Shown here piece after piece: positions 1-44,845 of a stretch of 44,845 nucleotides of DNA. The DNA is from a virus, in IMG/VR virus record IMGVR_UViG_3300025009_000029, positions 1 through 44,845 of that record. One strand, written 5' to 3'. Position 1 is the stretch's first letter; every line of letters starts with the position of its first letter. The notes below the pieces were generated by a model that saw nothing but the letters and a program-made list of their open reading frames with translations, ran no database searches and was not told the DNA's origin. The position numbers and the translations under genes are program-made.

Positions 1-75
1 ATTGAAGCACTCATTACAAGCGGTAAAATGTAACCCGTGTTTGGTGCAAAAACCGCGATCTAAAATATTATCCAT
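1..75 (-). CDS. Partial copy of the 65-residue zinc-finger-like protein (cut by window start)
   Basis: This is the N-terminal 25 codons of the gene read in full at 44596-44793, present here because of the terminal repeat. It starts at base 75 and runs off the left edge. It is not a separate gene. In the circular genome it lies directly downstream of the 61-residue protein at 100-285. Confidence 0.9.
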   Translation of the reverse strand, partial: MDNILDRGFCTKHGLHFTACNECFN

Positions 76-127
76 TGTTATTTCCCTTTACTATATAGAT
101 TATGCTATACGGCCGGAGCCAGGTTTG
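1..127. repeat. Terminal direct repeat, left copy (identical to 44719-44845)
   Basis: The first 127 bases are identical to the last 127 bases of the window. The repeat cuts through one gene, whose full copy is at 44596-44793. A 127-base overlap equals a common assembler k-mer length, so it most likely reflects a circular assembly graph, not a biological terminal redundancy. Confidence 0.97.
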
Positions 128-285
128 CGGTCAAGTGATCTGTGATAATACTGTATAAACAAACCATTATCACATTCAATCATCCTGGAGTTGTAAGCTT
201 CTTTATTTGCTTTCATCCACGCACGCGCTTCTTTTACATCTGTAACGTGTATAAATCTGATCGGGTTATCTGGATTGAACTTCAT
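100..285 (-). CDS. Small phage protein of unknown function (61 aa)
   Basis: An ACGGAGGATAAAAC leader places a strong ribosome site just ahead of the ATG at 285, so the start is secure. The 61-residue product opens with MKFNPDNPIRFIHV and has a central alpha-helical stretch (residues 17-33); no domain was recognised. It sits in the leftward chain of small early genes, between the 58-residue protein at 312-488 and the zinc-finger-like protein that crosses the window junction. A small inhibitor or accessory protein of early infection would fit the position, but nothing in the sequence shows it. Confidence 0.7.
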   Translation of the reverse strand: MKFNPDNPIRFIHVTDVKEARAWMKANKEAYNSRMIECDNGLFIQYYHRSLDRKPGSGRIA

Positions 286-311
286 TGTTTTATCCTCCGT
301 GTATATAGAGA

Positions 312-488
312 CTATTCGTCTTTGTCGGGATCAAGTTCTGCGTCAATCTTGAACGCATACCATAACTCATGCACAGTCCAATTAGTTCGGGATAGTTCGG
401 GTATGACGACAATCTCATTCCATTTACCCGCTTGCCCTAGCATGATTGCTTGCTTGATTATTGCCTTGCGTCTCTTGTCGGTTAGCAT
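312..488 (-). CDS. Small basic protein of unknown function (58 aa)
   Basis: This 58-codon frame starts at ATG 488 (MLTDKRRKAIIKQAIMLG) and stops at TAG 312-314. It is only 2 bases from the stop of the gene at 491-694 and is read in the same direction. The first half is helical and basic; residues 33-49 include a WTVHELWYAF stretch. The ribosome site is modest (GGAAATAACC). The compact packing and sensible amino-acid composition support a real gene. No family was recognised. Confidence 0.6.
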   Translation of the reverse strand: MLTDKRRKAIIKQAIMLGQAGKWNEIVVIPELSRTNWTVHELWYAFKIDAELDPDKDE

Positions 489-490
489 GG

Positions 491-694
491 TTATTTCCAG
501 GATTGAATAGCAAAGATTGAGAACGGAGTTACAAGGATTTTCATTGTTACCCCGTCATGCGTAAAGCACTCATAACCATTGTGGATCATTGTCCACTTGT
601 TGGGCTTCAAATACAATGAGATGTAAACCACAAGATTGTCCCCTATACATATAACAAATTGGTGCAAGGCGGTAAAAAACTTTATTTTCATCAT
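491..694 (-). CDS. Small protein of unknown function (67 aa)
   Basis: The start is the ATG pair at 694/691, preceded by GAGAAAGGATCAA; the second ATG has the better spacing. The 67-residue product has a hydrophobic segment at about residues 12-28 that could be a short membrane helix or a buried beta hairpin, and no recognised domain. It is the first gene after the 500-base regulatory stretch at 695-1208, so it probably heads a leftward transcription unit continuing through the window junction. Confidence 0.6.
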   Translation of the reverse strand: MMKIKFFTALHQFVICIGDNLVVYISLYLKPNKWTMIHNGYECFTHDGVTMKILVTPFSIFAIQSWK

Positions 695-1208
695 TTGATC
701 CTTTCTCTATAGCAATATAATACACTATTATTTATTCAAGCGACTTAACAAATATGCAAGGTCGCGTTCTATTGTTGTTCTAGGATGTTTGTTCTATATT
801 AGCATGTGCTAATGCCTGGAGTTAGCATCCCAATCTATACTTTTTTGGCAGGATCAGAAATTGTATCATTGTATTATTTCTAGAAACAATTAGGTAATTA
901 TTGGTAGAAACAATTATCCTGGTTGCCGGCGATCCCACGACACCATAACCCGAAAGGCTGTCGCCAATTACATATAGACGAAAGGTGTACATACTGCCTT
1001 GAGGTGTTATGGTGCATACACCAGTAGCGTAGTCATAGCGTAGTCATGGTTGTGATAAGTGTAGTTATCGAAACCATGAGTGCACACACTACAATAATAA
1101 TCATAAGAAGAAAGAAAGAAGAAGTAGCAGGATGGCACTGCACCGAGGTCGATGGGGGGTGGTGTGTGTGTGTGGAGTACCGCGCAGAATCCGGCGATCA
1201 GTGGAACT
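695..1208. other. Non-coding stretch between the 67-aa gene and the HNH gene
   Basis: No convincing gene was found in these 514 bases. They hold a palindromic operator-like doublet (873-914); a TTAGCA/TGCTAA inverted repeat at 799-812 with a further TTAGCA at 822-827; a long-range 9-bp inverted repeat, CACCATAAC (941-949) with GTTATGGTG (1006-1014); and a tandem 11-bp repeat, AGCGTAGTCAT, at 1026-1036 and 1037-1047. A short hydrophobic leftward frame (1033-1104, 23 codons) has no ribosome site. It is probably the regulatory leader of the operon starting at 694. Confidence 0.6.
873..914. promoter_or_regulatory. Candidate operator doublet
   Basis: ATTATTTCTAGAAACAAT (873-890) is a near-perfect 18-bp palindrome (16 of 18 positions symmetric, centred on CTAG). 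A second copy, ATTATTGGTAGAAACAAT (897-914), differs at two positions and lies exactly 24 bp downstream. Two similar dyads at a fixed spacing are typical of a dimeric repressor binding site. The candidate target is the leftward operon that begins at 694. No cognate repressor is identified; the small HTH proteins in the left arm are possibilities. Confidence 0.5.
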
Positions 1209-1706
1209 TTATTCGATTTTTAGGGGGTAGTTCAACTGTGCATACTGTCCAAACAATTCTAATGCTTTTTTGTCATACGCCCTGGCTGCGTCATCTAGGT
1301 TTGCGAAGAATCCTATGTCTATATTCTTGTAGTTGTGTTTGATATGCGCCCTGAACGGCTTCGATTTTATACACTTGGATATTGAAACTCCCTTAATCAT
1401 ACCGAGAGTGGTTGGGGCGTGCTTTATTCTGTTACGACAATTCTCTTGATTTGTGCATATACGAAGATTCTCTTTGCGGTTGTCTAATCCATTATGGTTG
1501 ATATGATCTATATACATACCCTCTGGACAATCCATAATAACTCTGTGCATAAACTCTGTAAGCCTGCGTCCTCCGTGATAAACGTCTCGCTTGGCATAGT
1601 TTGCGCGACTTCTTACTGATGTATACCAATGGTGCTTATTGATAGTTTCATAATCTTCATCGTCCACAAGTGCTACAAAACCTTTAGTTAGTTGTATCTC
1701 TTTCAT
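1209..1706 (-). CDS. HNH homing endonuclease with C-terminal AP2-type DNA-binding domain
   Basis: This 165-residue protein has the order expected for a free-standing phage homing nuclease. Residues about 53-92 form an HNH core (MHRVIMD, then IDHINHNGLDNRKENLR, where DHINHNGLDN carries the metal and catalytic histidines and asparagines). Residues about 108-160 resemble an AP2 DNA-binding domain (GVSISKCIKSKPFRAHI, then GFFANLDDAARAYDKKALEL). Such enzymes nick or cut DNA at a recognised site and spread by repair copying. The start at 1706 follows GAGGACAGA. The gene stands alone between non-coding regions, with a highly structured 5' leader (1713-1797), which suggests its expression is controlled separately. 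Confidence 0.92.
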   Translation of the reverse strand: MKEIQLTKGFVALVDDEDYETINKHHWYTSVRSRANYAKRDVYHGGRRLTEFMHRVIMDCPEGMYIDHINHNGLDNRKENLRICTNQENCRNRIKHAPTTLGMIKGVSISKCIKSKPFRAHIKHNYKNIDIGFFANLDDAARAYDKKALELFGQYAQLNYPLKIE

Positions 1707-1712
1707 TCTGTC

Positions 1713-1797
1713 CTCTATATAGAGCCACTCCCCCTATAGTGTTAAGCCTATAGAGAGAGTGGCGGTGTTTCCTAATTTGACATTGCTTAACCAATGT
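1713..1797 (-). promoter_or_regulatory. Structured 5' leader of the HNH-AP2 gene with complementary hairpin loops
   Basis: Read leftward, the leader forms hairpin 1 (1797-1792 with 1785-1780, loop GUUAAG) and hairpin 2 (1763-1748 with 1739-1724). Hairpin 2 is a continuous 16-bp stem only in the leftward RNA, because two positions pair as G-U. Its loop GCUUAACA contains CUUAAC, the exact complement of the whole loop of hairpin 1. A 12-bp palindrome, CTCTATATAGAG (1713-1724), follows and ends at the ribosome site. The two loops could kiss and change access to the start at 1706. Confidence 0.6.
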
Positions 1798-1803
1798 AGT
1801 CCT

Positions 1804-1832
1804 ATTATACACCTAATGCAAAATGGGCGCTA
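1804..1832 (-). promoter_or_regulatory. Candidate leftward promoter for the HNH-AP2 gene
   Basis: On the - strand, TAGCGC (complement of 1827-1832), a 17-base spacer and a consensus TATAAT (complement of 1804-1809) precede the structured leader. Only the -10 box is strong. The predicted start near 1797 coincides with the first base of hairpin 1 of the leader. Confidence 0.4.
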
Positions 1833-1841
1833 TTTTTATCC

Positions 1842-2085
1842 ACCTATAATATAGGTTATAACCTGGGATTTTATGTTGCTTTGCAATACAGATGTATCAA
1901 AAAAGATACATATTCGTAACGCGTCACTAATCGCGTCAAAGTGACGGGATACGATAAATTCGCGAAAAGTGTATAGTAATCGCGACAAGTTATCAATAAT
2001 GCTAATAAAGTGCAACGGAATGACCATTATCGCCTGATTATGATAATAAGGGTCAATAGATTGATTGTTATTATCATGTGACATT
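1842..2085. other. Candidate replication origin: iterated TCGCG repeats, palindromes and AT-rich DNA
   Basis: This non-coding stretch holds overlapping palindromes (ACCTATA-A-TATAGGT, 1842-1856; AGGTTATAACCT, 1853-1864), an inverted repeat ATGTATC/GATACAT around A6 (1892-1911), three related repeats TCGCGTCAAAGT (1931), TCGCGAAAAGT (1960) and TCGCGACAAGT (1980), an inverted repeat CGTCAC/GTGACG (1922-1946), and AT-rich DNA with a perfect 10-bp inverted repeat ATGATAATAA/TTATTATCAT (2040-2077). Iterons beside an AT-rich unwinding region, at the point where the two gene arms diverge, are what a phage origin looks like. This is inference only. Confidence 0.4.
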
Positions 2086-2242
2086 TTTCAATAGAATGTA
2101 CCTTTTCAATAACTGTTAAAAACAATCCTACATTGAAACCAACATACTCACTTCGTTGGTATTCAGCGTATGGATGGAAACTTGTGTATCACTTTTCGCA
2201 ATAAGTGTTATACAACGGGATTAGTGTCTCATAAGTGACATA
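2086..2242. other. Non-coding stretch with hairpins and a repeated ATAAGTG motif
   Basis: No gene was found. The stretch has an ACCAAC/GTTGGT inverted repeat (2138-2160), an imperfect 13-bp hairpin (2182-2194 with 2203-2215, 11 of 13 matching), and two similar 15-mers, ATAAGTGTTATACAA (2201-2215) and ATAAGTGACATACAA (2231-2245), 30 bp apart. It may be part of the origin or control region. Confidence 0.4.
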
Positions 2243-2270
2243 CAAAAACACCCCCGAAGGAGTGTCTTTG
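2243..2270 (-). terminator. Intrinsic terminator of the leftward tRNA unit (UUCG tetraloop)
   Basis: Read leftward, CAAAGACACUCC pairs with GGGGUGUUUUUG over 12 bp (two G-U pairs) around a UUCG tetraloop, and the descending arm carries a run of five U. The wobble pairs form only in the leftward RNA, which supports that direction. It lies downstream of the tRNA-Tyr gene and would end the transcript begun at the promoter at 2905-2933. Confidence 0.75.
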
Positions 2271-2276
2271 TTTTGG

Positions 2277-2352
2277 GCCGGTGTCTGGAAAATAGACGGC
2301 TCCACCACCTTGTTTTTACAGGACAAGGAAACTGTTAGCGACATCATCGCTA
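2277..2352 (-). other. Three small hairpins between tRNA-Tyr and terminator
   Basis: Leftward order: TAGCGA/TCGCTA (2352-2336, 5-base loop), CCTTGT/ACAAGG (2328-2308) and a bulged GCCG-TCT/AGA-CGGC stem (2300-2277). No frame or tRNA fold fits. GGAAACTG, the tRNA-Tyr acceptor end, is repeated at 2327-2334. The segment may be a 3' trailer that guides processing. Confidence 0.4.
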
Positions 2353-2353
2353 G

Positions 2354-2438
2354 TGGAAACTGATGGATTCGAACCACCGATGTGCATACGCACTCCTGAT
2401 CTACAGTCAGGCGCTTTCAGCCACTCAGCCAAGTTTCC
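2354..2438 (-). tRNA. tRNA-Tyr (anticodon GTA)
   Basis: The 85-base gene folds as a class II tRNA. The acceptor stem pairs GGAAACT with AGTTTCC (2438-2432 with 2361-2355), with discriminator A at 2354. The D arm contains GGCTGAGTGGCTGAAAGC. The anticodon stem CCTGA/TCAGG closes the loop CTGTAGA, giving GTA. A long variable arm, GTGCGTATGCAC, follows, as in bacterial tRNA-Tyr, then a T arm with GGTTCGAATCC. CCA is not encoded. A phage tRNA-Tyr could support late translation or replace a host tRNA damaged by defence systems. Confidence 0.95.
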
Positions 2439-2521
2439 TGGAAGCGGGGCTTGGTGGTCAGCGCTGGTTACCCAGTCCCCGGCACAACCAAACATTGTCA
2501 AGAGGTTTGATTGCAACCTAA
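2439..2521 (-). other. Structured spacer between the two tRNA genes
   Basis: Leftward RNA can form CTGG-GTAA-CCAG (2475-2464), a 4-bp stem with a GNRA tetraloop, inside a GGGG/CCCC pairing (2480-2477 with 2449-2446). A further TTGGT (complement of 2487-2491) and ACCAA (complement of 2451-2455) could pair across it as a pseudoknot. No tRNA T-arm is present, so this is not a third tRNA. The function is unknown. Confidence 0.4.
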
Positions 2522-2607
2522 TTCATGCGTCAGGATTTGAACCTGATTTTGCGATACGCACCGGAAGCACGAATGCCACAAGGCTGTTCCCACCACGCCG
2601 CGCATGA
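2522..2607 (-). tRNA. tRNA-like gene, class II, with aberrant anticodon arm (possible pseudo-tRNA)
   Basis: A perfect 7-bp acceptor stem (TCATGCG with CGCATGA), a perfect T arm (TCAGG-TTCAAAT-CCTGA), a short D stem (GGC/GCC) and a variable arm (TGCG-TAT-CGCA) are present. The best anticodon arm has one C-U mismatch and leaves three bases before it instead of one; it would read CGT (Thr), which is unexpected for a tRNA with a long variable arm. It starts four bases after the stop of the gene at 2612. It could be a degenerate tRNA, an unusual one, or a tRNA mimic. Confidence 0.5.
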
Positions 2608-2611
2608 AATG

Positions 2612-2755
2612 TTACTCTTTACCACTAATAGTAAACCACAAATTGTATAGGGCTACCTTTAAACTCCAATGTTTCAGATCGTGAATGAACCAACCAATCA
2701 TTGTTTTCTCGCCCTCGTACTCGCCTGTTTCATAAGTATACACTTTTATTCCCAT
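2612..2755 (-). CDS. Small protein of unknown function upstream of the tRNAs (47 aa; 65 aa from an alternative GTG)
   Basis: The frame opens at a GTG at 2809, but the ATG at 2755 (MGIKVYTYETGEYEG) has the better site, ACGGAGCAAT, and is taken as the start. The product is rich in aromatic residues, with WFIHDLKHWSLKVALYNLWF near its end, which may be an amphipathic or membrane-associated helix. It is the only protein gene of the leftward tRNA unit and ends just before the tRNA-like gene. No family was recognised. Confidence 0.5.
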   Translation of the reverse strand: MGIKVYTYETGEYEGEKTMIGWFIHDLKHWSLKVALYNLWFTISGKE

Positions 2756-2808
2756 ATTGCTCCGTAAGGGACAAGGATGTTGCCGATCCAACTCCTGTCT
2801 ATATGACA

Positions 2809-2890
2809 CCAGAGATAATCGGTCTCTGTAGGGGGTTTATCTAGTATTCCCCTAATCTCGGTTCGCTAGGCTTTCCCTATCGCGTGATGT
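2809..2890 (-). other. Structured leader of the leftward tRNA unit
   Basis: Between the promoter at 2905-2933 and the first frame are a CAGAGA/TCTCTG hairpin (2810-2828, 7-base loop) and a TAGGGG/CCCCTA hairpin (2829-2854). They lie side by side and may protect or regulate the 5' end of the transcript. Confidence 0.35.
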
Positions 2891-2904
2891 GTTCTGTTAC
2901 ATAC

Positions 2905-2933
2905 ATTTTACCACAAATAATAATCAATGTCTA
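2905..2933 (-). promoter_or_regulatory. Leftward sigma70-type promoter for the tRNA unit
   Basis: On the - strand, TAGACA (complement of 2928-2933), a 17-base spacer and TAAAAT (complement of 2905-2910) match the -35 and -10 consensus at five of six positions each. It lies back to back with the rightward promoter at 2941-2970. Confidence 0.65.
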
Positions 2934-2940
2934 TCTAAAT

Positions 2941-2970
2941 AAAATAGAAATTTCTTTCTACTTATGATAC
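2941..2970 (+). promoter_or_regulatory. Rightward promoter element, copy 1 (before the virion operon)
   Basis: AAAATAGAAATTT (2941-2953) and ACTTATGATAC (2960-2970) form a 30-base element that is 27/30 identical to 17772-17801. TATGAT (2963-2968) is a good -10 box; there is no good -35 box at standard spacing, so an activator or altered polymerase may be needed. CTTATGATA (2961-2969) and TATCATAAG (2981-2989) are a perfect 9-bp inverted repeat covering the -10 box and reaching the ribosome site of the first gene. Confidence 0.65.
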
Positions 2971-3001
2971 ACTCATTCTATATCATAAGGAGTATGTTAA
3001 A

Positions 3002-3244
3002 ATGTCGAATGAATCCCCTATTTTAGAACCTGGTATCCAAATCAAACCGCGTAAAGCCAAGAAAGAACCTGTTGTTGATCCGTTGGCGGAGTATAACCCT
3101 GAACGGACATGGGGGGTGAAGAAACCTCGTGTTGCTCACCGCGACCCTGTAGTTATTGTTGAGCCGATTGATTGGGAGATATTGTCCCATCAGTTGACGT
3201 TTGCTGAATACCACGAACTGCGTAAACAACACGGTTTAGATTGA
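3002..3244 (+). CDS. Small basic protein, first gene of the rightward operon (80 aa)
   Basis: The start follows ATAAGGAGTATGTTAA, a strong ribosome site about 30 bases after the promoter element. Residues 1-45 are rich in Pro, Lys and Glu and probably disordered; the C-terminal part (residues 50-79) is predicted helical (WEILSHQLTFAEYHELRKQH). It is the first gene expressed from the virion promoter. No known domain. A small structural or DNA-packaging accessory protein is possible from position alone. Confidence 0.7.
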   Translation: MSNESPILEPGIQIKPRKAKKEPVVDPLAEYNPERTWGVKKPRVAHRDPVVIVEPIDWEILSHQLTFAEYHELRKQHGLD

Positions 3245-3257
3245 CAAAGTTTGACAA
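3241..3257. promoter_or_regulatory. 17-bp palindrome-like site TTGACAAAGTTTGACAA
   Basis: The site differs at one base from the perfect palindrome TTGTCAAAGTTTGACAA at 42755-42771. It covers the stop codon of the 80-residue gene and touches the AAGGAG ribosome site of the next gene. It is a candidate binding site linking control of both arms. Confidence 0.4.
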
Positions 3258-3268
3258 GGAGAGTAGAG

Positions 3269-3388
3269 ATGCCAGCGCCTAAAGGATCGCCAAAGTCAGG
3301 TATTAAGAAGCCAAGTAAGGGTTCGCCGAAAACAGGAATAAAGAAACCACCTGTTCCCGTAAAACCATTCAATCGTGTAAAGAAGTAG
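3269..3388 (+). CDS. Very small basic repeat protein (39 aa)
   Basis: ATG at 3269 follows GACAAGGAGAGTAGAG. The 39-residue product contains a duplicated 10-residue unit, GSPKSGIKKP (6-15) and GSPKTGIKKP (18-27), and is very rich in Lys and Pro. The stop at 3386-3388 is two bases before the next start, so the gene is embedded in an operon. The repeat resembles the basic, disordered KGSPK-type tails of phage packaging and nucleoid proteins, so nucleic-acid binding is a reasonable guess. Confidence 0.7.
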   Translation: MPAPKGSPKSGIKKPSKGSPKTGIKKPPVPVKPFNRVKK

Positions 3389-3390
3389 CC

Positions 3391-3678
3391 ATGTCTATCA
3401 ATCAAGGACAACCACCCAGAACTCTCAAAGATATGTGGGAGGATTTTCAGAATAGTATCAGGACTGGTTCTATTGGCGGCGCTAGAGGACAGGACTTAAG
3501 TCAATGGATAAAGCAATCCAGAAACGGTAATGGTATGTTCCCTGTCGACCCTATGCAGTTGAGCCAACCTAGACCACAAGTTCCTGACGAAAGTATGAGA
3601 TATTTGTTTGGTAAGGGCGTTGACCCACTATTGAGTTTGAAGAATTTTCTACTCCCACTATGGAAAGGTAAAAAATGA
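3391..3678 (+). CDS. Phage protein of unknown function (95 aa)
   Basis: The start lies two bases after the previous stop with only a weak site (AAGAAG), suggesting translational coupling; the end overlaps the next start as ATGA. Residues 10-25 and 75-93 are likely helical and the middle is rich in Gly, Gln and Pro. There is no recognised domain. It stands in a run of small virion-operon genes ahead of the receptor-binding-type proteins. Confidence 0.7.
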   Translation: MSINQGQPPRTLKDMWEDFQNSIRTGSIGGARGQDLSQWIKQSRNGNGMFPVDPMQLSQPRPQVPDESMRYLFGKGVDPLLSLKNFLLPLWKGKK

Positions 3679-4073
3679 CAGCACAAGTTGTAGTAATTAC
3701 AGAAGGTTATGTAGCAGAGTATCTACCAGTAAAGAAAATCAAGTGGTCTTGGACTACCGATTCCGCTAATGGAGCGATTGTAGATTCCACCACAGCCGGA
3801 GAAGTGAATAAAACTACCGGAAAGTACAGTGGGATTATCTATAGGCTGATTACAAATCCTGGCGCTACTGCCCCTACAGACGATTATGACGTTACTATCC
3901 TTGATGACGATGGGTATGACGTTCTAATGGGCGCTGGTGCAGATCGAGACACAGCCAATACAGAACAAGTTTTAGCCAGTTCTTTAGGATGTTGTGTTGA
4001 TTCGCAACTTCGGTTGAACATCGGAACTGCTGGAAATAGCAAGGTTGGCGAAGTTATTTTGTACGTACTGTAG
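3675..4073 (+). CDS. Beta-rich virion-associated protein (132 aa)
   Basis: Translation is coupled to the preceding gene by an ATGA overlap. The product is almost entirely beta-type: an N-terminal strand-rich half (VVVITEGYVAEYLP, IKWSWTTD) and a C-terminal half with YDVTILDDDGYDVLMGAG. The latter looks like the small beta-sandwich proteins found beside phage tail and decoration genes. No catalytic motif is seen. A minor structural role, perhaps in the tail or capsid surface, is inferred from fold and position. Confidence 0.65.
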   Translation: MTAQVVVITEGYVAEYLPVKKIKWSWTTDSANGAIVDSTTAGEVNKTTGKYSGIIYRLITNPGATAPTDDYDVTILDDDGYDVLMGAGADRDTANTEQVLASSLGCCVDSQLRLNIGTAGNSKVGEVILYVL

Positions 4074-4078
4074 GTAGC

Positions 4079-4768
4079 ATGAACAGCGCACAGAGACTAT
4101 TGAAAGAACAAGCCTACAGGCGAAGATTGCTGGGGATGTTGGGGGGCGGGGCGGTTGCTCCTGCTGTTCCCTGGTACTTGGCTGGCGGGATTCCAGAAGC
4201 TAATTGTATTGGGGCATATAAAGCCATCAACGTGGTCGACCAAGCCACAAGCTACGACAACCTCACTGGCAATGCCACTTATGACCTGACAACCTCTGCT
4301 GCACCTACATGGAACGGTACAGACGGTTGGATATTTGACGGTATCTCTCAATTCCTAAATACTGCTATTGCGGCAGTTCTTAATCAAAACTGGTCAATGG
4401 CGGTGAGATTCACCAATGGCACAACGTCATCCATGCTTGCTGGAGTGACCAATTCTGGAAATCCCGACTTTTATCTTCAAACCAGTAACTTTGCCCATGT
4501 GAATGTGCTGACAATCAGCCCTGCAATAACCTCTGGTATTTTGATGATATGCGGAAAAAACTGCTATGCAGAAACCACTCTTAAGGGAACTCTCGCGGCA
4601 GCAACCGCTACAAATACAAACCCAATTCGTATTGGCGCTGTAGGCGCAGCCACCCCAACCACGTTTGGCGTAAGCAAAATTCAGGCTTACGCGGTTTGGG
4701 ACATCGACATTTCGGCTTATCAAGGGGCGGTACACGCGGCTATGGCTGCGCTTCCGGCAACCCCTTAG
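4079..4768 (+). CDS. LamG/concanavalin-A-like receptor-binding type protein (229 aa)
   Basis: After a basic, Gly-rich start (residues 1-35), the protein continues with IPEANCIGAYKAINVVD and a jelly-roll pattern of beta strands (GWIFDGISQFLNT, WSMAVRFT, IRIGAVGA, KIQAYAVWDIDISAY). This matches the LamG-like domains common at the tips of phage fibres, which bind surface sugars. It comes just before a beta-helix protein and before the terminase genes, an unusual place for receptor-binding genes. The region after its stop codes, in the -1 frame, for what looks like the missing start of the next protein (see findings). Confidence 0.75.
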   Translation: MNSAQRLLKEQAYRRRLLGMLGGGAVAPAVPWYLAGGIPEANCIGAYKAINVVDQATSYDNLTGNATYDLTTSAAPTWNGTDGWIFDGISQFLNTAIAAVLNQNWSMAVRFTNGTTSSMLAGVTNSGNPDFYLQTSNFAHVNVLTISPAITSGILMICGKNCYAETTLKGTLAAATATNTNPIRIGAVGAATPTTFGVSKIQAYAVWDIDISAYQGAVHAAMAALPATP

Positions 4769-4823
4769 ATCCCGGGGACGTGCCGGGTTACGAAGGCATC
4801 TACTACGCAAGTCCTGGAGGGTA

Positions 4824-6200
4824 ATGAAAGGTGATGGTTCGCTTAATAATCCGTGGAATTTAGCCACCGCTTTGTCGGCTGGTTCTGTTCCGGCTGGCCG
4901 TACCCTTTACCTGCGTGGTGGAACGTATCAAGGTAACTATAACTGCACGTTGAATGGAACTGCCGAAGCGCCTATATTGATTAAGCCTTATCCGGGTGAA
5001 AGAGTAGTCCTTGATGGCGATTTGACTATCGCAGGTTCTTATACTCACTGGTATGACATTGAAAAGACCCAGACAGGCGTTGCGAGATGGTCAGATGAGG
5101 AAGGCTCTAATCCCGTATCGCTCACCAAAGGAAATATTACCGCAACTGGTGTTGGAATAAAGTTAATCAATTGGATTGTTTATGACCAAGTTTCGGACGG
5201 AATAGGTTTTTGGCAAGCAGCAAGTGGGGCAGAACTCTATGGTTGTTTGATGTTCAATAATGGTTGGCTTTCAACTGATAGAGGACACGGACACTCAATT
5301 TATACACAGAACGCAGTTGCCAATGCCGCGAAGTCTATTAAACATTGTATTCTCGCTCAAGAGTTTGGGGCAAATTTCAGTAATCTTGCACTTTACGGCG
5401 CTGCTGGACAATTAGCACATTATGTCATTGACGGTATTGTAGTAATTTCTGGAAAGATGCTGCTTGGTGGAGGTGAACCCCTTACAGATATTCTGGTGAA
5501 AAACTCACACATGTATGGAGACTTACTGCAATTTGGATATGCTGATATTGAGAACAACGAATTCACATTGCAAGACAGCATTGCGGTTAATACAGAAGCC
5601 AACCCATTCAGAATGATGTATGTAAAAACCGCGAATGTTTCAAATTGTACTCTTGCCAACCTTGAAACGTCTGCCCCACCTGCGGGATACGATTATGTTT
5701 CTTATACTTATGACCGCTCCGCAGGGTATATGGCGTTTACTGGAACTGGAAATGCGTATCACTACACAGGAGCAGAGGCAAAACCATTCGCTTATGGTAA
5801 TCCAGATGCGGTCGGTGTAAAAACCTTTGCAGAGTGGCAGACTTTGACAGGTTCGGATGCGGATAGTACCTACTCCACTGATGCACCAGCCGATTCTGTG
5901 ACCGTAATCCCAAATGAATATGACACCAATAAAGCAATCATTGTTATCTGGAATCACACACTGGCTAACAGTGTCAATGTTGATTTGACTGGATTCCTTG
6001 CTGCGGACGATACCTATAGATTGAGAAGCGCGATTAACTATTTTGGTGATGTGGCAACTGGAACGGTAGGTGCTGGTGATGTTATCGCAGTGGATATGCA
6101 AGCAGTAAGCCACGATGTTGCGATTCCGAGAGATTGGGAAACGGCTTTGATTGATACAACCTTCCCAAGATTCGGATGCTTTGTTATTGAGAAAACATAA
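4824..6200 (+). CDS. Right-handed beta-helix (pectate-lyase-like) tail protein, N-terminus apparently split by a frameshift (458 aa)
   Basis: The N-terminus (GDGSLNNPWNLATAL, then RTLYLRGGTYQGNY) is the standard opening of phage beta-helix proteins, followed by about ten strand-turn repeats to residue 300 and a C-terminal beta domain (about 360-457). Such proteins bind or cut host surface polysaccharide. The ATG at 4824 is only three bases after GGAGG. The expected upstream segment, resembling the YYVSPxG motif, is coded in another frame as GYEGIYYASPGG just before the start. The gene may therefore be frameshifted, or read by recoding. No catalytic residues can be assigned. Confidence 0.8.
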   Translation: MKGDGSLNNPWNLATALSAGSVPAGRTLYLRGGTYQGNYNCTLNGTAEAPILIKPYPGERVVLDGDLTIAGSYTHWYDIEKTQTGVARWSDEEGSNPVSLTKGNITATGVGIKLINWIVYDQVSDGIGFWQAASGAELYGCLMFNNGWLSTDRGHGHSIYTQNAVANAAKSIKHCILAQEFGANFSNLALYGAAGQLAHYVIDGIVVISGKMLLGGGEPLTDILVKNSHMYGDLLQFGYADIENNEFTLQDSIAVNTEANPFRMMYVKTANVSNCTLANLETSAPPAGYDYVSYTYDRSAGYMAFTGTGNAYHYTGAEAKPFAYGNPDAVGVKTFAEWQTLTGSDADSTYSTDAPADSVTVIPNEYDTNKAIIVIWNHTLANSVNVDLTGFLAADDTYRLRSAINYFGDVATGTVGAGDVIAVDMQAVSHDVAIPRDWETALIDTTFPRFGCFVIEKT

Positions 6201-6223
6201 AATAGTCAGTTTGTGGAGGTAAT

Positions 6224-6613
6224 TTGGAATTTCAATGCTTAATGAACCCCCCTAAATTCCTGGTGAAAATGACCAAACACAGGTTCACTTTCGCCTTGAA
6301 TGAAACAGAAGCACGGGTTATTCCACAAGTTACAGAGTGGGCGTTTGGAAAACAATGGTTGATCGCTCATATAAACGGTAAGGAAACGCACGAAGATGTA
6401 TTGGGGTTGATGTCTACCTACAGAATAGACCCTAGAGATAAGACCATCTACATTGTATTTGATGCACATGATGGCGGTAAGCACGTAGAGGCACTTGTGA
6501 ACGCACACATGAAAGCAGAATGGCTCAAAGTTCAAATAGAGGAAACGGACAGTCCAAATGGCAAAGTGGGAAAAAGGTCAATCAGGAAATCCGAGTGGGT
6601 CACAGCCGGGTAG
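6224..6613 (+). CDS. Phage protein of unknown function upstream of the terminase genes (129 aa)
   Basis: TTG at 6224 follows GTGGAGGTAA and is the best start; an ATG at 6242 has no site. The product looks like a compact alpha/beta protein, with strands RFTFALN, KQWLIAHI and KTIYIVFDAH and a helix at about 90-105; the C-terminus is basic. It overlaps the next gene by 56 bases. It has no recognised family. A role in packaging is only suggested by position. Confidence 0.65.
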   Translation: MEFQCLMNPPKFLVKMTKHRFTFALNETEARVIPQVTEWAFGKQWLIAHINGKETHEDVLGLMSTYRIDPRDKTIYIVFDAHDGGKHVEALVNAHMKAEWLKVQIEETDSPNGKVGKRSIRKSEWVTAG

Positions 6614-6950
6614 TAGAGTAACAATCACCGATGCTATCCGCAAGGCGATCACTAGAGACGAATATAAACTTGTCCTGAAAGGCGGCAAGGACTTCAAGGC
6701 TATCCCGAAAGACGAGATGGCGAGGTACTTGGCAGAAGCCATGATGACTGGTGAAGTTAAGTTACCCAATGAAGCCATTATGAAACTTGCCCCGAAAGAA
6801 TGGTGGGAGACATACTGGAATATTGTCAATCGTTTGGACGGCCCGCCTATGCAGGCTATTGATCTAACGAACAGACAGGTACTTAACTTCGATGCCAATG
6901 ATACTATATTTGATTCAAAGGTAGAGGTTGATGCAGACAAAGTGGAGTGA
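6558..6950 (+). CDS. terS: DUF5681-like DNA-binding protein, candidate small terminase subunit (130 aa)
   Basis: The N-terminus MAKWEKGQSGNPSGSQPGSR is the signature of the DUF5681 family, often found directly before the large terminase. Residues 23-90 are helical. The start at ATG 6558 is fixed by this conserved N-terminus despite the overlap with the previous gene. Its end overlaps the start of the large terminase, suggesting coupled synthesis. As the small subunit it would recognise the packaging site on phage DNA. The assignment rests on context and the N-terminal motif, not on a classical small-terminase fold. Confidence 0.65.
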   Translation: MAKWEKGQSGNPSGSQPGSRVTITDAIRKAITRDEYKLVLKGGKDFKAIPKDEMARYLAEAMMTGEVKLPNEAIMKLAPKEWWETYWNIVNRLDGPPMQAIDLTNRQVLNFDANDTIFDSKVEVDADKVE

Positions 6951-8298
6951 TCTCTTTTCTCCGACCAAGAAACAACTAGACGCTCTCGCTGCGATTGGCA
7001 GGAGTGAGTATGTGCTTTACGGCGGAGCCAGGGGTGGGTCAAAGTCCCATTTGCTTCGCTGGTGGTTGCTACAGTTTCTTATCGAGATGTATAAGCGTGG
7101 ATTTGAGAATGCAAGAGTTATGTTGGCTTGCGAGAGTTACCCTGTTCTACAAGACCGACAGGTTTCTAAAATTGATACAGAGTTTCCTAGATGGCTGGGT
7201 GAAGTTAAAACTACGAAAACAGAGGGACTAGGTTACTATGTAAACCCTGAATTTGGTGGCGGGGCAATTATGCTTAGGAACTTGGATAATCCCTCTAAAT
7301 ATATGGGAGCGGAGTTTGCTGCTATCGGTGTAGACCAGATCGAGAAGATAAAGAAAGATACATTTGATATTCTAGTGGGTTCTAAACGATGGCCTGGTTT
7401 CAACAAAACAAAATTCGTGGCAACCGCTAACCCTGGTGGTTATGGATGGGTGAAACAATTATGGATTGACAGGAACTTTCCTCCTGAAATGGCAGGGTTT
7501 GAGGATAAGTTTGAATTTGTCCAGTCGCTACCGAAAGACAATCCTTACCTTGACGAGAGTTATTGGGCTGGATTGAAGATGCTCCCTGAAAGAATCCAAA
7601 AGGCGTGGATTGATGGCGACTGGAATGTGTTTTCAGGGCAAGCCTTCCCACAGTTCAATGACAATGAGTTGGATGCTGATTCCCATATCTGTACTCCATT
7701 TGAGATACCTGAACACTGGTTGAAATTCATGGGAGTTGACTGGGGATTTACAGAACCTTTTGTTTGTTTGTGGATAGCAAAAGACCCGATTACTGGAAGA
7801 ATATTTATCTACAATGAACTAACTCGTAGAAGTCTAGCAGACAGGTGGCAGGCTAAAACCATTCGAGATATGACAATGCCACAGGAACACATTACTATGA
7901 CCTTTGCCGACCCCTCTATGTGGTCTGGTAGACACCAAAAGGACAACGGTACGATCACTTCTTCCGCAGATGAATACGCCAATGAGGGCGTGTACTTACA
8001 AAAGGGTGATAATAATAGACTTTCTGGTAAGCGTAAGGTTGATAGGTTGTTGGAGAAACTACCTGATGGCAAACCTGGTCTTATGGTGTTCTCTACTTGC
8101 AAAGAGTTTAGGAGAACTTTCCAATATCTAATGTTGAACGAGCCTGGTCACGGAGATACAGAAGATGTAGCGAGTAAAGGAACAGAGGATCATCACTACG
8201 ATGCCCTACGCTACGCCATATCGTCTTTACGCTCTGACATAGACGCACCAAAAAAGATAGCAACACTCAACCCTTACTATAGTTTGAAAGGGATTTAA
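6931..8298 (+). CDS. terL: Large terminase subunit (ATPase and nuclease)
   Basis: This is the DNA-packaging motor. The ATPase has a Walker A loop, GGARGGSKS (31-39), a Walker B-like IGVDQIE (132-138, with Gln after the Asp), and a coupling motif, ATANPGG (164-170). The RNase H-like nuclease domain shows its acidic residues in GVDWGF (D270), FADPS (D327) and YDALRY (D424). Length is normal for the family. The frame also opens at a TTG three bases upstream, but the ATG at 6931 has the better spacing from GAGG. It would cut concatemers and feed DNA through the portal encoded next. Confidence 0.95.
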   Translation: MQTKWSDLFSPTKKQLDALAAIGRSEYVLYGGARGGSKSHLLRWWLLQFLIEMYKRGFENARVMLACESYPVLQDRQVSKIDTEFPRWLGEVKTTKTEGLGYYVNPEFGGGAIMLRNLDNPSKYMGAEFAAIGVDQIEKIKKDTFDILVGSKRWPGFNKTKFVATANPGGYGWVKQLWIDRNFPPEMAGFEDKFEFVQSLPKDNPYLDESYWAGLKMLPERIQKAWIDGDWNVFSGQAFPQFNDNELDADSHICTPFEIPEHWLKFMGVDWGFTEPFVCLWIAKDPITGRIFIYNELTRRSLADRWQAKTIRDMTMPQEHITMTFADPSMWSGRHQKDNGTITSSADEYANEGVYLQKGDNNRLSGKRKVDRLLEKLPDGKPGLMVFSTCKEFRRTFQYLMLNEPGHGDTEDVASKGTEDHHYDALRYAISSLRSDIDAPKKIATLNPYYSLKGI

Positions 8299-10065
8299 AT
8301 GGCAGATACTAAAAAAATAACCGACCCTATAATCTTTCAGGATATTCAGTCGCACGCTGCTCAACTGAAAAGTCAGTTTGGCACACGTAATACGAAGTTC
8401 AAGGAATACGAGAATATGTATGCTCTCGTAGACGATGATGTTCCTAGTCAGGACTGGATTAAAAAGACACTTGACCCACTTCCTAGAAACAGGATTCTTG
8501 GAGCGCAGAGATTACTTACCGCTACTACTCCAAAATGGATAGTGCCGAGAGAACTAAACACGCCTGATTCGGTAAAGAGTGCCACTCCGATTGAGAAGAT
8601 AGCACAAGCAATCACTTGGGCATCTTCGAGGGTTGCCAAACGTCCTATTTGGTACGAACCTGTCTTACACGCTTTACTTTATTCCGAAGTGGTTATTAAA
8701 GCAGTAAGCGTTAAGGACTTGGTAGATAGTGCTACTACAGACGGACAAAAGAAACGCGCTGAAAGGATTTATAAGACCACTCCTATTCTATTTCAAGCAC
8801 TTAATCCTGCCAACTGCTTCCCTGAATTTGATATTATGGGTATGAGCGCCTTCCATTCGTCAAGTCTAATCACCTGGGGAGACTTCAAGGCAATGCACGG
8901 CGGAGAGAATGAGGTAACTAAACTCGCTCCAACCAAAAAGCCTTATGAAAAAGTGACCTATAACGAGTTCTGGGATGAAACATATCACTATATTTGGTTG
9001 TCAGAGTTTGCCGAAACACCTGTAATTGCTGTAGAACACGGGCTATCAGACATTCCTATTGTCGATCAACTTATAGAAGGATCTGAAACATTCGAGGGAA
9101 CGACCATTCAGACCAGACAACCGTTCTTATACGGGCTAAACGAGAGTGGAATGTGGAAAAGAATGAACCTTGCACACACTATGATGAATAGTTTAGTGTA
9201 TGCTCTTGGTGCAAATCCACTATTTATCTTCAAAAGCCCCGTTCCTGATGCGGACATAAAGATAGATTACTCCGTTCCTGGCGGTGTTGTGAAGTTAATG
9301 AACACAGAAAGCCTTGAACAACTCTCAAAACAGGTAATTGACCCTGCTATTATGCAATTACTTGAAAAGGCAGAGAGTATTGGAGAGGATTCTACCATTT
9401 ATGGTCAGACTTTAGGCGAACCTCTTGGTGCAAATGCCCCATTCTCGATGGTTTCCCTGTTATCTCAATCAGGAAGGCTGCCTTTAATCCCTTATCAGCG
9501 TATGGTATCGTTTGCATTGGCAGATATTATGAAAATATCGCTTGATATGCTTCGAGGAACGTCTGGAAAGATACAAGCTACCGGAGAAAAGGGTATTGTC
9601 GAGTTCTACGCCAAAGATATTCCTGAATACTTCGAGTTGAACTGCAATTTAGACATAGCAATGCCTACTGATGAGCGTCAGAACGTGGTTATGGCTACAC
9701 AGGCTACATTTGGCAATGAGCCGTTGGTTTCAAGGGCTTACGCAATGGAAAAATGGTTGCAAATTGACCAACCTGACGAAATGATAGAGGAAATCTGGGA
9801 AGAAAAGTTGTTGAACGCCGATGCACAGGCAGAGATCATGCAAAAAATGCAAGCAGCGCAGAATCCTCAAATGTCAGGCATACCGCAAGAAGCAATAAGT
9901 CAGTTAGGGGGAGCGGAAAACACATCTACTCCTAGCCCAGGCGTGACCGGACTTCCAATGATAAATGAAGTCGCTGCCCCTGGCGAAGCTAATATAGAAA
10001 ATCCGCTCCCCTTCTCTGGACAACCACCACAGGGCGGGAATACCCCTAGTAATGTAGGTATGTGA
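8299..10065 (+). CDS. Portal protein
   Basis: This 588-residue protein follows the large terminase directly. Its N-terminal half (RNTKFKEYENMYAL, PLPRNRILGAQRLLTATTPKW), helix-rich core and position are those of phage portal proteins. These form the dodecameric ring at one capsid vertex through which DNA passes and to which the tail attaches. The C-terminal 80 residues are rich in Gln, Pro and Gly and likely disordered. No residue-level motif defines portals, so this rests on length, fold pattern and synteny. Confidence 0.85.
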   Translation: MADTKKITDPIIFQDIQSHAAQLKSQFGTRNTKFKEYENMYALVDDDVPSQDWIKKTLDPLPRNRILGAQRLLTATTPKWIVPRELNTPDSVKSATPIEKIAQAITWASSRVAKRPIWYEPVLHALLYSEVVIKAVSVKDLVDSATTDGQKKRAERIYKTTPILFQALNPANCFPEFDIMGMSAFHSSSLITWGDFKAMHGGENEVTKLAPTKKPYEKVTYNEFWDETYHYIWLSEFAETPVIAVEHGLSDIPIVDQLIEGSETFEGTTIQTRQPFLYGLNESGMWKRMNLAHTMMNSLVYALGANPLFIFKSPVPDADIKIDYSVPGGVVKLMNTESLEQLSKQVIDPAIMQLLEKAESIGEDSTIYGQTLGEPLGANAPFSMVSLLSQSGRLPLIPYQRMVSFALADIMKISLDMLRGTSGKIQATGEKGIVEFYAKDIPEYFELNCNLDIAMPTDERQNVVMATQATFGNEPLVSRAYAMEKWLQIDQPDEMIEEIWEEKLLNADAQAEIMQKMQAAQNPQMSGIPQEAISQLGGAENTSTPSPGVTGLPMINEVAAPGEANIENPLPFSGQPPQGGNTPSNVGM

Positions 10066-10274
10066 TGGACGAGAGAAACCTAGCATCAGCACGTATGAAA
10101 GCACAGGTAAGGCGCAAGAAGTATCAGGACAAGAAGCCTGAAAACCTTGATGAGTTCAAAAAAGCGTTTATTGAACAGGTAATGAAAGACCCCGTACAGA
10201 TGGAATACGCAATGAAAGTAATGCCTGAACGAATGAGTAAACTTATGAAACGATATGGATTGAGAGGAGAGTAA
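10065..10274 (+). CDS. Small basic helical protein (69 aa)
   Basis: The start ATG overlaps the portal stop as TGATG, so the two are translationally coupled. The product is almost wholly alpha-helical and strongly basic (ARMKAQVRRKKYQDKKPE, FKKAFIEQVMKDP, MSKLMKRYG). Its composition is suited to a small DNA-binding or head-assembly accessory protein. The function is not identified. Confidence 0.7.
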   Translation: MDERNLASARMKAQVRRKKYQDKKPENLDEFKKAFIEQVMKDPVQMEYAMKVMPERMSKLMKRYGLRGE

Positions 10275-10275
10275 G

Positions 10276-10998
10276 ATGGCACAAGCAATGTTACGAAGTG
10301 ATGGTGGTGGTAAGGCAAAAATACCGTTGCCGAAGGGTGCTGGCAAAACGGCACAAGCAACCAGTATGGTTAAGCAGGGTTCGTCTAACACTAACTGGAA
10401 ACAACCTGTTCAGTCTCCTCTAGATTATAACAAGGGGATGCCTAAAGGTGGGTATGCAGATGTTCCACAGGTAAATCCTAATATCTATTCTCAACCCGTA
10501 ACCGAATCCCAAATCAATCAGGGTATTGGTGGAATGGATGCTCTTACTGGTGGAGGGGCAAACCTGCAAGACTTGATCGGTGGTTTATTCGGAGGGGATG
10601 TACCGTTACCTGGCAGGAACTTCACGTCTGAACAAACAGCCTTGAACTCTATGCAACAAGGAGGTGGTAGGGCTAATCTTTCCCCAGAGGATATGTTCAA
10701 CACCGAGAATATTGACTATCTCCTGCGTAACTTTATGAATATGGGCGGGCCTGGTGGACGTGGAAACATCACTTGGGAAGACATTGTCAACTACCTTCCA
10801 GACAACTACGCCTTCTTGTATCCTGAATACGCTGCATTTATGAATCAGGGCGGACAAGTACCCCTTCCTGGCGGCGGTAGTAATGGATGGACAGGCGGAT
10901 ATACCCCACAAGATTACAGCGTTCCTACTTGGGGCGGTGGTGGATACGGCGACAAAGATTATATGAGGGATAGCGGACTGGTAAACTGGAGAATCTAA
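10276..10998 (+). CDS. Gly/Pro/Gln-rich virion protein (240 aa)
   Basis: It starts one base after the previous stop, with GAGAGGAGAGTAAG ahead of ATG. The protein is low-complexity and Gly-rich throughout (GGMDALTGGGANLQDLIGGL, PGGGSNGWTGGY), with a short helical segment at about 137-175. Two IPLPKG/VPLPG motifs recur (16-21, 109-113, 195-199). Such proteins next to internal virion proteins are often ejected with the DNA. That role is inferred; nothing defines a family. Confidence 0.7.
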   Translation: MAQAMLRSDGGGKAKIPLPKGAGKTAQATSMVKQGSSNTNWKQPVQSPLDYNKGMPKGGYADVPQVNPNIYSQPVTESQINQGIGGMDALTGGGANLQDLIGGLFGGDVPLPGRNFTSEQTALNSMQQGGGRANLSPEDMFNTENIDYLLRNFMNMGGPGGRGNITWEDIVNYLPDNYAFLYPEYAAFMNQGGQVPLPGGGSNGWTGGYTPQDYSVPTWGGGGYGDKDYMRDSGLVNWRI

Positions 10999-13900
10999 TT
11001 GGCAGACCAACCGATTTACAAGGGCTATGCGCCAGGTAAAAAACCGCCTCTAGCCAAACAACCATCTAAACCTATCATACTTCCTTCTGTGGAGAAGAAT
11101 ACTCCTATGACAGAGGAAGATCGTCAGGCGTTCTATAAGATGTCTAACGCCGAGAAGATGTCATATATCTCTCAAAGGCAAAAAGGCTTCAAGACTGACG
11201 CTGATTACTTCCCTAAAAACCCATTACAAAATGTTCACGTAATGAATCAGGCTAGGGATATGAACGTATCCATCTATCCTACTCTACCCGGAATGGGGGC
11301 GAATGGATGGGAGTATCAGAAACAAAATACCAATAGACCGATAGGTTTCTGGGAGAATCCTCAACGTATTGCTCGTTTCAAGGATTACATTGACGCTAAC
11401 CCCGATGCCGTTCTCCCTACGTGGCTGGATAAAGATGTTATTAACTCTGCTTATTCCTATTTACAATATGCCAATCATAATAAACCAGTACAGGAATGGG
11501 GAGTGCTTACTGACCAAGACCCCATTACAGATGCCTTACGAAGTCTACCAGAACCGGAGAATCCGAGAGCGATTGACCCTCTAGTAACTGATTATGACCT
11601 TGAAAAGACGGTGAATCCAGAGGATTTGACCGCTTATCAAAGGGCATTGTATGGCTTTATGTCTCCACAACCAGGCAAGTTCTCTGTTGGTGCTGTGGCA
11701 CAGACAGGACTATCCGCTTTAGGTACTGGCGGTGGTACGTCATTCGTGTTACAAAAACTTACCGGATTGCTACAAACTATAGGGATTACAAAGAATCCTG
11801 CTATGTTTGCTCAACCTGCTGGTATTGCTGGAGCAGTTATCTTTGGTTCTGCTACGTGGTGGCAGATGCAGACAGGGGAAGAATTAGGGGCTGTAAATAC
11901 TCTCCGTTGGCTTGTCGCTCCCCCAGGGCTTCGACTGACAAAACTCGGTAAACAGATAGATCAGAAAGTTATTGATATTATTGATTCCAAACCAGGACTT
12001 CGGGAGTGGTTGGAACAATACAATCCTATTCAGTTCAAGTACGGACAAGAAGCCATTGCCAAAGCGTTCAATGTATTCTCTGAAATGGTCGCTGGTGTTC
12101 TCGGTGTTGTGGCACAAGCAACGTCTGGGGACGAAGATTTTAGTGAAGTTGCAAAGAATCTGGGGGCTGCATATAAGGCGGGTAAGTTATCTTATGTGGC
12201 TTATGGAAAGACAAAGAACCCACTACTTCCTTTGAGTGAGGGAAAGCCACTTGAAGAAGGAAAAATGTGGGACATATCTTCTGGTGAAAACAAACCTGTT
12301 GATATTCCTTCTGGATTTACAGTTGAGGCAACTGCTCTTGATAGACTTCGCAACCAGATAGTTTCTGATCCTGACAACTATAAGAAGTATAAACAAGAGT
12401 TCATTACGAGATTTGGGGTTGAGGGACAGTTGAATGATTTTGTCCTGCAGACCTTACTCGACCCAATGAACGCTGCTCCATATACCAATGCAAAGTTAGT
12501 TGAATTTGCCGGAAAGAAAACAAACAATCCCGCTATGCAGTACGCAGGTAAATTCTCACAGGGCAATCCTGTTGTAGATGCTATTCCATTCCCGTTCAAC
12601 GCAGGGGTTGAGTTACTTTCAGGCGGTAGGTTACAGGGATCGAAGGGTTTTGTTGGCGCTATGGATGCTTACAAAAACTTCATTAATGGGAACATCCCTG
12701 CCAATATGAAAGGCAAGATACCTTATAAAGCACCAGCAGACTACACAAGGTTGGAGAAACTTATTGGTGGTTTGAATGAGGATGGCGTACCCAAGAACTT
12801 ATCGCCACAAGACTTTAGCAAGAAGGCTGTTGAAAATGCAAGCGAGTTGATGCCTGATGCCAAAGCACTTCTATGGTCCTACACACTAACAGACAGGCTT
12901 TACTTCTTGTGGGATTACTCTGGAAAAGATGTTGACGCTTTCTTGAAACTTGTTCAAGCCAGTTCACAGGCTGACCCGAAGTTAGTCAAGGAACAGATTG
13001 CAAGCATATTCAATGAATCTGGGCTACCGGAAGATTATATGGATGCCCGTCAGTTCAATTCCCCTATTGCTGCTGCGCTTGCTACTGGACTTAAAAAGGC
13101 GGTTGATAGTGGCGACATGAGTATGATCGTGCAGAAGTTCCAGGCTACCGCAGAGAACAGAATGAATTTACAACGGTATGCCAGTTTCTTTGGGACTACT
13201 GATGCTAAACTTATCAAGGACTACAAAGACGGTAAGATAAACTACGACAATCTTATAAAACAACTGTCTCTCGATCCAATGAAAGCAGAGATAGCAAAAG
13301 TATTATTCCCGAATGGCGATTCTACGATGTTCAAGATTGATATGGACATCTTCTCAAAGGGGAATACAGCTTACAACGATTCTATGTTGGGGCTGGAAAT
13401 TATCAATCATATCAATAACTCGTTGGATGATTTTGTAATCAATCGGTTTGGCATAAAGATGGACGACCCATTGTGGATGAGGCTGAACCACACTATGAAG
13501 GGGCTACAATCCCTTGCTTTGTTGTCTATGAACCCAAGATACTTTATCTATAACACTATGAACAATATGATTACCCGTATTGCTTCTAATAACTATGGGT
13601 ATACAGACTTCAAGAAGTTTGTGGATACTTATGAACCATTTGTTTCTCGCCAAGATATTGAGGGTGGGTTATCACAGGACTTACTAAACAACGCCAACGT
13701 CTTGTTGAAAGGCAAGAACCAGAAGGCTAAAGGAAGTGCTGTTCTTGAACGTGGTGTTGATAAGATCACTAGAAAACTCGGCGATGTATTGGGGTTTGCA
13801 ACTAAAGCAAGTAGATGGAATGAGAAGTTTGAATCCAGACAGTCCTTCGCTATTGAGTATATCAACGCATTTGGGAAGATTCGTAGGGTTGAGTTGCCAG

Positions 13901-16900
13901 CAGAGTTAATGCGTAATCTTCCAGAGGGTATTTCTGGGCGGGTTGCAAAGATTATTGAGGGCGCAACAAAGACCACAGACCTTGACAATGTATGGACACA
14001 CATCTCCGATCCCGTTATTGCTAAAGAAGTCATTGATAGTGTGTTGTCAGACTTTGCCAATTCAAACGATAAGATGGCTGTAACTGCTGATATGTATAAA
14101 GATACCCTCATAAAGACAGGTATCTATGACGAGATCGTGGATGGGTTGAAGAATGTAAAGTCTATCAGAGATATTGCCGATGTTTTCGATAACATTGATA
14201 ATCACTTCCAGGATTATCTTAATAAGTTAACCCAGAACGATATTGAAACACGCATACCTGACGTTGCTAATAGAGTAAAAGCAGAAGGACTACCCGCCGC
14301 CCTCTCAATGTTTAGCGATATGACAATGATGCGTGAAGCAACTATCGCTGGTAAGTGGCAGGCGTTAGACAACCTCTTTGCTCTGCGTGGTGTTGTAGAT
14401 GATGCTGTTTGGCACAAGATGTTCGACAGCCAAATGAAAGCCAACCAAGCAGAGTTTACCAGGCAATCTCAATGGCAAGAGGCTACTTACGAAGGGCTGT
14501 TAGACGCTCTAGGAAAGTCAGACCTTCCAGAAGCCAAAGCCTTCTTAAGTTCATTCAAAGCAGGTAACGACAACTTCTCCAGTTTCTTCAATGAGAAGAT
14601 GAGATTGTGGCAGGAACACGCTGACAGAACAAAAACGCTTACACAGGAAGCAAGGAATATCGACTATAAGGCTACAGAAGCAACCGTAGATGCTCTATGG
14701 AAACAGACTACAGAAAAAGACTTCGCATTACAGTCAGAAGCAGACCGAGCGTTTATAGCATTGAGTGGTGGCGATCCTAAAGTAGTAGTGTGGCGTGGCG
14801 AGTTAGGGAAAATCAGATTAAAGATAAACTCGGAGATGTCTACGTTCAGGGCTTCTCTCAAAGAGTTTACCACAATGACCATTGCACAAAAGAATCAACT
14901 CTACAACAAGTTCATCACAGAAACATATATGGACTTGCAGAGACAGTATAAAGATTTAGAGATGGATGGCGCTCACGGGCTACGCAATGACACACAAGTA
15001 CAAAACTCAATACTCGGAAAAGAAACAAGGGATTTGAACTGGAAAGATATTCCTTCTAACAACCCAGAGTTTAGTGCATTTTTAGACAAGTACCTACCTG
15101 AACAAGAAGGCGTACAAAGATTACCGTTTGGAAGAAGCGAGACGGTTGATATAGTTTCTAAACAAACTGGAAGAAATATTGTTGATATTGGAAATGCAAG
15201 TGAAGCAGAGACATCTATTGTTCTTCGGGCAATATTAGCCAACAACAACGATATTCCGCAAGGCGTTGATATTATCTTTGGACACGGAACTGGAACTGGT
15301 GATACGTGGAGATTTGTCAATGGCGAGAACGTATACGATGTTGTGGCAAGGTTATCTCCAAATAAAAAGGCGTTTGTAATCGCTTGTGACGACACCAATA
15401 AAAGGAATTTCGGTACAGCGCAAGGCGTTATGGTTGACGGCGTAAATAGAAGTTTTACCGATGTTCAACCACTAGGCACTACACCAAGCACCTTGAATCA
15501 GGGTGAGGTAATGGGCGAGGGAAGTAACTTATTCCTTGTAAGTTTACTCGGAAGTCTACGACAAAAAGCCATAGACGACTTCAACACTCCCAGGGCGAAA
15601 GAGGGTATTCCACAAGAGGCTATCCCCGCTTTCAAGAAGTTTATTGCACAGGAGAAACAAAACCTAGCCAGTGACAAGTTGTTTGCTCAAACGTGGGCTG
15701 AATCGCAACGTGATTTTGTGATGCTCAACTACACCAAAAAGACAAACTTTGACAACACACTGTCCACTATCTTCCCGTATCAATTCTGGTACACCAATAC
15801 CATGCGTAATTGGGCTTTACGAATGATTGATCGACCTGCTATTTTCAACCAGTATTTCAGGTACAGACAGGCGCAAGAGAATCTACAAAAGGCTGGAATC
15901 CCTGCAAGGTTGGAGGGAAAGATGAGCGCCTTTGCACCCTACTTACCTGATTGGATGGGAGATACCTTATGGTCTGATCCGATGGGACAGATATATCCAT
16001 TCTCACAAGCCCTACAACCTTTCAAGAACATTATGGGGTTGCAGGAAGATTTGACCACAAGCGCAGGTTACATCCTGAACGATATGGTAAAGGCTGGAAA
16101 GATAAGCAAGGCAGAAGCCACAGAAGCCAAAACAAAGATGTCTGGTGACTTGTGGAATCAGGCTATGGCACAGGCTACAGATGAAAGCGCTTTGTCAGAC
16201 CCATCCAGTATGGTTGGTTTAATGATGCAACCTGGTATGCACTGGGATATTCTCTCGAAACTTGTTACTGGTAATCAAGACAAGATAAGCCCCACCCCTG
16301 CTTACAGAACAGGTCAGGCAATAGAACAACTAGGAACTTACGCAGGTGTAAATGCTAAGCCTCTCACTTGGTTGGAAACTAACGCAAGGAAAGCCATTGG
16401 AATGTCTCAATCTGTTGCAAAATACGGACAATTCGGTGACTACTACGTTGAAAGAATGTTATCCAATATGGCATTTGAGGGAACTATTTCCTCTAAAGAA
16501 GCAAGAGAAGCAATGGTAACACACGCTGGAAGTGCTTGGGAACAGGCAGATAAACGAGTTATGGAAGAAATAACCCTGAAACAACCAGGTATGCTTCCCG
16601 TAGTTGGCGCTATCAACGGTGCTAATTTTTGGCAGATCAGTTCGGCAACATTCAAGTCTCTATTCCCACAGGGTTTACTTCCACAAGGCGAACTTATCTA
16701 CAAGGGACAGCAACAAGAATACAACCTGGCTTGGGAGAAGTATAACGCCGGAGATAAGTCGGCACTATCAGACTTCTATAATGAACATCCTGAATATAAA
16801 ACAAGAAGCGCTTTGTACACCAAAGACCCAGAAGCCAGGATGAAGCAATACATCATTAGTGACATTTGGGATAGTTATGGTGCTAGTGGAAGCGCAAACA

Positions 16901-17772
16901 AAAGCCTATTGAGAGATGCTCTCGGAGAGGACTTTGAAAAAGCGTTCCTACAAGGATCAGCAGAAACTCAATCCGCTATTCCGCTAGAAACTCTAATCAT
17001 TTGGTCAAGGAAGATTGGCAATACTATTCCCAAACCAGAAGCAATGCCTGATTTTTCAGCACCAGAAGGCGTTACAAATATAGAGTTGTGGAGTAAGGAC
17101 ATTGCAACTTCCTATGACCAGTATGTAAAAGAGAGAGAAGCAATGTTCCCGCTTTACTACTCTTTACAAACCGCGTTCTTTGATCTACCGAAGTCTGAAC
17201 AATCTGCCTTCCTAAAATCCAATCCCTCTTTGAAAGAGTATTGGGACTGGAAAGAAAAGTATGAGATAGACCATCCTGAATTATCGCCTGTATTTGCAAG
17301 TCAACAGATGGTGGATGTATCTAAGAATCCTGACGTTACTCTAAAAGGTTTCGACCCCGAACTCCTGAAACAACTAAACGACTACTACTCCGGTATTCAA
17401 ATGACCTCTGGAGCGTGGGAGATGTTAGGCTATGAATGGGAGCAACTCGGCAGACCTTATGGGACTTTGAAGAAATGGATGTCAAAGGTTATCGAACCTG
17501 CGATCACGGGCAAGAGCGTACCGCAGGATAGTTTCTGGACTGATGGTAATTCGGCAGTATATGGTGCTTACAAACAAGAACTTGAAAGCCGTTACCCGAC
17601 CTACTCCAGTCTGAATGAAACATATTGGAACTTGCCTAAAAACCAGAGAGATGCTTTTGTAGATGCCAACCCCGTGCTGCAAGAAGCCTGGGATTGGAAG
17701 GAGGATTACTTATCGAGCCATCCAGAGGTAAGAAGTATTTTAGAGTATATTAGCTCAAAATACGGTAATTAA
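10999..17772 (+). CDS. Giant internal virion protein with embedded clan-CD-protease-like segment (2257 aa)
   Basis: TTG at 10999 follows GGAGAATCTAA and directly abuts the previous stop. At 2,257 residues this is by far the largest gene. A hydrophobic stretch at about 225-290 could cross a membrane. Long helical regions carry an IFPYQFWYTNTMRNWALR segment typical of large polyvalent or ejection proteins. Residues 1427-1465 read FGHGTGTGD ... FVIACDD, with His1429 and Cys1463 placed as in clan CD cysteine peptidases. The C-terminus has two copies of a roughly 65-residue repeat (about 2039-2105 and 2191-2257) with WDWKExY and HPE. It probably enters the cell with DNA to build a channel, like T7 gp16 or N4 virion proteins. 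Confidence 0.85.
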   Translation: MADQPIYKGYAPGKKPPLAKQPSKPIILPSVEKNTPMTEEDRQAFYKMSNAEKMSYISQRQKGFKTDADYFPKNPLQNVHVMNQARDMNVSIYPTLPGMGANGWEYQKQNTNRPIGFWENPQRIARFKDYIDANPDAVLPTWLDKDVINSAYSYLQYANHNKPVQEWGVLTDQDPITDALRSLPEPENPRAIDPLVTDYDLEKTVNPEDLTAYQRALYGFMSPQPGKFSVGAVAQTGLSALGTGGGTSFVLQKLTGLLQTIGITKNPAMFAQPAGIAGAVIFGSATWWQMQTGEELGAVNTLRWLVAPPGLRLTKLGKQIDQKVIDIIDSKPGLREWLEQYNPIQFKYGQEAIAKAFNVFSEMVAGVLGVVAQATSGDEDFSEVAKNLGAAYKAGKLSYVAYGKTKNPLLPLSEGKPLEEGKMWDISSGENKPVDIPSGFTVEATALDRLRNQIVSDPDNYKKYKQEFITRFGVEGQLNDFVLQTLLDPMNAAPYTNAKLVEFAGKKTNNPAMQYAGKFSQGNPVVDAIPFPFNAGVELLSGGRLQGSKGFVGAMDAYKNFINGNIPANMKGKIPYKAPADYTRLEKLIGGLNEDGVPKNLSPQDFSKKAVENASELMPDAKALLWSYTLTDRLYFLWDYSGKDVDAFLKLVQASSQADPKLVKEQIASIFNESGLPEDYMDARQFNSPIAAALATGLKKAVDSGDMSMIVQKFQATAENRMNLQRYASFFGTTDAKLIKDYKDGKINYDNLIKQLSLDPMKAEIAKVLFPNGDSTMFKIDMDIFSKGNTAYNDSMLGLEIINHINNSLDDFVINRFGIKMDDPLWMRLNHTMKGLQSLALLSMNPRYFIYNTMNNMITRIASNNYGYTDFKKFVDTYEPFVSRQDIEGGLSQDLLNNANVLLKGKNQKAKGSAVLERGVDKITRKLGDVLGFATKASRWNEKFESRQSFAIEYINAFGKIRRVELPAELMRNLPEGISGRVAKIIEGATKTTDLDNVWTHISDPVIAKEVIDSVLSDFANSNDKMAVTADMYKDTLIKTGIYDEIVDGLKNVKSIRDIADVFDNIDNHFQDYLNKLTQNDIETRIPDVANRVKAEGLPAALSMFSDMTMMREATIAGKWQALDNLFALRGVVDDAVWHKMFDSQMKANQAEFTRQSQWQEATYEGLLDALGKSDLPEAKAFLSSFKAGNDNFSSFFNEKMRLWQEHADRTKTLTQEARNIDYKATEATVDALWKQTTEKDFALQSEADRAFIALSGGDPKVVVWRGELGKIRLKINSEMSTFRASLKEFTTMTIAQKNQLYNKFITETYMDLQRQYKDLEMDGAHGLRNDTQVQNSILGKETRDLNWKDIPSNNPEFSAFLDKYLPEQEGVQRLPFGRSETVDIVSKQTGRNIVDIGNASEAETSIVLRAILANNNDIPQGVDIIFGHGTGTGDTWRFVNGENVYDVVARLSPNKKAFVIACDDTNKRNFGTAQGVMVDGVNRSFTDVQPLGTTPSTLNQGEVMGEGSNLFLVSLLGSLRQKAIDDFNTPRAKEGIPQEAIPAFKKFIAQEKQNLASDKLFAQTWAESQRDFVMLNYTKKTNFDNTLSTIFPYQFWYTNTMRNWALRMIDRPAIFNQYFRYRQAQENLQKAGIPARLEGKMSAFAPYLPDWMGDTLWSDPMGQIYPFSQALQPFKNIMGLQEDLTTSAGYILNDMVKAGKISKAEATEAKTKMSGDLWNQAMAQATDESALSDPSSMVGLMMQPGMHWDILSKLVTGNQDKISPTPAYRTGQAIEQLGTYAGVNAKPLTWLETNARKAIGMSQSVAKYGQFGDYYVERMLSNMAFEGTISSKEAREAMVTHAGSAWEQADKRVMEEITLKQPGMLPVVGAINGANFWQISSATFKSLFPQGLLPQGELIYKGQQQEYNLAWEKYNAGDKSALSDFYNEHPEYKTRSALYTKDPEARMKQYIISDIWDSYGASGSANKSLLRDALGEDFEKAFLQGSAETQSAIPLETLIIWSRKIGNTIPKPEAMPDFSAPEGVTNIELWSKDIATSYDQYVKEREAMFPLYYSLQTAFFDLPKSEQSAFLKSNPSLKEYWDWKEKYEIDHPELSPVFASQQMVDVSKNPDVTLKGFDPELLKQLNDYYSGIQMTSGAWEMLGYEWEQLGRPYGTLKKWMSKVIEPAITGKSVPQDSFWTDGNSAVYGAYKQELESRYPTYSSLNETYWNLPKNQRDAFVDANPVLQEAWDWKEDYLSSHPEVRSILEYISSKYGN

Positions 17773-17801
17773 AAATAGAAATTTTGTTCAACTTATGATA
17801 C
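17772..17801 (+). promoter_or_regulatory. Rightward promoter element, copy 2 (before scaffold and capsid)
   Basis: AAAATAGAAATTT and ACTTATGATAC recur here; the element matches 2941-2970 at 27 of 30 bases. TATGAT (17794-17799) is the -10 box. It begins on the last base of the previous stop codon. It would give the scaffold-capsid block its own strong transcription. Confidence 0.65.
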
Positions 17802-17822
17802 TATGATAAAGGAGTAATTTGT

Positions 17823-18536
17823 ATGCCAGAACCAATTAATGCTACCGTTCCGTCCCAGCAGGTAGAGCAGCCTGCACAAGTTCCAACCCCCACACCCGTA
17901 GAGGTCGCTACACCCGAACCCGTAGTGGTGGCACAAGGACAAGAGACTGGACAAGAGCCAAAGGCTTTGACAGAACAACAGGTTTTGGATTTGATTGAAA
18001 AGAGAGCAACAGAGATAGCACAGAAACAATCTCTCGAAGCAATCAGGCAAGCCCAGAGCCTCACCGACAAATTAGACGCTCGACTAAACAAAGAGTTCGA
18101 GAACAGGCTAAAGGCTATTGAATCTGCAACTGGAATACAACTGACGGAAGCACAGAAGTACGCACTACAGCGTCAGACAGCAGAACAGTTGAAAGCAGAA
18201 GAAGCCCAACAGGAGACCCCTGTTCAACAACCACATCCGCTTATGGCAGATGTGAAGCGTATCGCAGACAAGTATGCTGGGACGATCATCACCAGCCAAG
18301 ACCCCGAATACGGTACTGTCAATGTTGATGGTACGTGGGGCGAATGGCAAGAGACATACGAGCGTGCGGTAAAGGCTAAGGTTAGTCGATTAGCGCCTAA
18401 ACAAACTCCTTCAGTTGAAGAATCAAACGCGAATCCCGAAGGTAGGATTGCAAAAACTCCAGTTAGTAAAACTGGTGGATTGCCTGATAACCTTCCCGCC
18501 ATTGATTACTTCAAACAAGCTTTATCTAAAAAATAG
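17823..18536 (+). CDS. Capsid scaffolding protein
   Basis: This 237-residue acidic protein has a Pro/Gln/Val-rich N-terminus (1-48), a long coiled-coil region (about 49-130, EQQVLDLIEKRATEIAQ, LEAIRQAQSLTDKLDARLNK) and a basic C-terminus. This layout and its place directly before the capsid gene are those of phage scaffolds, which guide procapsid assembly and then leave. It has its own promoter and the site AAAGGAGTAATTTGT. Confidence 0.85.
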   Translation: MPEPINATVPSQQVEQPAQVPTPTPVEVATPEPVVVAQGQETGQEPKALTEQQVLDLIEKRATEIAQKQSLEAIRQAQSLTDKLDARLNKEFENRLKAIESATGIQLTEAQKYALQRQTAEQLKAEEAQQETPVQQPHPLMADVKRIADKYAGTIITSQDPEYGTVNVDGTWGEWQETYERAVKAKVSRLAPKQTPSVEESNANPEGRIAKTPVSKTGGLPDNLPAIDYFKQALSKK

Positions 18537-18554
18537 TCTTTGAAGGAGACCTAA

Positions 18555-19523
18555 ATGGCTTACACCCTGTCTGATTTCTACGCACAGGCGACCCAACCTC
18601 TTAAGAAAGGCATCTATGATATTTTCCGCAAGGAAAGTTTCATCATGGATAAACTTCCCTGGGAGACTACGGGAACCAACAGTGTAGAATATCTACGCAC
18701 TAAAACCCTTCCTACCATCACAGCCCGTAAAATCGGCGCTGATATGATCGCTAGTAAGGGCGTACTCGAACCTATGGAGGAACAGACCTGTATCCTCTCC
18801 GCGAATATTGACGTACCGAAAGAGTATGTCGAAGCCAAGAACACTGTTCAGGATATTCGCGCCGTCCAGCAAAAAATGTTCACGCAAGCAATGGCGTACA
18901 AGTTCAATGATATGTTTATCAACGGCAACCCCGTTACCAATGCTGATGAATTGGTTGGTATCCGACACCGCTTGATTAACGATCTCGCAGCCGCACAGTC
19001 TATTAGTGGCGCTGCACTTGACATCTCGCCTGACACCGCCTCGACAACCTGGTACAACCAACTGATCGACCTCGTTGAAGAACTGATGTCCTTGTTCGTT
19101 GATGGTAAACCTGATGCCCTGTTGATGAACCGACAGACCAAACTACGCCTTGAATCTGCATTACGCATTGCAGGTGTCCTTGATACCACAAAGGATAACT
19201 ACGAGCGCAAACAGACCACATGGGGCGCTGGTGGGCCTGCGATAATCGACATTGGCTACAAGGGCGACCAGTCCACGGGGATCATCCTCAATACCGAACT
19301 CGCTAATGGTACTGCCGTTACTGGTGGTGTTGATACCTCTATCTATGCGGTCAAGTTTGGCGAGGAGTTCCTTATGGGCTTCCAGAGGAAAGCATTGGAA
19401 GCAGAAGATCAGGGATTGCTTGAGAATCGCACCATGTATCGGTCATACATTGACTGGGATCCTGGGATTATGATTGTTAATCCGCGCTCCGTTGCCCGTT
19501 TGTATGGCATAGTCGCAGCGTAA
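18555..19523 (+). CDS. Major capsid protein (HK97-fold type)
   Basis: The 322-residue protein follows the scaffold and has the pattern of an HK97-type shell protein: an N-terminal arm (FYAQATQPLKKGIYDIF), a spine helix region with DVPKEYVEAKNTVQDIRAVQQ, a DALLMNRQTKLRLESAL segment typical of the A-domain, and a final beta strand (IDWDPGIMIVNPRSVARLYG). A strong site, TTTGAAGGAGACCTAA, precedes ATG. Codon choice looks visibly more GC-rich and regular than in neighbours, consistent with high expression. Confidence 0.92.
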   Translation: MAYTLSDFYAQATQPLKKGIYDIFRKESFIMDKLPWETTGTNSVEYLRTKTLPTITARKIGADMIASKGVLEPMEEQTCILSANIDVPKEYVEAKNTVQDIRAVQQKMFTQAMAYKFNDMFINGNPVTNADELVGIRHRLINDLAAAQSISGAALDISPDTASTTWYNQLIDLVEELMSLFVDGKPDALLMNRQTKLRLESALRIAGVLDTTKDNYERKQTTWGAGGPAIIDIGYKGDQSTGIILNTELANGTAVTGGVDTSIYAVKFGEEFLMGFQRKALEAEDQGLLENRTMYRSYIDWDPGIMIVNPRSVARLYGIVAA

Positions 19524-19536
19524 AGGAGAGTGAAAA

Positions 19537-19893
19537 ATGCCTGCTGATACCAATTTAATCATCAAGTCAAGTGGTGCTGTTACTACGACCACAACCGGTT
19601 CTGTTGTTGACCTGGGAACACGTGTAATCCAACCTTTACGTTTTCGGTTGAACGTGACCTCGATCACTGGCGCTACCGGAACTGCCGCGATCAAACTACA
19701 GCATTGCGCTACAACTGGTGGAACTTACCAGGATTTAGGCGCATTTGCTTCTGTGACTACGGCTGTGGGTGAGCAGTTCCTAACTGTTCGTCCTATGCAG
19801 TTCATCAAGTATGTTGCAACTATGTCCGGTACTACACCGAACATGACCTTTGCGATTGATGTCCTGCCTGCCGGACGCTACAACCGTCACTAA
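19537..19893 (+). CDS. Capsid decoration or head-stabilising protein (118 aa)
   Basis: The start follows AAAGGAGAGTGAAAA. The 118-residue product is a Thr/Gly/Ala-rich beta sandwich (LIIKSSGAVTTTTTGSVVDL, FIKYVATMSG, MTFAIDVLPAG), like the Ig-like or jelly-roll proteins encoded just after phage capsid genes. It probably binds the outside of the shell. The stable hairpin at 19902-19928 follows and may shift transcript levels between head and tail genes. Confidence 0.75.
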   Translation: MPADTNLIIKSSGAVTTTTTGSVVDLGTRVIQPLRFRLNVTSITGATGTAAIKLQHCATTGGTYQDLGAFASVTTAVGEQFLTVRPMQFIKYVATMSGTTPNMTFAIDVLPAGRYNRH

Positions 19894-19901
19894 CCACTAA
19901 G

Positions 19902-19928
19902 AGGGGGGAGATGAAAATTCTCCCCCCG
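19902..19928 (+). terminator. GC-rich hairpin after the decoration gene (partial terminator or mRNA stabiliser)
   Basis: GGGGGGAGA (19903-19911) pairs perfectly with TCTCCCCCC (19919-19927) around TGAAAAT. No U-run follows, so complete termination is unlikely. It lies between the high-demand capsid genes and the tail genes, where a stabilising 3' structure or attenuator would be useful. Confidence 0.6.
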
Positions 19929-19939
19929 AAGGACAACTT

Positions 19940-20737
19940 ATGACAACGCTTGCAGACATAATGCTAGACGTTGCCGAAATTCTTGGTGGCGTTAGGGTTG
20001 GCACGGCCACAGGTGGCAGCACAACCACACTTGTAGATACAAACAGAACCGAACCTGCTGAATACTGGTTAGACGGTACGTTGTTTCTATTAAGTGGAAC
20101 TTATGCTGGTGTTGCTTCAAGGATTTCTGCATACTCTGAAAACACAATAACCGTACCTGCTACAGTTGGTGGTGCAATCGTAGCTGGTGTTCAATACGCC
20201 GTTGCTCCCCCTAAATACACCTTTGACCAAATGCAAATTGCAATACAAAGGGCTATAGATGAAGTGGGAGAGGCGGTTGCTGTTGATATAACTACTCTCG
20301 TTACTGCCACTACACATACCTATGCCCTTCCTGCCGGAGTATCTAATGTACTTCGTGTGGAAGTTGCTAGTTCTACTACAAGCCCTTACTCTTTTCAACC
20401 TACCTACTTCTGGGAAGAAAACAGTGGGTATATCTACTTTGTACCAACCAAAGCCCCCTCTACTGTTGGGGCGATCATACGTGTGTGGTATCGAACTCCA
20501 CACGCTGCCCTCTCTTTATACAGCACAGTTGTTTCTCCGAATGTAAACCAGGAATGGCTGAAGTGGAAAGCGGTTGTGAATGTGTATAGGGATACTATTT
20601 CGCAAACAGGTAAAGATGATGCTGTAATCATTGAACTCTTGAATCAGGCTATGGCTAAAGAAAAAGAGTTGCAGATGCGGAGAAAGTCTTTACATAACTA
20701 CATCACAAGTAATGACCCTAAACTGGCGAGTTATTAA
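19940..20737 (+). CDS. Head-tail connector / tail tubular protein A-like (265 aa)
   Basis: GAAGGACAACTT precedes ATG. The protein has an N-terminal helix (TLADIMLDVAEIL), a beta-rich insert (30-95), then FDQMQIAIQRAIDEVGEAV, a helix pattern common in gp11/gatekeeper-type adaptors of short-tailed phages, and a C-terminal helical region (about 195-265). It overlaps the tail-tube gene by one base (TAATG). The position between capsid and tail nozzle supports the adaptor role that joins portal to tail. Confidence 0.65.
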   Translation: MTTLADIMLDVAEILGGVRVGTATGGSTTTLVDTNRTEPAEYWLDGTLFLLSGTYAGVASRISAYSENTITVPATVGGAIVAGVQYAVAPPKYTFDQMQIAIQRAIDEVGEAVAVDITTLVTATTHTYALPAGVSNVLRVEVASSTTSPYSFQPTYFWEENSGYIYFVPTKAPSTVGAIIRVWYRTPHAALSLYSTVVSPNVNQEWLKWKAVVNVYRDTISQTGKDDAVIIELLNQAMAKEKELQMRRKSLHNYITSNDPKLASY

Positions 20738-23322
20738 TGATTAGAGTATCTCCTGACGAAAAATCACCTACTCACGACTTCTCTTTCTCTGATGGGGAAA
20801 AAGAAGTTGGTCTTATTGTTGTAGACAGTAAGGGGGATCACGCTCCTTTATCTGTGTCTGGGGCTAGTACGATCCGAACAGCAGTAAAGACAACTACAGG
20901 TAATACTAAATACTCTGACTTTGAAGCGCCATACTCACCTATCGCACAGGATAATTGGGCGAATGGCAGGGGTGGCGAGGACTACGATAACGACACATCA
21001 AAGTTTATGGATTCTTATAGATGTAATTCGTTACAAGGTACGATAATGCTAGGCCCGCAAGCAACTTATACCAAAGGGTTTAGAGATCAAGACTTCTCAC
21101 TTCCAGGTAATTTATCCTGGCACTCGATGTTATCCGGTGCTACTAAATACCTTGCAGTAAAGTTTACCGCTTCTTCAAGTTATTCCGCTACGGCTATTTA
21201 TCTACATCTTCGCCGGAGGGGAACGCCTACCGACCTAACGATTGAGTTGTGTTCTGACAGTTCTGGGCCGGATACAGTTCTACAAACAACCACAGTTACA
21301 ACAACTAATATTACAGATACCGTTGCTGTGTTTCACAAGGCAACTATAACGGCTGAATCGCTCACGGTTGGTACATCATACTGGATAAAGGTTTATGCCG
21401 CTTCCTCTACAGACGAGGACTACTGGCAGGTTGGAACTAAGGCTCTTGCTGGAACTACAAAGAAGTCTGCCGATAATACTACTTGGGCTGATGCTACGAT
21501 TGACCTGTATTATCGGATAACTGCTGCTGACGTTGCTCCTGCAAGGATGAAGTTCTTTACTTATAAAAGAGCCGCTTGGTGTGTAAAGTCTGCCGATACT
21601 GGCGCTCCGGTCTTATATCTCAATGGAGATATTGGGGCTGCTGATGCCAATACAGGTGCTTTGACAACTCTTGTTGATGCTACAAAGTCTTGGGTAGCGA
21701 GTGAGTGGATAGGCGCTATTGTTATTCTTGTGGGCGGTCCTGGTTCAAACGAAACAAAACCCTGGCGAACTATCACGGCAAACAGTTCAAACACACTCAC
21801 ATTAGATAGTGCTTGGGTGGTAGAACACACAACAGCTACTGAATATGTGATTGTAAATACAGACAAGTGGCAGGTCATAGCAGGACACGGACTTACCGCT
21901 CCCGTTACAGACATATTTATCAATAATAACTTTGTTTACTTCTGTCAGGGTGATGCCGTAAATATCAGACGGTTCAGATGGTATGACAATTCAGGAACAG
22001 GAACATACCAATACGCGGATGACGGTACTAACAAAGCAGTATTCTTAACTTCTGTTCGTGATTCTACGGATGGGCTTACGATCTGGAAGGCTAACAATCT
22101 TGATGCTTCCAATCTTATAAGTGTTGCGAGTGCTACTCCTGCAACTACTTGGGCGAATATGACCTTTGCTACTGCCATTCCTTTCTATGACGACAATGGA
22201 AAAATAACCTCTATTCTAGAATACGGTTCTACCAAACTTCTTTGGATATTCAGGGAAGGTTCTGTATTCAATATCAATGCTGGTGCGCCTGATGAAATAC
22301 CATTGAAAGAAATGAGGGCGGTACAGTCGTGGCAGAATGGTATGGCTTCTCTTGTACACGGTGTTTATTTATACTTCAATCTAGGCTCTGGGATAGAAAG
22401 ATATAACGATGGTCTTTTAGTTGATATGGGGCCGAATCGTGATGCAGGACTTCCTTCTGACAGGCAGGGAGTTGTGGCTTCTATGTCTGGGTATCCTGGT
22501 AAGTTCTTCGTGTGCGTGGATGCTGGCGATAACACGTCCTCTTTACTGGCTTACAACCTTGTAGGTTATCACGAAATCTTTAGGTCGCCAGTTGCAGGAC
22601 AAAGGATATTTCACAGTGTTATGCAGACAATTCCGGGGGATGCTCCCGATAGATTGTGGGTGAATGTAGGGCAAGACCTTATTTGGCTGTCGATGCCCTC
22701 TCTTACAGTAGACCCAAGTAAAGATACTAATTCAAGGTTTACACACGAAAGTTCATTGATTACAGGATGGATGTACGCTACGCTGTTTGATGTTTACAAA
22801 CTGTATAACTCGGTGAAACTGTTTACAGAGAATCTGGACGAGGATCACCACTTTATAGAAGCAGACTACCAATTAGACAATGAAGATGATGGATGGATTG
22901 CTCTTGAAGATAACTTTTACTTATCTCCAAAACAAGAGTATCAACTATCGGAAACAGGTCTTACGGGTTATCGACTTCGTATGAGATGGCGACTGTCTAC
23001 TGACGATGCAAGCACGACCCCTATTATCAAGACAACTGTAATAGAAGCGATCAGTAAAGTTCCCCCGAAATACTCTTATTCATTCTCTTACAGGGCTAAA
23101 GATGGGGATGTGAACTTACGTGGGGAATCGGAAGATTACACAGCCGGAGATAAGATAGCCCTATTAAGGCAATGGTCAGACCACGTAACACAACTAACAA
23201 TGAGAAGCACGATGTCAGAGTTTGACAACAAGCAAGTGTTTATCGACCCTGCTCCTATCCAACCATTCCAAGAACACAAGGAAGGTTACACACACAGGAT
23301 GGTAGCAACGGAGTTAACTTGA
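20737..23322 (+). CDS. Tail tubular protein B-like / nozzle protein (861 aa)
   Basis: This 861-residue beta-rich protein resembles the tail nozzle of short-tailed phages: repeated beta blades (YVIVNTDKWQVIAGHG, FINNNFVYFCQGDAVNIRRF, TSILEYGSTKLLWIFREGSV) indicate a propeller-like core. The N-terminal third contains a jelly-roll insert (about 120-260). Coupled by TAATG to the connector gene, and followed by fibres. It would form the short tail tube. Confidence 0.7.
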   Translation: MIRVSPDEKSPTHDFSFSDGEKEVGLIVVDSKGDHAPLSVSGASTIRTAVKTTTGNTKYSDFEAPYSPIAQDNWANGRGGEDYDNDTSKFMDSYRCNSLQGTIMLGPQATYTKGFRDQDFSLPGNLSWHSMLSGATKYLAVKFTASSSYSATAIYLHLRRRGTPTDLTIELCSDSSGPDTVLQTTTVTTTNITDTVAVFHKATITAESLTVGTSYWIKVYAASSTDEDYWQVGTKALAGTTKKSADNTTWADATIDLYYRITAADVAPARMKFFTYKRAAWCVKSADTGAPVLYLNGDIGAADANTGALTTLVDATKSWVASEWIGAIVILVGGPGSNETKPWRTITANSSNTLTLDSAWVVEHTTATEYVIVNTDKWQVIAGHGLTAPVTDIFINNNFVYFCQGDAVNIRRFRWYDNSGTGTYQYADDGTNKAVFLTSVRDSTDGLTIWKANNLDASNLISVASATPATTWANMTFATAIPFYDDNGKITSILEYGSTKLLWIFREGSVFNINAGAPDEIPLKEMRAVQSWQNGMASLVHGVYLYFNLGSGIERYNDGLLVDMGPNRDAGLPSDRQGVVASMSGYPGKFFVCVDAGDNTSSLLAYNLVGYHEIFRSPVAGQRIFHSVMQTIPGDAPDRLWVNVGQDLIWLSMPSLTVDPSKDTNSRFTHESSLITGWMYATLFDVYKLYNSVKLFTENLDEDHHFIEADYQLDNEDDGWIALEDNFYLSPKQEYQLSETGLTGYRLRMRWRLSTDDASTTPIIKTTVIEAISKVPPKYSYSFSYRAKDGDVNLRGESEDYTAGDKIALLRQWSDHVTQLTMRSTMSEFDNKQVFIDPAPIQPFQEHKEGYTHRMVATELT

Positions 23323-23801
23323 AAACTCCGAAGTTAAATTACGACAAAGTACCTGGTCAGTTGAAGAACGCTAGAAAGATAAAGCACGGAGATGGGTACA
23401 TTGCAGGACACTCTTACAAGATACAGAAAGAACCTGAACCAGTACAACCGCAAGAGTGGCAAGGAAAGGCAATCGGTTCAGTAGAGGAATGGAGATGGAT
23501 ACTTGCTAGTCTTTATTACAAAGTTGATTTCGATTACCAGGTAGATATAGCAGGTGGAAGAAACATTGCTGGTGGTTTAGTTTTAGACTTTATGATGCAC
23601 ACCCAGCCGCTATGGACACCAGTAAGTATCAAGGGTAGATATTGGCACAGTGGAAGAACAGAGGTAGAGGACTTGATTAGAGAGGCAACTTTAGCAGAGA
23701 GATACAAAGGACAAATATTCCCTTTAGTGAGTATTTATTCTGACGAGTTGCCCGATCTTGACACTACAAAAGAAGTATTCAGAAGGAACATATCATTATG
23801 A
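23319..23801 (+). CDS. Restriction-endonuclease-fold-like protein within the tail module (160 aa)
   Basis: TTG at 23319 overlaps the previous stop and follows CGGAGTTAAC. The core (residues about 58-112) reads VDFDYQVDIAGGRNIAGGLVLDF, then TPVSIKGRYWHSGR and EDLIREATLAERY. This pattern (GG..xDF, beta strand, YWH, helix) is that of small Vsr/PD-(D/E)xK-like proteins found in many phages among tail genes. Asp in LDF would be an active-site residue. Whether it still cuts DNA or is structural is unknown. Confidence 0.55.
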   Translation: MKTPKLNYDKVPGQLKNARKIKHGDGYIAGHSYKIQKEPEPVQPQEWQGKAIGSVEEWRWILASLYYKVDFDYQVDIAGGRNIAGGLVLDFMMHTQPLWTPVSIKGRYWHSGRTEVEDLIREATLAERYKGQIFPLVSIYSDELPDLDTTKEVFRRNISL

Positions 23802-24163
23802 GCATACGCGCCCCAATCTATAATCCAGAACCATTTATGCAAGGTGATACCTGGACACTTACCATTGATGTTCAGGATAACAATGGAGCAGCTAAAGACC
23901 TTACAGGTTACACAGCAAAGTATGAGTTGAGAGAAAGACCTGGCTCTCCTGTATTGTTGGCGCTTACATCTACCCCTGCTGCCGGAATAACCATTACTGC
24001 TGCTACTGGTAAGATTGCTCTTGCAATAACGTCTACACAATCTGCTGCTCTTAATTTTAGCAAAGCCAAGTGTCAGTTAAAGTTATCTTCTAATGCTACT
24101 CCACCTGTAGTTCAAACATTGTTTCACGGCGATCAGGTAATTTATTCAAGGATAGCACAATGA
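23798..24163 (+). CDS. BppU-like baseplate/fibre adaptor protein (121 aa)
   Basis: ATGA overlap with the preceding gene. The sequence IYNPEPFMQGDTWTLTIDV, DLTGYTAKYELRERPGSPV and an ITITAATGKIALAIT repeat match the N-terminal beta-sandwich of phage baseplate upper proteins, which anchor fibres. It is followed at once by two fibre-type proteins, consistent with that job. Confidence 0.65.
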   Translation: MSIRAPIYNPEPFMQGDTWTLTIDVQDNNGAAKDLTGYTAKYELRERPGSPVLLALTSTPAAGITITAATGKIALAITSTQSAALNFSKAKCQLKLSSNATPPVVQTLFHGDQVIYSRIAQ

Positions 24164-25065
24164 AACTTGTGATAAGTGAAACTGTAAACGATATTCCAGT
24201 TGTAACAGAGAAGGAGAACATCATTGTAATCTCCGACTTTGATACAGGCGCAGGTGCTGTCCCGTTATCTACCGTAACTGGTAAAGGCTCTCTGATAGTT
24301 GGAACGGCTAGTGCTACGGTTGATGAACTTGTGGTTGGGGCAAATGGTACAAGCCCTATTGCTGATAATACAGAAACTACGGGTATTCGCTGGGGCGCTC
24401 CCGGTGGGTCATTCACCGCTTCTGATGCAGAGAATAGAACGCTAACAGGAACACTTGTTCTAGTGGATGCAGATGCTTATGTGCAGTATTGTGACCCTGG
24501 CGGGGCGAGTAGAGATATAACTTTACCAGCAGAAGGAACAGGTAATCACCCATTCTATATCTACAACACAGCAGATGCAGCAGAAGTATTGACAGTAAAG
24601 AACGCCGCCGCAACTGTTATTGGTGTTCTCAATCGTGGTGATGCTGGATTGTTTGTAAGCAGTTCTGCAACGTGGACACAGGATAAGCAGATAGTAACAA
24701 AGATACTTCGTGGGTCAATCTCTAATCCACAGGCGGTTTATGCACAAGCACCGCAAATAGTCCTCATTGATTCAACAGAAAGTGCCATAACGACTACTGG
24801 AATTTATGTAAAGTTAAATGATTCAACTCCTGGCGCTGAACTCGCTGGAGATATGATGTTTGCGGACGATCAGTTTGACGGTGGCTTTGCCAACCCCGTA
24901 GTTATAGGTGTGTGTGATACGACTTCTGGAGTGTTCGCGGCTACTACTGGATTTGACGATGCCACTATACCTAGTGGAAAAGCGGTTTACTTCCAGATGG
25001 ATGCAAGCCCTCACGCTGATATAAAAAGATTCACCATTAAGTTTATGTACACGGTGGATTTATGA
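24160..25065 (+). CDS. Tail fibre-like protein (301 aa)
   Basis: Coupled by ATGA. Residues about 43-70 (GSLIVGTASATVDELVVGANG) form the repeat commonly seen in phage tail fibres, and the rest is beta-rich and low in charge. Residues 200-300 form a separate beta domain (VKLNDSTPGAELAGDMMFAD). It is likely part of the adsorption apparatus. No enzymatic motif is visible. Confidence 0.65.
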   Translation: MKLVISETVNDIPVVTEKENIIVISDFDTGAGAVPLSTVTGKGSLIVGTASATVDELVVGANGTSPIADNTETTGIRWGAPGGSFTASDAENRTLTGTLVLVDADAYVQYCDPGGASRDITLPAEGTGNHPFYIYNTADAAEVLTVKNAAATVIGVLNRGDAGLFVSSSATWTQDKQIVTKILRGSISNPQAVYAQAPQIVLIDSTESAITTTGIYVKLNDSTPGAELAGDMMFADDQFDGGFANPVVIGVCDTTSGVFAATTGFDDATIPSGKAVYFQMDASPHADIKRFTIKFMYTVDL

Positions 25066-25655
25066 CAACTCTTACTTTGCAACCTGACGAAACAACTGGT
25101 CTGGATACTTTTACAGATTACTATAACGCAACCACGAACTATGCTACTAACGCTGTTTTGCATTTAGGGGATTCTGGTGGCTGGCCACAGACGGCGTTAC
25201 TTACTTTTTCTGGATTATCGGCAATACTTCCAACCGCTATTATTACTAGTGCTACTTTGACTTTATACCTTGCAACAAAGGGTCGCAATTCTACTTTGTA
25301 CGCTTACGGATTACTTAGAAATTGGGTGGAATCAGAGGCAACCTGGAATATCTACTCAACTGGAAATGCTTGGCAAACCGTAGGCGGTACGGGAGCGTTA
25401 GACAGGGATGCCGCCGCCGTAGGAAGTGTTGCAATATCTTCTACTGGCGCTAAAGATATTGACGTAACTGCATTAGTACAGGCGTGGGTTAATAGTGGCA
25501 GGGCTAACTATGGGTTTAGTTTGAATGAGGTCTATACCAGCAATAACACCTATAACGACTATGTTTCGTCTAGTGGAGCAACTTCCACGCAAAGACCCAA
25601 ACTTGTAGTCGAATATATTTTGGGCGGTCAAGTGATTATATGGAGTGAACAATGA
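25062..25655 (+). CDS. DNRLRE-domain protein, probable carbohydrate-binding tail tip (197 aa)
   Basis: The whole length fits one DNRLRE-type jelly roll: LTLQPDETTGLDTFTD, ALLTFSGLSAILPTAIITSA, TLTLYLATKGRNSTLYAYG, WVESEATWNIY, DIDVTALVQAWVNSGRANYG and RPKLVVEYI. These domains occur on extracellular proteins and phage tips and bind cell-surface polysaccharide. Overlaps at both ends (ATGA) put it in the fibre-endolysin block. Confidence 0.75.
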   Translation: MTTLTLQPDETTGLDTFTDYYNATTNYATNAVLHLGDSGGWPQTALLTFSGLSAILPTAIITSATLTLYLATKGRNSTLYAYGLLRNWVESEATWNIYSTGNAWQTVGGTGALDRDAAAVGSVAISSTGAKDIDVTALVQAWVNSGRANYGFSLNEVYTSNNTYNDYVSSSGATSTQRPKLVVEYILGGQVIIWSEQ

Positions 25656-26887
25656 TATTTACAGACGTATCAAAATGGAACGGCGTAATTGATTGGTCTA
25701 AACAAGTAGCACAGGGTGTTGAGGGTACATACATCAAGGCTACTGGTTGTGGTGATTGGGGCAATTATCTAGATTATAAATTCAAACAGAACTCTGAATC
25801 CTGTCCTCATAAATATAAGGGGGCATATCACTTCTTCGACTACAGAAAACCAGGAGCGGATCAATGTAAATTCTTCTTAGATACCGTTGGCTCTTGGGGT
25901 AATCTAAAGGGAATGTTGGATATTGAGGATAACTCTGGTAGTGGGTGGGCTAGACTTGATGGTATGTATGGAACTGCCCTGAAATACGCTATGGAGTTTG
26001 TCAATCAGTATGCTTTAGAAACTGGTCAATATTGTGGGTTGTATCTCAACACAGGACTTGCCCGACAAAGGGATTGGATTGGTCAGTATATCTTTAGAAA
26101 CTTTACCCATCTTCCTTTATGGATAGCAAACTATAACGACATCTCTGTTCCTCCTACTGGTGCTTGGAGTAAATATTCTTTATGGCAATACACCAGTGAA
26201 GCAGACGGAATACTTTATGGCAATGACATTGGCAATAAATACATTGACCTCAATAGGGTAAATGACCTGTATTCTTTGATTGCAAAACAGGTTGAAGAAG
26301 AACCAGTTGTATCTATTCCCGTGTTGTCTGTTCCCTCATTCAGCCAAAATGACGATAGTTGGCGAAATGACAAACTTGGATTCTCTGACTATACCATTGG
26401 CTCTCATGGATGTGTGATTACAAACCTTGCTGGAAAATTGAAGTCGCTTGGGATTGACACAGACCCAGGAAGATTGAACAAGGCTCTTATAGGTGTCAAT
26501 GGGTACGAGGGTGCAAACATCATTTGGGATGCAATAACCAAACTCTATCCAGAAATTACAGTTGATTGGAATATGTTCATCAAGGACGCTTCACTGGTAA
26601 CAGAAGCAAAGATTGATGCGGTACTACAGAGTAAGCGTGACGTTATGGTGCAGGTGGACATCTACCCATCAACAACCATTCTTGATCCACACTGGGTAAA
26701 TCTCATTGGTAAGGATTCCAACGGATATATTATGAACGACCCCATAGATGGTCAAACTTTGCCATTCAAGACAAGGTATACAAAGGCGTTGAGGACAGTT
26801 GTTTACAGTGGCAATCCTGCTGTACCAGTTATTGACGATGCAGAGAAATTGAAACGGTTATGGTATGCGCACACGGAGTTACACTAG
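25652..26887 (+). CDS. Endolysin: GH25 muramidase fused to C39-like peptidase (411 aa)
   Basis: The N-terminal domain (1-205) is a glycoside hydrolase 25 muramidase: DVSKWNGVIDW, GAYHFFDYRKPG, a GMLDIEDN motif with the catalytic acidic pair, and LWIANYND. The C-terminal domain (about 225-395) is papain/C39-like: VPSFSQNDDSW, catalytic Cys254 in GSHGCVITN, His347 in DPHWVNL, and NDP at about 362. Two cutting activities, on glycan and on peptide, would break the host wall at lysis. No signal peptide is seen, so release depends on the downstream holin. Confidence 0.92.
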   Translation: MIFTDVSKWNGVIDWSKQVAQGVEGTYIKATGCGDWGNYLDYKFKQNSESCPHKYKGAYHFFDYRKPGADQCKFFLDTVGSWGNLKGMLDIEDNSGSGWARLDGMYGTALKYAMEFVNQYALETGQYCGLYLNTGLARQRDWIGQYIFRNFTHLPLWIANYNDISVPPTGAWSKYSLWQYTSEADGILYGNDIGNKYIDLNRVNDLYSLIAKQVEEEPVVSIPVLSVPSFSQNDDSWRNDKLGFSDYTIGSHGCVITNLAGKLKSLGIDTDPGRLNKALIGVNGYEGANIIWDAITKLYPEITVDWNMFIKDASLVTEAKIDAVLQSKRDVMVQVDIYPSTTILDPHWVNLIGKDSNGYIMNDPIDGQTLPFKTRYTKALRTVVYSGNPAVPVIDDAEKLKRLWYAHTELH

Positions 26888-26893
26888 GGGGGT

Positions 26894-27184
26894 ATGATGG
26901 ACGAAGCCTTGAAGTATATGATAGTTGTAGCTGGTGGTCTTATGAGTTACGCAGAAATAAGGCAGGCGATAAGGCTGTCTAAAATAAAAGCAGATTACGC
27001 CTGGGTAAAATGGGGGCTTGGCATTATGGGTGCTTACTGGTCTCTCTATTATATGTTCTCAATTATCAGGGACATATTTGGTATCAGCATATACAATCAT
27101 CAGGTGTTGGTTAGAAGTCCATTGCTGGTTACGATCTCCCTTGTTGCAGCGGGAGCGATTATGTCTTTAAGGAGAACTAAATGA
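26894..27184 (+). CDS. Holin (96 aa)
   Basis: A small membrane protein just after the endolysin, with three hydrophobic segments at about 6-20, 38-58 and 74-90. A GGGGGG-rich site precedes two adjacent ATG codons (26894, 26897), and the second has better spacing. This tandem start resembles dual-start holins, but no charged residue separates them. It would form holes in the membrane that free the endolysin. Confidence 0.75.
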   Translation: MMDEALKYMIVVAGGLMSYAEIRQAIRLSKIKADYAWVKWGLGIMGAYWSLYYMFSIIRDIFGISIYNHQVLVRSPLLVTISLVAAGAIMSLRRTK

Positions 27185-27492
27185 GCATTGAGCTAATCAT
27201 CGGAATCGTAGGGGTACTTGGTTCTCTAGCAGCGACATACATTGCGTTGCGAAAACAGCCGCAAGAAATACTAAAGTTAGACGCAGAAGCGACTAACCTT
27301 TACGCACAGGCTATGGAAAAAGCACAGGCTTCTTTTATGGCGAGGATTGATAACCTTGAAGTAAGAGTTACATATCTTGAAGAAGAAAACGAATTGTTAA
27401 AAGATTGGGCTGAAAGACTTGTGTTTCAGGTAAAGTCTCTTGGCGCTGAACCTGTAAAGATGAAACTAAAACCAGTAAGAATTTCAAAGTAA
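27181..27492 (+). CDS. Membrane-anchored coiled-coil protein, lysis accessory (103 aa)
   Basis: An N-terminal transmembrane helix (MSIELIIGIVGVLGSLAATYIAL) is followed by a charged coiled coil (about 40-85, MARIDNLEVRVTYLEEENELL). It overlaps the holin gene (ATGA) and ends the rightward operon. It could be a second holin, a holin regulator or a spanin-like factor; there is no lipobox or nested second frame to prove a spanin. Confidence 0.6.
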   Translation: MSIELIIGIVGVLGSLAATYIALRKQPQEILKLDAEATNLYAQAMEKAQASFMARIDNLEVRVTYLEEENELLKDWAERLVFQVKSLGAEPVKMKLKPVRISK

Positions 27493-27495
27493 TGC

Positions 27496-27532
27496 AAGAG
27501 ACCGCCCTAGATTTTTGGGGATACGGTCTCTT
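27496..27532. terminator. Hairpin between the converging operons
   Basis: AAGAGACCG (27496-27504) pairs perfectly with CGGTCTCTT (27524-27532); the loop contains CCC and TTTTTGGGG that can pair inside. It lies four bases after the last rightward gene and 60 bases after the end of the last leftward gene. It has no long U-run on either side but is the natural site for both operons to end. Confidence 0.6.
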
Positions 27533-27594
27533 AAGTTTACCGGACTTTGCCGGGTCGAGCAAGCCGTATATCTACGACTATCTATATTATACCA

Positions 27595-28554
27595 TTAAAT
27601 CTTAACTAATAGTGTTTTACGTTTCTCTTTATCAAGTTGATTCTCTTTCTTCCTTGACAGGCATTGACAGTTTTGACAGCGCACACTTTCCCACATACCA
27701 GCCGGAGTGTAATACCACCCTTCGTGTTTCACTTGTTCACTTCCACATACAGGACATTGTTCGGTTTCCATCTCATTGTATAAGGCTACATTGAATCCCT
27801 TTACATACGGTCTAACTTTGTAGAACAGGTTTTCCGTAGCCCCTATATCCCCTTCGTTGTACTCTAGCATTGTTTGTAGGGCATCTTCATCCCCGTCACT
27901 ACAAGCCTTCCATAGAGGGAAGCCATCGTTATCAATCTTGTTTCTTATTCCTAATTGGTCATTGATATACTTCATCTTATTACTTGCAAAGCGGAAATTT
28001 TGTTTGGCGATCAAGAATGTATCAATGATAACGTATTTCAATGGGGGGAGATTGTATTTCAGGAACATCATATTTATGTACTTTACATCAAACCCTGCGT
28101 AGTTATGTCCGATAACAACGTCTGCCTGGTGAAGAAACTCCCAGATAGATTTAGTTATTCGTAAAGCATTTCTCTCTTTGGCTTCTTCTGTGGTCATTAC
28201 ATCAGAGTGCATTTCGTGTGAGTTGAGATACTTACCAGCCCACGAAAGCATACAGGAATCCTCAATTATCTGTTCGATGGATATGTTCTGGTCGAACAAT
28301 CCCCAAGAAAAGACAATCATAGGTAGTGTTTCAATATCAAGAACTGCTACCTTCGGACTGTCTGCTGTAAAGTGAATAGGGACTAACTGACTATATCCAC
28401 TCTCTTTTGCTCCAACGGCTCTACGGTACGCAGCCCTGACCTTTTCTTTACTTACCTTGAATTTCCTTGCCAGTTCTCCCCATTTTGTATTGTAGTTACG
28501 TAGCGTTACAAGTTCTTCTATCTCTTTAGGCGACCATTCTTTGTAACTACCCAT
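27595..28554 (-). CDS. DEDDy 3'-5' exonuclease with N-terminal HTH and C-terminal zinc ribbon (319 aa)
   Basis: Residues 1-48 form a helix-turn-helix-like region (WSPKEIEELVTLRNYNTKW). The exonuclease core has Exo I VLDIETLP (D73, E75), Exo II GHNYAGFD (N151, D156) and Exo III YNEGD (Y232, D236), which define the DEDDy class seen in polymerase-B proofreading domains and DnaQ relatives. C267-x2-C270 and C293-x2-C296 form a zinc ribbon. There is no polymerase domain here or elsewhere in the window. It may trim DNA ends in recombination with ERF, or degrade host DNA. It is the last gene of the leftward arm. Confidence 0.85.
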   Translation of the reverse strand: MGSYKEWSPKEIEELVTLRNYNTKWGELARKFKVSKEKVRAAYRRAVGAKESGYSQLVPIHFTADSPKVAVLDIETLPMIVFSWGLFDQNISIEQIIEDSCMLSWAGKYLNSHEMHSDVMTTEEAKERNALRITKSIWEFLHQADVVIGHNYAGFDVKYINMMFLKYNLPPLKYVIIDTFLIAKQNFRFASNKMKYINDQLGIRNKIDNDGFPLWKACSDGDEDALQTMLEYNEGDIGATENLFYKVRPYVKGFNVALYNEMETEQCPVCGSEQVKHEGWYYTPAGMWESVRCQNCQCLSRKKENQLDKEKRKTLLVKI

Positions 28555-29104
28555 TAGTTTTCACCATTTCTACCGCTTCTACAATACGTTGAAGCGCATC
28601 AATGACCAGTCTACGAATATCACCTGGCATTGGTATCTTGTAGACTGCTTTACGAAGGTTGGCTACAAGTTCAAGGATGTTGTTATCTTCCTGTTCTTGC
28701 TCTGGATAGGAAAATACTGCTATCAAGTGATCCACGCTGGCTGGTCGTCCTCTATCGTCCATATTATTTGTAGCATAACTTAGAATCTCTGACCAGTGAT
28801 TGAACTTCATTGCGAATCTGAAATGATCGAAAGATAATACTTCAAACTGCTGTCTGATAGTTTTAGGATAGAACTCTGATACCTCTGCGTAGAATCTGAC
28901 AGTCCTTGATGCTCTCCCAACAAACGCACCAACGGCTTGATAGATGGTTTGTTTGGTGATGTCGTTCCCTGCCAGTTGGTTGAGGTAGATACAGTCGTTG
29001 GTTATGTCACCGATACGCCAGGCATTTTGTGTCACACTCTGACCGATGGCTATGAGTTCAGATACAGTATCGGGGGGGATGATTTTCTCGTAGGCGGTTA
29101 TCAT
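28547..29104 (-). CDS. Helical protein of unknown function, possible DNA-binding (185 aa)
   Basis: The sequence reads WRIGDITNDCIYLNQLAG, then TIYQAVGAFVGRASRTVRFYAEVSEFYP and FDHFRFAMKFNHWSEILSYA. The middle segment has the spacing of a helix-turn-helix followed by further helices; similar proteins appear in phage replication regions. The start at ATG 29104 has a weak site close to the previous stop. Overlap with the exonuclease gene (8 bases) suggests shared function. Not assigned to a named family. Confidence 0.65.
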   Translation of the reverse strand: MITAYEKIIPPDTVSELIAIGQSVTQNAWRIGDITNDCIYLNQLAGNDITKQTIYQAVGAFVGRASRTVRFYAEVSEFYPKTIRQQFEVLSFDHFRFAMKFNHWSEILSYATNNMDDRGRPASVDHLIAVFSYPEQEQEDNNILELVANLRKAVYKIPMPGDIRRLVIDALQRIVEAVEMVKTNG

Positions 29105-29107
29105 AGT

Positions 29108-29326
29108 TTAGCCCGCATTGAAAGACTTTATGACTATCTTCTTTTCATTAGGCTCTACCAACTCTGCGCTAACGTCCCACTCTCCCCAAGTGTCTGTTTC
29201 CCAATCTTCGTAGTGCGCCTTCAAAAACGCTATGGCATCTTCTGGTGATTCTGCAACGATAACTGCGGAATCGTACTCGTCCCAACCAACATCGTCATTC
29301 CTAGAAACCTTATAAAAGTTTAGCAT
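29108..29326 (-). CDS. Small acidic protein of unknown function (72 aa)
   Basis: The frame can be opened at 29368, but the ATG at 29326 has an ideal site, AAAAGGAGAGAG, and gives a 72-residue product (MLNFYKVSRNDDVGWDEYDS). This start sits inside the last codons of the upstream glycosyltransferase gene. The protein is acidic, with a strand AVIVAES and a helix PEDAIAFLKAHY, a small alpha/beta pattern common in phage accessory proteins. Confidence 0.7.
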   Translation of the reverse strand: MLNFYKVSRNDDVGWDEYDSAVIVAESPEDAIAFLKAHYEDWETDTWGEWDVSAELVEPNEKKIVIKSFNAG

Positions 29327-30005
29327 CTCTCTCCTTTTTCCAATACTCCTGTGCTTTTGCCGTTTCAAATATGGTCAAATTTGAAAATTTATATTCAAGA
29401 TTATTCTCTATGCTAGGATTCTGACTTCTATCATAGAAGATTCCGAGTTTCTCTTTGATGTGTAGAAACTTAACTCCATTCACTTGAAGATTTAACCAAA
29501 ACCAATAATCGCCAGCTACCACGTAATCTTCTGGAAACCATCCGTAAAGTTCGTGTAACTTCCTGCGATAAGTTGGGACAGGGCCGATGAAACAGCCGGA
29601 GAATAAGTCTCCCTCTCCAAGTTCAAATGGGAAGCGGTCTCCGTTAAGTTCATATACCACGTGGCAGTCAGGATACGCCAATGAGTAAGAGGGATTCTCT
29701 TGAAGGGCATTACACATCCTTTCTATGGCAAACTTTGACAATCGGTCGTCACTATTCGCAATGTTCACGAAGGTAGTATCGCACGCTTTGATAGCCATGT
29801 TCCACGCAGCATATACAGTCGGAACATCACTTGTAATTATAGTTGTTACTTCTGGATACCTCGCAAGGATTTTAGATTCTTCGCTATCTTTTAGTGCAAC
29901 GGCTACAATGTTAGGGACTTCTGATTGTTCGAGAAGGTTTTGTATTCGTCCCTCTAGCCAGTCTTTACAGAAGTAAGCGGAGATAATAGATGTACAGCGG
30001 TTCAT
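29310..30005 (-). CDS. GT-A fold glycosyltransferase (family 2-like, 231 aa)
   Basis: The start at 30005 (MNRCTSIISAYF) follows GGAGGAAGAA; a longer frame from 30029 lacks a site. The N-terminal strand CTSIISAYFCKDWLEGRI, the sugar-nucleotide region AWNMAIKACDTTFVNIANSDD (the SDD stands in the place of DxD), and GCFIGPVPTYRRKL with a later GDYWFWL motif are typical of family 2 enzymes, which move a sugar from a nucleotide donor to an acceptor. It is one of five adjacent sugar or methyl transfer genes. The acceptor is unknown. Confidence 0.8.
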   Translation of the reverse strand: MNRCTSIISAYFCKDWLEGRIQNLLEQSEVPNIVAVALKDSEESKILARYPEVTTIITSDVPTVYAAWNMAIKACDTTFVNIANSDDRLSKFAIERMCNALQENPSYSLAYPDCHVVYELNGDRFPFELGEGDLFSGCFIGPVPTYRRKLHELYGWFPEDYVVAGDYWFWLNLQVNGVKFLHIKEKLGIFYDRSQNPSIENNLEYKFSNLTIFETAKAQEYWKKERDAKLL

Positions 30006-30397
30006 TTCTTCCTCCGAAAATCTTTCCACGATGGCACATTACCTTGTCTGGTGTGCGCCAGTCCCCACACATTTGCTGTGATAATCAACCTGTATTTGAA
30101 CCACGACCAATACTTATGACATTTGACTTTCACAACAAACAACCACCCGAAAGGAAGAATCGCATCTCTACGAATAGCAAGCCACTGTCCGCTTTCAATT
30201 CTATGTTCGATCAATAAGAACTTCCAGGGAATGTCTTGTGTATCTTTGCTTTCCAACAATTCTATACCTAAAAGTATTGGCTGGTTTTTCTTGCCTATCC
30301 ACTTGTAAGTATAGTAATGGTGTCCAAATGGTTCTAATTCGTGATACTGACATTCTATGTAGGCAAAGCTTGACATCATATTTTCGCTAGGACACAA
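30002..30397 (-). CDS. Protein of unknown function in the glycosyltransferase cassette (131 aa)
   Basis: TTG at 30397 follows GGAGGAATAAC at ideal spacing and is preferred; an ATG at 30379 with an ATGA overlap to the methyltransferase stop is the alternative. The product is rich in Trp, Tyr and His (HELEPFGHHYYTYKWIG, CHKYWSWFKYRL), with beta strands in the first half. No motif was recognised. Its setting between two sugar-modification genes suggests a linked role. Confidence 0.6.
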   Translation of the reverse strand: MCPSENMMSSFAYIECQYHELEPFGHHYYTYKWIGKKNQPILLGIELLESKDTQDIPWKFLLIEHRIESGQWLAIRRDAILPFGWLFVVKVKCHKYWSWFKYRLIITANVWGLAHTRQGNVPSWKDFRRKK

Positions 30398-30978
30398 GTT
30401 ATTCCTCCTCTATATGCCATCCACCAATCACGATAATGTTTCTCACACGCTCTCATAACGTCTGGATGTTGAGCGTCATAATTGTCGATTACAATGAAGT
30501 TGTCTGTTACCTTCATACAATTTTCAATGTCAATTCTGGGATTCTCCCCCCAATGGTCGCCGTCCACATAAGCAGTAGAAAACCTTATCCCCTCGATAGG
30601 AAATGGATTAGACTTTGCCTTGATGATTTCCAAATAAACGTCAAACAATTCTGCGTTATTCTCTACCGTTTGTAAGTCTACAGGGATGTCACAGATTGGA
30701 TCATTGACGCTTTCATACTCCGTACCTTTGTAGTAACCGTCAAAAGGATCGACACAGTAGGTATCCCCCACTACGTTGAGTTCGTTCTTTAGCAGCGCAA
30801 CACAGATAGCGCTCCCGCCAAACAGTGTTCCTATTTCCAGGTGATTGCCGTGTGGAGCGAGGGCGACATACTCTAGTAGTCTCTTGACGTTATCCTGCTC
30901 GTTGCACATCCTACCTATCATACCTTGTGATACTTTCCTGATGATTTCGTTAATCAATGTGACCTCGCTCAAAAACAT
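30376..30978 (-). CDS. Class I SAM-dependent methyltransferase (200 aa)
   Basis: HLEIGTLFGGSAICVALL (about 46-63) is the SAM-binding motif I of a Rossmann methyltransferase, with YVDGDHWGENPRIDIENC and NFIVIDNYDAQHPDV as later motifs, like the Methyltransf_24/macrocin O-methyltransferase group that methylates sugars. The ATG at 30978 lies within the upstream gene; a TTG at 30957 with GAGGTCACA is an alternative start. Sugar methylation fits its neighbours; DNA methylation is less likely because no target-recognition region is seen. Confidence 0.8.
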   Translation of the reverse strand: MFLSEVTLINEIIRKVSQGMIGRMCNEQDNVKRLLEYVALAPHGNHLEIGTLFGGSAICVALLKNELNVVGDTYCVDPFDGYYKGTEYESVNDPICDIPVDLQTVENNAELFDVYLEIIKAKSNPFPIEGIRFSTAYVDGDHWGENPRIDIENCMKVTDNFIVIDNYDAQHPDVMRACEKHYRDWWMAYRGGITCVLAKI

Positions 30979-31555
30979 CCAATGCCGAATCTTCTGTGCA
31001 ATTTATTATACGTCTACCGTTCATCTCGTAGACATCTCTTGCGATAGCGAAAAACATTTCACTCTTTTGTAGGTCAGCACAGTTCCATTTATCGCCGTCT
31101 TTGACATAGTTGGGATCGAAGTGGTTTACATCCTCACCTCTCCAAGTTATTAAAGCGTTAGGCGCAGGGGGTTGGATATATCTATGGTCAACTCCTAGAA
31201 GATAAACTGTTCGGAAACCAAAAAAATATGCCAACTGTAATAATACGAATGTGACCGAGTATCCCTCTTGTACCGCCCATCTTGGACTAACTGAAAACTG
31301 CACAGATACAGTTGATCGTAATGGTGTACAACCAGGAATAGATACTTTATTTGTCACAAACTTCTCGATACATTCAAGTTCTTCAATCTCTTTGGGATAC
31401 TTGTTGGCTTCTGTAGGGTTGATACAACAGTAGTAACTAGGTGTGGTGTACTTCATAAAGATACGATTAGAGCCGAAAGTAGGCAGGGTGTCAAGGGTTT
31501 CATTCTTTACGTCTGCGAGAGACGGCCCATTGCCGAGGACAAAACAAGAGGTCAT
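30950..31555 (-). CDS. DUF115/MptE-like protein, probable sugar transferase (201 aa)
   Basis: The N-terminus CFVLGNGPSLADV, a following TFGSNRIFM, and later FRTVYLLGVDHRY match the DUF115 / 6-hydroxymethylpterin pyrophosphokinase-like group, members of which act in surface or flagellin glycosylation. The start overlaps the upstream glycosyltransferase stop (ATGA). GNGPSL is the nucleotide-binding-type loop. Part of the modification cassette. Confidence 0.75.
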   Translation of the reverse strand: MTSCFVLGNGPSLADVKNETLDTLPTFGSNRIFMKYTTPSYYCCINPTEANKYPKEIEELECIEKFVTNKVSIPGCTPLRSTVSVQFSVSPRWAVQEGYSVTFVLLQLAYFFGFRTVYLLGVDHRYIQPPAPNALITWRGEDVNHFDPNYVKDGDKWNCADLQKSEMFFAIARDVYEMNGRRIINCTEDSALDVFERGHID

Positions 31556-32265
31556 CTCAACTCTCCGTTCTCTCCCACAAGCCCATGTTCAGCATACCAG
31601 CGTCTAAATGTTTCTTCGTCTGTTTCTTCTTCGGAGATGTGAGGGCTACGACAATCTGGGTCGACATACATTTTTATCCCTGCTTCTTTACACTTCTTTG
31701 AGAATCCAACATCCTCTCCAGGCCATAAGTTCTGCCAAAAGCCATCGTAAGAATATGTAAACCACGGAGGCTCGATCTGGGTGAAAACTGACCTGTGAAT
31801 AAGTATCGAACCTGCGCCTAGTACATCTACTGTGAATAATGTATCAGGCCAGTTCATCGGGATAATCCTTGCGCCATCCTCGTCTATTGCGTGGAACGCT
31901 GGGGCGTATGGAGCGCGTCTTTGGAAGTTCAGCCCACCCACTACTCTTATTTCGGGGTCGAGCATCGGCCAGCGACAAAGTTTCTGTAGCATATCAGGGT
32001 CGTGCTTGTGGTCTGCATCCATCATCAAAATATGGGTGTACTCTGGATTCTGGAGTAGTCCGATTGCTGCCATGTTCCTGCTTTGATCGGTGCGTCCATA
32101 TTGCATATGTAGAAAACTTAACCCTTGTCTGGAATAATGAAGTAGCGAGGGCATAACCTTTTCGGGGGCAGGTAGACTTCTCTCGTTAGGAACAAAGCCT
32201 AATACTTTTATAGGCCACGTGGTATAGGGTTGTTGGATTAGTTCTTCTACTTCGGATTCATTCAT
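31552..32265 (-). CDS. GT-A fold glycosyltransferase (family 2-like, 237 aa)
   Basis: HILMMDADHKHDPDML (residues about 78-93) holds the DxD metal and nucleotide-sugar site. DQSRNMAAIGLL precedes it, and LWPGEDVGFSKKCKEAGIKMYVDPD near the C-terminus is the usual acceptor-side motif of these enzymes. It begins the sugar-transfer cassette in reading order, with ATGA overlaps on both sides, so the genes are probably made together. Confidence 0.82.
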   Translation of the reverse strand: MNESEVEELIQQPYTTWPIKVLGFVPNERSLPAPEKVMPSLLHYSRQGLSFLHMQYGRTDQSRNMAAIGLLQNPEYTHILMMDADHKHDPDMLQKLCRWPMLDPEIRVVGGLNFQRRAPYAPAFHAIDEDGARIIPMNWPDTLFTVDVLGAGSILIHRSVFTQIEPPWFTYSYDGFWQNLWPGEDVGFSKKCKEAGIKMYVDPDCRSPHISEEETDEETFRRWYAEHGLVGENGELR

Positions 32266-32471
32266 AACTTATCCTCTAGGAACGGATACAACCGTCCTTC
32301 ATCGTCCTCGCTCACCAGGATACCATCGTGTTCGAGTTGCATAAGTGCCTCGTTGACATACCTCGGCAAAATATTAAGGGCGATAGATATTTCCTTTACG
32401 GTTTTTCCACCGCCCTTACATATCTCGGCGTAGACATTTAACGCAATGTCGTTACGCTCCGTACTTCTCAA
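32262..32471 (-). CDS. Small winged-helix DNA-binding protein (69 aa)
   Basis: The start is TTG at 32471, overlapping the previous stop (TTGA). Residues 7-69 form a winged helix: ALNVYAEICKGGGKTVKEIS, ALNILPRYVNEALMQLEHDG as recognition helix, then wing ILVSEDDEGRLYP. It is a likely transcription regulator, and could act on the glycosylation cassette that follows it. Confidence 0.75.
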   Translation of the reverse strand: MRSTERNDIALNVYAEICKGGGKTVKEISIALNILPRYVNEALMQLEHDGILVSEDDEGRLYPFLEDKL

Positions 32472-32845
32472 TCTTCTTTTACGCTCTTGAGCAATACTTT
32501 TTCTTCCGCATTGGTTGTAACCAGTTTGATTTCTTTGACGGAAGTAAACTGTGGAGTGACCTTGAACAAACCCTGATTCACGCCGATAGCCAGTAAGTAA
32601 ATACCAACGGCTGCTGCGATTCCCTCTTTTGTACAGGCAAGGTTTGATTCAATGACGTTGTAGCAACTTAAGACTAAAGCGGCTACCACAATGAGAAGGA
32701 TAACTCCTGCCATAATCAATTTCTTGATAGGGTCTCGGAGTGCGGCGTACCAGGTATTCAACCCTGGAAACCACGAAAACACTAACGATGTAACACCACT
32801 TGCGATCAAGATTAACCAGTCACTTGTAACTTCTATTCCTAACAT
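32468..32845 (-). CDS. Three-helix membrane protein (125 aa)
   Basis: Hydrophobic segments lie at about 8-26, 43-62 and 73-92, followed by a polar C-terminal tail. It resembles small phage membrane proteins, including holin-like ones, but it is far from the lysis block and read in the early direction. It could change membrane properties or block superinfection. The site AAAGGAGAGAAACATA precedes ATG. Confidence 0.7.
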   Translation of the reverse strand: MLGIEVTSDWLILIASGVTSLVFSWFPGLNTWYAALRDPIKKLIMAGVILLIVVAALVLSCYNVIESNLACTKEGIAAAVGIYLLAIGVNQGLFKVTPQFTSVKEIKLVTTNAEEKVLLKSVKED

Positions 32846-32860
32846 TATGTTTCTCTCCTT

Positions 32861-33148
32861 TTACTCTATTGAACTGGCTATGTCGGCGACATAACCTTCT
32901 ATACGGCGGACATCATTTGTTAACCCCTCAATGATTGCCCTGATTTCAGACCTAGCCTGAACAGCCTGCACCTTACCCGCTTCCGTAGAATTACACGGAA
33001 CTTCTGGTCGGAATATTCTGTAAATCTTTGTCCTGCCATCAAGACCATCTAAAACGCGAGTTTCCAGTCCCTTTACTGCGCTTGCCAATTCTTCAAGGCT
33101 GTCTAAAATTGAAACGTGTTTTTCCGCTCCACCTTCTGTCAATACCAT
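32861..33148 (-). CDS. Coiled-coil protein of unknown function (95 aa)
   Basis: The frame extends to 33292, but ATG 33148 (MVLTEGGAEKHVSILDSLEE) follows AAAAGGAGATGTA and avoids a long overlap with the next gene. The product is helical, with heptads at about 12-34 and 65-92. It lies just before the membrane-protein gene and may work with it. No family was recognised. Confidence 0.7.
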   Translation of the reverse strand: MVLTEGGAEKHVSILDSLEELASAVKGLETRVLDGLDGRTKIYRIFRPEVPCNSTEAGKVQAVQARSEIRAIIEGLTNDVRRIEGYVADIASSIE

Positions 33149-33191
33149 TACATCTCCTTTTGAATGTTTGAATACCTTATTAGTATACACC

Positions 33192-33620
33192 TTACCGCAT
33201 TCGCTGTCTATTTTTTCCGTTACCTCGCTTCCCACTTTTTGCCATTTCCTGAAAACCTTTGATTGTATCTTCATCGACTGGTATTCCCGCACACCTTAAC
33301 CATAGTTGTGCGCCATCTTCTGCTCCAAGAAACTCTCTTGCTTTTGCGCGTTCTGAATAATCTTTACTACTCTGCATATCTTTAATTGCTTGATCGACTA
33401 CGGCAAACGCCAGGTCTAGGCTAGGTTCTCCAAACGATGAACACCTGCTGTTTTCCAAGCGCCGCTGTACTCTTTCATCAATACGTTTTTGGGCGCACTC
33501 TGAACAAAGTTTTTTACGATGGTTGTCCCTCGTATCCACAACAAATATCTTATCACAATCAAGACAGGTTATCTCTACTGTATCAGAAAAGAAGGCTAGC
33601 ATAGTGGCAAAGTTTGACAT
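33192..33620 (-). CDS. Zinc-finger protein (142 aa)
   Basis: The start at 33620 (MSNFATMLAFFSD) follows ACAGGAGAGGTTA and overlaps the upstream micro-gene stop as TAATG. CLDCDKIF with KLCSEC forms a four-cysteine zinc ribbon at about 19-41; the rest is helical and ends in a basic tail (KSGKRGNGKNRQRMR). It is likely to bind nucleic acid. The function is unknown. Confidence 0.7.
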   Translation of the reverse strand: MSNFATMLAFFSDTVEITCLDCDKIFVVDTRDNHRKKLCSECAQKRIDERVQRRLENSRCSSFGEPSLDLAFAVVDQAIKDMQSSKDYSERAKAREFLGAEDGAQLWLRCAGIPVDEDTIKGFQEMAKSGKRGNGKNRQRMR

Positions 33621-33712
33621 TAACCTCTCCTGTTGATTATTTTCCGTACCGTAGCCGCGCCCAACTGCCACTTGTCGGCTATCTGTTTGACGCTCATTGT
33701 CTCCGCTTTCAT
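33620..33712 (-). CDS. Helix-turn-helix micro-protein (30 aa)
   Basis: ATG 33712 overlaps the stop of the Lar-like gene (TAATG), and its own stop overlaps the next start (TAATG), so it is locked into the operon on both sides. The product, SVKQIADKWQLGAATVRKII plus short ends, is one helix-turn-helix unit. It could bind DNA only as a multimer or with a partner; it may instead act through translational coupling. Confidence 0.65.
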   Translation of the reverse strand: MKAETMSVKQIADKWQLGAATVRKIINRRG

Positions 33713-34059
33713 TATTCCAACCTTTTTAATAAACCGTCCGAAGCTAATTCTCCACCAAGATACGCGTTGTAAGATGTCTCCGCATCTTCCCCCAACACTG
33801 ATAATAATTTTTTCATCAGTGTCCCATTTTTATTTAATCCAACGAACCTAAACCTCCGATAACTTTCCATAAGCAATGTGCGCAACTCTTTATTCTCTTC
33901 TTGAATTTTAGACTCAATCGGGCGCGACTGCCAATCATCCTGGCTATTGCATTGCGCACCACACCATTGACATTGAAAAACGCTTGACCCATTCAATCCG
34001 TTTACATAACAAGCTTCGTCTTTCATGCCGCAAAACGGACACGCTTTAATATCGCTCAT
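33712..34059 (-). CDS. Lar-like restriction alleviation zinc-ribbon protein (115 aa)
   Basis: ACPFCGMKDEACYV, then VFQCQWCGAQCNSQDDWQSRP, matches the CPFCG ... CxxCGA pattern of the Lar family, whose founding member modulates host type I restriction. Two CxxC pairs form the zinc ribbon (8-35). The C-terminal half is a helical extension. GGAGAGAAA precedes ATG. A second Lar-like gene is at 43306-43728. Confidence 0.75.
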   Translation of the reverse strand: MSDIKACPFCGMKDEACYVNGLNGSSVFQCQWCGAQCNSQDDWQSRPIESKIQEENKELRTLLMESYRRFRFVGLNKNGTLMKKLLSVLGEDAETSYNAYLGGELASDGLLKRLE

Positions 34060-34089
34060 TTTCTCTCCAGTCTGATAAAGGGGTGGTCA

Positions 34090-34323
34090 TTATTCTACAA
34101 ATTGAGTTCCAGTCCACACACGTACCGGGACTTTTTCTATTCCGAGAAATTTTGCAACCGCAAGTCGATGATTTCCGTCCAGTATTTGCCACTTCAAATT
34201 AATTGTGAGCGGCTCTAAAATTCCGTGTTCTTTAGCACTTTCTAATATTTCATCAAACTTTGGGTCGCCACATCCAAGTGATGGAGGCCATTCAGATTGT
34301 ATTAAACAAGCCGGAATTATCAT
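34090..34323 (-). CDS. ParB/sulfiredoxin-like nuclease-domain protein (77 aa)
   Basis: HGILEPLTINLKWQILDGNH with RLAVAKFLGIEKVPVRVW is the core of the ParB N-terminal (ParB/Srx) domain, including the DGNHR box that binds nucleotide in the family (CTP or ATP-type). There is no helix-turn-helix or C-terminal dimer domain, so it is not a partition ParB. Small phage versions may act in DNA modification or nicking. The start overlaps the previous stop (ATGA). Confidence 0.8.
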   Translation of the reverse strand: MIIPACLIQSEWPPSLGCGDPKFDEILESAKEHGILEPLTINLKWQILDGNHRLAVAKFLGIEKVPVRVWTGTQFVE

Positions 34324-35012
34324 TTATCCCCCTTTTTAATATCCATTAAAACATCCTGTGTCACTGAAACATCAGAAGGTGAAGGTTTTGATTCTAGCAA
34401 TGTTTCAACAACTAACATTTGCAAATGTGCCTTTGCGTTTTGTCCTGTTTTAATAAACCCAATCAACATAATAATATTTTCTTTAAGTTCTTTTAGTTGA
34501 AGTTTAGAATTTTCGAGACAAGCCTCTGCTATAAGTTTTTGCCGGAGCATGGATTCTTCAACTCCTTTGTTATTATCTGTTGAGGTTTTAGAATAATCAG
34601 GATTATGATAATCAGGATTATTATCTTTTACGCCCATACTGATTTCGACATCCAAATAAGTACCGTCGTAAATTCCGTTATTGGCTTCTTGAATGTGAGA
34701 AATGCGCTGAAAAACTTGTTGGGGAAGCGCGTATTCCTCCTCTTCATACTTACAAACTTCTGTAATGTGGTTTATCAACTCTTGAATGTTCTTGATGTAT
34801 ACTTCACGAACCCACCAGATGAACCGTTGCTCCTGGGATTCCTTGAAGCGGAGCGTGTGAAATTCAAGGCGGAGTTTGATATTCTTTTCTCTCAAGTCTG
34901 CAACCTCGTCTTGTAGTTTCTTGAAGTTTTCTCGGACTATTTCATCCGGTTCTTTATGCTCAACTATCATTTCAATATGCTGCTTTAGTCGTTTTCTGTC
35001 TTCTGGTTTCAT
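34320..35012 (-). CDS. Coiled-coil protein of unknown function (230 aa)
   Basis: A charged N-terminal coiled coil (about 1-62), a helical middle (FIWWVREVYIKNIQELINHI), a polar Asn/Asp-rich linker (about 128-152) and a second coiled coil (155-195). The site CGGAGAGGTGAA precedes ATG. No domain was recognised. Confidence 0.7.
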   Translation of the reverse strand: MKPEDRKRLKQHIEMIVEHKEPDEIVRENFKKLQDEVADLREKNIKLRLEFHTLRFKESQEQRFIWWVREVYIKNIQELINHITEVCKYEEEEYALPQQVFQRISHIQEANNGIYDGTYLDVEISMGVKDNNPDYHNPDYSKTSTDNNKGVEESMLRQKLIAEACLENSKLQLKELKENIIMLIGFIKTGQNAKAHLQMLVVETLLESKPSPSDVSVTQDVLMDIKKGDK

Positions 35013-35013
35013 T

Positions 35014-35331
35014 TCACCTCTCCGTATCTAATGAATCGAGTAATCCGGTTATTGTCCCTGCGTCATAGATTGCCATTGCCACGCCACCGTTGTCCCGCAC
35101 CTTCGCCATAAACTCGATCTGGTCGTCCGATAACACATCCTTGCCAACCTTTGCATCAAACGCCAGGAAGTGACCCTTATAGCAACCAATGACATCAAAT
35201 GTTCCATCTTCTGCACCATGAATCGCAAACCGTCCAGTCTTGATTAGTCCGCTGAACACGTGGAACGCAACGCCACCGCGAGACTGAATCGCCTTGATTA
35301 TTTTGCGGATCAACTCGGAGTGGTCGCTCAT
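35014..35331 (-). CDS. VRR-NUC domain nuclease (105 aa)
   Basis: The start at 35331 overlaps the previous stop (ATGA). The core is FDVIGCYKGHFLAFDAKVG with Asp46, Asp59 and Lys61, and Gln71 in the following helix. This matches the compact VRR-NUC fold, a PD-(D/E)xK relative found in FAN1 and in stand-alone phage enzymes; Asp replaces the more usual Glu before AxK. Such enzymes cut branched or flapped DNA and could work with ERF and SSB in recombination. Confidence 0.82.
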   Translation of the reverse strand: MSDHSELIRKIIKAIQSRGGVAFHVFSGLIKTGRFAIHGAEDGTFDVIGCYKGHFLAFDAKVGKDVLSDDQIEFMAKVRDNGGVAMAIYDAGTITGLLDSLDTER

Positions 35332-35660
35332 AGCCCCTTCCATTCCGCAAAATACTCTGCAACGGCTCGCTCTAATGTCGGGCAAAACTTGTCTTTGTCG
35401 GTTTGGCTTATTGAGTAACCACTATGCCAAGTGTTATGTTCAATCGAAACAAATTGCTCATTGTCAAGAATCTCCTCCAACAGCGCCATTGCCAACCCGC
35501 TGTCATGGGTGAAGTCGGGGCAATCGTATTGATAATCGCCTTCTTCCTTGTAGCCACAATATAAAACCCACTTCCAGTATCCGTTAGGGTGGTATGCCCA
35601 CCCCTTCGCCCGCGCTATTACCTCGTTTAGTTCACTGTCTGAGAGTGTGTGAATGTCCAT
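35328..35660 (-). CDS. Phage ABA-sandwich-like protein (110 aa)
   Basis: ATG 35660 (MDIHTLSDSELNEVIARAKG) follows GAGGGACTA and overlaps the membrane micro-gene; the longer frame to 35933 is rejected. SELNEVIARAKGWAYHPNGYW, an aromatic-rich middle and a C-terminal LERAVAEYFAEWK helix resemble the phage ABA sandwich family of unknown function. Confidence 0.7.
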   Translation of the reverse strand: MDIHTLSDSELNEVIARAKGWAYHPNGYWKWVLYCGYKEEGDYQYDCPDFTHDSGLAMALLEEILDNEQFVSIEHNTWHSGYSISQTDKDKFCPTLERAVAEYFAEWKGL

Positions 35661-35830
35661 TAGTCCCTCAACAGAAAAGCAACTAGAGCGATGAATAATG
35701 TCATAGCAATTGCGATAATAAAAATCCAAAACATTCCTTGTAATCCGATTTTGAGATACATTCCAATAATCAGCGCGAAAACCGGAATTGATGCCAGTGT
35801 ATATCCTATAGTCTTCCTTACCTTTTTCAT
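35660..35830 (-). CDS. Two-helix membrane protein (56 aa)
   Basis: This small gene starts at 35830 after AAGGAGAGAGA, a very strong site. Its stop overlaps the next start (TAATG) and its start overlaps the previous stop (ATGA). After a basic end (MKKVRKTIG), two hydrophobic helices follow (about 10-27 and 31-53). Function unknown; a superinfection or membrane role is possible. Confidence 0.75.
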   Translation of the reverse strand: MKKVRKTIGYTLASIPVFALIIGMYLKIGLQGMFWIFIIAIAMTLFIALVAFLLRD

Positions 35831-36006
35831 TCTCTCTCCTTGTCTGATAAAGGGGTGGTAGTATCTTTGACATAGAGGGCGTGCGGAACATCATTGCAGG
35901 ATTTAGTTTCACCACACCGCTCACAACTGCCATAACTTCTTGGAAGTAATAAACTCCAACTTTCGTCTACTCCTGCTTTCGGCATACAGTCATCACAAAT
36001 GAACAT
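35827..36006 (-). CDS. Small zinc-finger protein (59 aa)
   Basis: ATG 36006 follows GAGGAGAAATA; both ends overlap neighbours (TAATG upstream, ATGA downstream). FICDDCM and SCERCGETKSC supply four or five cysteines for a zinc site. The rest is short loops. Confidence 0.72.
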   Translation of the reverse strand: MFICDDCMPKAGVDESWSLLLPRSYGSCERCGETKSCNDVPHALYVKDTTTPLSDKERE

Positions 36007-36698
36007 TATTTCTCCTCAATTCTCGCCATTAGTAGGCGGTGGAGTTCTACGGGGCAGTCGGGGGAGTGAACAAGAGTATTCAAGTCGTCACTTGTGGTTC
36101 GCGTCAGATGGTTACATTCCCCACAATAAAAGAATGGTTTACCTGCCCCATCAAGTTGCACCACAATAAACCTCTCCGCCAACCGCTCGGCATCCTCTTT
36201 GAGTTCGGCAGTGAGGGAGCGGAGAGATTCGTTTTCAGCATACAGTAGGTTGACAGCATTAGTTTCACTGCCCCACTCGTTGCCAACAAAGTTACGTTGG
36301 TTTGGAGTAAGTCGGCTAAGTACCTCGTCCCAATTCTCTCCAAACGGCTCACGATAATGTTTGCCTCTTTCGGTTATAAATGACGTTGGTCTCCCGTTGG
36401 GTATCATTTCAGCCCACTCATATGCAATCATTTTTAATTTATCTGCACCATAAAAGCGCTCATTTTCGTGTGGCTTTAAGTCATAGTTGACAATCTTCCG
36501 CAACGCCCCTTCCAGTTCAGCCACCCTTGCGGATAAGCGGTGATTTTCGCTCTCCAATTCCGGTATGCCCGTTTTATTGTTGAGAATGTCGTAAGCCGGA
36601 TTTCCTCTTGAATCGGCGTGATAGTTTGGGTATGATGGACAGTTGAAATTTACGCACCCACCAGTTGTTAATTCTTCACCGCAAGATTGACATTTCAT
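36006..36698 (-). CDS. Zinc-finger and coiled-coil protein (230 aa)
   Basis: The N-terminus has a CQSCG...GCVNFNC cysteine cluster, followed by a coiled coil (about 47-70). Residues 68-97 (KIVNYDLKPHENERFYGADK...) share 21 of 30 positions with the protein at 37517-37846. A second cysteine cluster (FYCGEC ... HSPDC) lies near the C-terminus. It appears assembled from modules shared with nearby genes. Confidence 0.75.
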   Translation of the reverse strand: MKCQSCGEELTTGGCVNFNCPSYPNYHADSRGNPAYDILNNKTGIPELESENHRLSARVAELEGALRKIVNYDLKPHENERFYGADKLKMIAYEWAEMIPNGRPTSFITERGKHYREPFGENWDEVLSRLTPNQRNFVGNEWGSETNAVNLLYAENESLRSLTAELKEDAERLAERFIVVQLDGAGKPFFYCGECNHLTRTTSDDLNTLVHSPDCPVELHRLLMARIEEK

Positions 36699-36901
36699 TT
36701 CATCTCCTTCTCGCTAATCCTGTCAAACTCTGCCAACTCGTCCAACGTCTTTTTGACAAATGCGTATGCGTCCTCATTCAGCCAGTATTTCGTGAACAGC
36801 GTATTCAGAACTCCACGGAGTTTTTTGTTTTCCTGCTCCAATTCCATTTTCTCTTTGTTTAGTTTCAACATTTTATCCATCTCGAAATCAGGTATGTTCA
36901 T
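36695..36901 (-). CDS. Coiled-coil mini-protein (68 aa)
   Basis: Overlaps its downstream neighbour by ATGA and follows GAGGAGAAGAA. Residues 8-35 form a strong coiled coil (MLKLNKEKMELEQENKKLRG); the C-terminal half is also helical. Probably oligomeric. Function unknown. Confidence 0.72.
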   Translation of the reverse strand: MNIPDFEMDKMLKLNKEKMELEQENKKLRGVLNTLFTKYWLNEDAYAFVKKTLDELAEFDRISEKEMK

Positions 36902-37077
36902 TTCTTCTCCTCTTGTTGTGCAACTTTTTCCATCTCTGCCAGGTAATCAACCTTGTGTTCTACCCACCAGGCGTTACCGTGTTCAAATATCAGGGACGCT
37001 CGATACTTGCGGATCGCGTCCACCTTCCCGTATATTTTCAGCAACCGCGTGAACTCCTTGCGCTGCGAGGGGGTCAT
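36898..37077 (-). CDS. Small helical protein (59 aa)
   Basis: The frame starts at ATG 37077 and overlaps both neighbours as ATGA. The sequence MTPSQRKEFTRLLKIYGKVD, then AWWVEHKVDYLAEMEKV, is helical and basic. No family was recognised; the double overlap supports the gene. Confidence 0.7.
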   Translation of the reverse strand: MTPSQRKEFTRLLKIYGKVDAIRKYRASLIFEHGNAWWVEHKVDYLAEMEKVAQQEEKK

Positions 37078-37520
37078 GCTACTATCCGCCCTACTTTTAG
37101 AATTTCCTTGACTCGTTGCATAATCTCAAAGTAACTAAATGGAAGTGGTGTTCTCCAATGTGACGGGATTTTTTCGTATGCAATCCTCAGCGCGTCTGCC
37201 AAATTATTTACAGCCCAAAACAAATCGGATATTTTTTCTAACATGAGATTATCCATTTCTGAACTTGGCAAAGATGCGCTAGAAAATCCCAACGCAACCA
37301 TAGCCTTGTCGTAAAATTCCCCGTAACTTTCCATAGCATCAACTGCAAAACTACCAACTTTGCCTGGGCTGTCTAGTAATAGTGTTTGCTCGAATATCCA
37401 ATAGTCGCCAGTAACTGCCAAAAGGCGCAATCCCGTTGTTAGTAATATTCCCTCTAGCCACTGTTCGAGGTGCTGGGGATTGTCGGGTGAGAAATAATAG
37501 ACTTCATAGTTTTTGTTCAT
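37074..37520 (-). CDS. Protein of unknown function (148 aa)
   Basis: ATGA overlaps at both ends; the site GAGGCGCTAGA precedes ATG. An alpha/beta N-terminal half (NYEVYYFSPDNPQHLEQWLE, LRLLAVTGDYWIFEQ) is followed by helices. No motif was recognised. Confidence 0.7.
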   Translation of the reverse strand: MNKNYEVYYFSPDNPQHLEQWLEGILLTTGLRLLAVTGDYWIFEQTLLLDSPGKVGSFAVDAMESYGEFYDKAMVALGFSSASLPSSEMDNLMLEKISDLFWAVNNLADALRIAYEKIPSHWRTPLPFSYFEIMQRVKEILKVGRIVA

Positions 37521-37846
37521 TCTAGCGCCTCGAATGCAATAAGTTTTAGTTTGTCCGCACCATAAAAATATTCATTTTCGTATGGCTTTAGGTCAAAAAA
37601 AGCTATTTTCATAAGCACATCTCTCAAGTCCAAGATTTCCTTTTGAATATCACTCAAGTCGTGATTTAGTTGTGATACATCTTTAGAATAAGTAGCGCGA
37701 GAGATATACTTTTCTTCAAAATCTTTTTTAGAAATTGAAATCATTTCGCTTGGCTCAAAACAATCATAGTTTAGGCATATTCTTCCTGATTGACAACCAA
37801 ACATATACCGAAGCCACTTGCAGTTATTACAAGTTTTATCCATCAT
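37517..37846 (-). CDS. Zinc-finger and coiled-coil protein, paralogue of neighbours (109 aa)
   Basis: CNNCKWLRYMFGC and CLNYDC form a cysteine-rich N-terminal finger. Residues 46-71 (KYISRATYSKDVSQLNHDL...) match 14 of 26 positions of residues 96-121 in the Lar-like protein at 43306-43728, and residues 80-109 match the protein at 36006-36698. It is thus a mosaic of two neighbours' modules. Confidence 0.75.
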   Translation of the reverse strand: MMDKTCNNCKWLRYMFGCQSGRICLNYDCFEPSEMISISKKDFEEKYISRATYSKDVSQLNHDLSDIQKEILDLRDVLMKIAFFDLKPYENEYFYGADKLKLIAFEALE

Positions 37847-38063
37847 TTTTCATCCTCTTTTCATCCTTGAAAATCAGCGCTTCAAGTTCGGATTTACTAG
37901 ATTGATCCACCAGGTTCAATAGCAACCCGCGCCAGCCTTCTTTACGCTTATGCTTCTTTATTTCGCCACTCTCGATTACTGTATCATTGACCATTACCTG
38001 ATAGCGGTAATTTCCAACCTTGACATCACCTGTGCCGTCATTCTGAATTTTAATTATCAGCAT
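37836..38063 (-). CDS. Small beta-rich protein (75 aa)
   Basis: ATG 38063 (MLIIKIQNDGTGDVKVGNYR) follows CGGAGGCGGA; the longer frame to 38108 lacks a site. The first 45 residues form a beta sheet (YQVMVNDTVIESGEI), the rest a helix. No family was recognised. It overlaps both neighbours. Confidence 0.7.
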   Translation of the reverse strand: MLIIKIQNDGTGDVKVGNYRYQVMVNDTVIESGEIKKHKRKEGWRGLLLNLVDQSSKSELEALIFKDEKRMKNDG

Positions 38064-38524
38064 TCCGCCTCCGGTGGTTGTGGGAGTTTCCAATCCAAAA
38101 CAGCGCAACCTTCATCGTGACCATCTTCGTCTTCCATTTGGCACAAGAAGTATTCCTTTTTCTCACAACAAAACGAGTTATTCTCTGCAATATCGCAAAG
38201 TCTATCGCCAACGGCTTTCAGTTGCTCAACCGCTTTGTCCATTTTCTCGTATCCAGAAGTCCAGAACTCAACCTTGATTTTCAGTTGCTCAACCTCCGCG
38301 TGAGAGCGGTCAATCTCGGTGAGGAGGGCGGGGATAGCATTGAGGTTGTCTACCAGTTGTCTGGAAAACAAGTTGTCGCCACCAGTCAAAGTAGTATTAA
38401 CATCGATTACATTCACCCCGTTTTTGTTAATGTTCTTATGCCCCTTATGGTATTCACCTAGCGAATAATTGCCGCGACATATCGAATTCTTTAGTTCCTC
38501 GTGCAACTCTTTTGTGTAGTCCAT
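38057..38524 (-). CDS. Protein of unknown function, first gene after a strong promoter (155 aa)
   Basis: GAGGAGTGAC precedes ATG, 24 bases after the -10 box at 38548-38553. The N-terminal 55 residues are polar, a helical middle (about 60-115) contains a coiled coil, and cysteines occur at 112, 119-120, 128 and 140. Its place at the head of a separately promoted block suggests high early expression. Confidence 0.7.
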   Translation of the reverse strand: MDYTKELHEELKNSICRGNYSLGEYHKGHKNINKNGVNVIDVNTTLTGGDNLFSRQLVDNLNAIPALLTEIDRSHAEVEQLKIKVEFWTSGYEKMDKAVEQLKAVGDRLCDIAENNSFCCEKKEYFLCQMEDEDGHDEGCAVLDWKLPQPPEAEC

Positions 38525-38547
38525 GTCACTCCTCTGTTCTGTCTACT

Positions 38548-38576
38548 ACTTTACGACTTTTTGAACCCCGTGTCAA
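38548..38576 (-). promoter_or_regulatory. Strong leftward sigma70-type promoter
   Basis: On the - strand, a consensus TTGACA (complement of 38571-38576), a spacer of exactly 17 bases and TAAAGT (complement of 38548-38553) lie between the SSB gene and the gene at 38057. It would drive the mini-protein block downstream. Confidence 0.7.
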
Positions 38577-38586
38577 TAGGCAATAT

Positions 38587-38922
38587 TTAATTCTCTTTGA
38601 ACGCATCACCTAAATCGATCTCATTAGCAGTTACTTCCAGTCCTGCGCTTCTTACTTCTCCATCCTTCTCGTAAGTCCTGGGGGGTTGGGGAGTGCCTCT
38701 GACCTCTATAACTTGCATCTTTGCAAGTGAGTTGGCAAATTCCGCAAGTTCTCCCCACGCCGTAACCCTTACGAAAAACGAAGGTTTATAGCCCTTTGCC
38801 TTACTGCCACCAGTATATAGTGCAAGGGACAATGTAGTTACTGGCTCTCCTTGTGCCGAAAAACGAAGGTCAGGCTCTTTCATAATTCTTCCAACAACTG
38901 TAATTACGGGTTTGTTATTCAT
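38587..38922 (-). CDS. ssb: Single-stranded DNA-binding protein (111 aa)
   Basis: The OB-fold pattern is clear: ITVVGRIMKEPDLRFSAQGE, VTTLSLALY, FFVRVTAWGELAEFANSLAK, VIEVRGTPQPPRTYEKDGEV and a last strand LEVTANEIDLG. The start at 38922 overlaps the HNH stop (TAATG) and follows GAGGAAAATA. There is no long acidic C-terminal tail. It would coat single strands during replication and ERF annealing. Confidence 0.92.
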   Translation of the reverse strand: MNNKPVITVVGRIMKEPDLRFSAQGEPVTTLSLALYTGGSKAKGYKPSFFVRVTAWGELAEFANSLAKMQVIEVRGTPQPPRTYEKDGEVRSAGLEVTANEIDLGDAFKEN

Positions 38923-39467
38923 TATTTTCCTCTCATAATTGGATTGTGAATACCCCATCGTTCGGGCACAATATATTTGTCAGACTTCCAAGTTCTATTT
39001 GCAATCACGTCTTTTATCGCCTTCCTAGTAACACCATATTCTTTTGCCAACATATCGGTGGTCATAATCTTTTCTGCGTATACTTTCCTTATCTCGTTAA
39101 CATCGTTTTGTGTAAGCTTCGCGGTGTGACATCGTTCTCCGCGAGCTTGTCTATTAGGATTAACTGGTTCTCTGCTTCCCCTTCCTTTTTTCCACTTGTC
39201 GTTGCTATTGTCTTGCGCTGTTCCTAAAAACAAGTGATTTGGATTGACACATGGTGGGTTGTCGCAAGTATGGCATATCTGCATACCTATAGGTATATCC
39301 CCGTGTAATAATTGCCAAGACACTCTATGAGAACCAACATTAATATGTCCATTCCAAAACGCCCCGTAACCGCTGATCGCGAAGCGTCCAGCCGTCCATT
39401 CCCAACAATCATCTTCTCCTTTCACGTTAACCTTCTTCCAAAAACGCTCTGGAAATATATTATTCAC
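38922..39467 (-). CDS. HNH homing endonuclease with C-terminal helix-turn-helix (181 aa)
   Basis: The N-terminal part is an HNH_3-type nuclease: CWEWTAGRFAISGYGAFW, HRVSWQLLHG, then ICHTCDNPPCVNPNHLFLGT with the metal-binding His and Asn residues. A C-terminal helix-turn-helix (LTQNDVNEIRKVYAEKI ... LAKEYGVTRKAI) binds DNA. The start is GTG 39467 with GAGAGGTTCGA. It sits directly next to a second HNH gene and to SSB. Confidence 0.9.
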   Translation of the reverse strand: MNNIFPERFWKKVNVKGEDDCWEWTAGRFAISGYGAFWNGHINVGSHRVSWQLLHGDIPIGMQICHTCDNPPCVNPNHLFLGTAQDNSNDKWKKGRGSREPVNPNRQARGERCHTAKLTQNDVNEIRKVYAEKIMTTDMLAKEYGVTRKAIKDVIANRTWKSDKYIVPERWGIHNPIMRGK

Positions 39468-39760
39468 TCGAACCTCTCTTTAGTTTTCAAATTGAGAGAG
39501 TTATACCAGGAATCCATATCTTCCCCAGCCTCTTTTTGTCTTTTCCAGAACCCGCATCGGTGTTCGTAGGAATTGACCAGCCCTAATTGATGGCACTCGT
39601 GGCAAACAGCCTCTAAATTTCGGGGATCATCTAACTTTTTATTGCCTTTCCTTCGATGAACAATACAATGATGAAGTTCTGTTGCTTTATTCCAGTAACA
39701 AACTTGACAATACTCACCACGCTTTGCAATGATACTGTCAAACAACTCTTTGTCATACAT
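39464..39760 (-). CDS. HNH nuclease (98 aa)
   Basis: CQVCYWNKATELHHCIVHRR, then LEAVCHECHQLG, is a compact HNH with two CxxC zinc pairs and the central HH. AAGGAGGTAGT precedes ATG and the stop overlaps the next HNH start (GTGA). It could be a homing nuclease or a packaging-linked HNH protein; isolation from terminase favours the first. Confidence 0.85.
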   Translation of the reverse strand: MYDKELFDSIIAKRGEYCQVCYWNKATELHHCIVHRRKGNKKLDDPRNLEAVCHECHQLGLVNSYEHRCGFWKRQKEAGEDMDSWYNSLNLKTKERFE

Positions 39761-39761
39761 A

Positions 39762-40586
39762 CTACCTCCTTACCGCATCAAAGTATTCATCATCAGGAGT
39801 AGAGGGGCGGAAACCTTTGGGTAATCCTGCGCCTCTTTTATGCTGTGCAATCGTACCTTTGAATGTCTTTAGAAATGAGTGTAGGTCTGCGTAAACCAAA
39901 CCCTTACTATCAAACTTATCAATGAGTTCGCGGAGTATTTCCCACGCTTGATCTATTCCACCTGCGAGTTCGATCATATCTGTAGAGGGAGACCACCAAA
40001 ACTTCTGGATAGTGGAAGCAGGTACATCTTCTGGAAAGTCTAGTTGCGTCTTTGCTTTGAAGCGAGTAATGAGTTCGTCTCGCAATTTCTTTTCAGATTT
40101 TGTTTTCGTTTTTGGAAAACGATTGTTTGTATTCTCTGTTGTAGTCTCTGCTGTATTCTCTGTAGTTCCTATTAACGAATGTGGCGTTGCCATGTTCCCG
40201 AAAGCCGTATCGCCATGTTCCCCATCTTGGCGTTGTGGATTTCCCGAACTTGGCGTTGCCACTATGCCCTCCCATAATTCATCAAGTTTATCCTTGTTCA
40301 CTTTGAATAACATTCGATGTTCTATCCGTTGGTATTTTTCTTCCAACAAACCAACATCAACAAGATTCTTCCTGGCGGTCTTTTGTTCATCGTAAGATAA
40401 TCCGGTTTCTTTAGTTATTTCTTCTGCTGTTTTGTAAATCCAATTATCTTTGAGGGTTTCCTTACCTATCCAATAAATGAATTGGCACAAGAATACTGTT
40501 GCCGATGTGCTTTTAGTGATTACCCGAAGGTTGGGATAATATGCCACTGGTTTTCCGATGCCTTCTAATGTTTCTGATAACTTCAT
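39762..40586 (-). CDS. DnaD-like replication initiation protein (274 aa)
   Basis: An N-terminal winged helix (about 1-100; VAYYPNLRVITKSTSATVFL, YKTAEEITKETGLSYDEQKT) is followed by an acidic/Asn/Thr-rich linker (110-165) and a C-terminal domain with WEILRELIDKF and LHSFLKTFKG. This resembles phage replisome organisers of the DnaD/DnaB type, which open the origin and recruit the host helicase. It fits the absence of a phage polymerase. Confidence 0.78.
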   Translation of the reverse strand: MKLSETLEGIGKPVAYYPNLRVITKSTSATVFLCQFIYWIGKETLKDNWIYKTAEEITKETGLSYDEQKTARKNLVDVGLLEEKYQRIEHRMLFKVNKDKLDELWEGIVATPSSGNPQRQDGEHGDTAFGNMATPHSLIGTTENTAETTTENTNNRFPKTKTKSEKKLRDELITRFKAKTQLDFPEDVPASTIQKFWWSPSTDMIELAGGIDQAWEILRELIDKFDSKGLVYADLHSFLKTFKGTIAQHKRGAGLPKGFRPSTPDDEYFDAVRR

Positions 40587-40939
40587 GCCAACCCCTCGCG
40601 TTCAAAATAAAACAAGAATTTGTCGGGATCTGGAACGGTTATTCCTTTTTCGGCAAGCCACATAATTTGAGCGAAACTAAAAATCATCCCCATATTTTTT
40701 TGATACCACAGTCTAAATTCTTCCAATGACTTGATTCGCTTTGAGGAATTACAGGCCTTGCAACACGGCACTAGGTTGTCAATGGAATTGTCCTTTGCTG
40801 TAAATATCGGAACAACGTGGTCTATCGTAAAATGACAGTTGTGAGAATCATCAAACTCTATTCCACAATACCAACACTTACCTTTTGTTTTGTTCCACAC
40901 TTCAATGACGGTTTTGGCGCTAAACGTTGTTTGTGACAT
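40583..40939 (-). CDS. HNH endonuclease (118 aa)
   Basis: CWYCGIEFDDSHNCHFTIDH, then NLVPCCKACNSSKRIKSLEE, is a canonical HNH with zinc CxxC pairs and the DH catalytic pair. ATG 40939 follows CGGGAGAGAA; the frame reaching 41023 runs through the structured leader and is rejected. It has its own candidate promoter and a terminator-like leader (40955-41046), unusual for this operon. Confidence 0.87.
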   Translation of the reverse strand: MSQTTFSAKTVIEVWNKTKGKCWYCGIEFDDSHNCHFTIDHVVPIFTAKDNSIDNLVPCCKACNSSKRIKSLEEFRLWYQKNMGMIFSFAQIMWLAEKGITVPDPDKFLFYFEREGLA

Positions 40940-40954
40940 TTCTCTCCCGAAAAT

Positions 40955-41046
40955 AAAAGCCCTGCCGCCCAAAGATGATTGGTTGCTGAGGCCAACGGTG
41001 GGTAGCAGGGTTTTTATAATCATCTATCCATTAACCTCAGCAACCA
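40955..41046 (-). ncRNA. Structured leader or small RNA with terminator and competing 12-bp stem
   Basis: Read leftward: UGGUUGCUGAGG (41046-41035) at the 5' end, GAUGAUU (41024-41018), the terminator arm AAAAACCCUGC (41015-41005), then CCUCAGCAACCA (40991-40980), AAUCAUC (40980-40974) and GCAGGGCUUUU (40965-40955). The terminator stem is 11 bp with a U-rich end. The 5' segment is a perfect 12-bp complement of 40991-40980, and GAUGAUU/AAUCAUC would cross it as a pseudoknot. It may be an attenuator for the HNH gene or a separate RNA of about 90 bases. Confidence 0.6.
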
Positions 41047-41048
41047 TA

Positions 41049-41077
41049 ATTATACGACTTTCTTATTTCCATTGCTA
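41049..41077 (-). promoter_or_regulatory. Candidate leftward promoter of the structured leader
   Basis: On the - strand, a consensus TATAAT (complement of 41049-41054) lies 17 bases from TAGCAA (complement of 41072-41077, three of six matching). The predicted start, near 41042, falls in the first arm of the leader. Confidence 0.5.
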
Positions 41078-41079
41078 TT

Positions 41080-41709
41080 TTATTTCCCCCAATTTGCGAT
41101 CAGTACCTTCGCAGCGTCCATCTTGAACTTGTCGATCTCGGAGAACTCATCGGGTTTCTTTTTGCGCTTATCGACCTTTGAATTGAATCGTCTAACCAAT
41201 TCTTCTCTAGTCAACTCGCCATATGGTACACCCTCGCTTGATATAGCCGTTTTCGCCATCTCAACAGTCATACCTTCGACTGCGCCCAACTTTACCGCTT
41301 CGTCTTTCACGGATGGTTCTTTGTTCTCCACGTGTGGTTTGTGTGCGTCAGTATCTTCATCGGCGTACATCCCCAGGATAGAAGCAAGCGCATACCTGCG
41401 TAGATAGGTGATGGCTTTCCCCGCTTCCTGCGCGATATTATTCCCCTCAATAGGGATGGTTACGGTAGACGATATACTTTCGCCGGATTCGTGGATAAGC
41501 ATTGTAGTGATTCCAACTTGACCACTACCACCCACTACTAACTGACTTACCGCTAGACCATTTGCTTTCAATACTGGTTTGGCTGTTTCGATCACAGAAC
41601 CCAGGTCGGCATACTTTGATTTATAGAACGGATTGGTTGCGTTCATAGCAACCGCTTTCATTTGTGACTGTGCGTTTACAAGAGCCTTTGCTAGATTTAC
41701 GTTTTCCAT
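41080..41709 (-). CDS. erf: ERF-family single-strand annealing protein
   Basis: LAKALVNAQSQMKAVAMNAT, NPFYKSKYADLGSVIETAKP, VLKANGLAVSQLV and AGKAITYLRRYALASILGMY are the family's conserved blocks. ERF proteins anneal complementary single strands and promote recombination or circularisation of phage DNA. Two ATG codons (41712, 41709) follow AGGAGA, and the second is better spaced. The C-terminal part (about 150-209) is charged and variable, as usual. Partners in the window are SSB, DEDDy exonuclease and VRR-NUC. Confidence 0.9.
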   Translation of the reverse strand: MENVNLAKALVNAQSQMKAVAMNATNPFYKSKYADLGSVIETAKPVLKANGLAVSQLVVGGSGQVGITTMLIHESGESISSTVTIPIEGNNIAQEAGKAITYLRRYALASILGMYADEDTDAHKPHVENKEPSVKDEAVKLGAVEGMTVEMAKTAISSEGVPYGELTREELVRRFNSKVDKRKKKPDEFSEIDKFKMDAAKVLIANWGK

Positions 41710-41716
41710 CATTCTC

Positions 41717-42037
41717 CTATGGTATATCCATCATCTCAACATCACACTCAATAGGGAATACTCCCTCTTTCTCACAATCCAAACAAATCTCATGTTCTCG
41801 TAAATACCAATCTCCTCCTACAAATACATCAGAACCGATACGATCAACATTCTCATGGGGGCAGTTCAACTGTTCTGATAACTTCCAGGCTGTAGTCTGT
41901 AGTCTTTTACACTGTTCAAGTTTCTCATTCTTGGCATCAGGACTACCAACCATGATAACATATTCTTCCCATGCTTCTTCTGCCAGGTCACGAGCGAGTT
42001 CATATTCTACAACATCAATAGGTTTACGGGCAAACAT
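41717..42037 (-). CDS. Zinc-site protein of unknown function (106 aa)
   Basis: AAGGAGGAATAA gives an ideal site. The N-terminal 55 residues are helical (EYELARDLAEEAWEEYV, LEQCKRLQTTAWKLSEQ), the C-terminal part has CPHENV and HEICLDCEKEGVF, which may bind zinc. It directly precedes ERF (7-base gap) and may be its partner. Confidence 0.72.
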   Translation of the reverse strand: MFARKPIDVVEYELARDLAEEAWEEYVIMVGSPDAKNEKLEQCKRLQTTAWKLSEQLNCPHENVDRIGSDVFVGGDWYLREHEICLDCEKEGVFPIECDVEMMDIP

Positions 42038-42217
42038 TTATTCCTCCTTGATGATAAGGTGAATGTCGGACGACAAAGGATTGAACGCAACGGTACGATC
42101 TTGGTGATTCTTAGCCCACCACAAGCCATCTTCTTTTAGCAGAAGGGTAAATGGCGCTGATTGTTCTCCGTTCTCGCTCCCCCAAATCAACCTAAACTTA
42201 TCGCCTACGTTTATCAT
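42038..42217 (-). CDS. Small beta-rich protein (59 aa)
   Basis: ATG 42217 overlaps the previous stop (ATGA), and the stop meets the start of the next gene (TAAATG). MINVGDKFRLIWGSENGEQS, then FTLLLKEDGLWWAKN, reads as a small beta barrel. No family was recognised. Confidence 0.7.
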   Translation of the reverse strand: MINVGDKFRLIWGSENGEQSAPFTLLLKEDGLWWAKNHQDRTVAFNPLSSDIHLIIKEE

Positions 42218-42423
42218 TTCAAATGCTCGACTGGTTCAAATCTGACGTTGTAGAAATAGTATCCGCCTACCGGGTCAATGTCCGTTGTTTCGTCAGGTAT
42301 AAAACCTCCCCCATACCACCCGCCATCGTTTTTATGGAAGTCACCCTCTCCAACCCTTCCAATCAAATACGCGTCATTATGAAAACTATCTTTGATGCCA
42401 ATTTTGGTAATCTTGACTTTCAT
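42214..42423 (-). CDS. Small beta-rich protein (69 aa)
   Basis: GAAAGGAGTGAGGAA precedes ATG; ATGA overlaps at both ends. KVKITKIGIKDSFHNDAYLI, GGWYGGGFIPDE and a final YYFYNVRFEPVEHL suggest an all-beta fold. Function unknown. Confidence 0.7.
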   Translation of the reverse strand: MKVKITKIGIKDSFHNDAYLIGRVGEGDFHKNDGGWYGGGFIPDETTDIDPVGGYYFYNVRFEPVEHLK

Positions 42424-42512
42424 TTCCTCACTCCTTTCATAATCTGTTTATGAGAATAGTACCCACATGGGAGTATAACAAAGATGTAAATGACTAACCA
42501 TATCCAGTCCAT
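42420..42512 (-). CDS. Single-helix membrane micro-protein (30 aa)
   Basis: The start overlaps the previous stop (TAATG) and the stop overlaps the next start (ATGA). MDWIWLVIYIFVILPCGYYS is one transmembrane helix, followed by a basic end (HKQIMKGVRK), giving an N-out orientation by the positive-inside rule. Its ribosome site (GGGGGAATA) lies in the previous gene. It might alter membrane physiology early in infection. Confidence 0.65.
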   Translation of the reverse strand: MDWIWLVIYIFVILPCGYYSHKQIMKGVRK

Positions 42513-42697
42513 TATTCCCCCAATCTATCGCGCAGGCAGTATTCAAAGTAGTCAATAATTTCTTTTGCTGTTATTTCTCCGTTCTTTACGGCTTCTTCTA
42601 TTCTGCCACACGGTAGTTCCTCGTCCTCTTTCCTGTCATAGTAAATGAAGTCTGCTACAATGTCGCTAATTGTGGCCAATATAATTTGCTTATCCAT
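42512..42697 (-). CDS. Small acidic helical protein (61 aa)
   Basis: GAAAGGAGATAAT precedes ATG. The product is helical and acidic (IILATISDIVADFIYYDRKE, ITAKEIIDYFEYCLRD). It is the first gene after the palindrome at 42755-42771 and so probably starts an operon segment. Function unknown; an acidic early protein could be a DNA mimic. Confidence 0.72.
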   Translation of the reverse strand: MDKQIILATISDIVADFIYYDRKEDEELPCGRIEEAVKNGEITAKEIIDYFEYCLRDRLGE

Positions 42698-42754
42698 ATT
42701 ATCTCCTTTCGTATATCATTGTACATCTAATTTCCCAATTTGTTACCACGAGTT

Positions 42755-42771
42755 TTGTCAAAGTTTGACAA
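42755..42771. promoter_or_regulatory. 17-bp perfect palindrome TTGTCAAAGTTTGACAA (candidate operator)
   Basis: Two 8-bp half-sites flank a central base, in the 125-base gap between the genes at 42823 and 42697. TTGACA-like sequences in it could also serve as a -35 box. Related sites occur at 43288-43304 (14/17) and 3241-3257 (16/17). Confidence 0.55.
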
Positions 42772-42822
42772 GTCAATTCAGGTAAGATATAAGACACAAC
42801 ACAACAAATACAATGAGTAGTA

Positions 42823-43029
42823 TCATCCCATATTCCAATCTTTTAGCATATGTTGCTGATTCTCAACCTTGATCTCTTTATCTATGTTATCCCTGATGTA
42901 CTTTGATACATTTCTATGCTGTTTCAAGAAGTGTAGTTGATAAGGATACACATAGACCATAAGCTCAATGACTTTCTCTTTTTTATGTGGCCTGCCAGCG
43001 CCAGGACGCGCACCGCCGTGATTATTCAT
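42823..43029 (-). CDS. Small DNA-binding-type protein (68 aa)
   Basis: It starts with GGARPGAGRPHKKEK, a basic AT-hook-like N-terminus common in phage DNA-binding proteins, followed by a strand and helices (VIELMVYVYPYQLHFLKQHR, VSKYIRDNIDKEIK) resembling a ribbon-helix-helix arrangement. The ATGA overlap ties it to the upstream gene. It ends 52 bases from the palindrome at 42755-42771, so it is a candidate for the repressor that binds it. Confidence 0.7.
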   Translation of the reverse strand: MNNHGGARPGAGRPHKKEKVIELMVYVYPYQLHFLKQHRNVSKYIRDNIDKEIKVENQQHMLKDWNMG

Positions 43030-43217
43030 AACACCCGCCTAGTTTCAAATTCAATAGCAAAGGTACAAGTCTTGCCGTTATCTTTGAAGTCCGTAACTCT
43101 GCCGTCAGGATGGCTTTCTTTTTCTTTTCGGATATACTCTTTTGGATTGTCTCCATCCTCGTAATCAAATGTATAAACAATCTTGCGGTACTTTACTAGC
43201 CCTTTAGTTGTGAACAT
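43026..43217 (-). CDS. Small protein of unknown function (63 aa)
   Basis: GAAAGGATGAAAT precedes ATG. MFTTKGLVKYRKIVYTFDYE with a later KTCTFAIEFETRRVL suggests a small beta protein. It is coupled by ATGA to the DNA-binding-type gene at 42823. It lies downstream of the palindrome-like site at 43288-43304. Confidence 0.68.
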   Translation of the reverse strand: MFTTKGLVKYRKIVYTFDYEDGDNPKEYIRKEKESHPDGRVTDFKDNGKTCTFAIEFETRRVL

Positions 43218-43220
43218 ATT

Positions 43221-43286
43221 TCATCCTTTCATAATAGCTGCTGCTAATTCAGCATAAGAGTTAAACGTCCCTGATGGGATATACAT
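43221..43286 (-). CDS. Possible micro-protein (21 aa)
   Basis: A frame MYIPSGTFNSYAELAAAIMK plus Gly fills the gap between two genes and ends three bases before the next start. It has no clear ribosome site, and the palindrome-like site lies directly upstream. It may be a leader peptide or chance. Confidence 0.3.
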   Translation of the reverse strand: MYIPSGTFNSYAELAAAIMKG

Positions 43287-43287
43287 A

Positions 43288-43304
43288 TTGTCAAAGTCTG
43301 ACGG
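43288..43304. promoter_or_regulatory. Palindrome-like site TTGTCAAAGTCTGACGG
   Basis: Matches the palindrome at 42755-42771 at 14 of 17 positions, with one half-site intact. It lies in the short gap after the Lar-like gene at 43306, where a promoter for the next genes is expected. Confidence 0.45.
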
Positions 43305-43305
43305 G

Positions 43306-43728
43306 TTATTTACACTTTTTATCGTGGAGCTGTGTCATGGTTTTCGCAACGTGTTCACATAAACTTAACTCATGTTGTAAATCACGAATTGCACGATTTA
43401 ACTCTGACACATCTTTACAATAAATAGAACGTAAAATATACTTATCGTCATCTATTGGGATAATCCTAGAGTTCCACAGCGATTCTAGGTTGTGTGCATA
43501 TGGCGAGTTTGGGTCTTGAAGAACCACGCCGCAGTTAGCACAATTAATCCACGCGAGCGGATGAGAATTGTTTTCGTCATCATACATATCCTCAATAAAC
43601 TTGTAAACTTTCCCACCACAAAATGGGCAAGGTAATAAATCTAAATCACGCTTAAACGGGTTGCCCATGGTTTCTGGTTCTTTCTCTAAAAAATCGTCCT
43701 CGTAATAATCGCCCTTTGAGTCACTCAT
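43306..43728 (-). CDS. Lar-like zinc-ribbon protein with C-terminal coiled coil (140 aa)
   Basis: LPCPFCGGKVYKF and INCANCGVVL, then LESLWNSR, fit the Lar restriction-alleviation family closely, including the final W(N)xR. An acidic N-terminal extension (1-30) and a C-terminal coiled coil (96-125), shared with the protein at 37517-37846, are added. It may protect phage DNA from host restriction. The start overlaps the previous stop (ATGA). Confidence 0.78.
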   Translation of the reverse strand: MSDSKGDYYEDDFLEKEPETMGNPFKRDLDLLPCPFCGGKVYKFIEDMYDDENNSHPLAWINCANCGVVLQDPNSPYAHNLESLWNSRIIPIDDDKYILRSIYCKDVSELNRAIRDLQHELSLCEHVAKTMTQLHDKKCK

Positions 43729-43916
43729 TTTGCCCCCAATTCAGAAGTAATCAATACTTCTCTAATTTCGAGATTTTTGTTATCTTTAATCGCCATTTCT
43801 GCGTGTGGAGTACACAAGTAAACGGGTTTACCAGTCAATACTCCAATATAGTAATATGAGGCCATGGTTTTTATTCCAAATATTGATTCACATTTCTTAC
43901 AAGTATGATCCTTCAT
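43725..43916 (-). CDS. Small zinc-finger protein (63 aa)
   Basis: GGAAGGATAAA precedes ATG. CKKCESIFG and a later VYLCTPHAEMA supply three Cys and a His for a zinc site. It is coupled to the Lar-like gene by ATGA. Confidence 0.72.
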   Translation of the reverse strand: MKDHTCKKCESIFGIKTMASYYYIGVLTGKPVYLCTPHAEMAIKDNKNLEIREVLITSELGAK

Positions 43917-43931
43917 TTTATCCTTCCTTCT

Positions 43932-43976
43932 GGTGATAATCCTTCACCATGCAGCGACCTATAATATAAGTCGCTG
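43932..43976 (-). other. Two small hairpins between genes
   Basis: CAGCGAC/GTCGCTG (43952-43958 with 43970-43976, AT-rich loop) and GGTGA/TCACC (43932-43936 with 43944-43948) lie in the 72-base gap between the genes at 43989 and 43916. No U-run follows, so they are more likely processing or stabilising elements than terminators. Confidence 0.45.
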
Positions 43977-43988
43977 ATTGGGTGCGGG

Positions 43989-44543
43989 TTATAGAGAATG
44001 ATATTGCGAATCTCGAATATTGATCCAGCTTCTTGATTCTAACCCTGTATCCTTCACTAATACCTTAATAGTGTCAGGGTCTGGATGAGAAGCCTTAGCA
44101 TATACAGGTATATGTAATTCGGCGGGGCCAGCAGGTATATAATACCCTGTTGGTTCTTGTGGGTTAAGTCTGAATAAGGGACGCGGGATGTAATAATCTA
44201 CGCCGTGCCCAGCGCCTGATCCGTTATTTCCCCAGTTCCAAAACCCGAGAGTGTGAGTTTCATAAGTTGGCTCCAGGTCTTTAATATCGCACGAGCTGAA
44301 CGGGCCGCCGGATATATCTGCGTGTCCATCATCAGACAAGAAGGCTGATCCAGGTTCACAGCAGTAAGTAACGCGCCGATCCTCAACTGTCCATACTCGA
44401 CCATAACGCCCAGAAGTATGAGGGTAAACGCCGTCAAATTCTCCAAAGTCAATTACATCCCCGGACTTAACGCTGGTTCTGCGAAATTCATAAGGACTTG
44501 TAACCAAACCATTTTTATTGATTGACTCTACAATGTAATTCAT
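43989..44543 (-). CDS. Protein of unknown function (184 aa)
   Basis: AGGATAATAAA precedes ATG. The protein is beta-rich with many Gly and aromatic residues (GDVIDFGEFDGVYPHTSGRY, HTLGFWNWGNNGSGAGHGVD). No membrane or catalytic motif stands out. It is the largest gene of this early block and is separated from neighbours by short gaps, so it may be controlled on its own. Confidence 0.68.
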   Translation of the reverse strand: MNYIVESINKNGLVTSPYEFRRTSVKSGDVIDFGEFDGVYPHTSGRYGRVWTVEDRRVTYCCEPGSAFLSDDGHADISGGPFSSCDIKDLEPTYETHTLGFWNWGNNGSGAGHGVDYYIPRPLFRLNPQEPTGYYIPAGPAELHIPVYAKASHPDPDTIKVLVKDTGLESRSWINIRDSQYHSL

Positions 44544-44595
44544 TTTATTATCCTATTCTCCACGTGGTAAAGTATGCGCGGGCCACTATATGAGA

Positions 44596-44793
44596 CTAAT
44601 GGAATAATTCTTTGTTTGCCGTAACTGCGTTATCATTACACAGCTTCAAAAACTTACCGGCCTTCACAAGCTCATTGTGCTTATGCAACCATTGTGCGTT
44701 TTGATCTAATTGCCATTTATTGAAGCACTCATTACAAGCGGTAAAATGTAACCCGTGTTTGGTGCAAAAACCGCGATCTAAAATATTATCCAT
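44596..44793 (-). CDS. Small zinc-finger-like protein crossing the circular junction (65 aa)
   Basis: Full copy of the gene cut at the left edge. FCTKHGLHFTACNECFNKWQ has a CxxHxxxxxxxCxxC pattern at residues 9-23 that would bind zinc; the rest is helical (LDQNAQWLHKHNELVKAGKF). The leader is AAGGGAAATAACA. In the circle it follows the 61-residue protein at 100-285 with a 24-base gap. Confidence 0.72.
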   Translation of the reverse strand: MDNILDRGFCTKHGLHFTACNECFNKWQLDQNAQWLHKHNELVKAGKFLKLCNDNAVTANKELFH

Positions 44794-44845
44794 TGTTATT
44801 TCCCTTTACTATATAGATTATGCTATACGGCCGGAGCCAGGTTTG
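44719..44845. repeat. Terminal direct repeat, right copy (identical to 1-127)
   Basis: Exact copy of bases 1-127. Joining the two copies gives a circle of 44,718 bases, and the leftward operon then runs unbroken from 1706 across the junction to 27595. Confidence 0.97.

Follow-up and report, generated by a model that had tools for sequence, protein, structure and literature searches.

Overproduction of homing endonucleases is thought to be harmful. How free-standing homing endonucleases are restrained outside the T4-like phages is, to our knowledge, little known. In T-even phages, regulation of homing endonuclease genes by RNA structures is well established (PMC2988022). The genes of I-TevI, I-TevII, I-TevIII, segB and Aeh1 mobE carry leader hairpins that hide the ribosome site, and these hairpins act on read-through transcripts (PMC2988022). 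In seg43(25) of Aeromonas phage 25, a very stable hairpin is located directly upstream of the ribosome site and does not sequester it (PMC2988022).

The locus described here belongs to the viral record IMGVR_UViG_3300025009_000029, analysed at its whole length of 44,845 nucleotides (the window). An exact direct terminal repeat of 127 bases (1-127 and 44719-44845) makes it likely that the record represents the complete genome of a phage, and an open frame of 2,257 codons (10999-17772) perhaps codes for a large virion protein.

Two hairpins upstream of an HNH-AP2 gene

Near the left end of the window lies a homing endonuclease gene of the HNH-AP2 type (Table 1). Its product carries an AP2-like domain at the C-terminus; the AP2 match is weak in this protein and clearer in the corresponding protein of a related contig, L022. 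The profile of the HNH-AP2 family matches plant AP2/ERF domains as well as the HNH homing endonuclease structure 1u3e.

Table 1. Positions of the leader and nuclease gene in the window (hairpin loops in parentheses)
Feature	Position	Strand	Sequence or size	Basis and remarks
-10 box	1804..1809	-	TATAAT	sequence; 6 nt between box and H1
Hairpin H1	1797-1780	-	ACAUUG(GUUAAG)CAAUGU, 6 bp	predicted fold; six-base loop GUUAAG at 1791-1786
H1-H2 linker	1764..1779	-	CAAAUUAGGAAACACC, 16 nt	sequence
Hairpin H2	1763-1724	-	GCCACUCUCUCUAUAG(GCUUAACA)CUAUAGGGGGAGUGGC, 16 bp	predicted fold
H2, 5' arm	1763-1748	-
H2, loop	1747-1740	-	GCUUAACA
H2, 3' arm	1739-1724	-
Palindrome	1713..1724	-	CTCTATATAGAG, 12 bp	sequence; not a conserved part
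Shine-Dalgarno-like motif	1711..1715	-	GAGGA	about 9 nt past H2, in a short AU-rich stretch
HNH-AP2 homing endonuclease gene	1209..1706	-	165 aa	HNH_3 Pfam match

A first-pass annotation of the sequence had placed two hairpins with complementary loops in the leader of this gene. Their coordinates, and the complementarity of the H1 loop GUUAAG to CUUAAC (1746-1741) inside the H2 loop, hold base by base. The six pairing bases of the H2 loop are flanked by G and A (G-CUUAAC-A), so that a closing G-A pair is possible. H1 and H2 are mutually compatible in the leader, and the contact between them, in the window as in L022, is short and A-U rich, with a loop duplex of -5 to -8 kcal/mol. The minimum free energy of the leader is -34.3 kcal/mol compared with -17.8 +/- 3.0 in shuffled sequences (z = -5.4), and positions 1797-1724 alone reach z = -6.9 against shuffles. 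When both strands of the window were scanned for neighbouring hairpins with six complementary loop bases, this was the only pair with comparable stem length. Two pairs of H2 had been said to form solely as G-U in the leftward RNA; they are real, and the opposite strand would have A-C in their places.

The distance between the TATAAT box and H1 places the expected transcript start at H1 or just 5' of it. Of the promoter proposed earlier, the -10 box is present, whereas a good -35 box is absent and the TATAAT is not among the 9-of-12 promoter matches. The 12-bp palindrome named in the annotation likewise exists in the DNA, but the predicted fold does not contain the corresponding RNA hairpin, and in L022 the palindrome itself is not conserved, being reduced to an 8-bp core, TTATATAA. 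Overlapping palindromes of operator-like appearance, ACCTATAATATAGGT and GGTTATAACC, are located upstream of the promoter at 1842-1863. The Shine-Dalgarno-like motif is unpaired in both the minimum free energy and the centroid folds, and the AUG of the gene, at 1706, lies 17 nt past H2. The tail of H2, UCUAUAUA, contains no real U-run and was not flagged as a terminator, which makes termination in the window doubtful.

The annotation knew of no named class for the element, and the locus indeed falls outside every Rfam family: tRNA was the only match above the gathering threshold in the whole window, and a permissive search restricted to 1500-2100 yielded nothing credible. The leader DNA had no matches in phages and plasmids, and a phage collection contained no close match to the window locus.

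Conservation and insertion in related contigs

A terminase search of IMG/VR yielded four short contigs, L021-L024, with 77% identity. Among them only L022 possesses the same leader, which precedes an HNH-AP2 gene of its own; the two nucleases share 48% amino acid identity. Of the earlier view, the part that is supported is a minus-strand RNA element that belongs with the HNH-AP2 gene and contains a loop-loop contact; its role as a switch or copy-control-like element is putative. Both loops are identical in L022 and the linker is again 16 nt long. Among the counted stem positions, three pairs differ in both partners and three in one partner only. In H1, one pair is compensated, one turns from U-A to U-G and the outermost pair is broken, the only break observed; H2 shows two double-sided and two one-sided changes and no broken pair. 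The outermost pair of H2 shows a fourth double change, from G-C to A-U; an alignment gap hides it, and it was left out of the count. The one-sided changes yield G-U pairs on the minus-strand RNA.

The stems thus change in pairs, as sought in the proposed covariation check, while the loops are preserved; the loops being invariant, the contact itself shows no covariation between these two sequences. Paired cells amount to 98% in the window and L022, against 36-53% when the partners are slid by 1-3 columns. A column shuffle is not significant with two sequences (64/500), so that conservation is argued from the slide control together with the independent leaders described below. An exact-loop scan of IMG/VR gave 59 stretches, and both stems were found only in L022; the remaining stretches therefore look like chance.

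L023 is devoid of promoter, leader and nuclease, and shares with L022 the sequences that flank the cassette there, GGACAAGAGAGGAGGGATTGTCCTGC... and AAATAGAATAAATGTTCG.... Its cassette-free site (4663-4740) aligns to positions 155-880 of L022, and promoter, leader and gene consequently appear to have entered L022 as one insertion. The window carries this unit at another place, beyond two tRNA genes.

Leaders of the same layout across HNH-AP2 genes

Non-redundant leaders of HNH-AP2 genes, 141 in number, were collected from IMG/VR and searched with fixed criteria for kissing hairpins: H1 of at least 5 bp, H2 of at least 9 bp whose end lies at a distance of 5-45 nt from the start codon, and at least 6 contiguous loop-loop pairs. 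The window leader has this arrangement and a -10 element as well (TATAAT, 6 nt 5' of the structure). Kissing hairpins occur in 7 of the 141 leaders and in none of 2,820 shuffles; the single match among 400 control genes is the HNH leader of L142 itself. The kissing loops are GTTAAG in the window and L022, CCGCGAG in L142, GGGACTGG in L185, TTCACGG in L126, TGGTCAGA in L085 and AGTCAG in L194. Besides the pair common to the window and L022, the loop pairs of the five other leaders differ and complementarity is kept in each, so that the paired loop changes sought after the first annotation do exist, in unrelated phages. The linker between the hairpins measures 16-17 nt in five of the seven.

In 16 further leaders the design takes the form of a pseudoknot: the loop of the hairpin nearest the ribosome site pairs with a 5'-terminal segment of about 10-21 bases. 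The corresponding counts are 11 of 2,820 shuffles (0.4%) and 5 of 400 controls. From 5' to 3', a leader of the class would consist of promoter, A5 (either within a small hairpin loop or as a longer strand), B5, A3 and B3, then, in many cases, U-rich sequence, and finally the ribosome site and the start codon; B5 and B3 would form the long hairpin, and A3, its loop segment, would pair back to A5. The criteria were set on the first loci, and 50 newly added leaders served as a hold-out, with 8 positives against 5 of 399 controls (P = 1.2e-5). Because the controls are open frames of the same contigs and not all of them real genes, shuffles were relied on as well. Among 39 HNH leaders with a strong hairpin next to the ribosome site, the loop of that hairpin shows complementarity to upstream leader sequence at p <= 0.02 in 16 cases, against an expectation of 0.8; matched controls gave 2 of 8, a number too small for comparison.

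Position relative to the transcript and the gene is another common trait. A -10 element, defined as at least five of six bases of TATAAT or the Bacteroidota-type TAnnTTTG, precedes the structure by at most 16 nt in 18 of the 23 leaders of the class and in 6% of shuffles. The TAnnTTTG boxes of L126 and L085 we take to be promoters of the Bacteroidota type. Where a box was found, H1 or A5 begins 0-9 nt past it, and across the class H2 or B ends 9-22 nt upstream of the start codon. The six bases past the second hairpin are U in 61% of cases against a background of 30%, and several B stems resemble intrinsic terminators with GGAG directly after. In a strand-symmetric count, an excess of G-U over A-C pairs is weak across the class (26 against 15, p = 0.06) and suggestive only. 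One contig, L256, carries two paralogous HNH-AP2 genes (at 2001 and 2992; 123 of 187 aligned columns identical) whose promoter and ribosome-site regions are alike, whereas their A and B helices differ in sequence, each being self-complementary.

The design is absent from about 84% of HNH-AP2 genes. Those examined in cultured phages, plasmids and bacterial genomes are mostly in operons and lack it, and some other HNH leaders contain plain terminator-like hairpins. On a weakly resolved tree of 89 nucleases the leaders are scattered, with 15 changes for 19 labelled rows. One HNH-AP2 gene, in L127, has the int-alpA RNA (RF02996) as its leader (1911-1979), and the leader of the HNH gene in L001 resembles it by eye, with paired stem changes, below the Rfam threshold. 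An RNA of the RNA-guided nuclease type (omega RNA or HEARO) was rejected as a candidate: there is no Rfam match, the protein is HNH-AP2 and not of IscB/TnpB type, and the loop and helix sequences vary across the class with no conserved scaffold.

Judged from sequence comparison, the class is defined by layout and not by sequence, the letters being free and the pairing kept across phages. Leaders of the same design, differently spelled in unrelated phages, suggest a widespread and undescribed RNA control element of selfish genes. Recognisable by topology alone, such a class would be hard to reach by conserved-sequence searches, which could explain the missing Rfam family; searches of open-access full text on homing endonuclease leaders and pseudoknots turned up no description of it.

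Proposed role and comparison with described systems

We favour, with a probability of about 0.55, the reading that the structure serves a self-contained mobile unit as its 5' leader RNA and has the job of restraining nuclease output during RNA synthesis. As RNA polymerase leaves the promoter, H1 would form at the extreme 5' end, H2 would form next, directly upstream of the ribosome site, and the H2 loop would lock onto the H1 loop. Output might be limited by the second hairpin, by way of pausing or partial termination in leaders that have U-rich sequence behind it, and/or by reduced ribosome loading and altered mRNA life; by such steps, we infer, the leader would hold the nuclease down. Attenuation is plausible where a U-run exists, and a weak proposition for the window itself. 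The A and B strands are disjoint in the window and throughout the class, which favours joint formation, although A3 often abuts B3; for the pseudoknot type we thus lean towards A and B forming together rather than excluding each other.

The same layout might instead serve to protect the mRNA and to provide a ribosome standby site, H1 hindering 5'-end-dependent decay and H2 keeping the ribosome site open. Such a role, which we consider possible though rather unlikely, would suit the start of H1 or A5 close behind the -10 box, the distance of 9-22 nt between the second hairpin and the start codon, and the free ribosome site of the window. A simple 5' hairpin would suffice for it, however, and both the recurrent complementarity of the loop to the 5' end and the U-rich stretch would be left unexplained.

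The U-rich stretch does find a place in a self-sensing attenuator, by analogy with antisense copy control: a putative terminated leader RNA would pair in trans with new transcripts and silence the gene as copies rise, and the helices would diversify against cross-talk. The different helices of the two L256 paralogs are consistent with this, as is the initiation of antisense attenuation by kissing contacts in plasmid pT181 (PMC4878617). Yet terminator/antiterminator pairs share one strand, while A and B occupy separate ones, and H2 of the window has no proper U-run; we hold this explanation to be improbable.

We consider it very improbable that the inverted repeats work at the DNA level, for instance as an operator or as a site bound by a phage repressor or the AP2-HNH protein. 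Palindromes are present, and an operator site of I-TevI is mentioned in PMC2988022, but complementary loops have no part to play in duplex DNA, the one-sided changes between the window and L022 make G-U pairs on the transcribed strand, and the layout tracks the transcript 5' end and the start codon. The least probable origin is chance, or an ordinary terminator belonging to an upstream gene, since, common as short single loop matches and plain terminator-like hairpins of other HNH leaders are, the shuffle and control-gene tests, the paired changes in L022 and the position of the hairpins downstream of the gene's own promoter-like box all speak against them.

Restraint of the nuclease by its leader, the reading we prefer, is made directly testable by the class, and its leaders are a natural collection of kissing and pseudoknot parts that differ from one another. 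A bolder version, to which we give little credence, would see in them a phage-wide class, free of conserved sequence, in which each selfish nuclease gene carries a private loop-to-5'-end lock, diversified against cross-talk; the short leader RNA would either act in trans to count the copies of the element or serve the nuclease as a partner.

Several described systems share single traits with the window leader. The int-alpA RNA also leads an HNH-AP2 gene; its sequence and fold are unlike, and the window gives no match to it. The TAR-R06 kissing complex likewise has six complementary loop bases (PMC3127992), but it is intermolecular and was selected in vitro. A closing G-A pair is discussed for stable loop-loop complexes (Duconge 2000, as cited in PMC3127992), and among the kissing leaders found only those of the window and L022 have G-A flanks. 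Attenuators of the pT181 type combine hairpins with kissing contacts, and a U-tailed hairpin precedes the gene in many members of the class too (PMC4878617); in contrast to them, the window lacks a U-tract terminator, and H1/A and H2/B lack a shared-strand antiterminator.

Closer are the leaders of phage homing endonuclease genes themselves. With the sequestering hairpins of T-even phages the window shares an RNA structure in the leader, directly upstream of the gene. Those hairpins hold the Shine-Dalgarno sequence in the stem, whereas in the window GAGGA is free and the structure begins at the promoter-like box of the gene itself. In seg43(25), as in the window, the ribosome site of the homing endonuclease gene has a hairpin just upstream and is left free. 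The seg43(25) nuclease is segD-like, and the excerpted text of PMC2988022 describes for it no 5' partner hairpin or loop-loop contact. The window leader can accordingly be seen as an arrangement like that of seg43(25) that has a 5' hairpin and a loop lock in addition.
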